Below, in pieces: positions 1 to 41,390 of a stretch of 41,390 nt of DNA (positions within the stretch are counted from its first letter, which is position 1; the number at the start of each line of letters is the position of its first letter). This DNA is from Dactylosporangium sp. GTDB lineage: Bacteria; Actinomycetota; Actinomycetes; Mycobacteriales; Micromonosporaceae. Under the pieces are notes generated by a model. The model was given only the letters and a program-made list of their open reading frames with translations, was not told the origin of the DNA and made no database searches. A program made the position numbers and the translations under genes. The stretch is from the NCBI GenBank assembly GCA_013041765.1, contig JABDRL010000148.1, positions 1 to 41,390 of the forward strand, written 5' to 3'.

Positions 1-165
1 CTCATACACCTTCACCCGTGGCCAACACTTGCACATCTGAAGGTGGCTGTGTTTGAATACATCGAGTCGTACTATAATCGGCAGCGCAGGCATTCTTCCA
101 TTGCCTATCACACGCCAGCCGAATACGAACTGACATACGCGCCACTGCGGCTGAAAGCCGCCTAA
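1..165 (+). CDS. IS3-family transposase (OrfB), C-terminal fragment cut by the window edge
   Basis: The frame is open from the first base to TAA at 163-165. The last 54 residues contain Y-Y-N-x-x-R-x-H-S-S-I-A-Y-x-T-P-A-E-Y, the typical end of the integrase (rve) domain of IS3-family OrfB proteins. This domain cuts and joins DNA with a DDE triad; the part visible here is the segment after the catalytic Glu. Whether the element is intact upstream cannot be seen. Confidence 0.85.
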   Translation, partial: LIHLHPWPTLAHLKVAVFEYIESYYNRQRRHSSIAYHTPAEYELTYAPLRLKAA

Positions 166-201
166 CCCGGAGTCAACGAAACCGGGAACAGTTCATCTTG
201 T
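166..201 (+). mobile_element. Probable right end of the IS3-type element
   Basis: Directly after the transposase stop the sequence around 170-195 (GAGTCAACGAAACCGGGAAC and the next few bases) has the look of an IS3-family terminal inverted repeat. The left end is outside the window, so the repeat and any target duplication cannot be confirmed. Confidence 0.35.
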
Positions 202-236
202 GGGGTTCCCTATCCGGAGGTTGCAGGGCCCTTCAG

Positions 237-742
237 TCAACGTTTTCCGAGGAAACGAGACACGATACCACCAAACCATCGGGCCACGAAGATTGAGATG
301 ATACTGACGTGGGCATAGAAGAAGCCATCGCCCAGGAGAGATGATCTGTCCAGGTGGCGAAAGGATAGCCCTGCAAGACGCTGTATCGTATGGTGATCCC
401 AGATCGATAGGAGATATCGATGGAGTACAGCATACTCACCCATGTCCCGATGGCCGCCCCAAGAACGACAAGAATCGAATACCACCAATGGATACGGATG
501 CCCTTGCGTAACCAGCCGACGATCAGCAACAGCGAGCCAACGACAACCACCGCCGCAAGCAGCTTGCCCGCCGAGCGGTAGAACAGCAGTGACACCGTGT
601 TGTCGGGCTCAACAAACAACGATTCCACCACCCAGCTGGGTGCTGCCGTCGATGTCCAACAAGATATCGCCATCAAAATATTTACGATAACAACAACAAC
701 CAGAAGGCCACGAAAGTTCTTCACACGCGACTCATCGATCAT
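237..742 (-). pseudogene. Small multi-pass membrane protein, broken by one frameshift
   Basis: From ATG at 742 the reading frame encodes hydrophobic segments (near residues 12-28, 60-78 and 88-106) with basic loops between them. Near residue 135 the frame turns non-hydrophobic, while the next frame continues with a convincing last membrane helix (F-F-Y-A-H-V-S-I-I-S-I-F-V-A-R) and a basic tail ending at 237. One missing G in the CGCCCA context at 331-333 would join the two frames into a 170-residue protein. I do not recognise the family. The shift may be a true mutation or a sequencing error. It lies beside the IS end. Confidence 0.5.
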
Positions 743-837
743 GTTCAAATGATACCAAACCCCGCGAAAGAGTCGTAGTCAGGCATTTCGAAGACCACGT
801 CAAGCCACGGCCCCGACGTTGTTCCGGCTTGAGATGA

Positions 838-861
838 CCGGTGGCTGACAACCGCCACCGG
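838..861. terminator. Stem-loop with a perfect 8-bp stem
   Basis: CCGGTGGC and GCCACCGG flank an 8-base loop. There is no U-tract, as is common in actinobacterial terminators. It sits between the membrane protein gene (minus) and the Imm1-like fragment (plus), so its partner gene is unclear. Confidence 0.35.
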
Positions 862-996
862 CTACGGCCGGAATGGCATCGTCTGGACGTCGCGCTCGCA
901 CATGGTGAGGGACGCACCGCGGGGATGAGTTCACCCCGTTCTCCTGGAGATCTCTGATCACGTACCGATAGGCAAGCCGGCGAAGGAGCCACCCCC

Positions 997-1329
997 ATGA
1001 CGACGTACCACGTGGAATGGGGCGCCGACGGCGCGGCTGCCGTGTCCACACCCGACGAGTTGGACACCGTCCTCGGCCAGGTCACAACCAGCCGCGACGA
1101 GAACGGTCACCCATTCAAAGCCGGGATCTTCGCGGGCGGGCGCTCCTTCGGGCACTGCCCGTCGGACCGGCATCCGCAACCGCACGGCACGGAGCCCTAC
1201 GGACACTCGCCGAGGATCTGGCCGTGGGTGGCCTTCCACGTCCCGTCGACCCGCTCAAATGTGGTGGCCCCCAGCTGGTTCGGGCGCTCCAGCGCCTGCT
1301 TGATCCGCCGCTCCGTCGCCCTGTCGTAG
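997..1329 (+). pseudogene. Imm1-like immunity protein, 5' fragment
   Basis: An AGGAG box at 985-989 lies 7 bases before ATG 997. The first 45 or so residues (T-T-Y-H-V-E-W, then S-T-P-D-E-L-D-T-V-L, then H-P-F-K-A-G-I-F) resemble the N-terminus of the Imm1 family, immunity proteins of polymorphic toxin systems. After about residue 48 the sequence loses all family character, and the frame runs into the convergent gene at 1197-1715. The C-terminal half thus appears deleted. No toxin gene is adjacent. The family call rests on pattern memory only. Confidence 0.35.
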
Positions 1330-1715
1330 ATGGTCCACTGGGTGACGTCCACACAGTCCACCACCCTGTACCAGGATCCGAAGTCGTACATGCCTCGGAT
1401 GCCGTGGCCGACGGTGCCCTTGACGACCCGATTCTGCTGCCGAGAGGCATCCAGGTTCGCTCGCAGGACTTCCAGATACGGGTTGGCCGCACGAGCCGAC
1501 AGGGCCGGCAGGTCGGGGTCCGACCGCGCGCTGGCCGCCAACCATGCGGCCCAGAACTCGTGGTACGCCGTGTGCACCTCGGCGGACAGCGGCACCAGCC
1601 GATCCGCCGCGGGGGCCGACACCGCCGCCCTGTTGTGGATGACGAGAGTCGCCCCGCAGATCGCCACGAGGGCCGCGGCGACAAGAATCCAGGCACGCCG
1701 ATCGTGACGGTTCAT
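1197..1715 (-). CDS. Membrane-anchored extracytoplasmic protein, NTF2/Mce-associated-like
   Basis: The 172-residue protein starts with a basic stretch and one membrane helix (residues 9-28). The outer domain has a helical region (Y-H-E-F-W-A-A-W near 50) and ends with T-F-E-R-V-D-G-T-W-K followed by a final Cys. This outline is common in actinobacterial anchored proteins with an NTF2-like fold, but the role is unknown. Its ATG overlaps the stop of the lipoprotein gene upstream by 4 bases (1712-1715), so the two are translationally coupled and probably act together at the cell surface. Confidence 0.6.
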   Translation of the reverse strand: MNRHDRRAWILVAAALVAICGATLVIHNRAAVSAPAADRLVPLSAEVHTAYHEFWAAWLAASARSDPDLPALSARAANPYLEVLRANLDASRQQNRVVKGTVGHGIRGMYDFGSWYRVVDCVDVTQWTIYDRATERRIKQALERPNQLGATTFERVDGTWKATHGQILGECP

Positions 1716-2629
1716 CCGCTGCCTCCGTCGATGATCGTCCGCGCCTTTCGCACGTACTCGTCAATGACTGACCTGCCGGTCTCCAGCGCCGCGCGATGTG
1801 TTGCGACCTGCTCGCGCTGGATGGCCGCCATGACGGCCACGGCGATGCCAGGCAGGTTGGTCTCCCTGGTGCACACCACGTCGGCCTTCGCAATGGCGAT
1901 CTCGGTCGGGGTTGGCCGTGCCGCCCACTGCTCGGTCAGCGGATCGGCCGGGGTCCGGTATGTGTAGCCAGCGCGGCGCATGCATGCCGCCCAGCTCCGG
2001 GTCGCCGTGATGACGCGGCTGTCGGCGAGGGTCCGCTCCTCCGCCGCGGCCTGGAGGTCGGCCGCCAGCGGCCGGTCGTCCGAGCGCAGTCCCTCCCGGA
2101 AGAGCCGGGTCGCCGCCGCCGTGCAGCCGCCCGGTGGTGTCGCCGCCGGGGCCGTGGCATCGGTGCCCGGTGGCGCTGCGCCGGCCAATGCGGCGATCTC
2201 CACGGGATTCGACGTGGCCGAGTCGGAGGCGCCCGAGGCGTCCTGGTGCGCGGGGCTCTGGCGATCCACCGCTTGGGGATCGTGAAATCCCGCGTTGGCC
2301 GCCCTCCCCTCGTCGAGAAATCCGAATTTAGTCGGCTTCTCGGCAAGATGCTCATTTTCAGCTGATGGTTCCGTATAGTCCGAAAAGCCGATCCTGCGCA
2401 TGCAGTCCCGGATGAGAATGTCATGGGCCATACGGATGGTGCGGTTCTCTTCCACCGAGGCCTGATAGCGATCGAGCGGCAGTGCCTGGGTGACAAATGA
2501 GGTGACCGTCGGAACGACTCCAATGGACGGTTCGGCCGCCACAGAGTTTCTGGAACCATCGCACGCGGCGAGGCTCCCGGTCATTGTCGCGAAAACAAGA
2601 AGGTAGCGAATACATCGCGGCGTGTCCAT
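1712..2629 (-). CDS. Lipoprotein of unknown function
   Basis: The 305-residue protein begins M-D-T-P-R-C with a signal peptide and a lipobox (S-L-A-A-C) near residue 22, so it is predicted to be lipid-anchored outside the membrane. Two short motifs of the form C-M-R-R-x-G occur, one near residue 75 and one near 215. The middle third is rich in Ala, Pro, Thr and Asp and looks disordered. An in-frame start six codons upstream is possible, but 2629 fits the signal peptide best. First gene of a two-gene operon with the anchored protein at 1197-1715. Confidence 0.65.
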   Translation of the reverse strand: MDTPRCIRYLLVFATMTGSLAACDGSRNSVAAEPSIGVVPTVTSFVTQALPLDRYQASVEENRTIRMAHDILIRDCMRRIGFSDYTEPSAENEHLAEKPTKFGFLDEGRAANAGFHDPQAVDRQSPAHQDASGASDSATSNPVEIAALAGAAPPGTDATAPAATPPGGCTAAATRLFREGLRSDDRPLAADLQAAAEERTLADSRVITATRSWAACMRRAGYTYRTPADPLTEQWAARPTPTEIAIAKADVVCTRETNLPGIAVAVMAAIQREQVATHRAALETGRSVIDEYVRKARTIIDGGSG

Positions 2630-2710
2630 CTCGGTTCGCCAGCCCACCGTAGAATTGGATGGTTCGTGGGGGCGCTATCCCCGTCCCCACGAACCCGGGT
2701 AATGTGTGCG

Positions 2711-3037
2711 TCAGCAGTGCGTGTACTGCGAGGAACCGCTCGTCAGGTAGTACTCGGAGCTGTATCCGGTGACACCGGTTGCTGCGTTCTTGTGGTAGTC
2801 CCAGAACACGTTTCCGTTGATGGTCTGACCGACGACGTAGCAGTAGTCGTAGAGGTGCTGACCGGGATATCCGGCGCCCACGGCGGTGTAACCCGTACTC
2901 GGGCCGGTGCGAATCCTCACGCCACCCGCCGTGTAGTCGCCGTAGACATACGCGCTGGCAGCGGTCTCAGCGGCAAGGGCTCCAGCGAGCCCGATCGCGG
3001 CGATTGCGGCGATCTTCATGGCCTTGTTTCTGATCAC
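2711..3037 (-). CDS. Small secreted SH3b-like protein
   Basis: GTG at 3037 is preferred because AGGGAG lies 7 bases upstream; the ATG at 3019 is an alternative. A signal peptide (K-I-A-A-I-A-A-I-G-L-A-G-A-L) ends at A-A-S-A. The mature part of about 80 residues contains G-V-R-I-R-T-G-P-S-T, typical of bacterial SH3 domains that bind cell-wall or peptide ligands. It has two Cys, one in the middle and one at the last position, that could form a disulfide. The gene lies 46 bases after a LuxR-type regulator on the same strand and is probably controlled by it. Confidence 0.7.
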   Translation of the reverse strand: MIRNKAMKIAAIAAIGLAGALAAETAASAYVYGDYTAGGVRIRTGPSTGYTAVGAGYPGQHLYDYCYVVGQTINGNVFWDYHKNAATGVTGYSSEYYLTSGSSQYTHC

Positions 3038-3083
3038 GAAAGTTCTCCCTACGGGATCCTGGCTCACCCTGACGTGCGAGCCG

Positions 3084-3401
3084 CTACGGGAGAGTCTTCC
3101 GCGAGCCGGCCGAGCCGGCCATTGGACCTTTGGGCATCTCAAAATGGTGGTGATCAAAGCTACTGACGCCAATACTGAGGGCGAAGAGTCCCGCCTGAAG
3201 CCTTGATTCAAGCCCTAGCTTGGCTAAGACACTGGTCACGTGGGCCTTGACGGTGCGCTCGGCGATCTCAAGGTTCTTTGCGATCTCACGGTTGCTGCAC
3301 CCTTGTCCCAACATCACGAGGATGTCAAATTCTCGTCGTGACAGGGTGTCGGTAAACATACGGTACGACACGGAGTTAGCATCATGATCTTCAATTGACA
3401 T
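3084..3401 (-). CDS. Small LuxR-type HTH regulator
   Basis: The protein has 105 residues from ATG 3401, chosen because a GGGGG box (3408-3412) is well spaced for it and too close for the ATG at 3407. It is almost only a LuxR/GerE DNA-binding domain: L-S-R-R-E-F-D-I-L, then S-N-R-E-I-A-K-N-L and A-E-R-T-V-K-A-H-V. There is no receiver or ligand domain, so its activity must be set by level or by a partner. It precedes the secreted SH3-like gene. An inverted repeat lies 47 bases upstream of the start. Confidence 0.8.
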   Translation of the reverse strand: MSIEDHDANSVSYRMFTDTLSRREFDILVMLGQGCSNREIAKNLEIAERTVKAHVTSVLAKLGLESRLQAGLFALSIGVSSFDHHHFEMPKGPMAGSAGSRKTLP

Positions 3402-3447
3402 AATCATCCCCCATCGCTAGACCATAGGTCCGCCCGACGGTGGATAA

Positions 3448-3469
3448 TAACAACTCACGTCAATTGTTA
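3448..3469. promoter_or_regulatory. Inverted repeat upstream of the LuxR gene
   Basis: TAACAA and TTGTTA are separated by 10 bases in an AT-rich patch that stands out from the GC-rich surroundings. It lies in the upstream region of the LuxR gene and could be an operator. No clear -35/-10 pair could be assigned. Confidence 0.35.
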
Positions 3470-3515
3470 CTGCGAATTTGTCGACGCCATTCGCGGTACA
3501 CGAATCCGGTTTATC

Positions 3516-4760
3516 CTACACCGCAGCCAATGCCGCTGTCGGCGCCATCCGAGAGGCACGCACCGCAGGGTAGACCCCCGCGAGTACCCCAATTACTAAT
3601 GTAGCCCCCATACCGCCCAATGATGCCCAAGCCGGCACGACGGTCGGCCAGTGTCTCGTCGACGCGTACACCGTGCTCAGGACAACGCCCAGCACCGTGC
3701 CCCCCAGCCCGCCGAGGACCGACAGCAGCAGGGACTCGGCCAGAAACTGGGTGCGGATCTGCCCCCTGGTCGCGCCGAGCGACCGCCGCAACCCGATTTC
3801 GGATCGCCGCTCCAGCGCGGAGATGACCATCGTGTTCGCCACTCCCACCCCGCCGACCAGCAACGCCACGGCTCCCAGGCCCAGCAGGAGCCCGGAAAAA
3901 GTCTTGTCTGTCGCCTGCTGAGCCGCCAGGGCGTCCGACGGCCTGGATACCCGGACCTGTTCGGGATGCTGCGGATTGGCCGTCGCGGCCAGCACCGACC
4001 GCACCTGCGTCACCGCATCCGACCGGGCCCTGGTGTAGATCGTCGTAGGATGACCGTCAAAATTGAGGTACGTCGTCGCCGCGTCCCATCCGACGAGCGC
4101 CGCCGAATCGATTTCCGGAGCCAGCGGCACGGGCCTGAGGATTCCGACCAGGGTGAACCAGCGTCCGCCCAGCCACACCGTCACATCCGGCCGGGCCTGC
4201 CCGAAGCCAAGGCGCCGCGCGGCGACGGCGCCGAGCACCACGGCCGGGTACTTCTCCGTCGCTGGGTTGAGCCACGTGCCGTCCGCCACGGCGGCGCCCA
4301 GGGTAGCCGTCAGGTCGGTGCGTGCCGCCAGGACCGCGATGCTGCCGGTCTGCCCGGTCGGGATGTGATCATTACGGTAGATCCAGGCGCCCTCGACCGT
4401 GCCGACGGCCGTCGCCGACTCGACAGGCCCGACCCTGGACACCATCTCCACGGCGGTGTCCGGCAGCGACGACTCCGCCCCGAGTACCGACGTGCCCGGC
4501 GACACGGTCAGAAGGTTGGTGCCCAGTCGCCGCAACGTCTGGTTCAGGTCCTCCCGGCTGGAGGACGAGATGCCGACGACAGAGACCATGGCAGCGATGC
4601 CGATGGCGATGCCCAGCGCGGAAAGGAACACCCGCAGCGGGCGGGTGCGCAGGCCGACGCCGCCGACGCGCACGATGTCCGCGACCGACAGCCGCGACGG
4701 CCGAGGGTGCTCCCGCCGTTGCGGGCCGGACGATTCCGGACTCGTGGGGCGCCCGCTCAT
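3516..4760 (-). CDS. MacB/FtsX-type ABC transporter permease
   Basis: The 414-residue protein has a cytoplasmic N-terminus, a membrane helix (near 40-60) with the MacB-type start of the outer domain ([10 protein letters not shown]), a large extracytoplasmic MacB_PCD-like domain, and three C-terminal helices of the FtsX fold. The motif [15 protein letters not shown] (near 316-330) is the coupling helix of this family. Together with the ATPase encoded just upstream it should form a mechanotransmission-type exporter. Its ATG overlaps the ATPase stop by 4 bases. The substrate is unknown. Confidence 0.9.
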
Positions 4761-5431
4761 CCGACGGCGCTCGGTTCCGGGACGACCTGCCCGTCTCGAA
4801 TGCTGATCTGGCGCGGCATAGCGTTCGACACATCACGGTCGTGGGTGATGACCACAACGGTCGTTCCCCCGGCGTTGAGTTCCCCCAGCAGCAACATGAT
4901 GGATGCACCAGAGGCCGAGTCGAGGTTGCCCGTGGGCTCGTCAGCGAGCAGCAGGGGCGGATCTCCGACAACCGCCCTGGCGATCGCGACCCGCTGGCGT
5001 TCGCCTCCAGAAAGCTCGTGGGGCTTGTGGCGCATCCGTCGCCCGAGCCCCACGCGTTCGAGCGCCTCGGCGGCCCGGTGCCGGCGCTCCCGCTGCCGAG
5101 CACCCGCGTACAGCAGGCCATCGGCGACGTTGTCGATGGCCGGAACCCCCGAGGCCAGATGGAACTGCTGAAAGACGAAACCGATCCGCCTCGCCCGAAG
5201 GGCCGAAATCGACCGGTCCGGCAGCTCCCGGATGTCATAACCGTCGATCCGCACGCTTCCCCTGGACGGCCGGTCAAGCGTTCCGATCAGGTGGAGCATC
5301 GTCGATTTCCCCGATCCGGACGGCCCGACGATCGCGACGGAATCCCCGTAGTCAATGGTGAGAGACACCCCGCGCAGGGCCGTCGTACCGGCGGGATAGG
5401 TCTTCCAGACATCGGCGAGTTCGACGATCAC
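4757..5431 (-). CDS. MacB/LolD-type ABC transporter ATPase
   Basis: A GTG start at 5431 gives a 224-residue ATPase of normal length for this family and overlaps the adaptor stop by 4 bases (GTGA). Visible motifs are Walker [10 protein letters not shown]-loop region F-V-F-Q-Q-F-H-L, signature [14 protein letters not shown], Walker [13 protein letters not shown] and the switch His in V-V-V-I-T-H-D. It powers the permease encoded next. The longer open frame upstream of 5431 is the antisense shadow of the adaptor gene. Confidence 0.92.
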
Positions 5432-6687
5432 TTCGGGACTCCCACCGCTGTGCCCTCGGTCAGGTCTCCCTCGACGATCTCGACGCGCCCGTTGGCAAAC
5501 AGTCCCACCGTCACGGGGACGATCCGCGTCGTCCCGTGTTCGATGACCTCGACGCCGAAACCACCCTCGCGCAGCGCCAGCAGCGCCTCGACCGGCACGC
5601 ACAGCACCCTGCTCCGCGTCTGTGCGGTCAGCCGCACGGTGACGGGTGCGCCGTCATACGGGTATTGCTGGGCCTGATCGGTCAACTGGATCGTCACGGG
5701 AATGGTCAGATCGGCATTCTGCTGCCCACCGCCGGCACCGTCCCCCACGGCCGTCGCGACCGTGCCGACCTTGACGATGGTGCCGGGCGTCGACCCCACA
5801 CCGCCCATGGTGACGGTCACCGGGGCGTCTTGGACGGCCAGTCTCGAATTCTCCACCTTGAGATTCACCAGCACCAATTTTGTCGTACCGGTAAATGTGA
5901 GAACCTCACCTGCCGCCTCGGCCCCGGCCTCCACCGTGTGCGTGGCGATCCTGATGGGACCGCTCGCGTAGACGATGCGTCCGGGCGGGACGACGCCGGT
6001 GACCGGCAGTCCCAGATCCGTCTGCCACCGGCGGACCGCCGTCGTGGTGGCGGCGCCGAAGGTCTTGTCCACGGTGAACCCCCGGTAGCCCAGCGCCCGA
6101 AGGTTCTCTTCGAGCTGGCGGACGTCGTCCCCCGCCACCCCCGCCCGAAGCGCACGGTAAGCCGGAACAGCCCCATAGAGGAGCACGATCGGCCGGGTAT
6201 CGACGAAATACAGCGGCTGCCCCCGGCCCACCGTCGCCCCGACATCAGCCAGCGCCGTGATGATGCCGCCGCCCGCCACATCGGAGGTACCCGAAGCGCC
6301 AGCGGTGCCGGAGGATCCAGAAGTACCAGCGGCGCCGGTGCCGCGCCCGTCTGCCGGTCCGTCTGCCGGTGAGGTGCCTGTCGCCCCAGCCGTCCCGCCG
6401 CCCGCGGCGTCATCGATGGCACGGGCCGTGAGCGCCGAGGCCGGCCCGTATCCCAGAGTGCCGGAGACATCCAGGTAGTCGACCAGATCCGCACGGGTCA
6501 CGGTGGCCGTTCCCGGAGGCAGGGTGCTCGTGCCGGAACTGTCGTCGCCCTGGCCGACGCCCCCGAATCCGACCGCCGCGGCACACCCGGCCGCTACGGC
6601 CATTACCCCGAGGCCGGGCAGCACCCACTGCCGAGACGGCAGCCACCGGAGGGCGCGCAGCCGGCCCCGCGCCCGCTGCTCACCCAC
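5428..6687 (-). CDS. Periplasmic-adaptor-like protein with a peptidoglycan-binding domain
   Basis: The 419-residue protein starts at GTG 6687 with a basic leader and one membrane helix (20-40). A low-complexity Gly/Ala/Thr/Ser segment (95-140) is followed by a PG_binding_1 domain ([15 protein letters not shown] near 190, R-R-W-Q near 222) and then barrel-sandwich and beta-barrel parts typical of MacA/HlyD-type adaptors (V-P-V-E-A-L-L-A-L near 365). Such adaptors with wall-binding modules accompany MacB exporters in Gram-positives. It starts within the end of the lipoprotein gene and overlaps the ATPase gene, so the four genes form one operon. Confidence 0.85.
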
Positions 6688-7192
6688 CGGGTGCCACCTC
6701 GGGGGCCAGAGCCTGGCATGCCTGAATGGCTGACTTCACCGGCTCGGAATTCGGGTCGTAGTTTGATTTGTCCAGACCAGGAAAATAGCCGGTCTTGGGG
6801 TCAGGATCAGGAAAATTCGATACCCCGTGATCACGCATGCATTTCGCGTAGTCCCGCAGCTTCGCCAGATCCGCCGCGGTCACCTGGGCCGAATGCTCCG
6901 GGGCCACGGCAAAGGTCCGGCACGCCATGAGCGCACGCTCCGCCTGATCCTCCGGGTTCTTGGGATCGATGCGGACCATCTCCTGCCCCGGGGTGGGATC
7001 CGGCACGTCCAGACCATGGTCACGCAGGCACTGGACGTACTGCCGGAGCCGGTCGTCCGTGCCACTGCCCGCACCGGACGAGGCCGAGTCCCCCTGGCCC
7101 GTCTGCGCGGTCGCCACACCGGGGTCGGTTCCCTTGTCCGCGCAGGCACCGAGCAGGAAAAACGCAACGAGCAAAGCAAGAGTTCTGCGCAT
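6680..7192 (-). CDS. Lipoprotein with two Cys-based repeats
   Basis: The 170-residue protein has a signal peptide ending in lipobox L-L-G-A-C (Cys 17). Two copies of a repeat follow, each with C-x-R-D-H-G, a P-D-P stretch and a later A-C: Cys 55 to Cys 91 and Cys 118 to Cys 159. The spacing suggests two disulfide-linked helical hairpins. Such lipoproteins often precede MacB-type operons in actinomycetes and may sense or bind the transported compound. The stop overlaps the adaptor start by 8 bases. The divergent two-component operon starts 116 bases away. Confidence 0.75.
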   Translation of the reverse strand: MRRTLALLVAFFLLGACADKGTDPGVATAQTGQGDSASSGAGSGTDDRLRQYVQCLRDHGLDVPDPTPGQEMVRIDPKNPEDQAERALMACRTFAVAPEHSAQVTAADLAKLRDYAKCMRDHGVSNFPDPDPKTGYFPGLDKSNYDPNSEPVKSAIQACQALAPEVAPGG

Positions 7193-7308
7193 GACGCCGA
7201 TTACACAGAACCGCGTATAAGACCCGCGTTAACCGGCCAGACATGCACTGCCGACGATCAAGGAAAACCGTGAACGGACCCGCCGGAGGGCGTCAGTATG
7301 CTACTTCC

Positions 7309-7965
7309 ATGCGACTACTCGTGGTCGAAGATGAACCGGTCCTTGCCGACAGCATCGCCGACGGACTGCGCCGGCACACCTACGCCGTTGACGTCGCGTA
7401 CGACGGGAACACGGCCCTGACCCGACTCGGAGTCAACGCGTACGACGTGGTCGTCCTCGACCGGGATCTGCCGGACGTCAGCGGAGACCAGGTCTGCCGC
7501 ACCCTCGTCGACCAGGCAACGGATACCCGGGTCCTGATGCTCACGGCGGCGGCGGCCGTCGGCGACCGGATCGCCGGCCTGGACCTGGGCGCCGACGACT
7601 ATCTGGTCAAGCCGTTCGACTTCGCCGAGCTCGTGGCACGGGTTCGCGCTCTCGGCCGCAGAACGCGGCCGGTGACGAGCCCGGTCCTGCAACGGGAGAG
7701 CATCGCCCTCGACCCGGTGCGGCACGAGGCCAGCCGCGCCGGGCGGGCGCTGTCTCTGACCCGCAAGGAGTTCGGGGTGCTCGAAGAGCTGCTGCGGGGC
7801 GACGGCGCCGTCGTGTCCTCCGAGCAGCTGCTGGAAAAGGTCTGGGACGAGAACATCGACCCGTTCACCAATGTCGTCCGCGTCACGATGCTGTCCCTGC
7901 GGCGCAAGCTCGGCGATCCACCGGTCATCGCGACGGTCACCGGCGTGGGATACCAGATTCGATAA
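7309..7965 (+). CDS. OmpR/PhoB-type response regulator
   Basis: The protein (218 residues from ATG 7309) has a receiver domain starting M-R-L-L-V-V-E-D-E with the phospho-acceptor Asp in D-V-V-V-L-D-R-D-L-P and the conserved Lys in Y-L-V-K-P-F-D. A winged-helix output domain follows (L-T-R-K-E-F-G-V-L, then V-R-V-T-M-L-S-L-R-R-K-L). An in-frame GTG at 7270 would add 13 residues. The stop TAA overlaps the kinase ATG by one base. Divergent to the MacB-type operon, which is its likely target. Confidence 0.92.
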   Translation: MRLLVVEDEPVLADSIADGLRRHTYAVDVAYDGNTALTRLGVNAYDVVVLDRDLPDVSGDQVCRTLVDQATDTRVLMLTAAAAVGDRIAGLDLGADDYLVKPFDFAELVARVRALGRRTRPVTSPVLQRESIALDPVRHEASRAGRALSLTRKEFGVLEELLRGDGAVVSSEQLLEKVWDENIDPFTNVVRVTMLSLRRKLGDPPVIATVTGVGYQIR

Positions 7966-9179
7966 TGTCCCGCCTCACGCTGCGCTGGCGCCTGACGCTG
8001 CTGTACGAACTGCTGTTTCTGCTCTGCGGCGGCCTGGTGATCGCCGCGTCCTACCTTCTGGTTCGGGGGGTCCTCTCCGACCAGCCGCCGACCCCATCCA
8101 AGGTCATCGCGGTGAACCAGACGGGCGATCCCGACACGGTGCACCTGGCGGACGGCCGCATCATCAGCACCGAGCAGTTCGAGCGCGAACTCGCCGCGGA
8201 TCTCGCGAGGAGCAGAGCCGCCAACGACCAGTACCACGGCGAGATTCTCCGGGCGCTGCTGACCAGGGGTGGACTGGCACTCGGAGCGGTCTCCCCGATA
8301 TCGCTCCTGCTCGGATGGATGGCCGCCAGCAGAGGGCTGCGCCCGCTGCGGAACGTCACGGACACGGCATGGCATATCTCCCGTACCCCGGCGGAGAAGG
8401 GCCTGACGACGCGGATCGCGGTGCGCGGACCGCGCGACGAGGTCCGGGCTCTGAGCGAGGCCTTCAATGAGATGCTCCAGCGGCTGGACAGGGCCTTCGC
8501 AGCGCAACGGCAGTTCGTGGCCAATGCGGCCCACGAGCTGCGCACACCGCTGGCTATCGAGCGCACCGTCTTGCAGGTGGGCCTGGACACCCAAGAGTCC
8601 GGGATCGCCACCGCCAGAGACCGCCTTCTCGAAGCGAACCGCAGGCAGTCTGACCTGCTCAATGGCCTCCTCGTCCTCGCTCAGGCCGATCAGGCCGCGC
8701 TGGGCATGCTGCCGGTGGATCTCGACGCCATCGTTGCGGCGGAGCTGTCCACCGTCGAGGCGGGCGACACCGTGATCCAGGAATCGATCGCGCGGGTCAG
8801 GGTCGAGGGTGAGCCGGCCCTGCTCGCGCTGCTGGTCCGCAATCTCGTCGACAACGCGGTTCGCTACAACGTCACCGATGGCCCCTGGGTCACCGTTGTC
8901 CTGGCCCACCGCCGATCTCCGCGACCCGTCGCGGTCCTGACGGTCGAAAACAGCGGCCCGCTGATCGATGATCATCGAATTATTCAACTGTTCGAGCCGT
9001 TCCGGCGTGGGGTGGCCGACCGGACCGGATCTCGATCCGGCACGGGTCTCGGCCTGTCCATCGTCCGGGCGATCGTTCGGGCACATCATGGCGATCTCGC
9101 GGCGACCTCCCGCGACTCCGGGGGCATGCGTATCGAGATCACGATCCCGGCGGTACCCGGGGAGAGCCGATCGGCATGA
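7965..9179 (+). CDS. Membrane sensor histidine kinase
   Basis: The 404-residue protein has two membrane helices (about 9-32 and 100-125) around a short outer domain of some 65 residues, a HAMP region (A-S-R-G-L-R-P-L), the HisKA box A-A-H-E-L-R-T-P-L, the N box D-N-A-V-R-Y-N and the G box G-T-G-L-G-L-S-I-V. It should autophosphorylate on the H of H-E-L-R-T-P and pass the phosphate to the regulator encoded just before it. The stimulus is unknown; a compound exported by the divergent MacB-type system would be typical. Confidence 0.92.
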   Translation: MSRLTLRWRLTLLYELLFLLCGGLVIAASYLLVRGVLSDQPPTPSKVIAVNQTGDPDTVHLADGRIISTEQFERELAADLARSRAANDQYHGEILRALLTRGGLALGAVSPISLLLGWMAASRGLRPLRNVTDTAWHISRTPAEKGLTTRIAVRGPRDEVRALSEAFNEMLQRLDRAFAAQRQFVANAAHELRTPLAIERTVLQVGLDTQESGIATARDRLLEANRRQSDLLNGLLVLAQADQAALGMLPVDLDAIVAAELSTVEAGDTVIQESIARVRVEGEPALLALLVRNLVDNAVRYNVTDGPWVTVVLAHRRSPRPVAVLTVENSGPLIDDHRIIQLFEPFRRGVADRTGSRSGTGLGLSIVRAIVRAHHGDLAATSRDSGGMRIEITIPAVPGESRSA

Positions 9180-9514
9180 TGCGGCACCGTCGCGCGCATG
9201 GCCTCCAGCCGGGCCAGGGCCGGGCACGGATCGCCCTCGGGGAGCTTCCCGCCTCGGGTCCTTCCCGCAGGCCGTCGGCGTCTGCCCACCAATCGACCTC
9301 CGCCGAACCACCACAGCGGGCACATCTGGCCGCTGAGCCCAGACCGGAGCCACTCGCATTCACTCGTTCGTGGGGTCATTCCCGGTCATCGCCCGAGGTG
9401 GCCTGGTCACGTTCACCGGCCCGCGCGCAGCCAGGCAGCCAGATTCGACAAACCGTTCCCTGGGTAACAGAATGGCAACACTCAGCTTCCCGAGTCTCGC
9501 CACAGGGGAGAGTC
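9180..9514. other. Non-coding stretch between the kinase and the HIT gene
   Basis: Open frames here lack start signals and family resemblance. I see no clear promoter, terminator or repeat. It marks the boundary between the MacB-type cluster and the next, broken region. Confidence 0.4.
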
Positions 9515-10168
9515 GTGCCGTCGCCAATCGGTGGTTCCCCAACGCTGGAATGCCTGTTCTGCATGGTCTACAGCACGGCAGAGCCGCTCCTCACGTGGTT
9601 TGACCGTCCGCTCATGAAGTCCCCGGAGGTGGGCATCGCGATCGTCGGTGTGGGCGCTCTGGTCCCCGGCTATGTCTTGGTCGCACCCGCCAGGCACTGC
9701 CGATCGGTCCAGGCACTGTTCCAGCCGTCCATCCGACAGTTCATGGGCTTCTTCGAGCAGGTCCGCAAGCGCGTTGAAAACCGCTTCGGCCCTACGACGG
9801 TCTTCGAGCATGGATCATGCCTGGGCACCACCCGCTGCCGAGCCGCCTGCATCACCCATGCGCACCTGCACATCGTTCCCGGCTCATACAACCTGGAGTC
9901 CCTCGGACTCGACGCCCGCACCTACGCCACCCTCACGGATACGCTGACCGCTTCAGAACACGAACGATTTGACGGCTACCTTCTGTACCAGGAACCCGGT
10001 GGCAATGTTCGATATGCGCCAGATCCAGGTATTTCCCAGTTCTTCCGTCGACATATTGCACGCAGGCTCGGTACGCCGGATGAGTGGGACTACGCTCTCT
10101 TTCCCCATTTCGGCCGGATCCGCGCGACCATAGATGGCTTAGACAGTTCCCCGCCTCCCATAACATGA
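9515..10168 (+). CDS. HIT-family nucleotide hydrolase/transferase
   Basis: GTG 9515 follows an AGGGGAG box (9504-9510) and gives 217 residues. The HIT motif H-A-H-L-H-I-V-P lies at residues 115-122, so the histidine triad is present; the N-terminal C-L-F-C (13-16) is a typical Cys pair of HIT proteins. These enzymes cut or transfer the alpha-phosphate of nucleotides. The open frame continues upstream of 9515 but has no family character there. The next genes on this strand are broken by an IS remnant, and a nucleoside deoxyribosyltransferase-like gene lies 2 kb away, which suggests a nucleotide-related role. Confidence 0.8.
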   Translation: MPSPIGGSPTLECLFCMVYSTAEPLLTWFDRPLMKSPEVGIAIVGVGALVPGYVLVAPARHCRSVQALFQPSIRQFMGFFEQVRKRVENRFGPTTVFEHGSCLGTTRCRAACITHAHLHIVPGSYNLESLGLDARTYATLTDTLTASEHERFDGYLLYQEPGGNVRYAPDPGISQFFRRHIARRLGTPDEWDYALFPHFGRIRATIDGLDSSPPPIT

Positions 10169-10209
10169 TCAGCCCGCCCTCACCACCCAAGACAGATTGC
10201 CGCGAATCC

Positions 10210-10356
10210 ATGCCTTCGACGATCATCCAATTACCCGATCAGCACACGCTCTGGGACCAATGGCACCGTACCAAGGGCGCTTCCGGAGATGACCCTGTAC
10301 ACAGCACGCTGCGGTCGGCCTTCCTCCAGAACGTGCCACGACGACCGACCTGCTGA
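10210..10356 (+). pseudogene. 5' fragment of a gene cut by the ISKra4-type remnant (tentative)
   Basis: From ATG 10210 about 27 codons (start M-P-S-T-I-I-Q-L-P, then L-W-D-Q-W-H-R-T-K-G-A) read like a natural N-terminus. At about 10290-10345 the sequence turns into the IS remnant and the frame stops at 10356. It could be the beginning of the protein whose C-terminal part is found at 11420-12160, or of another lost gene. No family can be named. Confidence 0.3.
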
Positions 10357-10820
10357 CCGGTCAGCCGGGCCAGGCCGTCACGGGCCTCACGCAGTGCGCC
10401 GGCCACGGTCTCGTGCACCACCGCTGTGCACAGCGGGTGGCCCTCCGGTAACGCCAGCCGGGCGTCGGTAGGGCGCAGACCGGGCACCGCGGGTGCCCGG
10501 TAGGCGATCCGGGTGACCTCGACTTCGCCGAGAGTGGTGGCCAGCAGCCGGGCGTGTCCCGGCTCAGCGCGCCGCCGCACCACCTGATCAGCGCCGGCCA
10601 CCTCGGCCAGTCGCGGCTCGGCGACGGCCCGGGCGTCGAGATGATCCTGCAACACCTGCTTGAGCACCTCGCGGCCGTCACCGGCGATGAACTCCTCCAC
10701 GGCGTGTTCCGGACGGGCGGCCATCTCCACGTCACCCACGCGGGTGATCAGAGCGTCGAACAAGGCGTGGGAAGCGGCGTAAGCGCCGGTGCCGGGCCTC
10801 GTGCGGGGATAGTGTGCCAT
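10239..10820 (-). pseudogene. ISKra4-family transposase, N-terminal fragment
   Basis: ATG 10820 is preceded by AGGAAG at good spacing. Residues R-A-E-P-G-H-A-R-L-L, then G-E-V-E-V-T-R-I-A-Y-R-A-P and L-A-L-P-E-G fit the N-terminal region of ISKra4 transposases, and L-T-G-Q-Q-V-G fits the segment just before the catalytic core. The family resemblance ends near 10345 and the frame closes at 10239 in foreign sequence. All catalytic Asp residues are missing, so it is inactive. Confidence 0.7.
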
Positions 10821-11345
10821 CGGGTCTTCCTCGGGTCGGGCGGATGTTCGACGAACCCAAACCACCCAGGAAGACCCCCAAACTCGCCGATGCCACTCCG
10901 GCCGGTTCACCCCGGCGAGGGATCGAAACCACCCGCGAGGGCGAACAGCCCCGGCTCGGTCTCGACCACCTGGCCCGCCGCCACCAGCCTTTTCAACCGG
11001 TGCCGAACCCGTTCGACACGCCGGGCCACCGCCGCATCCTCACCCAGCGCGGCGACCACATCCCGGCACCGCACCGGCCGACCCGCCGCGGCGAGGACCG
11101 CCAGCAACTGATCCATGAGCATCGGTTCCGGCCGTAGAGCATGCCCCGCCGGTTGAGCGCCCGGCAACTGTTCGGCCAGCCCGGACAGCACCTCCCGCGC
11201 CGTCGCCAGCCGATCGACCTCCCGCCGGCACTCCTCGATCAACACGGCGAGCCGTGCGGCTTCCTCTTCCAACCGGGCCACCTCGGCCCGGCCCACCGCT
11301 TCCCGCTCGCCCAGCACCCGCAGGATCTGATCACGATCCACCCGC
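10345..11345 (-). mobile_element. Truncated ISKra4-type insertion element
   Basis: The stretch holds a passenger gene and the first part of an ISKra4-type transposase on the minus strand. The transposase core and the far end are lost. Plus-strand gene fragments lie on both sides, so the element probably inserted into, and then helped delete, a gene located after the HIT gene. Exact ends were not found. Confidence 0.55.
10907..11341 (-). CDS. ISKra4-associated passenger protein, coiled coil plus winged helix
   Basis: The 144-residue protein from GTG 11341 begins with a long charged helix (residues 10-55, heptad pattern rich in Glu, Arg and Ala), followed by a winged-helix-like part (P-M-L-M-D-Q-L-L-A-V-L near 75, R-H-R-L-K-R-L-V-A near 113). 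Proteins of this shape are seen next to ISKra4-type transposases in actinomycetes. The gene lies 86 bases upstream of the transposase start. A DNA-binding or assembly role is inferred. Confidence 0.5.
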   Translation of the reverse strand: MDRDQILRVLGEREAVGRAEVARLEEEAARLAVLIEECRREVDRLATAREVLSGLAEQLPGAQPAGHALRPEPMLMDQLLAVLAAAGRPVRCRDVVAALGEDAAVARRVERVRHRLKRLVAAGQVVETEPGLFALAGGFDPSPG

Positions 11346-11419
11346 CCACCCTCACCGAGAACCGGTCAACCAACCCCTATCAACCGGCCACCGGTCACCG
11401 CAACAGGCAGACATCGACA

Positions 11420-12160
11420 CCCGTCACGCAGGTCACTCAGCGAAAAACGCACACCGCGTACGCTCTCAGCGCACTGGTCGACAGTGGACTGCCCACCGCC
11501 GAGAGAAGCTTCGCGGAGGCCGTCGAGCAGGGATACACCTGGTTGATCGGGCATCTCGACCCCGCAACGGTCCACGACGACGACGCCAGAGTGGAAAGCT
11601 ACAACGTCACTGGCAGCACCCCCACCGACCACCGGATCACCTGGCACAGCACCGTCTGGCATCCTGGCCTGCCGTACGCGGTCTCGGCGCTCGCCCGCAG
11701 ACCATCGACCAGCCACACCAGTGCGCTGTGTCGCGCCGTGCAAACCATCGTCGATGCCCAGCTGGACGATGGCAGATGGCCGAGCACCGACGGTGCGGCC
11801 ACGCTCTCGGTGTGGACGATCTGGCCGTACATCGAGGCCCTCGCCGATGTCCGGTTCCGCAGCCCGGTCGCCAGCGGGGGGCTCCTGACCGTTGTCGCCC
11901 CGGACGCCATCATCCTCCGAACCGGAGCAGCCCGAGAACGGGGCGTCTTCCGCACGGTGTGGCGGCCACTCCCCCGCCGGGGGCTGGCCGGCATCCGTCG
12001 CCGCTGGGCAGCATTCGTGCTGGCACTATTCACCATCGGAGGCGTATGGCTCGCTCTGCTGGGCATGATCCGCTGGCGAGAGTTCGGTCTCGGGATGGTT
12101 GTCCCGATCATTCTGCTGCTGATCCAGATCGGTCTCCCACACACCCGCCCGGAGCGCTAG
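11420..12160 (+). pseudogene. Prenyltransferase/terpene-cyclase-repeat membrane protein, C-terminal fragment
   Basis: Family-like sequence starts near 11440 right after the IS remnant (R-K-T-H-T-A-Y-A-L-S-A-L-V). It has alpha-barrel-type repeats such as V-D-A-Q-L-D-D-G-R-W-P and S-V-W-T-I-W-P-Y-I-E-A-L, like squalene-cyclase repeats but without a visible catalytic D-x-D-D. Two C-terminal membrane helices follow. There is no own start, so the 5' part is lost. Its TAG overlaps the stop of the convergent deoxyribosyltransferase-like gene (CTAG). Confidence 0.55.
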
Positions 12161-12594
12161 TCTCCCGTTGCGAACGGCCCGCCCAGCAAGGCCGCGAGAG
12201 TATCGATCGCCTCGCTCTGCTTCCGGACGATGACGGTGGCGTGGTGGCGCAGCCACATCCGCTGTTCCAGCCCAGTATCGGCAACCCAGACCACCGACGG
12301 AAGCTGCCACAGATGCGCATAGGTCAGCTCGCATATACAACCGATGTACTGGTGGCCGGGAACCGTCATGTCCATCAGTACCCCGTCGGCGGTGTGCAGC
12401 AACCGCAAATCAGCCTGGACCGGGTCGTCCGTGGCATCGCCTGGCACCCGGGTATCCCACTCGGCCACCGGATCCAGCAGCCGCATCCCCGAGGATGCCA
12501 CCTCCGCCGCGATCGCCCGCCCCTCGTCCAGCACAATCTCACGACGACGCCCATCGACGGCACGCGCAAAGTAGACGATCGGTTCCGCATCCAT
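12157..12594 (-). CDS. Nucleoside 2-deoxyribosyltransferase-like protein
   Basis: The 145-residue protein from ATG 12594 starts P-I-V-Y-F-A-R-A-V-D-G, has A-D-G-V-L-M-D-M-T-V-P-G near 70 and C-E-L-T-Y-A-H near 91. This matches the Rossmann-like nucleoside deoxyribosyltransferase fold, where the Glu in the last motif is the nucleophile that attacks the N-glycosidic bond. Many relatives in conflict and signalling loci act on modified nucleotides rather than on free nucleosides. It is convergent with the prenyltransferase-like fragment. Substrate unknown. Confidence 0.6.
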   Translation of the reverse strand: MDAEPIVYFARAVDGRRREIVLDEGRAIAAEVASSGMRLLDPVAEWDTRVPGDATDDPVQADLRLLHTADGVLMDMTVPGHQYIGCICELTYAHLWQLPSVVWVADTGLEQRMWLRHHATVIVRKQSEAIDTLAALLGGPFATGD

Positions 12595-12696
12595 GCCACA
12601 GTTTCTCAGCCACCAGGGCGCCCAACACCCCGGTTTGCGGCCTTCCGCGCTTGATAGGGGGTCGGCCGCCCGCGCCACCCACAGGCAAGGGAACCC

Positions 12697-13056
12697 TCAA
12701 GCATCCGGATCGTCATGCCCCCCCGGGAGGCCTTCCAGGATGTGCCGAGTCAGGATACGTAGGCACGCATACTGTGCATATTGTCCGGTAGACCATACGT
12801 GTTGAGCATCGTGAGAAAGCCGAGATGCGGGTACCGGAAACGTTCGGCGCAGTGCTCCTTCCACAACCCGGATTGCCTGTTCCCCGGACACCACAGGGAT
12901 CTTCGCGAGCAGCGTGTCGAGTATCGCCTCGGATTGAGCGTCCCCCAGCTGGCCCAAGGCAAGGCTGACGTACCCAACCAGGTCCCCACCGAGATGTGGA
13001 ATGTCACTTCCCCCTCCCGCGCCGGACAAGGACCGGTCAGATCCTGCGGAGGTCAT
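12697..13056 (-). CDS. Small unknown protein at the end of the Hsp70/AAA+ operon
   Basis: From ATG 13056 the frame encodes 119 residues. It has a Gly-rich start, a helical segment (residues 24-70, with L-G-D-A-Q-S-E-A-I-L-D-T-L-L) and a Tyr/Gln-rich part near 92. I recognise no family. It lies 65 bases after the Hsp70-like gene on the same strand and is likely its operon partner. The frame is open further upstream into the Hsp70 gene, and no clear ribosome site was seen, so the start is uncertain. Confidence 0.45.
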   Translation of the reverse strand: MTSAGSDRSLSGAGGGSDIPHLGGDLVGYVSLALGQLGDAQSEAILDTLLAKIPVVSGEQAIRVVEGALRRTFPVPASRLSHDAQHVWSTGQYAQYACLRILTRHILEGLPGGHDDPDA

Positions 13057-13121
13057 CCGTTGTGAGGATCGTGCGGGGCCGTACGAATGCGGGTGTACTG
13101 CGACGCCACAGTCCCTTCTGA

Positions 13122-14735
13122 TCAGGACAACCGGACGACTGCTTGCTGGTCGAGGACCCACGAACGCCGTTCCAGATCGAAGGCCGAAACAGTCAGCCGT
13201 TTCTGCGCGTCGACGCGGAATTCGAGGCGGAATCGCTCGGCTCCGGCCCGACCGGGCGGGTTGGCCTCAAGGAACGTCGGACTGTCCTCATTAAGCCACA
13301 GGCTGGAGCGCTCCTGGAGTTGCTGGCTCGTCACAGACACGGCCCGCGCGCCGCCCTTGGCGTCGAACATGATTTCCAGATCTGCGCTCGCGTCCCGGTA
13401 GGTGGCGTGTGCGCGTTCGTAGATTGCCAGGCCAAGGTTCCGCTGCCCGTCCCGGACCGCCCTGATCATTATCGTCTTGATGGGCGTCGGCGTGGGGTAC
13501 TCGGTGCCAGCGGGCACAAGCGGCTCGAACTCGTACACCCCGGTGTCCCGGTTGACGTGGCGAATGACGTAGTCGTGCTGGATGTGGTCGTGGAGTTCAT
13601 ATCCACCCGCGATCCCGGCGGCACCGGCGGCAACCGCTTCCAGCGGTCGGTCGATGCGCACCCGATCGCGCGGGAATTGCATGTACACGATCTCCTGGAT
13701 AGCGGGGATGAGGCTGGTACCGCCGACCAGAAAGACGTGACGGATCTCATCAGCGAGATAGCCGGCCGCAGCGGCCTTGTCCAGGGCCGCGCGAAGGGTT
13801 CGTCCGACGCGGCTGGTCACATCCTTGTCCCGCAGCAGCGAGTCGAAGTCGCCTCGCGTGAGGTCCGCGGTGTACTCGGTGCCGGTATCCGGATCGACCG
13901 CGGAAATGGTCGCCTGGGACCCGCCGGTCAAGGCCACTTTCGCGGATTCAGCCGAGCGCAGCAGTTGCCCGAACACCTGGTTGTACAGGTGGGCGTCGCC
14001 AAACGGCAGCCGGGCCTGAGTCGCGACATGCTCTGCCAGCAGGATGTCGATGTTGTCGCCGCCGAGGTCGATGCCGCACTTGCCGACCACCCGGACGCCA
14101 GCGCCGCCGCGCTGGCTGGATTGGGAAGCCTGTACCCGCACCACTGAGATGTCGAGGGTGCCGGCGCCGAAGTCGAACACCAGGAAGGTGTCGCCGGGGT
14201 TGAGCCGGGCGCTGTAGCCGACAGCGGCGGCCGTGGCCTCGTCGACCACGCGGAGCCTGGCCAGCCCGATCTGGTCGCCGACCTCACGGACCAGCCAGTC
14301 TCGGTAGGTGTCGAACGATTCCACCGGTGCGGTTGCCACGATCTCGAGATCGGCGGCGTCAACGGCGAGCATGGTCGCGGCCATCACGTCGGTCAGGAAC
14401 TGGGTGGCCGCCTGTCTCCGGCTGATCGACCGGGCGCCGACGATTCGTGGGATGTCCTTGATCCGGCCGGTGATGACATTCTTCGTCGATTGGAATACCG
14501 CGTGGCGGGGGTCTCTGAACATCTCCGGAGTCACGCTGGCCCCGACGACCCTGAGGTCCGGATCGGTGGCGTAGGAGATCCGCGATGGCACCACCCGTTG
14601 GGTGACGCCGGCTGCTCCTGGACGTAGAAGGTCCAACGCGCCCAGGTCGATCGGCTCGCCTCGGTTCAGCACGTCGTCCCAGCGCGCCACGACGGTGTTC
14701 GCGGTACCGAAATCGATGCCGATCCGGGTCGCCAT
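13122..14735 (-). CDS. Hsp70/DnaK-like ATPase
   Basis: The 537-residue protein starts M-A-T-R-I-G-I-D-F-G-T-A-N-T-V-V-A, the phosphate-1 motif of the actin/Hsp70 fold. F-D-F-G-A-G-T-L-D-I-S-V (phosphate 2, near 188) and V-F-L-V-G-G-T-S-L-I-P (adenosine motif, near 328) are also clear. The C-terminal part of about 150 residues is beta-rich and replaces the full peptide-binding and lid domains of DnaK, so the client may be specific. AAGGA lies 7 bases before the ATG. It follows the HEAT/WD40 gene by 10 bases and no DnaJ or GrpE gene is near. Confidence 0.88.
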   Translation of the reverse strand: MATRIGIDFGTANTVVARWDDVLNRGEPIDLGALDLLRPGAAGVTQRVVPSRISYATDPDLRVVGASVTPEMFRDPRHAVFQSTKNVITGRIKDIPRIVGARSISRRQAATQFLTDVMAATMLAVDAADLEIVATAPVESFDTYRDWLVREVGDQIGLARLRVVDEATAAAVGYSARLNPGDTFLVFDFGAGTLDISVVRVQASQSSQRGGAGVRVVGKCGIDLGGDNIDILLAEHVATQARLPFGDAHLYNQVFGQLLRSAESAKVALTGGSQATISAVDPDTGTEYTADLTRGDFDSLLRDKDVTSRVGRTLRAALDKAAAAGYLADEIRHVFLVGGTSLIPAIQEIVYMQFPRDRVRIDRPLEAVAAGAAGIAGGYELHDHIQHDYVIRHVNRDTGVYEFEPLVPAGTEYPTPTPIKTIMIRAVRDGQRNLGLAIYERAHATYRDASADLEIMFDAKGGARAVSVTSQQLQERSSLWLNEDSPTFLEANPPGRAGAERFRLEFRVDAQKRLTVSAFDLERRSWVLDQQAVVRLS

Positions 14736-14745
14736 GCGTCGTCCT

Positions 14746-17196
14746 TCAGGTCAAAGCGATGTCGTACTCGCCGGTGGCGAGGGTGACGGTGTCGCTGATT
14801 TCGATATCGAACCGGAATCGGTGTTCCAGGCATGTCTGGAGCAGATCGAGTATTTCGGCGGACGGTCCGGTCACCACCCGGGCACGTCTGGCAGCGGTCA
14901 ATATACCGAGGTGCGCGGGCACCATGGCCGCTAGCGGACGAGTCGCCAGTGCCGGAACGTCCCCGATACGCAGATCGTAGAGATCGGTGAATCCGGCCGC
15001 GAATCCCACGGCGAGGAAGTCCCCGCGCGGGGCGACGTGCACGCTCGTGGCCTGTCCGTCGCCCAGCCCGGGAACGGTGCCGGTCGCGGCGAACGTGGTC
15101 TGGTTGTGGAAATGGAGGTCGCCTTCCCGGCTGGCTATCACGATCTGCCGTCTGGGCCCGACCGGTGCCAGCCCGCCCAGGCCCGGCACTGAGGTCCGCG
15201 CGGTCGGACGTAGGTCGTTGTGGACCCTCCGAAGGAGATTGACGTTGCCACGCTGGTCGGAAGTAGCCAGTAGATCGGGTTCGAGCAGGACCGCTCTGGC
15301 CACGACGGTCTGCTGGTAGCCGCGGGCCAGCACTCGCGAGGCAGTCGAGTCCGTCAGCGTGAGGCTGCGGCCGAGCACGGCTAGCCGCTCCCCGCCCGGA
15401 TCCGCGGCCACCGCCCGCGGCCAGTCCTGGTCGTGGTCCAGCCCCAGCCGCGATACTGGCACCCGCGTCGGAGCCGCGTCGCCAACCGCTCCGAGCAGGA
15501 GGTCCCCGGCGCGGGTGCCCGCGACGAACCGGCCGGCGCCAGCCGGTGCCAGTGCCGTCACCGGCCCGGAGACCTGTGCCACGGTCGCCAGTTTCCGATC
15601 AGCGCAGCGCAGTATCCGGCACGGGTTCGTCGTGCTGTTCGTACGCTCGCCTGCCAGGAACGTGCCACCGCCAAGGTGCAGAACCCGGCCGACCGATGCA
15701 GCGAATCCGTCATACCGTTCAACGAGCCGCCCGCGGGTAAGGTCCACGACGCCCGCGACGCGGGCCGTTCCGGCTACCACCAGGTGCGGCGTGTCCGGCG
15801 CGAACGACACGTCGTTGACTCGCCCTTGAAACGTGACCCGAGCCTGCCGAACCGCCGGTGGCCAGATCCCGAGCAGGTCGTTGACACCGCGTTCGAGGAC
15901 GCTCGCGTCCACGGCGACCAGCCTGGCGAAAAGCTCGCGGGAGTCGCCGTCCCCCGGTTGCCACCCGTCGCTGAACAGCGCCATCAGGTGTGCCGCGCGG
16001 ACCACCGGCAGGTCCAGGAGGATCTGCCACAGGTCTGCCCATGCACCGCGTGCGGCCAGCTGCTCGGCCAGGTACCGGATCTCGGCCTCGGTCATCGTCT
16101 GGATACGTCCGCGCCGGTCCTCGCCGACCAGCACCCGGACCAGGTCCAGTCCGCCACCGGACAGCATCGCCTTCCGGAGACGGGTGCGGGTTGCCTGGTC
16201 CGCACTGGCGTACGCCAGTGCCAGCAGTGAACCGTCCGGGTCGAATGCCTGCAGCTGGTCCGGCTGGCCCGTCAGGGCAAAATACACTGAGCGACGAACA
16301 GGATCGGCCGGCGCCAGTCGGTTCGTCCGGCAGAACGACACCAGTTCCGGACGTGTCATCGCGGTTTCGCAGACCGCGTCCACAAGATCCTGATCGTCGG
16401 CATCGATGATCTTCTGCTGGGCGAGTGCCGCGATGGGGTGGTCTCCCCGACGGCTGGCGGCGTCGAGCAGCGTGGCCCGCATGTCAGGCGCCGCCAGCCG
16501 GCGAGCATCGGGTTCGATGGCCACCAAGCTCAATGCCCGCACGTCAGCGGTAGATCCGGGCATCTGCCAGCGGCTCAGCGACCGCCACAGCGTCTCGTGC
16601 GGCGTCGCCAGCCAGGTCCGCCACAGCGCGTCCAGCGACCGGGCGGGAGCGGGTGACGTGGCGGCGAGCAGCACCATCGGCAGGGGGCCGGACCACCAGG
16701 GATCTGTCCCCGGCTGCGACCGCTGCCTGGTCAGTGCCTCGACGACCTCCCACAGTGCAGACAACATGCCGGGATCAGCCGCCCGCACCGCGGCCAGCGT
16801 GCCGGCGCGGACATCGGGGTCCGGATCGGCCAGCAACGTCGGCGTGACCCGCACGTCGCTGACCGACCAGTACTCGGTCAAACGGTTGTGGAGTGCTGCG
16901 GTGACCAGCCGGGCCGGCCCCTCCGCGATCGCGCCGGTCCGGCGGACAATCTCACGCAGACCCAGGTCACGACTGCCGCACCACAGGCTGGCGACCGCCG
17001 ATCGCGCGTCGCGGCGTCGCGGTGCTGCCGGCTCGGCCACCAGCCGGCACAGCAGACCGAGCGCAACCGGATCGCCGTTGCCCGCCGATGTGGTCAGTTT
17101 CCGCCACGCACGCCGCGCCCAGAAGCCAAATGCGCCACCTGCGTCGGCGCGCGCCGCGCGATGAGCCAGCCGCTGCGCGCGACGCTCGCTGAGCAT
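14746..17196 (-). CDS. Large scaffold: helical HEAT-like repeats plus WD40-like propeller
   Basis: From ATG 17196 the protein has 816 residues. The first half (about 1-440) is rich in Leu/Ala helices in HEAT-like pairs (for example D-P-D-P-D-V-R-A-G-T-L-A-A-V-R). The second half (about 450-780) has beta-propeller strands with turns like V-N-D-V-S-F-A-P-D-T-P-H-L-V-V-A-G and G-G-E-R-L-A-V-L-G. No catalytic motif was seen. Such a build suggests protein binding or recognition. It lies between the AAA+ gene (23-base gap) and the Hsp70-like gene (10-base gap), so it probably forms a complex with both. Confidence 0.7.
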   Translation of the reverse strand: MLSERRAQRLAHRAARADAGGAFGFWARRAWRKLTTSAGNGDPVALGLLCRLVAEPAAPRRRDARSAVASLWCGSRDLGLREIVRRTGAIAEGPARLVTAALHNRLTEYWSVSDVRVTPTLLADPDPDVRAGTLAAVRAADPGMLSALWEVVEALTRQRSQPGTDPWWSGPLPMVLLAATSPAPARSLDALWRTWLATPHETLWRSLSRWQMPGSTADVRALSLVAIEPDARRLAAPDMRATLLDAASRRGDHPIAALAQQKIIDADDQDLVDAVCETAMTRPELVSFCRTNRLAPADPVRRSVYFALTGQPDQLQAFDPDGSLLALAYASADQATRTRLRKAMLSGGGLDLVRVLVGEDRRGRIQTMTEAEIRYLAEQLAARGAWADLWQILLDLPVVRAAHLMALFSDGWQPGDGDSRELFARLVAVDASVLERGVNDLLGIWPPAVRQARVTFQGRVNDVSFAPDTPHLVVAGTARVAGVVDLTRGRLVERYDGFAASVGRVLHLGGGTFLAGERTNSTTNPCRILRCADRKLATVAQVSGPVTALAPAGAGRFVAGTRAGDLLLGAVGDAAPTRVPVSRLGLDHDQDWPRAVAADPGGERLAVLGRSLTLTDSTASRVLARGYQQTVVARAVLLEPDLLATSDQRGNVNLLRRVHNDLRPTARTSVPGLGGLAPVGPRRQIVIASREGDLHFHNQTTFAATGTVPGLGDGQATSVHVAPRGDFLAVGFAAGFTDLYDLRIGDVPALATRPLAAMVPAHLGILTAARRARVVTGPSAEILDLLQTCLEHRFRFDIEISDTVTLATGEYDIALT

Positions 17197-17219
17197 CCTC
17201 GTCTCCCGCAGCCTCGGCC

Positions 17220-18761
17220 TCAGGCCAGTTCCAACCGTACCTGGGCCTGCGCGGCCAGGGAGGCCTCGGCAAAGGAGGCGGACTGGGCCCGGCCCTCGCG
17301 TAGCCACGCCCGCAGGTTCTCAATCGTCTCGCGCTGGGAGCGACTCAACGGCACCATTCGCCGAATCGCGGCAGCCACGTCCTCGGTAACGATGTCGCGA
17401 CCGCCTTCCGAGAACGCCCGGTACATGGCGTCGATGATCGCCTGTTCCAGTTCCGCGCCGACATAGCCATCGGAGACCCGGGCGAGGAGCGCGATGTCGA
17501 ACATGCGCGGATCGCGGCCTCGCTTGCGCAGATGCACGGCAACGATTTGCCGCCGCTCGGCTTCTGCCGGCAGGTCGAGGAAGAAGATCTCGTCGAACCG
17601 ACCACGGCGCAGCATTTCCGGCGGCAGCGCGCTCACGTCGTTCGCTGTGGCGACGACGAACACCGGTTTCGTCTTCTCCTGCATCCAAGTAAGGATCGTG
17701 CCAAACACCCGCTGGCTGGTGCCGCCGTCGTTGCCGCCGTTGGCCAGCGACTTCTCCAGTTCGTCAATCCACAACACGCACGGGGCCACCGTCTCGGCAA
17801 GGTCCAGGGCCCGGCGCACCCGCTCCTCGGATTCGCCGACCAGGGAGCCGAACAGTGCCCCGACGTCCAGCCGTAGCAGCGGTAGCCGCCACAGTCCACC
17901 GACCATCTTCGCGGTCAGGCTCTTGCCCGTACCCGGAATGCCGATCAGCGCGACGCCCTTCGGGGCGGGCAGCCCATATGCGACGGCCTCGTCTCCGAAC
18001 GCTCGTTCCCGCAGCTCAAGCCAGTGTTTGAGGACTTCTAGGCCGCCGACATCGTCGGGGGTCTCCTCGGCGGAGTAGAACTCGAGTGCCTGAGACTGAC
18101 GGATGACCGCCTTCTTCTCCTCCAGCACGGCCTGAATATCGCGTTCATCGAGAACCTGGTCTCGCACAATGGCCTTCGCGAATGCCCGGTTCGCCTGCGT
18201 CGAGGTCAACCCGAGCGCTGCCTGTGCCAGGCGCGCCCGGCCGTGCGGCGTCAGCTCCGCGTGTACGCCCCTCGTCTCGTTGATCAGGTTGTCGAGCTGC
18301 ACCCGCAGGGCGGCAGCATCAGGTAACGGCATGTCCACAACCACGACATCGTCGCTCAGCTCCGCCGGCACCTCCCTGCCGGGCATCGTGACCACCAAGG
18401 AAGCGCCGGTGAACACCAGTCGGTGCGCCAGGTTTCGAATCTTGCGCTTCACCGCCGGGCTCTTCGTCCAGAACTCGTGAAAGTCCTTGAGTACGTACAG
18501 GTCACGTCGGGCCGATTGGGCCTCGACCATTTCACGGATCTTCTCCAAGGCCATCTCCGGGCTGGCCGCCTCCGGCATCTGCCGGCCGCTGGTGGACCTG
18601 AGCCGGTCCGCGATGTCCCACGTGATGAGGTCCGCGTTGGCATCCCGATCCCGACGGACCTGATCCAGCACCGCCAAGGCGCGCTGCTCCTCGACCGTGA
18701 TGAGAACGATGAGGGGAACCCTCGCCCGCAGATACAGCCTGATCTCGTCGGCGATCGTCAT
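17220..18761 (-). CDS. AAA+ ATPase, Ycf46-like
   Basis: The 513-residue protein has an N-terminal domain (1-225) as in the Ycf46 family of chloroplasts and cyanobacteria, then one AAA+ module: Walker A G-I-P-G-T-G-K-S (274-281), Walker B V-L-W-I-D-E (329-334), sensor 1 V-A-T-A-N-D and arginine finger region M-L-R-R-G-R-F-D (383-390). It is the predicted motor of the locus. Its ATG overlaps the stop of the radical SAM gene by 4 bases. The pairing of Ycf46-like and Ycf35-like (DUF1257) genes is also seen in cyanobacteria, where the role is unclear. Confidence 0.88.
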   Translation of the reverse strand: MTIADEIRLYLRARVPLIVLITVEEQRALAVLDQVRRDRDANADLITWDIADRLRSTSGRQMPEAASPEMALEKIREMVEAQSARRDLYVLKDFHEFWTKSPAVKRKIRNLAHRLVFTGASLVVTMPGREVPAELSDDVVVVDMPLPDAAALRVQLDNLINETRGVHAELTPHGRARLAQAALGLTSTQANRAFAKAIVRDQVLDERDIQAVLEEKKAVIRQSQALEFYSAEETPDDVGGLEVLKHWLELRERAFGDEAVAYGLPAPKGVALIGIPGTGKSLTAKMVGGLWRLPLLRLDVGALFGSLVGESEERVRRALDLAETVAPCVLWIDELEKSLANGGNDGGTSQRVFGTILTWMQEKTKPVFVVATANDVSALPPEMLRRGRFDEIFFLDLPAEAERRQIVAVHLRKRGRDPRMFDIALLARVSDGYVGAELEQAIIDAMYRAFSEGGRDIVTEDVAAAIRRMVPLSRSQRETIENLRAWLREGRAQSASFAEASLAAQAQVRLELA

Positions 18762-19339
18762 CCGAGCTCCCTGCCCGCGACGGCCACCATCCCGGTGACC
18801 ATCACCGTTCCGTCCGGTCCGACCAGCACCTCGGCATCCGGCACCGCCACGAACATGCTCGTCGAGTACCGGCCGGTCCGGGCCCAGTACTCCTTGTTGG
18901 CCGATCCGCGCAGCCCCGAGCCGAGATGGAGGCGCTGGTCATATCGACCCGCGATCACCGTGTCCACCCCGGTCACCGCCGCTGCCAGGGTGGGGCTCGA
19001 CTCGATTTCACTACGGCTGTATCCGGTCAGCACGACAATGCCCAGCCCGGCGGCGCCCACCATGTCCGCGAACGCCGCCAGCGCCTCCGGCTGCCGCAAC
19101 GGCTCACCACCGGTCACGGTCACGCCCTCGATCCCCGGTGTGGTCAGCACCTCGTCGGCCACCCCGTGCACGGCCCTGGTGAAACCGCCGGTGGCGGGAT
19201 GGGCGTCCGGGTTGAAGCACCCGGGACAGGCCAGCGCGCAGCCCTGGGTCCACACCACGAACCGCTCACCTGGGCCGTTGGCCAGGGAACGCGGCACCGT
19301 CGCATGCAGTCTCCACGGCGTGGCCTGGGCTAGTGCCAC
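18758..19339 (-). CDS. NrdG-like radical SAM protein
   Basis: The 193-residue protein has the iron-sulfur motif C-A-L-A-C-P-G-C (Cys 34, 38, 41; C-x3-C-x2-C) after G-E-R-F-V-V-W-T-Q-G, and the SAM-binding G-G-E-P-L near 98, as in activators of anaerobic ribonucleotide reductase. No NrdD gene is near, and the gene overlaps both neighbours. A task within the AAA+/DUF1257 locus, for example activating or modifying a partner protein, is more likely. Target unknown. Confidence 0.85.
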   Translation of the reverse strand: MALAQATPWRLHATVPRSLANGPGERFVVWTQGCALACPGCFNPDAHPATGGFTRAVHGVADEVLTTPGIEGVTVTGGEPLRQPEALAAFADMVGAAGLGIVVLTGYSRSEIESSPTLAAAVTGVDTVIAGRYDQRLHLGSGLRGSANKEYWARTGRYSTSMFVAVPDAEVLVGPDGTVMVTGMVAVAGRELG

Positions 19340-19530
19340 AACCGGTCCTGCTGTTCCTCATCCACCTGTACGTATGCCTCGGCGGTCAGTTCCTGACTCT
19401 CGACGTCACCGCCGAGCAGCGCGATCAGCTCTTGGGTTTCGGCGAGACAGGCCATCCCCTCCACGCCGCGCAGGTGCATGTCCACCTTGCCCTCGGCGCT
19501 GATGGTCACCTCGACGATCTCCTCGGCCAT
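19330..19530 (-). CDS. DUF2997 protein
   Basis: The 66-residue protein starts M-A-E-E-I-V-E-V-T-I-S and has G-V-E-G-M-A-C-L followed by the T-Q-E-L helix, as in DUF2997, a small family that travels with DUF1257 and radical SAM genes. The single Cys in this motif could be the site acted on by the radical SAM enzyme (inference). The gene starts 3 bases after the DUF1257 stop and overlaps the radical SAM start by 10 bases. Confidence 0.75.
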   Translation of the reverse strand: MAEEIVEVTISAEGKVDMHLRGVEGMACLAETQELIALLGGDVESQELTAEAYVQVDEEQQDRLWH

Positions 19531-19533
19531 GCG

Positions 19534-19923
19534 CTACGCCCCCACTCGCCGCAACACCACTCGGATCTCTCCTGAGGTCTTCTCGGTTTGTTCCTGCACT
19601 TCAAAACCCTTGGCCGCCAAGGTGGAAATGGTGCCGGCCAGGGCATACTCACGGGTCAGGCGCTGCATGAACGGTTGCTGCCGCACCACACGAACACCCC
19701 ACCAATCGGCGATGACGGTGAATCCGCAGCCTGGCTTCGCCACGAATCCAATCTCGTATTTCGTCCCGGACGGGCGCACTTTGAAAGCGGCATTCGCTTT
19801 CTGCCCTCGCCAGCCGTGCACCCCGCCATCGGGTGAAAGAACCTCGTGGCCCATCCGGGTAAGCGCCTCCCGCAGGGTCCGCTCATCAACCAGTCTCGTC
19901 CGCACCCGCGTGAAATGCGACAC
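19534..19923 (-). CDS. DUF1257 (Ycf35-like) protein
   Basis: GTG 19923 is chosen because AGGAG lies 5 bases upstream; the frame is open seven codons further. The 129-residue protein starts V-S-H-F-T-R-V-R-T-R-L, a hallmark of DUF1257, and has F-T-V-I-A-D-W-W-G-V near 76. Family function is unknown; relatives occur in plastid and cyanobacterial genomes as Ycf35. It is the first gene of the tight set DUF1257, DUF2997, radical SAM, AAA+. Confidence 0.8.
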   Translation of the reverse strand: MSHFTRVRTRLVDERTLREALTRMGHEVLSPDGGVHGWRGQKANAAFKVRPSGTKYEIGFVAKPGCGFTVIADWWGVRVVRQQPFMQRLTREYALAGTISTLAAKGFEVQEQTEKTSGEIRVVLRRVGA

Positions 19924-20010
19924 CTGCACTCCTCCCCGTGGCACGAACGGCGCCCATGAAGAAAAATCAGCGATCAGGCTTCAGTGGCCTGCATGGTAGG
20001 CCCGCCGTGG

Positions 20011-20225
20011 CTACGGAATGCCGTGCAACGCGACATCGCACGGCCCAGAAGCCCGGTCTTCACCCGAAGGTGTGAGCATCAGGTGCCGGCCGATCTGGAA
20101 CATTCCCTGCGATTTCGTCTCGGGATCCTGAAACAGCTCCAGGAACCGTGCCGGCAGCCGGGGGTGAAGGCTGGCGTCGATCTCGTCGAAGAGCAGCAGT
20201 TGCCCGCGAGGCAGGGCACCTGCTG
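20011..20225 (-). pseudogene. Fragment of an ABC-like ATPase (AAA_15/21 or OLD type)
   Basis: In a frame ending at TAG 20011-20013 one reads R-G-Q-L-L-L-F-D-E-I-D-A-S-L-H-P-R-L, a textbook Walker B and signature-adjacent segment of ATPases found in retron, Gabija and OLD-like proteins, followed by A-R-F-L-E-L-F-Q-D-P-E. The His switch that should follow is gone, and so is the upstream Walker A part. The remnant sits between the MazG-like and DUF1257 genes. Confidence 0.6.
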
Positions 20226-20300
20226 CTCGGCGGCCCGGTGCACGACCGGGCGCGCCCGCCGGCTGGTGTCCCGCGCCGCGGATAGCACGGGCACGGGCAA

Positions 20301-20681
20301 CTACACCCGGTACTTCTCGAGGATCGCCGCGGTCTGGCCCTCCAGCCGCTTCCTGGCCCGCTCTTCGGCGATTCTGCCGATGTCCTCGGGGTTACGGCCG
20401 AGCCAGCGCAGCACGTTGAGCGCAATGCTGATCATGTCGATGCCCTCGTTGGCCGCGGCGTCGGGCCTGCCGTTGTCGAGGTGTTCCTGCATCTCCTCGA
20501 CCTGGCGTCGGAGGGCCTCCCGAAAATGTGCCAGGGGCAGCTCGCGGACCTCGCCGTCCGCCACGTCCCACGCGTTCCAGATCGGCTGGAACGGACCGAG
20601 CGCTGGTCCCCCATTCCACAGGGCGGACGACGCCGGGGCGGGACTGTCAGTTCCGGAATCCGAACCCTGGTTGGGCCGCAT
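20301..20681 (-). CDS. MazG-like nucleotide pyrophosphohydrolase (tentative)
   Basis: ATG 20681 has AAGGAG 5 bases upstream and gives 126 residues. After a disordered start the helical part has E63-x-x-E66, then 12 residues, then E79-x-x-D82, followed by I-S-I-A-L-N. This matches the metal-binding E-x-x-E/E-x-x-D pattern of all-alpha NTP pyrophosphohydrolases (MazG, dimeric dUTPase). It lies 31 bases after the Crp gene and is probably co-transcribed with it. It may remove or shape a nucleotide signal. Confidence 0.55.
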   Translation of the reverse strand: MRPNQGSDSGTDSPAPASSALWNGGPALGPFQPIWNAWDVADGEVRELPLAHFREALRRQVEEMQEHLDNGRPDAAANEGIDMISIALNVLRWLGRNPEDIGRIAEERARKRLEGQTAAILEKYRV

Positions 20682-20712
20682 GACCGCTCCTTCGTCGTGC
20701 ACCATGTCGGTG

Positions 20713-21387
20713 TCAATCACTTGTGGAGATCGTCCGCAGCGCATCGAGATCGTGCAGCACGATGCGTTGCCGGCCGGTGGTCACCAGCCGCTGCTCGCGC
20801 ATCCGCCGAAGCTCGATGGCCACGGCTTCCCGGGAGGCACCGATCCGGCTGGCGAGATCCTGCTGCGACAGCGTCGCCGCGATGATCATACTGCCGTCCG
20901 GGTACGGCTCGCCGACCTCGCCGGCCAGTTCGAGCAACCAGCGGGCCAAGCGACTCTTGACGTCGAGCCGGGCGAGTAGCGCACGCCGGTCGGACTGCCG
21001 CCCCCGCTGCACAGCGGCTCGATACATCACCGGCCACAGGTCATGCTGGCCAACGAAGTCGAGGAGGTCCTCGGCCTTCACCTCGATGCCAACAACCTCC
21101 GTGATGGTGGTGACGGTGGCGGATCGCGGTTCGCCCATGAGTACGCCCTCGTCACCCATGACTTCGCCGACGCCGCGAATGGCGAGGATCATCTCCGCTC
21201 CGTCGGCCGCGACTCGGGTGACTTTGACGCTGCCGCTCTGGATGAGCAACACCCAGTGTGGATGTTGCCCCTCACGGAAGATCGTTTCATCAGCCCGGTA
21301 CCGGATCGGCTCGCCGAGGGATTCCAGTGCCGTGCGCTGACCCTCGGTCAGCACATCCATGATGCGGACGAGCCTGTCTTCCGCCAT
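20713..21387 (-). CDS. Crp/Fnr-family transcription regulator
   Basis: The 224-residue protein has a cyclic-nucleotide-binding domain (about 15-130) with G-E-V-M-G-D-E and P-R-S-A-T-V-T, so the phosphate-binding R-S-A is kept, a long dimer helix, and a Crp-type HTH (L-S-Q-Q-D-L-A-S-R-I-G-A-S-R-E-A-V-A). Its ATG lies 8 bases after a GTGTAGTACTGCAC near-palindrome and 7 bases after a TACACT -10 box, which points to leaderless translation and self-control. The same promoter precedes the cyclase operon. Confidence 0.9.
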   Translation of the reverse strand: MAEDRLVRIMDVLTEGQRTALESLGEPIRYRADETIFREGQHPHWVLLIQSGSVKVTRVAADGAEMILAIRGVGEVMGDEGVLMGEPRSATVTTITEVVGIEVKAEDLLDFVGQHDLWPVMYRAAVQRGRQSDRRALLARLDVKSRLARWLLELAGEVGEPYPDGSMIIAATLSQQDLASRIGASREAVAIELRRMREQRLVTTGRQRIVLHDLDALRTISTSD

Positions 21388-21473
21388 AGACGACAGTGTA
21401 GTACTGCACGCAGCGCTATGACCAGCGACGTCTTCACATGTAGATCAATCTGAGTTCTGGTGTGGACCTCTCC
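21388..21473 (-). promoter_or_regulatory. Copy 1 of the duplicated promoter/operator (crp side)
   Basis: The region holds GTGTAGTACTGCAC (21396-21409), a 14-bp near-palindrome around AGTACT, and CTTCACATGTAG (21432-21443), a second partial dyad, 36 bases apart start to start. On the minus strand TACACT (21395-21400) is a -10 candidate placed 7 bases before the ATG. I counted 66 identical bases of 86 with the copy at 23066-23151, without gaps. The first dyad overlaps the -10 (repression is likely); the second is near -50 (activation possible). Confidence 0.7.
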
Positions 21474-21497
21474 AGGACGCACCGGTGGACAGCGGTT

Positions 21498-22961
21498 TCA
21501 ACACGCCTCCTGGCGTGCCTCCGGCAACCGCGACATCGCACCGCTCCCACCGGCCAGGGACATCCAGCCCGCTATCGGCGATTCGTTCCGCTTGGCCTGG
21601 ACCTTGAGCCGCTGGTACGCGGCCGGATCCACGAACCCGCCAGCGTGCTTGATCACTGTGTCGTACACGTGGTCGGACGCGATGAAGGCCAGGTCCGCTT
21701 CCATCGTGGCGAGTGCCCGCTTGAGCACCGGGGCGTCGAGCAGCCGCGCGGTGTGGATCAGGGAGTGCCCGGACAGGCCCGTATGGTCCACACGGACCGG
21801 CCCGACGTGCAGAGCCGCCCGCAGCTGGATCCGCACCGGACTTCCCGCCCTGCGGTTGTGCCGTCGCAGCCTGGCCGCCAGCAGAGCGATCAGCGGCTCG
21901 ACCAGCGAAACGGTCGACACCGTGGGCGGAACAACGGTGAGAATGCCGTCGCCGCGGTCCTCGTGGATGCACCTCTGCCAGGGCACGTTCGATCCCTCGA
22001 ACGATTCCCGGAGCATTGTGTACAGGGCGTTGTGGACCACTCGCCGATCATCGTCGTCGCGGCTCGGATCGCCGAAGGCGGCGATATCGGTGAAGAAGAT
22101 CGAGTGGTTGAGTGGCATTGTTCCGGGCAGGCTGGACAGCGCCTGGTCGGACCGTTGCGAGGCCAAGTCGCCCGCCGGCGTTCTGTAGATCTTTTCCAGC
22201 CCGGCGGCGTCAACGACGGTGACGTGGCGTTGCGCGACGTGAACGACCCCGCGTTGCTGCCAGGAGTTGAGGTACCGGTCGACGGCCTCATCCGGTGCAT
22301 CGACCCAGTCGGCAAGTTCGGTGCAGGACATCGGCAGGGTGATCGTCACCGCGCCGTCCCGCTCATACCCCCCGCGGCGAAGGGCGAACTCAAGGAGCAG
22401 GCTGGCCAGCCGACGTTCCTTGCCGACCGACTCGCCGTGCGGCACACCCCCAAGGTCCTCGGCTTGGCGCTCGTACTCCTGGCGCTTGAGAACCTCGAGG
22501 ATGTGCGGGTGCTCGATCAGCAGTTCGTGAAACCGGTCTGCCGTAACCACCAGGGCCTGCACGTTCTCCAAGGCGACGACCGTGGCCGATCGGCCTGTTT
22601 TGACGAGAGCAGCCCGCTCTCCGATGGTGTCTCCCGGCCCCCGCACGGCAATGATTCTCTCCCGGCCCTCCGCGGCTACCGTGACTTTGGTCCAACCAGA
22701 TTCGATCATAATGACGTCGGTCGTGGTGTCGTCCTGCCAGCACAGCGTCGTTCCGCCCCCGAACGCCTGCTCCCGCGCCGCCGCGGCAAAGGCCTTCCGC
22801 TCGGTGGCGTCCAGCGAATGCCAGAAACTGCGCTGCGCCGGGTACTCCCAGCGTCGCTGTACCAGAGTGGACCCGGCATCGCTGGCACGTTCGAAGCTGT
22901 GCGAACCCCTCGACGCCGACGCTCTTGACTCGCCGTCCGTCGTGCCACGAATCTCGATCAT
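21498..22961 (-). CDS. Crp-like sensor fused to a class III nucleotidyl cyclase domain
   Basis: The 487-residue protein has a cyclic-nucleotide-binding domain (45-160; G-D-T-I-G-E-R and G-R-S-A-T-V), a Crp-type HTH (180-255; C-T-E-L-A-D-W-V-D-A) and a C-terminal class III cyclase-like domain (285-480). Both metal-binding Asp are visible: D292 in F-F-T-D-I-A-A-F and D338 in R-G-D-G. The usual Asn of the V-N-x-A-A-R-L motif is replaced (L-I-H-T-A-R-L, Arg 406 kept), so activity or product may differ. The ATG follows GGGAGGGGAGG and overlaps the stop of a 35-codon leader. Confidence 0.8.
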   Translation of the reverse strand: MIEIRGTTDGESRASASRGSHSFERASDAGSTLVQRRWEYPAQRSFWHSLDATERKAFAAAAREQAFGGGTTLCWQDDTTTDVIMIESGWTKVTVAAEGRERIIAVRGPGDTIGERAALVKTGRSATVVALENVQALVVTADRFHELLIEHPHILEVLKRQEYERQAEDLGGVPHGESVGKERRLASLLLEFALRRGGYERDGAVTITLPMSCTELADWVDAPDEAVDRYLNSWQQRGVVHVAQRHVTVVDAAGLEKIYRTPAGDLASQRSDQALSSLPGTMPLNHSIFFTDIAAFGDPSRDDDDRRVVHNALYTMLRESFEGSNVPWQRCIHEDRGDGILTVVPPTVSTVSLVEPLIALLAARLRRHNRRAGSPVRIQLRAALHVGPVRVDHTGLSGHSLIHTARLLDAPVLKRALATMEADLAFIASDHVYDTVIKHAGGFVDPAAYQRLKVQAKRNESPIAGWMSLAGGSGAMSRLPEARQEAC

Positions 22962-23065
22962 CGCCGCCTCCCCTCCCTGCGGTGCCCGCGTCCCGGAGAG
23001 GCCAGCGCCAACCCCATGAGCTGAACGGCGCCGACCGCTTGATTCACGGCACTGTTCTCACGCAT
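22958..23065 (-). CDS. 35-residue upstream ORF coupled to the cyclase gene
   Basis: ATG 23065 stands at the same distance (8 bases) from the promoter palindrome as the crp ATG in the other promoter copy. The frame has 35 codons, is basic at its end (R-R-E-G-R-R-R) and stops with TGA overlapping the cyclase ATG (ATGA). Its codons contain the cyclase ribosome site. This fits a leaderless coupling ORF; a functional peptide is possible but not shown. Confidence 0.5.
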   Translation of the reverse strand: MRENSAVNQAVGAVQLMGLALASPGRGHRREGRRR

Positions 23066-23151
23066 ACAAGATAGTGTAATACTACACATAGTTTTATAAT
23101 CAGAAACATCTTCACGTGTAGACCAGTCTGAGTTCTGGTGTGCACCTCTAC
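23066..23151 (-). promoter_or_regulatory. Copy 2 of the duplicated promoter/operator (cyclase side)
   Basis: GTGTAATACTACAC (23074-23087) and CTTCACGTGTAG (23110-23121) lie at the same spacing as in copy 1, and a third shared block (TCTGAGTTCTGGTGTG) starts at 23127. TACACT on the minus strand (23073-23078) is the -10 candidate. No good -35 is present, as expected for an activator-dependent promoter. Most differences from copy 1 are G/C to A/T, making this copy more AT-rich. Confidence 0.7.
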
Positions 23152-23263
23152 CCTGATGGGGATCTATCCGGTGCGACTCGCCAATACGGGCTCTGAACAG
23201 GCATTTTGCAAACTGGGATTCCCTCTCGCGCGACACACTTCTTTTGATCTTGTTTGACGTTCT

Positions 23264-23767
23264 TTGGCAGCGTGTCGGACATTGAGTCCGGGTGATTGGA
23301 CCTACACACAGAAGCATCGACGGTGCTTGGCGATGCTGGCCGGTTTGATCGCGCAGGCCCGGCGCCGCACGATCTGCAGCGAGCCGCCGGGCGCCCAGCA
23401 CTGGGCCAACGCCACTGGTCTGGCCAAGAATCCGCTGCTGGCCTGGTGGCGATCCGCGCAAGCTCCGGTGTGGAGCCACCGCATCCACCGGCCGGCCCTC
23501 GTCTGGGACGAGACGGGCGGGGTATGGGAGGAGACGCTGGCCGCACTGCGCAACAGCGATGGTGCGACCGTCCGGGTGGCCGCTCCCGCAGAGGACGTCC
23601 TGCGGGCGCGCCTGCACGACGAACTGGCCGTCAGCCCGCGAACACTCCGTGCGTGTCCGCGGGCGTTCAACGAGCGGCGATGGCGGCCGGGCACGCTCGA
23701 ACCGATCGCGGACGCCCGGTGGCGGGCCAGCAACGGCTATCTCGACGTGCTGGATGCGATCGGGTAG
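23264..23767 (+). CDS. Orphan ORF of unknown function, possibly 5'-truncated
   Basis: The frame encodes up to 167 residues with a natural composition (W-A-N-A-T-G-L-A-K-N-P-L-L-A-W-W near 47, then V-W-D-E-T-G-G-V-W-E-E-T-L). The only ATG (23330) is late and has no ribosome site; earlier TTG codons are poor. It may be the 3' part of a larger gene whose beginning was replaced by the cyclase promoter region. Family not recognised. Confidence 0.4.
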   Translation: MAACRTLSPGDWTYTQKHRRCLAMLAGLIAQARRRTICSEPPGAQHWANATGLAKNPLLAWWRSAQAPVWSHRIHRPALVWDETGGVWEETLAALRNSDGATVRVAAPAEDVLRARLHDELAVSPRTLRACPRAFNERRWRPGTLEPIADARWRASNGYLDVLDAIG

Positions 23768-23819
23768 CCCCAGCGATGGCACACCGGCCCGGACCGCAGC
23801 CTAACCAGCCAGATCCCGC

Positions 23820-25103
23820 CTACTGCTCGATGGTGGGATCGGTGACCCTCCCGATGAATATCGGCGTCGCGGTGGCGACGTCATGGATGACGAACAGGAA
23901 GGGCCGATCGGCCACGACCGTGGGCCCGATGGCGGTGCGGTCGATGATGACGGCGGTGGCCGCGGCGGCCTCGGTGCCATACTCGTCCACCGCGATGAAC
24001 GCCTCATGCACGACCTTGCTGATGGACAGGCCAGCGGCCGAGCTCATGCCAGAGAAGTCGGCCAGTGCGCTGAACGCGGTCGGCATGCCCAGGCGTGCCA
24101 GCAGGTCCCCCAACTCGGTCGGCAGGCGGAAGGTCCAGCGTGGCAGGCGCACCCGCACCGGCAGCTGGACGAACCCGGTCAGCAGGTCCCGCAGCCACCG
24201 CTCGTCGACGCGCTGCTCGAGCGAGGCCAGGGCACCCGGTTCCGGGACGACGATCGCCATCGCCAGCCCCGACCCGACGTACGGCAGGTCGACCGCCCGC
24301 CAGTCCCCGCCGCTGAGGTATCCGATGTCGTTCGTCGGCGACGCCATCATCGGCACCGACACGGTTCCGCCATCGTCGCGGGCGAAGGCCGCCGGCTCGG
24401 TGGCCTCCTCCGGGAAGGGGAACTGCCAGTTCGCCTTGAGGTAGATGGCGTTGGTGAGGACCAGGCAGGTCATCGGAGTCAGCGCGCCCTGCGCCAGCAA
24501 CTCTGGAATCCGCTCGTTGGTGCGGGCGCTGACCCAGGCGTTGATCTCCTGCCGTGCGGCCTCGGTCGCACCCCAGAAGTCGACCGAGTTGGCCCCGGCG
24601 CCGTAGTACCGGGCGAGGATCCCCAGGAACGCCTCCTCCAGCGGGAGGTCGTACTGGGTCCACAGGGCATTCGCGGTGTCCAGGCGCGGGCATTCCTCGC
24701 CGCTGCCGCCGGGATCGTGGTAGGCGGCGACCAGCAGCTGGTCGAGGGCATTCAGCCCGGCGTCAAGGGCCTGCGGCCGGGGCGTCGGCGCATGCAGAAC
24801 GGTGTCCATCTCCTGGGCGGTCACGCCGGCGGCTCCGGCCCGGGCCATCGCCAGCGCCATGACGGCGGAGTACGGCGAGCACACCAGGTTGTTCCGCTCG
24901 TCACCGGTCAGGGCCAGGTCGCGGTACATGTCGGCGGTGAATCCGCGCACCGCCCCGGCCGCCGCGGCGATCGCCGCCGGGTCGGGTTCGGCCCGTTCCA
25001 CCAGGGACATTCGCGGATCGAGGATGAGCGGGCGCCGTGCGCCCCAGGCCATGGCGGCGACACTCAGCGGCACCGCCATCAGGCACGACCTACGAGAGAC
25101 CAT
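23820..25103 (-). CDS. Serpin (serine protease inhibitor), probably exported
   Basis: The 427-residue protein has a signal-like start with a twin-arginine pattern (S-R-R-S-C-L-M) and a full serpin domain: N-L-V-C-S-P-Y-S-A, T-N-A-I-Y-L-K-A-N-W near 222, the hinge E-Y-G-T-E-A-A-A-A-T (374-383), and the end R-P-F-L-F-V-I-H-D. The Ala-rich hinge is what inhibitory serpins need for loop insertion. By counting from the hinge, P1 is near Thr 390 with Arg 389 before it, so elastase-like or trypsin-like targets are possible. No ribosome site was seen; the start may be leaderless. Confidence 0.92.
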   Translation of the reverse strand: MVSRRSCLMAVPLSVAAMAWGARRPLILDPRMSLVERAEPDPAAIAAAAGAVRGFTADMYRDLALTGDERNNLVCSPYSAVMALAMARAGAAGVTAQEMDTVLHAPTPRPQALDAGLNALDQLLVAAYHDPGGSGEECPRLDTANALWTQYDLPLEEAFLGILARYYGAGANSVDFWGATEAARQEINAWVSARTNERIPELLAQGALTPMTCLVLTNAIYLKANWQFPFPEEATEPAAFARDDGGTVSVPMMASPTNDIGYLSGGDWRAVDLPYVGSGLAMAIVVPEPGALASLEQRVDERWLRDLLTGFVQLPVRVRLPRWTFRLPTELGDLLARLGMPTAFSALADFSGMSSAAGLSISKVVHEAFIAVDEYGTEAAAATAVIIDRTAIGPTVVADRPFLFVIHDVATATPIFIGRVTDPTIEQ

Positions 25104-25122
25104 GCCGCATGGTATCTATTCT

Positions 25123-25138
25123 TATCGATCCTTCGATA
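25123..25138. promoter_or_regulatory. Inverted repeat 20 bases upstream of the serpin start
   Basis: TATCGA and TCGATA flank TCCT in a locally AT-rich patch directly before the serpin gene. Its place suggests an operator for the serpin promoter. No second copy was found in the window. Confidence 0.35.
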
Positions 25139-25780
25139 GGGTCGACCTACCCCTCGCCCGTCTTCAATGGATCTGCTATGCGGCGAAGCGCGACGCTCTG
25201 CGTTGCCGGACCCGACCGGACGCCCCGGGTGGACCGCCATGTGGATCAATCGGCATCCGGAACCCTCCGGAAGGCGCTGATACTTTCAGTCAGCCGCGAT
25301 CCTTCATACCCTCGAACTCCCCGGACAGATGCGCCATTGCCGGGCTTGCTCGCCCGAATCCGATGCAGCATCTTGCACGCCATACCGCATGCACCCTAGA
25401 TTGAAAGCATTCGCAAGGTTCCCTGAAACTTTTCAGTCACCATATCGATGTCCGCCATCTCAACGAGCCAACACCAGCCGATGCCGGGGTACCGGTTGAA
25501 GCGGGGGAGGAACAGACGATCGTGACGATGGCCGCCACGGCCGACGCGGCCAGCACACCCGGGGCCGCCGCCGCGCAGGGCGGCCGGACGGCAACTGGAC
25601 GTGGCCGGCAGTCACCTGTCCGGCCGCCTGACACCCCACAGCTGGTGCCGGAAAGCCGGTGACGGGGTATGGATGGGCGTGGGATGGCATCGAAGCGAGT
25701 CGCGATCCCACGCCTATCCGTGTTCGCGCACCCGTACCGTCGCCCCCGGCCAGCTGCGAATGCTTGTGATCAAACGTACA
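25139..25780. other. Long non-coding stretch between the serpin and the secreted two-module protein
   Basis: Open frames are short, lack ribosome sites and show no family character. The two flanking genes diverge, so promoters for both must lie here or at its edges. I see no repeats or RNA genes with confidence. Confidence 0.4.
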
Positions 25781-25810
25781 TTGACGGTCCACAATGAAAC
25801 TGAATAACTT
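25781..25810 (+). promoter_or_regulatory. Candidate promoter for the secreted two-module protein
   Basis: TTGACG (25781-25786) and TAACTT (25805-25810) are separated by 18 bases in an AT-rich patch. The gene starts about 180 bases downstream, so the leader would be long. Confidence 0.35.
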
Positions 25811-25991
25811 TGGCGTACCTCACCCTCGGTCCCGCACGCCCCTGTCTGGCATCGTCGGCGCCGCCTCCACCGGGCCGCACACGTCGCTCGCCGAGCATGC
25901 CCCGCGGATCGCCTTCTGGCCATGAGCCGCTTCCGGAACCGTTACTCCGAACGGCCGGACGACGGTAGCAGCATCTTGGGGAGATGATCTT

Positions 25992-27287
25992 ATGAACTAT
26001 CGTACCGCCATCCGGCAGCGCTGGCTGATCGCCGCTGCCTCGACCACCGGGATCCTGGTAGTCGTGTCGCTCCTGTCCGGCACGGGCAGCGCGAACGCCG
26101 CGGTGACGCCCGGAACGGCCCCCAGCGCGTCGACAACGTCCACCCCGGACGGGGTAGGGTCGACGGCCGCCTCTCCGTCCCAGTCGCCAGGGGGGAGCAC
26201 GACCCCGCCGAGCGGCACCTCCACCCCGCCCCCGCTGGTCATCGACTTCTCGGACACCGCTGCCACCGACTGGTCGGTGCAGCCCGGGATCACGGCGAGC
26301 ATCGTCGTCGAAGCCTCCGGCAACACGGTGGTCCGGTTCGACGGCGTCAGCCAGTACGGCGAGATCGGCCGGTACACGATCCGCGAAGCACCACTGCGCA
26401 AGGGGTACCAGTACAGCCTGAGCGCCCAGGTCCGGGTGCCCTCCGGCCAGCCCAGGTCCGGGTTCACCATGTCCCGCCCCGGCTATCCTGGCCAGCCCGG
26501 ATATGGCACCGACACCGGCTGGGCGCACGTCTCCACGACCTTCATCGCCACCGGCCTGGCCGCGCACGATGCGGCCATCGACGCCGTCCTCTCCGCGGCC
26601 CAGCGGTGCGACTACGACCCGGCGACCCCGGCGACAGCGGTCGAACTCGACAACCTGAGCATCCAGCAGCTGGGCCTCGTGCCGGCCACCACCGTCGACC
26701 CGGTGCCCACGACCGGTCCCGCCCCCACCTGGCAGTGCACCGTGCCCACCATCACCCCGCCGCTCGGAACCGTCGTCGACTCCTGGGACTTCGAGGATGG
26801 CACCACGCAGGCGTGGACCGGCGTGGGCGACGGCCGCGTCTCGGTGACCGGCACCGCGCACACCGGCGATCACGCCCTGCTCGTCGAAGGGACGGGCGGC
26901 GAGGTGAGCGGCGCTTCGGTCCTCCGCGAGACCACCACCATGCCCATCGGCTACTACCGGATCACGGGCCACGTCATCCGCACGGACGACGGTCCGCCGG
27001 TCATGATCGCCGCCGTCAGCCCCTGGGCCCAGGCGACGTCCTACCAGCCGATCAGCGGCCTGGGGTGGACCGAACTCACCGGGTACAACGTGGTGCTGTC
27101 CGAGACGTTCATCGGTGAGCGGACGTTCACCCCGATCTCCTTCCTGATCGCGCCGGTCGCCGTCGGCGACGATCTCCCGCCGGTGTCCTTCGCCGTGGAC
27201 AACGTGACCGTGACCTGGATCGGCACCGACGAACCAGACACCGGGTGCACCGCCGGCACCGGCTGTCCCCCGTCGCCCTCCGCGTAG
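25992..27287 (+). CDS. Secreted protein with two carbohydrate-binding-like beta-sandwich modules
   Basis: A GGGGAG box lies 8 bases before the ATG. The 431-residue protein has a signal peptide (residues 10-36, ending A-N-A-A), a Pro/Thr/Ser linker (37-80), then two similar beta-sandwich units: one from I-D-F-S-D-T-A-A-T-D-W-S (about 84-225), one from D-S-W-D-F-E-D-G-T-T-Q-A-W (about 262-415). Both end with a V-x-L/F-D-N strand, as in CBM4/9-type carbohydrate-binding modules. No catalytic domain is attached. A surface or extracellular sugar-binding role is inferred. Confidence 0.65.
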   Translation: MNYRTAIRQRWLIAAASTTGILVVVSLLSGTGSANAAVTPGTAPSASTTSTPDGVGSTAASPSQSPGGSTTPPSGTSTPPPLVIDFSDTAATDWSVQPGITASIVVEASGNTVVRFDGVSQYGEIGRYTIREAPLRKGYQYSLSAQVRVPSGQPRSGFTMSRPGYPGQPGYGTDTGWAHVSTTFIATGLAAHDAAIDAVLSAAQRCDYDPATPATAVELDNLSIQQLGLVPATTVDPVPTTGPAPTWQCTVPTITPPLGTVVDSWDFEDGTTQAWTGVGDGRVSVTGTAHTGDHALLVEGTGGEVSGASVLRETTTMPIGYYRITGHVIRTDDGPPVMIAAVSPWAQATSYQPISGLGWTELTGYNVVLSETFIGERTFTPISFLIAPVAVGDDLPPVSFAVDNVTVTWIGTDEPDTGCTAGTGCPPSPSA

Positions 27288-27308
27288 GGACCCTGGCTCG
27301 GCGGGTCC
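27288..27308 (+). terminator. Short stem-loop after the secreted protein gene
   Basis: GGACCC and GGGTCC flank a 9-base loop directly after the stop codon. The stem has only 6 bp and no U-tract follows. Confidence 0.35.
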
Positions 27309-27457
27309 GGGAAGGACGCCGCCCAGATAGGCGACCCGGGTGAGCGTCGTTCGGCGTCCCCGCTGGCCGTCGAGGAAGCCGCGGGAAGTCAGGGCACTCC
27401 CCGTCTCGGCACCGATCGGCGAGCCGGCCGGTTGACTCTCTCCCCCGTGCCCGGGAG

Positions 27458-27691
27458 TCAACCCGGCCAGTCCAGCTGGTGTGCCGGCACGCCCACCGCC
27501 GCGCCGTACTCGACGGCTTCGGCCCGACCCGACCGGTCACCGCGGCGGTACCGGAAGACCCTGCCCGCGAACACCACGACATGGTCATCGCCGACCGTGA
27601 AGTCCGCGTACCAGCCGCCTTCGGCCAGCAGCGATCGAGCGAGGGCCGACGCGAATTCCTCGGCCTCCGGATAGAGTCCGATAGATGGTCC
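27458..27691 (-). CDS. 77-codon open frame with protein-like sequence but no usual start
   Basis: The frame reads I-G-L-Y-P-E-A-E-E-F-A, then G-G-W-Y-A-D-F-T-V-G-D-D-H-V-V-V-F-A-G-R-V-F-R-Y, and ends H-Q-L-D-W-P-G. This looks like a real folded protein. An in-frame TGA stands at 27692-27694 and no ATG, GTG or TTG follows it near the N-terminus. Either a rare ATC start is used, or a frameshift or truncation removed the start. It faces the tocopherol-cyclase-like gene, whose start it overlaps. Confidence 0.45.
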   Translation of the reverse strand, partial: GPSIGLYPEAEEFASALARSLLAEGGWYADFTVGDDHVVVFAGRVFRYRRGDRSGRAEAVEYGAAVGVPAHQLDWPG

Positions 27692-28689
27692 TCACTCCTG
27701 GACGGCTCGCGGCGCGGATCCGGTCGACGATGCACCCGCAGGGCTTCCACGGCACCCACGAGCGTCACGGTTTCTTCGAGGGCTGGTACGTCAAGCTCGT
27801 GAGCGCCGACCGAGTCCACCGCTGGGCGATCATCCCGGGGGTGTTCCTCGGACTCGGCGACGACGCCGAAGCCTTCGTCCAGGTGCTCGACGGCACTACC
27901 GGACAGTCCTGGTACCAGCGCTATGACCGGTCGGAGTTCCACGCCCGAGACAACGCCCTCGATGTCACGGTGGGCCCGAACCGGTTCACCGCCGAGGGCG
28001 TGACCCTCGATGTCACGGACGCCGGGCTCCGGGGAGCGGTGCGCTTCACCGATCCGCTGGCCCCCTGGCCGGTCAGGCCGTGGTCTCCGGGGAGCATGGG
28101 CTGGTACGCCTGGGTGCCCCGGATGGAGTGCTATCACGGGGTGCTCTCCTTCGACCATGGCCTGGCCGGAGTCCTGGAGCGGGACGGCGAACCGGTCCGG
28201 TTCGACGGCGGGCGCGGCTACCTGGAAAAAGACTGGGGTCATGCCTTTCCCTCCGGGTATGTCTGGATGCAGACCAACCACTTCGCGCGGCCCGGGACCT
28301 GCCTCACCGCCTCGATCGCCCTGGTCCCCTGGCTACGCGGGGAGTTTCGGGGCTTCATCGTGGGCGTGCGTCATGCGGGCGAGGTGCACCGGTTCGCGAC
28401 GTACACCGGCGCCCGCACGACGTCGCTGCGCCTCGACGACGACCACGTCCGGTGGAGCCTGCGCTCCCGGCGGGGTGCCACCCTCGATCTGGTCGCCCGG
28501 CGCCGACGCGGAGGCCTCCTGCACGCCCCGGTGCGCACCCAGATGCACCGCCGGGTGGAGGAGACACTCGATGGCCGGGTCCAGGTACGGCTCGCCGACC
28601 CGGCCGGGCGGGTGCTGCTCTCGGATACCGGTCACTGCGCCGCGCTTGAGGTGCACGGCGACCTCGACCGGCTGCTCGCCACGCGGTAG
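27685..28689 (+). CDS. Tocopherol-cyclase/carotenoid-hydratase-like protein
   Basis: The 334-residue protein starts near H-P-Q-G-F-H-G-T and has F-F-E-G-W-Y-V-K-L-V, M-E-C-Y-H-G-V-L-S-F-D-H and G-G-R-G-Y-L-E-K-D-W-G near 180, the hallmark of the tocopherol cyclase and CrtC-like lipocalin superfamily. Members act on isoprenoid or lipid substrates, but bacterial ones are mostly uncharacterised. No signal peptide is seen. ATG 27730 (residue 16) is an alternative start. Confidence 0.75.
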   Translation: MVLTPGRLAARIRSTMHPQGFHGTHERHGFFEGWYVKLVSADRVHRWAIIPGVFLGLGDDAEAFVQVLDGTTGQSWYQRYDRSEFHARDNALDVTVGPNRFTAEGVTLDVTDAGLRGAVRFTDPLAPWPVRPWSPGSMGWYAWVPRMECYHGVLSFDHGLAGVLERDGEPVRFDGGRGYLEKDWGHAFPSGYVWMQTNHFARPGTCLTASIALVPWLRGEFRGFIVGVRHAGEVHRFATYTGARTTSLRLDDDHVRWSLRSRRGATLDLVARRRRGGLLHAPVRTQMHRRVEETLDGRVQVRLADPAGRVLLSDTGHCAALEVHGDLDRLLATR

Positions 28690-28739
28690 CACACCGCCGG
28701 CCTCGATCGGGTCACCGAGCATCGTCACGATCACGCCCA

Positions 28740-29303
28740 TGGCGGTGACCGGGGAGAGCGCCCGGGCCCGGGCGGTGTCCAAGTCGGAGAGCGGGCGCTG
28801 GTGTTCCCCCAGCGGCGCTGCCGGCGTCAACGGCACCAACCGTCCTGTATCACTTCGCGACGAAGGATCATCTGCTGGTCGCCGCGCTGGCCGGCGCCGA
28901 GAGGGACGGTGCCTGGCTTGACCTCGACCAACTTCGGCAGCTGGCCAACAGCGACCATCGTCCGGGCGAGCGACGCGTCCGGCTGTGCGTGATGCTCCGA
29001 GGCCAGGCCGCCACGCCCCAGCATCCCGCCGCAGACTACTTCGCCCGCCGCACCGAGCGCGGCGTACGCGTCTTCGCCGCCATGGTCGCCAAGCGGCAGC
29101 AGGCCGGGCTGGCTCATCCCGGCCTGGGCGCAACCGAGGTCGCCCGGCAGATCGTGGCGCTCTGGGACGGCCTGCACACGATGTGGATCAACGATCCCTC
29201 GTTCGATCTCGGCACCGTCCTCTACCACGCCGTACGCCGGCTGACCGGCGAGAACTGCATGGCCGTGCGCGACCTGATCAACCGGCCGGACGTCGGTCTC
29301 TGA
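28740..29303 (+). pseudogene. TetR-type regulator broken in the HTH region
   Basis: In one frame S-G-A-A-G-V-N-G-T reads like the recognition part of a TetR HTH; in the next frame T-V-L-Y-H-F-A-T-K-D-H-L-L continues it and runs 157 codons to TGA at 29301-29303. One surplus base at about 28836-28841 explains the shift. Upstream of the HTH helix the sequence is degenerate and no start is visible. The ligand domain (28860-29300) is intact. Probably a dead gene. Confidence 0.55.
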
Positions 29304-29332
29304 CCGGGGCGCCCGGCACCCGAGCGCCCCGG
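29304..29332 (+). terminator. Strong GC stem-loop after the TetR remnant
   Basis: CCGGGGCGC and GCGCCCCGG form a perfect 9-bp stem with an 11-base loop right after the stop codon. The stability fits an actinobacterial terminator without U-tract. Confidence 0.6.
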
Positions 29333-29451
29333 GTGGGCCCCGGTCACCGATTTGCCAGCGGGACCCGATCCGGGCGCGGGCCACGTTGCCGATCCGGGCG
29401 AACGGCGGGTTCAGGTCGCCGTCGCGCTGGGCGCTGACCCGCACGGCCGCG

Positions 29452-30993
29452 CTAGGCGTCGAGCTGGCAGAAGATGATGACTCGGGGACGGCGCTCGGGA
29501 TCCTCGGCGATGACGTCGCCGGGCCGCAGCCGACCGTGAGCGGTCACCCGTCCGGTGGTGGGGTCGACGATCCGGTAGTCCGGCGGCGTGCCGCGGTCCC
29601 GCATCATGCGCAGGTTCTGTCCGCGGTCCTGGTAGACGAGGTGGAGTCGGCCGGGTGCCCGCAGGCCCCGCGGATTGGCAAAGGTTTCCCAGTCGGGCCG
29701 CATGTCGGTGGTGGGAAGTCCTTCGAGGATTCTGCCGAGCAGTCCGACGTAGGTGGATCCTTCGTAGCCGAGGGCGTCCTGCCAGTTGCCTCCGGGGCCG
29801 AGGAAGTAGGGGTCGTGGCCGGGTTCGCCGTCGCGCTGGACCCATTGCCAGATGTTGGCGGCGCCGTAGACGACGCCCATGGTCGAGCCGGCGCAGAGGT
29901 TGCTCCAGGCTTCGTGGCCCTGCCACCAGCCGGCGGCCTGATCCGCAGTCCGGCTCTGTTCATAGGAGGGTTCGCCGTTGGCGACGGCCTTGACGGGGTG
30001 TTCACGCCACATGTCGGCGACGCGCTCGGGCACGTGTTCCGCGCCGTGGCCGGTCTGGCACCACTGGAAGTCAAGCCAGTCGGCGGCCTGGTGGGCGTTG
30101 GCGTGCGCGTGGGGGCGGTAGTGGATGCCGGTGGGCTGCTGGTAGCCGTCCCAGGCGTGGACTTCGCGGCCGCCGGCTTCGATCTGTGGTTCACGGCCGG
30201 ATCCGTCCGCTCCGACGAGGTAGATCGCCGGCCGGGCGCCGTAGCGGGCGACGAGGTACCGGCAGTAGCGGGCGTACTCGACGGGCGGAACGACGGTGCC
30301 GGCGACGTCGAGCCCTTTCCAGCCGAAGCCTTGGAAGACCGGTTGCAGGACCGGAACGATGCTGTGGGCGACGAGCGTGCCGAGCAAGCGGTCGAGGTAC
30401 TGGAAGTAGGCCGGGTTCAGCTGGTTGAGGTGCCCTTCGGGCAGGTCGTCGAAGCCGACGTCGAATCCTTCGTCGGCGGTGCGGTCGCGGGGGCCGACGG
30501 CGCGCATGTCCGGCTGGACCGACATGAGCAGTACGGCGTTGAAGCCCTTCGCCTGCCGGTCCTGCGCGTAGTGGCGGACCTGGTCCTCGGTGGCTCGCCA
30601 GGGTAGGGCCCAGGCGGTGTCGGCCACCAGCAGCGCCGGTGTGCCGTCGGCGTGCACGAGGCTGCGGCCGCCGGGTGACATGCGCCAGAAACCGTGGCGG
30701 TCGAAGGCCGTCGCGCCGGCAGCGGGTGCCGCGGTGATGGAGCCGGTCACGCCGTGCAGTCCGGGGTCGGCGACGGATGCGCTGGTTGTCCAGTGCCAGG
30801 TGCCGTGCCCGGTCGGGGAGGCGAAGCGGATCCGCCAGGTGCGCCCGCCATCGTAGAAGGCGGGGCGGCAGAGGCGGGTGCCGTCGTCGTGGATGAAGTC
30901 GGCCCGGACCTCGACGGTCGGGTAGGGGTTGTCCTGGTCGGCGCGGGCGGTGAGGACGATGTCGGTTTCCTGCCAGGCTGCGGTGACGACCAT
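29452..30993 (-). CDS. Glycoside hydrolase, DUF5060/DUF4038 (apiosidase-like)
   Basis: The 513-residue protein has AGGAG before its ATG. An N-terminal beta-sandwich (DUF5060-like, about 5-85, with D-G-G-R-T-W-R-I-R-F) is followed by a TIM-barrel of the DUF4038 type: V-A-D-T-A-W near 133, G-F-N-A-V-L-L-M near 160, and A-N-G-E-P-S-Y near 350 where the acid/base Glu is expected. No signal peptide is present, so it probably acts on imported oligosaccharides. The family includes pectin-side-chain apiosidases (GH140), but the substrate here is not known. Confidence 0.75.
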   Translation of the reverse strand: MVVTAAWQETDIVLTARADQDNPYPTVEVRADFIHDDGTRLCRPAFYDGGRTWRIRFASPTGHGTWHWTTSASVADPGLHGVTGSITAAPAAGATAFDRHGFWRMSPGGRSLVHADGTPALLVADTAWALPWRATEDQVRHYAQDRQAKGFNAVLLMSVQPDMRAVGPRDRTADEGFDVGFDDLPEGHLNQLNPAYFQYLDRLLGTLVAHSIVPVLQPVFQGFGWKGLDVAGTVVPPVEYARYCRYLVARYGARPAIYLVGADGSGREPQIEAGGREVHAWDGYQQPTGIHYRPHAHANAHQAADWLDFQWCQTGHGAEHVPERVADMWREHPVKAVANGEPSYEQSRTADQAAGWWQGHEAWSNLCAGSTMGVVYGAANIWQWVQRDGEPGHDPYFLGPGGNWQDALGYEGSTYVGLLGRILEGLPTTDMRPDWETFANPRGLRAPGRLHLVYQDRGQNLRMMRDRGTPPDYRIVDPTTGRVTAHGRLRPGDVIAEDPERRPRVIIFCQLDA

Positions 30994-31178
30994 TCAGCTC
31001 TCCTGTCCGCGATAGCCGAGCCGGCCGAAGGTGACCATGCACGGCGGCTTCACCGGCGCTCGAAAGCTCCCGCTGGTTCACCGGCGCCGGCTCCGATGTT
31101 GGCCTCACCGCGTTGACCGACCTGAAGGCCGCCATCGAAGCCGCACGCGCGGTCGCCACCCGGCTGCCCGCTTCGAGC

Positions 31179-32762
31179 TCAGAAGGGCCAGTCGGCGTCG
31201 CGGCCGGCCTCGATGAGCGGGATCATCCGGAAGGTGGCATCGGTCAGCCCACCGAACTCGACACGGTTGGTTGTTCCCGCGTCGAAGGCGGTGTGCCGGT
31301 AGCCGCCGAGGTTGAACCCGTACAGCGGGGTGCCGCGGGGCAAGACGGCGGTGACGTTGCCCGTGCCGCGGCCCGAGGCAAAGGTCTGCATGTCGCTGAC
31401 GACGAACACGCGGTCGTGGCCGCGCAGGGTCGCTTTCACCGACTCGGCGATCCGGGTGCCATGGCCGACCTCTCCGACCCGCCGGACGAACCGGTCCGCC
31501 TCGCGGATCACCGACGCCCCCCGGCGGACCTCGTGCCGGAACACCCCGGTGGCGAAGCCGCACAGGTCGACCCGCTCACCACGGGCGGCGAGCGCGACGG
31601 CGAACACGGCGGCCGCCTTGACCGGGGTCATCGTGGACCTGGCGGAGAGTCCCCGCGAGGCCATCGACGCCGACGTGTCCACGAGGATCAGCGATCGACC
31701 GGACAGGGCCGGCAGGTTCGCCAGCGACATTCGCAGAGCGCTGTCCAGCGCGTGACCCCACCGCAGGGAGGGCGCGTGCTCGTAGGCGGCGAGGAACCGC
31801 ATCGGCAGCTGCCTCGACCGGGCCACCTCGGTCGGATCGGTCAACCGGGCGACGACCTGGTTGGCCGCCTGGTCACCGACGCCGGCCTCGTCGAAGTTGC
31901 GCAGGTTCCGCAGCAACGCCATGTAGCCCATCGTCGGGATCAGCGCCGTCCACAGCCGCGCCTTGTCGAGCGTCGATCCGGCCAGGGACAGCACGTCCTC
32001 CCAGGTCATGCCGGCCCGGGACAGAGCGTCGGGGTCGAGCAGCACGGTCGGATCGTCGGCCGCCGCGCGACGCAGTGTCCCGTTGGCCGCCAGCATCCGC
32101 AGCGCCGTCGGGGTCTGGTCGTCGTGACCGTGCCGGCGGTCGAGCGCATGCCCGAACAGTGCACCCTGCCAGGACTTGTCGCCGGCCGGCGTGGGATGCA
32201 CCAGGTCGATGACATCGCCGAAGCGGAACCCGTGGGACGCGGTGTCGTACTTCAGCAGCGACCGCTCGGTGTAGAGGCGGGTCGCGGCGTCGGCGATACC
32301 GCGCTTGACCGGCTTGGGCACCGCCCGCCCGTGGCGTGCCATCCAGTAGGCGAGGGCCTCCCCCGGCTCGTCGGCGCGCCGCAACACCGAATCCACGATC
32401 TTCCGCGACCCGGGGATGGACGCGGCGACCATCGCGGCCGAGGCCTCCAGCGCGCCGACGATCGAGGCAGAACGCATGTTGGCGGCCGAACGCAGCCAGC
32501 ACAGGAAACGTGCGATCCACTCCGGATCGGCGGCGGCGACGCGGTGGACCAGGTCGACGTAGCGCCGGTCGCGGTCGGTGGCCTTCTCGTAGAACGTGTC
32601 CTCGGCGACGAAGTTGGACACGGCGAGCAGAAACAGCTCGCTGCGGGCGTCGTGGCGGTAGCCGGCGCCGCCCTCGTGGGTGCGGCCGGACGGGGCCGCC
32701 TCGGCCGCGATCGGGCCTTGGCCCGCGGCTGCCTTGATCGCTACGGTGTTGAACTTGCTCAC
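31179..32762 (-). CDS. TROVE-domain protein, Ro60/Rsr-like
   Basis: GTG 32762 follows GGGAG at 5-base spacing and gives 527 residues. A helical-repeat TROVE ring (about 40-340; S-E-L-F-L-L-A-V-S-N, then W-L-R-S-A-A-N-M-R) is followed by a vWA-like domain with MIDAS D-T-S-A-S (362-366). Bacterial Ro proteins bind misfolded RNA and Y RNA and help nucleases in RNA maturation and stress decay. No polynucleotide phosphorylase or RtcB gene is near, and I could not identify a Y RNA. The frame is open upstream, but that part is not Ro-like. Confidence 0.9.
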   Translation of the reverse strand: MSKFNTVAIKAAAGQGPIAAEAAPSGRTHEGGAGYRHDARSELFLLAVSNFVAEDTFYEKATDRDRRYVDLVHRVAAADPEWIARFLCWLRSAANMRSASIVGALEASAAMVAASIPGSRKIVDSVLRRADEPGEALAYWMARHGRAVPKPVKRGIADAATRLYTERSLLKYDTASHGFRFGDVIDLVHPTPAGDKSWQGALFGHALDRRHGHDDQTPTALRMLAANGTLRRAAADDPTVLLDPDALSRAGMTWEDVLSLAGSTLDKARLWTALIPTMGYMALLRNLRNFDEAGVGDQAANQVVARLTDPTEVARSRQLPMRFLAAYEHAPSLRWGHALDSALRMSLANLPALSGRSLILVDTSASMASRGLSARSTMTPVKAAAVFAVALAARGERVDLCGFATGVFRHEVRRGASVIREADRFVRRVGEVGHGTRIAESVKATLRGHDRVFVVSDMQTFASGRGTGNVTAVLPRGTPLYGFNLGGYRHTAFDAGTTNRVEFGGLTDATFRMIPLIEAGRDADWPF

Positions 32763-33169
32763 AGCGTCTCCCTTCCGTTCTGGACAGCCGCGTTTGGATC
32801 CGAGTGGTGCCCCTCCGAGATCTTCAGGCGCCGCGCCGGCATGGCGTCTCCCAAAGAAGTAGCCGACAGGCTTCGCACCGGAGGTGCCGCGCCAAGGCGG
32901 CGGGGCGGCCAGCGCCCGCCGGCCCACGACCGGGGCGGCGGGACGCGACGACAACACACCGCCCCGTCCGGATTCGGAGGGGCGGCGTTCCACGTCGCGC
33001 TGGATACGCTACGTCCGCCATCGATCGGGATCCGGCATGCCCACGTGGCCGCCGGGGGAATGCCGCTGTGGTCGCCGAGCCCGCCACATCTTCACGGTCA
33101 CCATTCCCCTCCCGCCGGTCCTCGTGGTGGGCAGAACGATACGACCGGGTTCCGAGACCCGGCAACGCA
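32763..33169. other. Non-coding stretch upstream of the Ro-like gene
   Basis: No open frame here is convincing. It contains a strong stem-loop (32959-32985) and a smaller one (33145-33162). Its position next to a Ro-like gene makes a structured RNA possible, but the tRNA-like fold of known bacterial Y RNAs was not found. Confidence 0.4.
32959..32985 (-). terminator. Strong stem-loop, 7 + 4 bp with one bulge
   Basis: CCGCCCC and TCCG pair with CGGA and GGGGCGG around the loop GATT, leaving one unpaired G. It may end transcription of the decayed regulator cluster upstream or be part of a structured leader RNA of the Ro-like gene. Confidence 0.45.
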
Positions 33170-33445
33170 TTATCGCGCTCGGTGTGGTCCCCGCCGGCAC
33201 CGCGCACAGCGCGCTCGTCCCTCGCTCCCCGGGTGGTCAGCCCCGGCCGTAGTGAACGCTGGCATTTCCGTTGCCGACCGGCACCTCGTTCGGATCCGCA
33301 GGGTGTCCCCGAATACCTCCTGGCTGGTCGAGGGCTTCTGCCAGGTCCACCGGGCACTGTTCTCCACCACGGTCTCCGTCGTTCCCGGCGGCGCGGCGAG
33401 CACCGTGATGTCACCAAGGTCACTTCCCAGGTCAAGCGTGGCCAC
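33170..33445 (-). pseudogene. Fragment of a DUF4097-like beta-repeat protein
   Basis: The frame contains L-G-S-D-L-G-D-I-T-V-L-A-A-P-P-G-T, then A-R-W-T-W-Q-K-P and G-D-T-L-R-I-R-T-R-C, the ladder-like strands of DUF4097 adhesin-type proteins in actinomycetes. Neither a proper start nor the rest of the domain is present; after about 33270 the family character ends. The 5' edge coincides with the point where the response regulator loses its HTH, so a deletion fused the two. Confidence 0.5.
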
Positions 33446-34001
33446 CTGCTGCGGAACGGTGTCCCGCCTCGCTGATCACCAGTAGGGCGGCGATCCCGGT
33501 GTTGGACCGGCCCTCCGCCATCCGGCGGAGCACCTCGCGCTCCCGGAGGGTCAGCCGGTCCAGCGGATCGCTCCGGCTGCGGACCAGCAGCTGGGCGACC
33601 ACCTCGGGATCGAGCGCCGTCCCGCCGTCGCCGACCCGCCGCAGCGCCCCGAGGAACTCCTCGACGTCGGCGATCCGGTCCTTGAGGAGGTACCCGACCC
33701 CCCGGGTGTTCCGGGACAGCAGGTCGGTGGCGTACCGCTCCTCCACGTACTGCGAGAGGACCAGCACCGCCGTGTCCGGCCACTGTTCCTTGATGGATAT
33801 CGCGGCCCGGAGCCCCTCATCGCGAAAGGTCGGCGGCATCCGGACGTCGGCGACGACCAGATCCGGCCGATGTTCGCCGACGGCCCGCAGGAGTTCCTCC
33901 GCGTCGGGGACGGCGGCGGCCACCGTGAAACCCGCCACGTCGAGAAGCCGGACGATGCCCTCCCTGAGCAGGACGGAATCCTCCGCGATCACAATTCGCA
34001 C
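33432..34001 (-). pseudogene. NarL-type response regulator with cut HTH
   Basis: GTG 34001 gives a receiver domain with I-V-I-A-E-D-S-V, phospho-acceptor Asp in L-V-V-A-D-V-R-M-P and Lys in Y-L-L-K-D. The LuxR HTH starts (L-T-L-R-E-R-E-V-L, then G-R-S-N-T-G-I-A-A-L-L-V-I-S-E) but after I-S-E the recognition helix is replaced by A-G-H-R-S-A-A-G-G-H-A and a stop. The protein has 189 residues instead of about 215. DNA binding should be lost. Its start overlaps the kinase stop by 13 bases. Confidence 0.75.
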
Positions 34002-34925
34002 GGCAGCTCTACCCGGATGGTGGTCGGTCCCCCGAGGGGGCTGTCAAGGTGGAGGGTCCCATCGACGGAAGCGACCCGCTGGGCCAGCCCGCGCAGCCCA
34101 CTCCCCCGGTCTGGTCGCGCCCCGCCCCGGCCGTCGTCGCGGACGACCACGCGGAGTCTCCCGCGGCCGGAGAAACTGGGCACCTGGCGGACGTCGGCCT
34201 CGACCGTGCTCGCCTCCGCGTGCTTGACGGCGTTGGTCAGCGCCTCGGAAACCACGAAGTACGCCACCTGCTCGATCTGGTCGGGCAGCCGCTGCGGCAG
34301 GTCGGTCCGCAGCCGGACGGGCACCGGACACCGGGCCGTCACGCCGGAGAGCGCGGCGTCCAGGCCGAGGTCGTCGAGGACCGCGGGATGCAGCCCCCGC
34401 ACGAAGTCCCGCAGCTCCGACAGCGCCTGCTTCGCCTCGTCGTGGGCGTTCTCGATCGCCTCCCGAGCCGAATCAGGCAGTCCGGTCGTGCTCGCCCGGG
34501 TGATCCCGAGATTCATCGCGAGCGACACCAGCCGCTGCTGGGTTCCGTCGTGCAGGTCGCGTTCGATTCGGCGACGTTCGGCGTCGGCCGCCGCGACGAG
34601 GTCGGCGCGGCTGGCCGCCAGGAGCAACGCCACCCCGCATCCGGTCAGTACGAGCAACGTCCACGGGCGGTGCAGGTCCAGCCCGAACAGCGTCGTTCGA
34701 TTCAGGTACCGGCCGTGCAGACCGATCGTGCTCAGCACCAGCCCCCGGCCCAGATGGTGGTCGTGATCAGGGTGAGGAGCCCGCTGGCGATGCTGAAGCC
34801 CAGGTGGCTGGCGAGCCGCTGCCAGAGTCTGAACGACCCGGCGTTCTTCCAGAGTTCCCGGAACGATCGGGGGGATCCCGCACTCGGTCCACCGTAGACC
34901 GCTCGGCGATGTCCTCAACCGACAT
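33989..34925 (-). pseudogene. NarL-type sensor histidine kinase with two frameshifts
   Basis: The C-terminal 240 residues are intact: membrane helix, H-box R-R-I-E-R-D-L-H-D-G-T-Q-Q-R, and an HATPase part with S-E-A-L-T-N-A-V-K-H and D-D-G-R-G-G. The N-terminus (M-S-V-E-D-I-A-E-R from ATG 34925, then F-R-E-L-W-K-N-A-G-S, then a membrane helix F-S-I-A-S-G-L-L-T-L-I) lies in two other frames. Adding one base in the G6 run at 34869-34874 and one in the C5 run at 34743-34747 restores a 312-residue kinase. Mutation or sequencing error cannot be told apart here. Confidence 0.7.
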
Positions 34926-35543
34926 GTTTCGGTTCCCCTCTCCTGGTGTCCGAGGTGCTGGCGCCGGACGTTCTCGCCATTCCCAGCCGGGTCACAACGG
35001 TGATCGTCGTGCCGATGCCCGCGGCGAGTGCCAGCCCGGCAATCGGTCGGTCAGCGAAGACCCTTCCCCCGAGAAACCCGGTCAGCGTCGTCGTCGAGGC
35101 CCACAGCGTCGCGGCGAACGCGTCGATGCGGCGGAACCGGGACGGGGGGGGATCCCAAAGACGCGGGCGGTCAGCATGACGGCGAGCCTCGCCCCCGACA
35201 GGTAGCGGCCGGTGACGATCACGGACACGGTTCGGGCGCTCATCGTCTGCTCTGCCCAGTCGGAGAACCGGCGACCCCTGCGGCCCCGCCGGACGTGTCG
35301 CAGCAGGCGGGGTGCGGTGCGTTCGCCGAGGCGGTACACGAGGTTGTCCCCGACGAACGCGCCCAGTCCGACGACGGCGATCAAGCATCCGACGTTGATC
35401 TGCCCAGCGGCGGCCGACAATCCGGCGAGGATCACCATCGTCGCGCTCGGCAGGCATTGGCACAGCGCGTCCAGGGCGACCACGCAGAACAACGTCGGCC
35501 AGATCCAGGGCGTCTGCGCCACTCCGCTCAGCAGTTCCAGCAC
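34915..35543 (-). pseudogene. DedA-family membrane protein with one frameshift
   Basis: GTG 35543 starts a DedA-like protein (P-W-I-W-P-T-L-F, then C-Q-C-L-P-S-A-T-M-V-I-L-A-G and G-A-F-V-G-D-N-L-V-Y-R-L-G, then G-R-Y-L-S-G-A-R). At the G8 run 35144-35151 the frame shifts; the following part (R-F-R-R-I-D-A-F-A-A-T-L-W and two helices) lies in another frame that ends at 34915. One added base restores 209 residues. DedA proteins are lipid transporters (undecaprenyl or phospholipid flipping). The end overlaps the kinase start, so the three genes were one operon. Confidence 0.7.
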
Positions 35544-35736
35544 TGGCCAGCCCCGACCGGGTCACTGTCTTCGTCCATGCGCTCAAGCCAACCGGACCGG
35601 CCGGGCGAGGACACTCCCACAGGGTGGTGTCTGCGGGGTGGTGCCGGGTACAGGCCGATCGCCACGGCCGACGGGTTCGGCCGGATCGATAGGGTGGCTT
35701 CCGACCCGGCCGGTGCCAGACGACGGGAGTTGGCGC

Positions 35737-36444
35737 GTGGGTGATCTGTTGGTGAACCTGCTGGCGAGTGTGATCGCTGGATGCTCGGTCTGGCTGGCGC
35801 AGCGCGGGCTGCGACGCCGGACGTTGGCCAGACGACGCACGTTCTTCGGCGTGGTTCCGGGCGAGCACTGCCTGCTGGTGGTAGGCAAGCACGCGTCCTC
35901 GCCGAGCGAGCACAGTGTCTCCAGTCGCGATGTCGCGGCGCTGGTGGAACTGGCCACGGTCGTCAGGAGCTGCGGAGGCCACGCCGATCTCGCCATCGCG
36001 GGAAGCCCGGTGGCGGCGCTCGGGCGGCAGACCGAGTTCTGCGTCGGCGGTCCGATCACCAACCCGCGCACGGCGGTTCATCTGCGCACGATGTTGCCTG
36101 GGGTCCGGTTCGAGCACGACACGTTCGGCGGCCCCGAGATGGCGTGGTGGGTTGGTGACGCGCCGTTTCGCTGGGAACCTGAGCGGGTCACGTATGTGGT
36201 CATGGCGAAGGTGTTCGCCCCTGGATCCACCCGCGCGGTGTTCATCGTGGCCGGGCAGGTCGCCGCGGCCAACCTCGCGGCGGCGAGGTTCCTCGCCACC
36301 AGGTTCGAGTCGCTCGCTTCCCGGTATGGGGTGTCGCGGCAGTTCTGCCTGGTGCTGCGGGTCGCCGAGCCGGCGGCATACGGCTCGGACTTCGTCGAGG
36401 TCGCGGCCGATGTCACCGATGCGGCGCTGTCCGCACCAGCGTGA
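35737..36444 (+). CDS. Conserved actinobacterial protein with N-terminal membrane helix
   Basis: GTG 35737 follows GGGAG at 7 bases. The 235-residue protein starts with one helix (L-L-V-N-L-L-A-S-V-I-A-G), then a basic patch (R-R-R-T-L-A-R-R-R) and a globular domain with L-L-V-V-G-K-H-A-S-S-P near 46, E-F-C-V-G-G-P near 98 and F-I-V-A-G-Q-V-A-A-A-N-L near 169. I know similar proteins from streptomycetes, all without assigned function. The pattern G-G-P...G-Q could be a nucleotide-binding Rossmann-type fold, which is speculation. Confidence 0.6.
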   Translation: MGDLLVNLLASVIAGCSVWLAQRGLRRRTLARRRTFFGVVPGEHCLLVVGKHASSPSEHSVSSRDVAALVELATVVRSCGGHADLAIAGSPVAALGRQTEFCVGGPITNPRTAVHLRTMLPGVRFEHDTFGGPEMAWWVGDAPFRWEPERVTYVVMAKVFAPGSTRAVFIVAGQVAAANLAAARFLATRFESLASRYGVSRQFCLVLRVAEPAAYGSDFVEVAADVTDAALSAPA

Positions 36445-36515
36445 CCGGCTGAGGTCAGGAGAGCCGCTCCCGCGGGGGCTGTCGCCGGAGGACGGTATCG
36501 GCTAGAACGAACGAC

Positions 36516-37091
36516 ATGAGCAGGTTCACGGTCCGCCCGGCCACCGCTGAGGACTCCGGCACGGTGGCGGCGCTGCATCTGCGGAGCTGGCGGGCCGGGT
36601 ACACCGGGATCATGTCGCCGGCCACCATCGCCGGTCTCGACCTGGCCGATTGGACCCGGCGAACCCGACAGTGGTATGTCGAGGTTCCTCCCGGCGTTCA
36701 GCATCTCGTCGCGGTCGACACCACGACGGCGACGCTGGCCGGTATCACCAGCATCGGTGCCTACCGGATCGACGAGCGGTCCGACGTGCTCGACGAGGCC
36801 GCCGGGGAGGTGTACGGGCTCTACGTCGATCCTCCCTCGTGGGGCCGGGGAGCGGGCCGGGCGTTGATGCGGGCCGCGCTCTCGGCGCTGTGGACGGCTG
36901 AACGGTGGCCCGTGCGGATCTGGGTTCTGCGGGACAACGGGCGGGCCCGCCGATGCTACGAGCGCTGGGGCTTCGCCGTTGACGGGACGACCGCCGCGGT
37001 GGCCATCGCCGGCACCGGCAAACTCCTGAAGGTTCGCTATACCCGGACGGATTCCCCGGAGGCGGTTGATCCCGGAAAACGCCAGGAATGA
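36516..37091 (+). CDS. GNAT-family N-acetyltransferase
   Basis: The 191-residue protein has the GNAT order: R-P-A-T-A-E-D near 8, L-R-S-W-R-A-G-Y near 22, V-Y-G-L-Y-V-D-P near 98, the acetyl-CoA loop W-G-R-G-A-G-R-A-L near 110, and N-G-R-A-R-R-C-Y-E-R-W-G-F near 140. It should transfer an acetyl group to an amine of a small molecule or protein; the acceptor is not known. It stands alone between unrelated genes. Confidence 0.88.
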   Translation: MSRFTVRPATAEDSGTVAALHLRSWRAGYTGIMSPATIAGLDLADWTRRTRQWYVEVPPGVQHLVAVDTTTATLAGITSIGAYRIDERSDVLDEAAGEVYGLYVDPPSWGRGAGRALMRAALSALWTAERWPVRIWVLRDNGRARRCYERWGFAVDGTTAAVAIAGTGKLLKVRYTRTDSPEAVDPGKRQE

Positions 37092-37105
37092 GCGGATGCC
37101 CGGGG

Positions 37106-37573
37106 TCATCCGGCCAGACGAATACCGGCCAGGCCCCGGTGGGTGGAGACCACCAGCCGGTCGGGTCCGGGGCAGACCAGCCCGGTGATTGATTCAGTGA
37201 CGTCGATTCCCTCGGGAAGCCATTCGAGCGGAGCGCCGGTGGCCGCGTCCCGCACCCGCACCGTCCGCTCGTCGCCGGAGACCAGGACGGCCCGACCCTC
37301 CAGCTGGCCGGTCGCGATGGAACTCACCCAGAACTCGCCGTCGACAGCGGGTTCGCCGGGCGGGGCGCTGGCCGCCGGGTCCCAGATCCGCACCCAGCGG
37401 TCGTAGCCGCCGGACACGACCAGTGAGGTTCCCCCCGGCCCGGACGAGAGTCCCTCGACGCCTCCAGGGGCCGTCACCGGCGCCTCCCGTGGTCCGCCCG
37501 ACGCTCGTAGCCACGGTAGCCGGGCCGTTCGGCGCACCCCCGTTCCGGGCGCCGCGCCGCACTGGACTCGCAC
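37106..37573 (-). pseudogene. WD40-repeat protein, C-terminal fragment
   Basis: The frame has about three propeller blades (G-G-Y-D-R-W-V-R-I-W-D near 58, G-D-E-R-T-V-R-V-R-D near 100) instead of the seven needed to close a ring. The first 30 residues do not look like a WD40 protein, so the 5' part is probably lost. Its GTG 37573 directly abuts the TetR operator, which would also cover a divergent promoter if the ORF is expressed. Confidence 0.55.
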
Positions 37574-37601
37574 TAGACTGAGAGTCTAGACTTTGAGTCT
37601 A
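37574..37601. promoter_or_regulatory. Double palindromic operator of the TetR gene
   Basis: Two perfect dyads TAGACT-N3-AGTCTA (37574-37588 and 37587-37601) overlap by two bases, with spacers GAG and TTG. The array lies 18 bases before the TetR ATG. Two abutting palindromes fit two TetR dimers binding side by side, hence self-repression and control of the nitrilase gene downstream. Confidence 0.75.
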
Positions 37602-37619
37602 ATGGCGTGGGGAGACGAC

Positions 37620-38285
37620 ATGGCACACCAGCCGGGATACGAAGAGAAACACGGCGCAATCATCGGGGCCGCGCTGCGGATCCTGGCCGACCAGGGATAC
37701 GAAGCGCTCACCGTCGATGAGGTCATGGCCCGGGCGCAGATCTCCAAGGGCACCTTCTACCACTACTTCCCGTCCAAGCACGCGCTGGTGGAGGCGGCAC
37801 TCCTGGCCGTCAGCGACAGCATCGTCAATGGCGTCGCCGCCGACCTCGGCGGGGACATCCCCGAACGACTGCTCGAACCGTTCCTGGACCTGGCCCGGCC
37901 GCAGAACGACACCGACACGCCAGCCGACCGCCGTCTGGCCCACGTACTCCTGTGGACACCGTCTCTTGAGGCGTTTCGAACCCGCATGTTCGGTATCCTC
38001 GCCCAGCGCCTCACCCCGCCGGTGACCGACGCGCTCAGCGAAGGCGCACGCACCGGCCGGTTCCAACTGACCGACCCCGCGGCGACCGCCGAACTCCTCG
38101 TCCTCCTGACCCTGTCCACCCGCGCCCGGGTCATCGCCCTTGCCCGGGATTCCGAAGCGGAGCCTGGCCAGCCGGCCGCCGCCGCACGATCGACCAACGC
38201 CTATCTCACCATCGTCGAACGCACCCTCGGACTGCCACCCGGCACGTTCCGGCGGGAGTACGACGCGACCGCGAGCGGGGCCTGA
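37620..38285 (+). CDS. TetR-family regulator
   Basis: ATG 37620 has GGGGAG 5 bases upstream; an earlier ATG at 37602 lies at the edge of the operator. The 221-residue protein has the TetR HTH (I-I-G-A-A-L-R-I-L, then V-D-E-V-M-A-R-A-Q-I-S-K-G-T-F-Y-H-Y-F) and a helical ligand domain. The nitrilase-type gene starts 1 base after its stop, so both form an operon under the double palindrome at 37574-37601. The inducer may be a substrate of the nitrilase-type enzyme. Confidence 0.9.
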   Translation: MAHQPGYEEKHGAIIGAALRILADQGYEALTVDEVMARAQISKGTFYHYFPSKHALVEAALLAVSDSIVNGVAADLGGDIPERLLEPFLDLARPQNDTDTPADRRLAHVLLWTPSLEAFRTRMFGILAQRLTPPVTDALSEGARTGRFQLTDPAATAELLVLLTLSTRARVIALARDSEAEPGQPAAAARSTNAYLTIVERTLGLPPGTFRREYDATASGA

Positions 38286-38286
38286 C

Positions 38287-39258
38287 ATGCCCAGCACCAG
38301 AACGATACGTATCGCTGGAGCACAGCTGGCCTGCCGGCTCAACCGGCGGATCGAGAATTTCGCTCGGGCCGGCGAGCTGGCGACCCGGGCCGCCGCGGCC
38401 GGCGCCCAACTGGTGCTGTTTCCCGAGTTGATGCCCTCGGGATACACCATCTCGCCGCGGCTGTGGCAAGGTGTCGAACCCGCTGACGGACCAACGGCAC
38501 GGTGGCTGCGGCGGACCTCCGCCGAACTCGGTATCTATCTGGGCACCAGCTACCCGGAGCTGGACTGCGGGCACATCTACAACACGTTTGTCCTGACCAC
38601 CGCGGACGGCCGGGAGGCCGGCCGGGTACGCAAGAGCCATACCGAGTCGTACCTGTTCCGTGGCGAACCCAACTCCCACGTCATCGAGTGTGACCTGGGG
38701 CGGATCGGCGTCGGCATCTGCGCGGACAACCACTACGCGGATTTCGCCCGGCTCATGCGCCGTTCCCGGGTCGACCTGATGCTGATGCCCCATGCCGGGC
38801 CGGCGGGCAAGACCGTCGGAGGGTTGATCAGCCAGGCCGACATCCACCGCCAGCACGACGTGTTCCAGAGCCTGGCACCCCGGTACGCCGAGATGCTCGG
38901 CGCCCCCGCGCTGTTCGTCAACCAGTGCGGTCGCACCTCCGGCGAGCGAGGAACCGGCATCGTGGGATCCGTCCTCAACTCCCCCGCATGCTATTTCCCC
39001 GGACTGACCACGCTCGCCGATTCCGGCGGCCGAGTCGTCGCCCGCCTCGGTGGCGACGACGGCCTGGTCATTGGTGACGTCACCGTCGACCGGTCCCGGT
39101 ATCCCGAAGCCGAGCCACGGTTGCATGGAGCATTCGTCACGCCGGGAAGCTGGTTCACCCGACATGTAATCTTCACGATCGATGGTTGTCTCGGCAAGAT
39201 GTACTACGCTCGCCGCCGAACCCGAGCGGGGGTCCAGTCCGGCGAGCGGGCCGCCTGA
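38287..39258 (+). CDS. Carbon-nitrogen hydrolase (nitrilase superfamily)
   Basis: The 323-residue protein has the catalytic triad Glu in L-F-P-E-L-M-P-S-G-Y (near 44), Lys in R-V-R-K-S-H (near 118) and Cys in G-V-G-I-C-A-D-N-H-Y (near 143). These enzymes cleave amides or nitriles, or transfer acyl groups. It lies one base after the TetR gene. The replacement of the common C-Y-D by C-A-D and the long C-terminus do not match a subfamily that I can name. Confidence 0.88.
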   Translation: MPSTRTIRIAGAQLACRLNRRIENFARAGELATRAAAAGAQLVLFPELMPSGYTISPRLWQGVEPADGPTARWLRRTSAELGIYLGTSYPELDCGHIYNTFVLTTADGREAGRVRKSHTESYLFRGEPNSHVIECDLGRIGVGICADNHYADFARLMRRSRVDLMLMPHAGPAGKTVGGLISQADIHRQHDVFQSLAPRYAEMLGAPALFVNQCGRTSGERGTGIVGSVLNSPACYFPGLTTLADSGGRVVARLGGDDGLVIGDVTVDRSRYPEAEPRLHGAFVTPGSWFTRHVIFTIDGCLGKMYYARRRTRAGVQSGERAA

Positions 39259-39311
39259 TCCCCCCACCGCGACCCGCCGGTCCCCCGCGTTCCCGCCCCG
39301 GACCGACCGCA

Positions 39312-39343
39312 GGGCGTCGGGCGTCGGGCGTCGGGCGTCGGGC
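39312..39343. repeat. Heptamer tandem repeat, GGGCGTC x4 plus part
   Basis: Four exact copies of GGGCGTC are followed by GGGC in the gap between the nitrilase-type and hydrolase genes, 13 bases before the hydrolase start. Copy number could vary by slippage. Confidence 0.8.
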
Positions 39344-39355
39344 ACAATCTTGATC

Positions 39356-40198
39356 ATGGATCACACCTCTGGCCTCGCTCCGATCACGGCCCATCGGCAC
39401 GGCACCGGTGGTCCGCAGGTCGCGGTGCTGCACGGCGGGCCGGGGGCGCCAGGCACCGGCTGCTCGCTGGCCAGGTCCCTGGCGGACCGCTGCACGGTGA
39501 TCGAACCGCACCAGCGGCGCGGCGGCGACGTGCCGTTGACCGTCCAGCAGCACGTTGCCGACCACGCGGCGGTCCTGCCCGCCCGGGCCACCGTTCTGGG
39601 ATGGTCGTGGGGGGCGATGCTCGGGCTGTCCTACGCCGCCGAGCACCCCGACCGGGTCACCTCGCTGATCCTGGTCGGCTGCGGCACCTATGACCAGGCC
39701 AGCCGCTCGCTGTACCAGCGACGCCTGGCCCAGAGACTGGGCAGAACGGGCACCGCCCGGATCGACGAGCTGTCGCGTCGCCGCACCGCGGCGACCAGCG
39801 AGGCCGAACGCGACCGGTTGCTGGCCGAGCTGGGACAGCTGGCCGACCGGGCGCAGCATGTCGATCCGCTCCCCGAGCCGGACGTGGGGCTCCGCTTCGA
39901 CGGGACCGGACACGGACAGACCTGGGCCGATGTCCTGCACCGGCAGGCCAGCGGCCAGGAACCGGCCGCCTTCCGGGCCATCACCTGCCCGGTCCTCATG
40001 CTCCACGGCCACGATGATCCACACCCCGGTCCCGCCATCCGGGACACGCTCCAGGCGTTCATCCCGCAACTGCACTACGTCGAGTTTGCCGCCTGTGGAC
40101 ACAAGCCCTGGCTGGAGCGCCAGGCGAGACAACCGTTCGGCGAGGCTCTGGCCCGGTGGATCGGCGTCGAAACCCGCCAACCGCCGGCCGCCCGGTGA
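39356..40198 (+). CDS. Alpha/beta hydrolase, proline-iminopeptidase-like
   Basis: The 280-residue protein has the oxyanion motif L-H-G-G-P-G-A-P-G (near 24), nucleophile G-W-S-W-G (near 82), acid in H-G-H-D-D-P-H (near 221) and His in A-C-G-H-K-P-W (near 246). H-G-G-P-G is typical of prolyl aminopeptidases and related hydrolases. The central cap (Y-D-Q-A-S-R-S-L, then helices rich in Arg and Glu) would set substrate choice. Not clearly part of an operon. Confidence 0.85.
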   Translation: MDHTSGLAPITAHRHGTGGPQVAVLHGGPGAPGTGCSLARSLADRCTVIEPHQRRGGDVPLTVQQHVADHAAVLPARATVLGWSWGAMLGLSYAAEHPDRVTSLILVGCGTYDQASRSLYQRRLAQRLGRTGTARIDELSRRRTAATSEAERDRLLAELGQLADRAQHVDPLPEPDVGLRFDGTGHGQTWADVLHRQASGQEPAAFRAITCPVLMLHGHDDPHPGPAIRDTLQAFIPQLHYVEFAACGHKPWLERQARQPFGEALARWIGVETRQPPAAR

Positions 40199-40378
40199 CC
40201 CCGGTCCGGCCGGCCGCCGGAGCCCTCGGAGCTGGGCGGAACCCGCGAGGCGCACAATATGAGCGCGGGGGTACGGCTTCCACGAGCCGGCACGTGCTGT
40301 CGCCACCCGACACGTCGCACCTGCCACACAACACACCGCACCCGCCACGCCGCGCAACACGCCGCACAAGGAGCCGCC

Positions 40379-41320
40379 GTGCCCGTCAACATCCCCCGTA
40401 CCCTGCCAGCCCGCAGGACCCTCGAATCCGAGAACGTGTTTGTCATGTCCGAGGCCCGCGCCGGCCACCAGGACATCCGCCCGCTACGGATCGCCATCGT
40501 CAACCTGATGCCCACCAAGGTGGACACGGAGACCCAACTGCTCCGGCTGCTGGGGAACACCCCCTTGCAGGTGCAGATCACGCTGCTGCGGATGGACTCC
40601 CATGAGTCCAGGAACACCTCCCGCGAGCACCTGGCGGCGTTCTACGCCACCTTCGACCAGGTGCGGACGCAGAAGTTCGACGGTCTGGTGGTGACCGGCG
40701 CCCCGGTGGAACTACTCCCCTTCGAGGAGGTCGACTACTGGCCGGAACTGTGCGAGGTGATGGACTGGAGCACCGATCACGTCTTCTCCACACTCCACGT
40801 CTGCTGGGGTGCGCAAGCGGGGCTGTACCACCGCTTCGGGGTGAAAAAGTACCCCCTGGAGCAGAAGATGTTCGGCGTGTTCCAGCATCAGGTGCTCGAC
40901 CCGCACTCGCCCATTCTCAGCGGCTTCGACGAGGTGTTCCCGGCCCCGCATTCGCGCCACACCGAGGTGCGGTCCGAGGACGTGCGGGCGACCCCGGGAC
41001 TCACGCTGCTCGCGGAATCCGCCCAGGCGGGGGTGTACCTCGCCGCGACCCAGGACGGACGGCAGCTGTTCGTCACCGGGCACCCCGAGTACGACCGGGG
41101 CACCCTCCAGGCCGAATACGAACGAGACGTCGCCAGGGGGCTGCCGATCGCCGTGCCCCACGGTTACTTCCCGGACGACGACCCCGGCCAGCCACCGCGT
41201 ATGGCCTGGCGGTCACACGCGTTCCTGCTGTACGCGAACTGGCTGAACCACTGCGTGTACCAGCGGACGCCCTACGATCTGCAGGCCATCCCGGAGGAGC
41301 CCCCACCGGACGAGGAATAG
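40379..41320 (+). CDS. metA: Homoserine O-acyltransferase (MetA family), likely acetyl-CoA type
   Basis: GTG 40379 follows AAGGAG at 5 bases and gives 313 residues. The start P-V-N-I-P, the [12 protein letters not shown] block, nucleophile Cys in [10 protein letters not shown] and H-S-R-H-T-E-V are all MetA marks. It activates homoserine for methionine synthesis. The residue that selects the acyl donor is Glu (G-A-P-V-E-L-L), as in Bacillus enzymes that use acetyl-CoA, whereas E. coli MetA has Gly there. I saw no SAM riboswitch in the 180 bases upstream. The last 70 bases of the window after it hold nothing clear. Confidence 0.93.
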
Positions 41321-41390
41321 CCCGGGGCACGCGGCACCCGGGCCTCGCCACCTGCGCGCTGATGGTGGGCATGGGGCCGGGGCCGGGACC

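Follow-up and report, generated by a model that had tools for sequence, protein, structure and literature searches.

The Ycf35 (DUF1257), DUF2997 and Ycf46 proteins of cyanobacteria and plastids have long been unexplained, and what has been reported about their genes points to iron and redox. In cyanobacteria, a DUF2997-ycf35 cluster includes the 4Fe-4S ferredoxin Fed7 (PMC4284462), while the presence of ycf35 and ycf46 in red-algal plastids tracks habitat, a pattern that its authors connect with iron (PMC5940233). Furthermore, the slr0374/Ycf46 operon responds to iron deficiency and oxidative stress, and its mutant affects carbon use (PMC7496141). Another comparison is offered by the NTP-dependent conflict systems described by Kaur et al. 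in 2020 (PMC7159879), FtsH ternary and GTPase-Hsp70 types among them, which follow a logic of AAA+ or Hsp70 ATPases combined with repeat scaffolds, include radical SAM proteins in a subset, and are common to actinobacteria, cyanobacteria and chloroflexi. The description of these systems names no DUF1257, DUF2997 or Ycf46.

The six-gene set that we describe here shares features with both groups. It has homologous DUF1257, DUF2997 and AAA+ genes in common with the cyanobacterial and plastid set, and in both an Fe-S partner is adjacent, i.e., a radical SAM protein here and the ferredoxin in cyanobacteria. However, the cyanobacterial and plastid set has no Hsp70, GrpE or scaffold. Unlike the systems of Kaur et al., the conserved set described here does not comprise vWA, MoxR, VMAP, FtsH, GAP1 or TRAFAC GTPase components: Pfam finds no vWA domain in its proteins, its AAA+ protein is of the p97/Ycf46-like and not the MoxR or FtsH type, and no TRAFAC/GAP1 GTPase is detected by Pfam in the operon or seen repeatedly around the related loci. 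No component is named as part of a known system in PADLOC or NCBIfam, and no dedicated PADLOC model was matched, the similarity returned being of a general AAA+ (IetA) and cNMP-binding (Pycsar) kind. We found no description of the six-gene set in the open-licence literature, though one may exist elsewhere. From its sequences, we propose a function for the set. It spans many bacterial phyla and methanogens without bearing a name as a system in the family libraries that we searched, and the partners that it provides for Ycf35, DUF2997 and Ycf46 yield a testable hypothesis on their role.

Results

The window, i.e., the whole stretch of DNA that was analysed, is a complete contig of 41,390 bp (C320) from a draft genome of 5.19 Mb in 434 contigs that is 94% complete and 5% contaminated. 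The core system consists of six minus-strand genes between positions 13122 and 19923. They encode a DUF1257 protein of the Ycf35 family that starts with MSHFTRV (19534-19923; Pfam PF06868, E 7.1e-17), a small DUF2997 protein with an invariant Cys28 (19330-19530; PF11211, E 3.4e-13), an NrdG-like radical SAM/Fer4_12 protein (18758-19339; PF13353, E 2.1e-21), a Ycf46-like AAA+ ATPase of the p97 clade (17220-18761; PF00004, E 6.8e-29), an alpha-helical repeat/WD40 scaffold (14746-17196) and a lid-less Hsp70-like chaperone (13122-14735; PF00012, E 2.9e-32). Scaffold and Hsp70 are 57% and 80% identical, respectively, to their counterparts in the nearest system locus, Rhizocola L012 (Micromonosporaceae), and relatives such as this one mark the genome as probably actinobacterial.

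All open reading frames listed in the initial annotation of this DNA were re-found on the minus strand, and its account of overlaps and short gaps tying DUF1257 through Hsp70 together holds for the spacing after two corrections. The DUF1257 frame is open up to a GTG at 19944, but homologues and an upstream GAGGAG favour the GTG at 19923, which is probably the start. The scaffold frame is open up to 17307, though the start that is homologous among relatives is the ATG at 17196, leaving a gap of ca. 23 bp after the AAA+ gene in place of an overlap of 88 bp. Pfam bears out the domains assigned to DUF1257, DUF2997, radical SAM, AAA+, HSP70 and Crp. In contrast, the supposed MazG-like gene (20301-20744, minus strand) has no Pfam match, and the small gene placed at the end of the cluster (12697-13161, minus strand), which lies outside the system, has no family match in Pfam, PADLOC or NCBIfam. 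Because the latter frame also has no homologue in related loci and an atypical GC content by codon position (0.72/0.54/0.58), it is probably not a gene.

Three further minus-strand features lie beside the core. The presumed ATPase fragment (20014-20205) is a remnant of 64 amino acids of the AAA_21/RloA type, resembling an ATPase that adjoins RloB on a Geminocystis plasmid (tblastn E 2e-5). Upstream of the core lie a Crp-family regulator (20713-21387; PF00027, cNMP_binding, and PF13545, HTH_Crp_2) and a Crp-cyclase fusion (21498-22961) with PF00027 and PF13545 in its N-terminus. The cyclase half of this fusion has no Pfam match at E<=0.01, but the D and GDG motifs are discernible by eye and it matches cyclase-like regions in other genomes. 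The Crp, Crp-cyclase and MazG-like genes, the ATPase remnant and the terminal frame are all missing from the 80 related loci described below.

The Hsp70 tail served as query in a scan of ca. 85,000 genomes, which revealed these 80 loci beyond the window, spread over Actinomycetota, Chloroflexota, Cyanobacteriota, Planctomycetota, Verrucomicrobiota, methanogens and others. The scaffold matched nothing among plasmids by tblastn and only its own genome among 149 genomes of the phylum, just as the Hsp70 at E<=1e-60 found only its own genome among 200 order-mates. To count families, profile HMMs derived from the window were iterated over the open reading frames of 82 sources, i.e., the 80 loci, a plasmid locus and the window. 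Hsp70 was present in all 82, DUF1257 in 67, DUF2997 in 55, AAA+ in 49, radical SAM in 46 and GrpE in 26, alongside a scaffold in 71, for which single distant matches are weaker than for the other families because the iterated profile with its WD40 repeats is permissive. Of all 82 sources, the window alone has the Crp, Crp-cyclase, MazG-like and small terminal frames. Where at least 19 kb of sequence was available, all six families were found in 24 of 39 loci, and in most of the others the families not seen would lie beyond the available flank, which tandem scaffolds fill.

Gene content is conserved across the 80 loci and gene order partly so, with Hsp70 and DUF1257 adjacent 51 times. GrpE, encoded in about a third of the loci, is absent from the actinobacterial clade of the window and present in a second actinobacterial clade. 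The radical SAM gene seems locally dispensable, given that five of the six cyanobacterial system loci do without one. On a Pseudanabaena plasmid, a single cluster comprises GrpE, Hsp70, DUF1257, DUF2997, a WD40 scaffold and an AAA+ gene (60% identity), with an ATPase gene and a small gene breaking into it. The flanks of these loci add no component that different phyla share beyond the six families and GrpE; their main recurrent genes reflect lineage synteny or common families. Two loci include a gene with an FGE-sulfatase domain within the system cluster (L070:6283-7026 and L085:2239-3015).

The catalytic proteins are largely intact. Homologues of the radical SAM protein carry CX3CX2C in 44 of 45 cases and both NGPG and GGEP in all 45. 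The CX3CX2C core is common to NrdG and the glycyl-radical activases, and NrdG is also the top NCBIfam model, but the window protein scores 79 bits against a cut-off of 126; we therefore rejected a class III RNR activase locus. The operon has no glycyl-radical partner gene, and none is recurrent around the related loci. The AAA+ protein, whose nearest solved structure in the PDB is p97/Cdc48, has intact Walker A, Walker B and Arg-finger-like motifs that are found in 46 of 47 homologues, and it is ca. 60% identical to cyanobacterial plasmid homologues. The Hsp70 (537 aa) shares its ATPase domain with HscA and DnaK (111 and 102 bits, respectively, both far below the curated NCBIfam cut-offs) but differs from them in having no lid and a short beta-type tail of its own with the sequence HIQHDY. 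The motif H[IV]QHDY is present in 82 of 82 homologues, though it was itself also a scan pattern.

The two small proteins and the scaffold are less readily classified. Across 53 DUF2997 sequences, C28, G14, G22, G25, T32 and L39 are invariant, and the housekeeping copies of cyanobacteria have the cysteine as well; the predicted structure is of low confidence (pLDDT 65). The AlphaFold2 model of DUF1257 reaches a pLDDT of 93.8 and has no Foldseek match in the PDB at E<=0.001, while its best alignment to KA1 and TBP-like domains with VIA-align (Z 7.0) is within background. The scaffolds are diverse and fast-varying, and in actinobacteria two or more often stand in tandem. The one in the window is by itself marginally WD40-like (Pfam E 0.006), and the Pfam WD40 model matches 36 of 53 aligned scaffold homologues.

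The association between the genes extends from individual loci to genomes. DUF1257 is encoded in 36 of 36 genomes carrying this Hsp70, whereas a sample of 296 genomes from the window's phylum has it once, in the genome of the window itself. In a class sample it occurs in two of 345 genomes, and the second one, Frankia nepalensis, also has an Hsp70 locus (L038). Among 201 Chloroflexota genomes, three encode DUF1257, i.e., the centre genome of the sample, one with the full system (L151) and one with AAA+ and DUF1257 only (L152). Six genomes without DUF1257 at the Hsp70 locus encode it on another contig together with DUF2997/radical SAM and/or AAA+. Pairwise distances of AAA+ and Hsp70 correlate with r=0.93, and all component pairs tested gave Mantel r values of 0.60-0.93, which none of 999 permutations reached, with the species phylogeny not being factored in. 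These correlated matrices indicate co-inheritance, and by all these comparisons of sequences the six families, joined by GrpE in roughly one locus out of three, are shown to recur together and to be co-inherited.

The initial annotation had treated DUF1257 through Hsp70, including the scaffold, as one system, which recurrence, co-occurrence and correlated distances confirm. It had also allowed for a chance assembly should the core never be found with the WD40 or Hsp70-like genes elsewhere; the core recurs with both in the 80 loci. As far as gene content and distances can tell, the arrangement is far beyond chance, and the presence of DUF1257 in all 36 Hsp70 genomes together with the correlated distances led us to reject a chance assembly.

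DUF1257, DUF2997 and AAA+, with or without the radical SAM gene, also occur in the absence of Hsp70. Such cores are found on plasmids of Geminocystis, Rhodococcus, Paenarthrobacter and Bacillus, in Rhizobium phage RHph_I4 and on cyanobacterial chromosomes, where they take the form of a DUF2997-ycf35-4Fe4S ferredoxin cluster or of Ycf46 adjoining DUF1257. Some of the actinobacterial and Bacillus plasmid cores have DUF2997 and radical SAM genes but no annotated DUF1257. The phage matches to DUF1257 are remote, with ca. 20-28% identity, and those to AAA+ have ca. 34%. In the loci studied here, an Hsp70-scaffold layer comes in addition to the core. On a plasmid of Treponema succinifaciens, a contractile-injection-like cluster also includes a Ycf46-like AAA+ gene and a radical SAM gene (L008).

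Discussion

We tentatively favour, at somewhat less than an even chance, an ATP-driven chaperone or remodelling machine whose likeliest role would be to make, activate or repair a redox or Fe-S client under iron or oxidative stress. This proposal builds on the conservation of the genes, their co-inheritance and their intact catalytic motifs. The scaffold, often in two or more tandem copies, would recruit the client or target complex, which the Hsp70 and the p97-like AAA+ protein would then unfold or remodel while consuming ATP, the Hsp70 being assisted by GrpE or by an exchange factor that the cell already has. The radical SAM protein would supply Fe-S or radical chemistry, a place that may be taken in cyanobacterial housekeeping copies by the 4Fe-4S ferredoxin beside DUF1257/DUF2997. 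DUF1257 and DUF2997 may serve as adaptor and carrier, and the invariant DUF2997 cysteine, likeliest to be the modified or cluster-holding residue, is a candidate modification target. The cyclase genes upstream in the window appear to be neighbours and not the control circuit.

The AAA+ and radical SAM motifs, intact nearly throughout, and the mostly housekeeping flanks support such a machine. On the other side, no client enzyme is encoded beside the system loci, most cyanobacterial ones have no radical SAM gene, and scaffolds that vary fast and stand in tandem, like the patchy spread among actinobacteria, resemble what would be expected if changing targets were recognised. What ties the system to iron is known from relatives in plastids and cyanobacteria rather than from the version with Hsp70. 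A more specific form of the proposal is possible, if on the unlikely side: an undescribed bacterial and archaeal machine in which Hsp70 and the p97-like AAA+ protein drive radical-SAM modification of DUF2997 on an alpha-repeat/WD40 scaffold, with the plastid genes ycf35 and ycf46 as remnants of its ancestral core. If true, Hsp70 and AAA+ chaperones would be unusually coupled to radical-SAM chemistry.

The main rival to the machine is a role in conflict with phages or plasmids, in which the scaffold would sense an invader protein, Hsp70 and AAA+ would set a threshold and remodel, and the radical SAM protein and DUF2997 would make a modified toxic or signalling product. In FtsH ternary systems, a peptide effector is the presumed substrate of the radical SAM enzyme (PMC7159879). 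Besides the patchy actinobacterial distribution, evidence for it lies inside or beside individual clusters: EcoO109I-type and TdeIII-type endonucleases and an N6/N4 methylase between scaffold and Hsp70 genes (L060:4981-7868), an AAA_21 ATPase and small open reading frame between DUF1257 and DUF2997 in Pseudanabaena (L006:6149-7722 and L050:4739-6306), RloB and a zeta toxin by the Geminocystis cluster that has the core alone, and the AAA_21-type remnant in the window itself. However, the 112 flank proteins that we ran through Pfam and PADLOC are mostly metabolic or housekeeping, with each listed PADLOC family matched by one flank protein, and in Anaerolineaceae the locus sits in stable housekeeping synteny. 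There is no conserved nuclease, protease or pore effector, and for the system's own proteins PADLOC yields only the generic AAA+ or Crp similarity. The conflict system suggested by the initial annotation is possible in view of the defence genes inside a few relatives, but with flanks mainly of housekeeping genes we consider it somewhat unlikely.

Another explanation is that two modules, DUF1257/DUF2997/Fe-S/Ycf46 and Hsp70/GrpE/scaffold, merely travel together, as the cores without Hsp70 and the separation of the halves onto different contigs in six genomes might suggest. Yet this Hsp70 never occurs in a genome without DUF1257, and the gene order interleaves both halves, down to the frequent adjacency of these two genes, which makes independent modules rather improbable.

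Finally, the initial annotation had placed the system under a private cyclic-nucleotide circuit formed by the adjacent Crp and Crp-cyclase genes, a reading that we consider very improbable: the genes are contiguous and on the same strand in the window, and in actinobacteria CRP-like regulators are tied to certain conflict systems that process peptides (PMC7159879), but the circuit is missing from all 80 related loci, belongs to an expanded actinobacterial family of up to 11 copies per genome (Actinomadura) that in other carriers sits on contigs other than the system's, and has no CRP-type palindrome near the operon (a search gave four weak matches where 10 would be expected by chance, all beyond 25.7 kb). 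Going by the sequence comparisons, the cyclic-nucleotide genes appear to be unrelated neighbours, though they may co-regulate the operon locally in this single genome. The same genome has a second cluster of Crp, Crp and cyclase genes (C317, L145, 5314-10139) that, as recognised by eye, adjoins a radical-SAM maturase-like gene and a large STAND/TPR-like protein. This pairing could be taken to favour control of the six genes by the Crp-cyclase circuit, but it also suggests that such circuits pair with various operons. Elsewhere, the window encodes a bacterial serpin (23820-25103; PF00079, E 1e-92) and a TROVE/Ro60-like protein (31179-32993).
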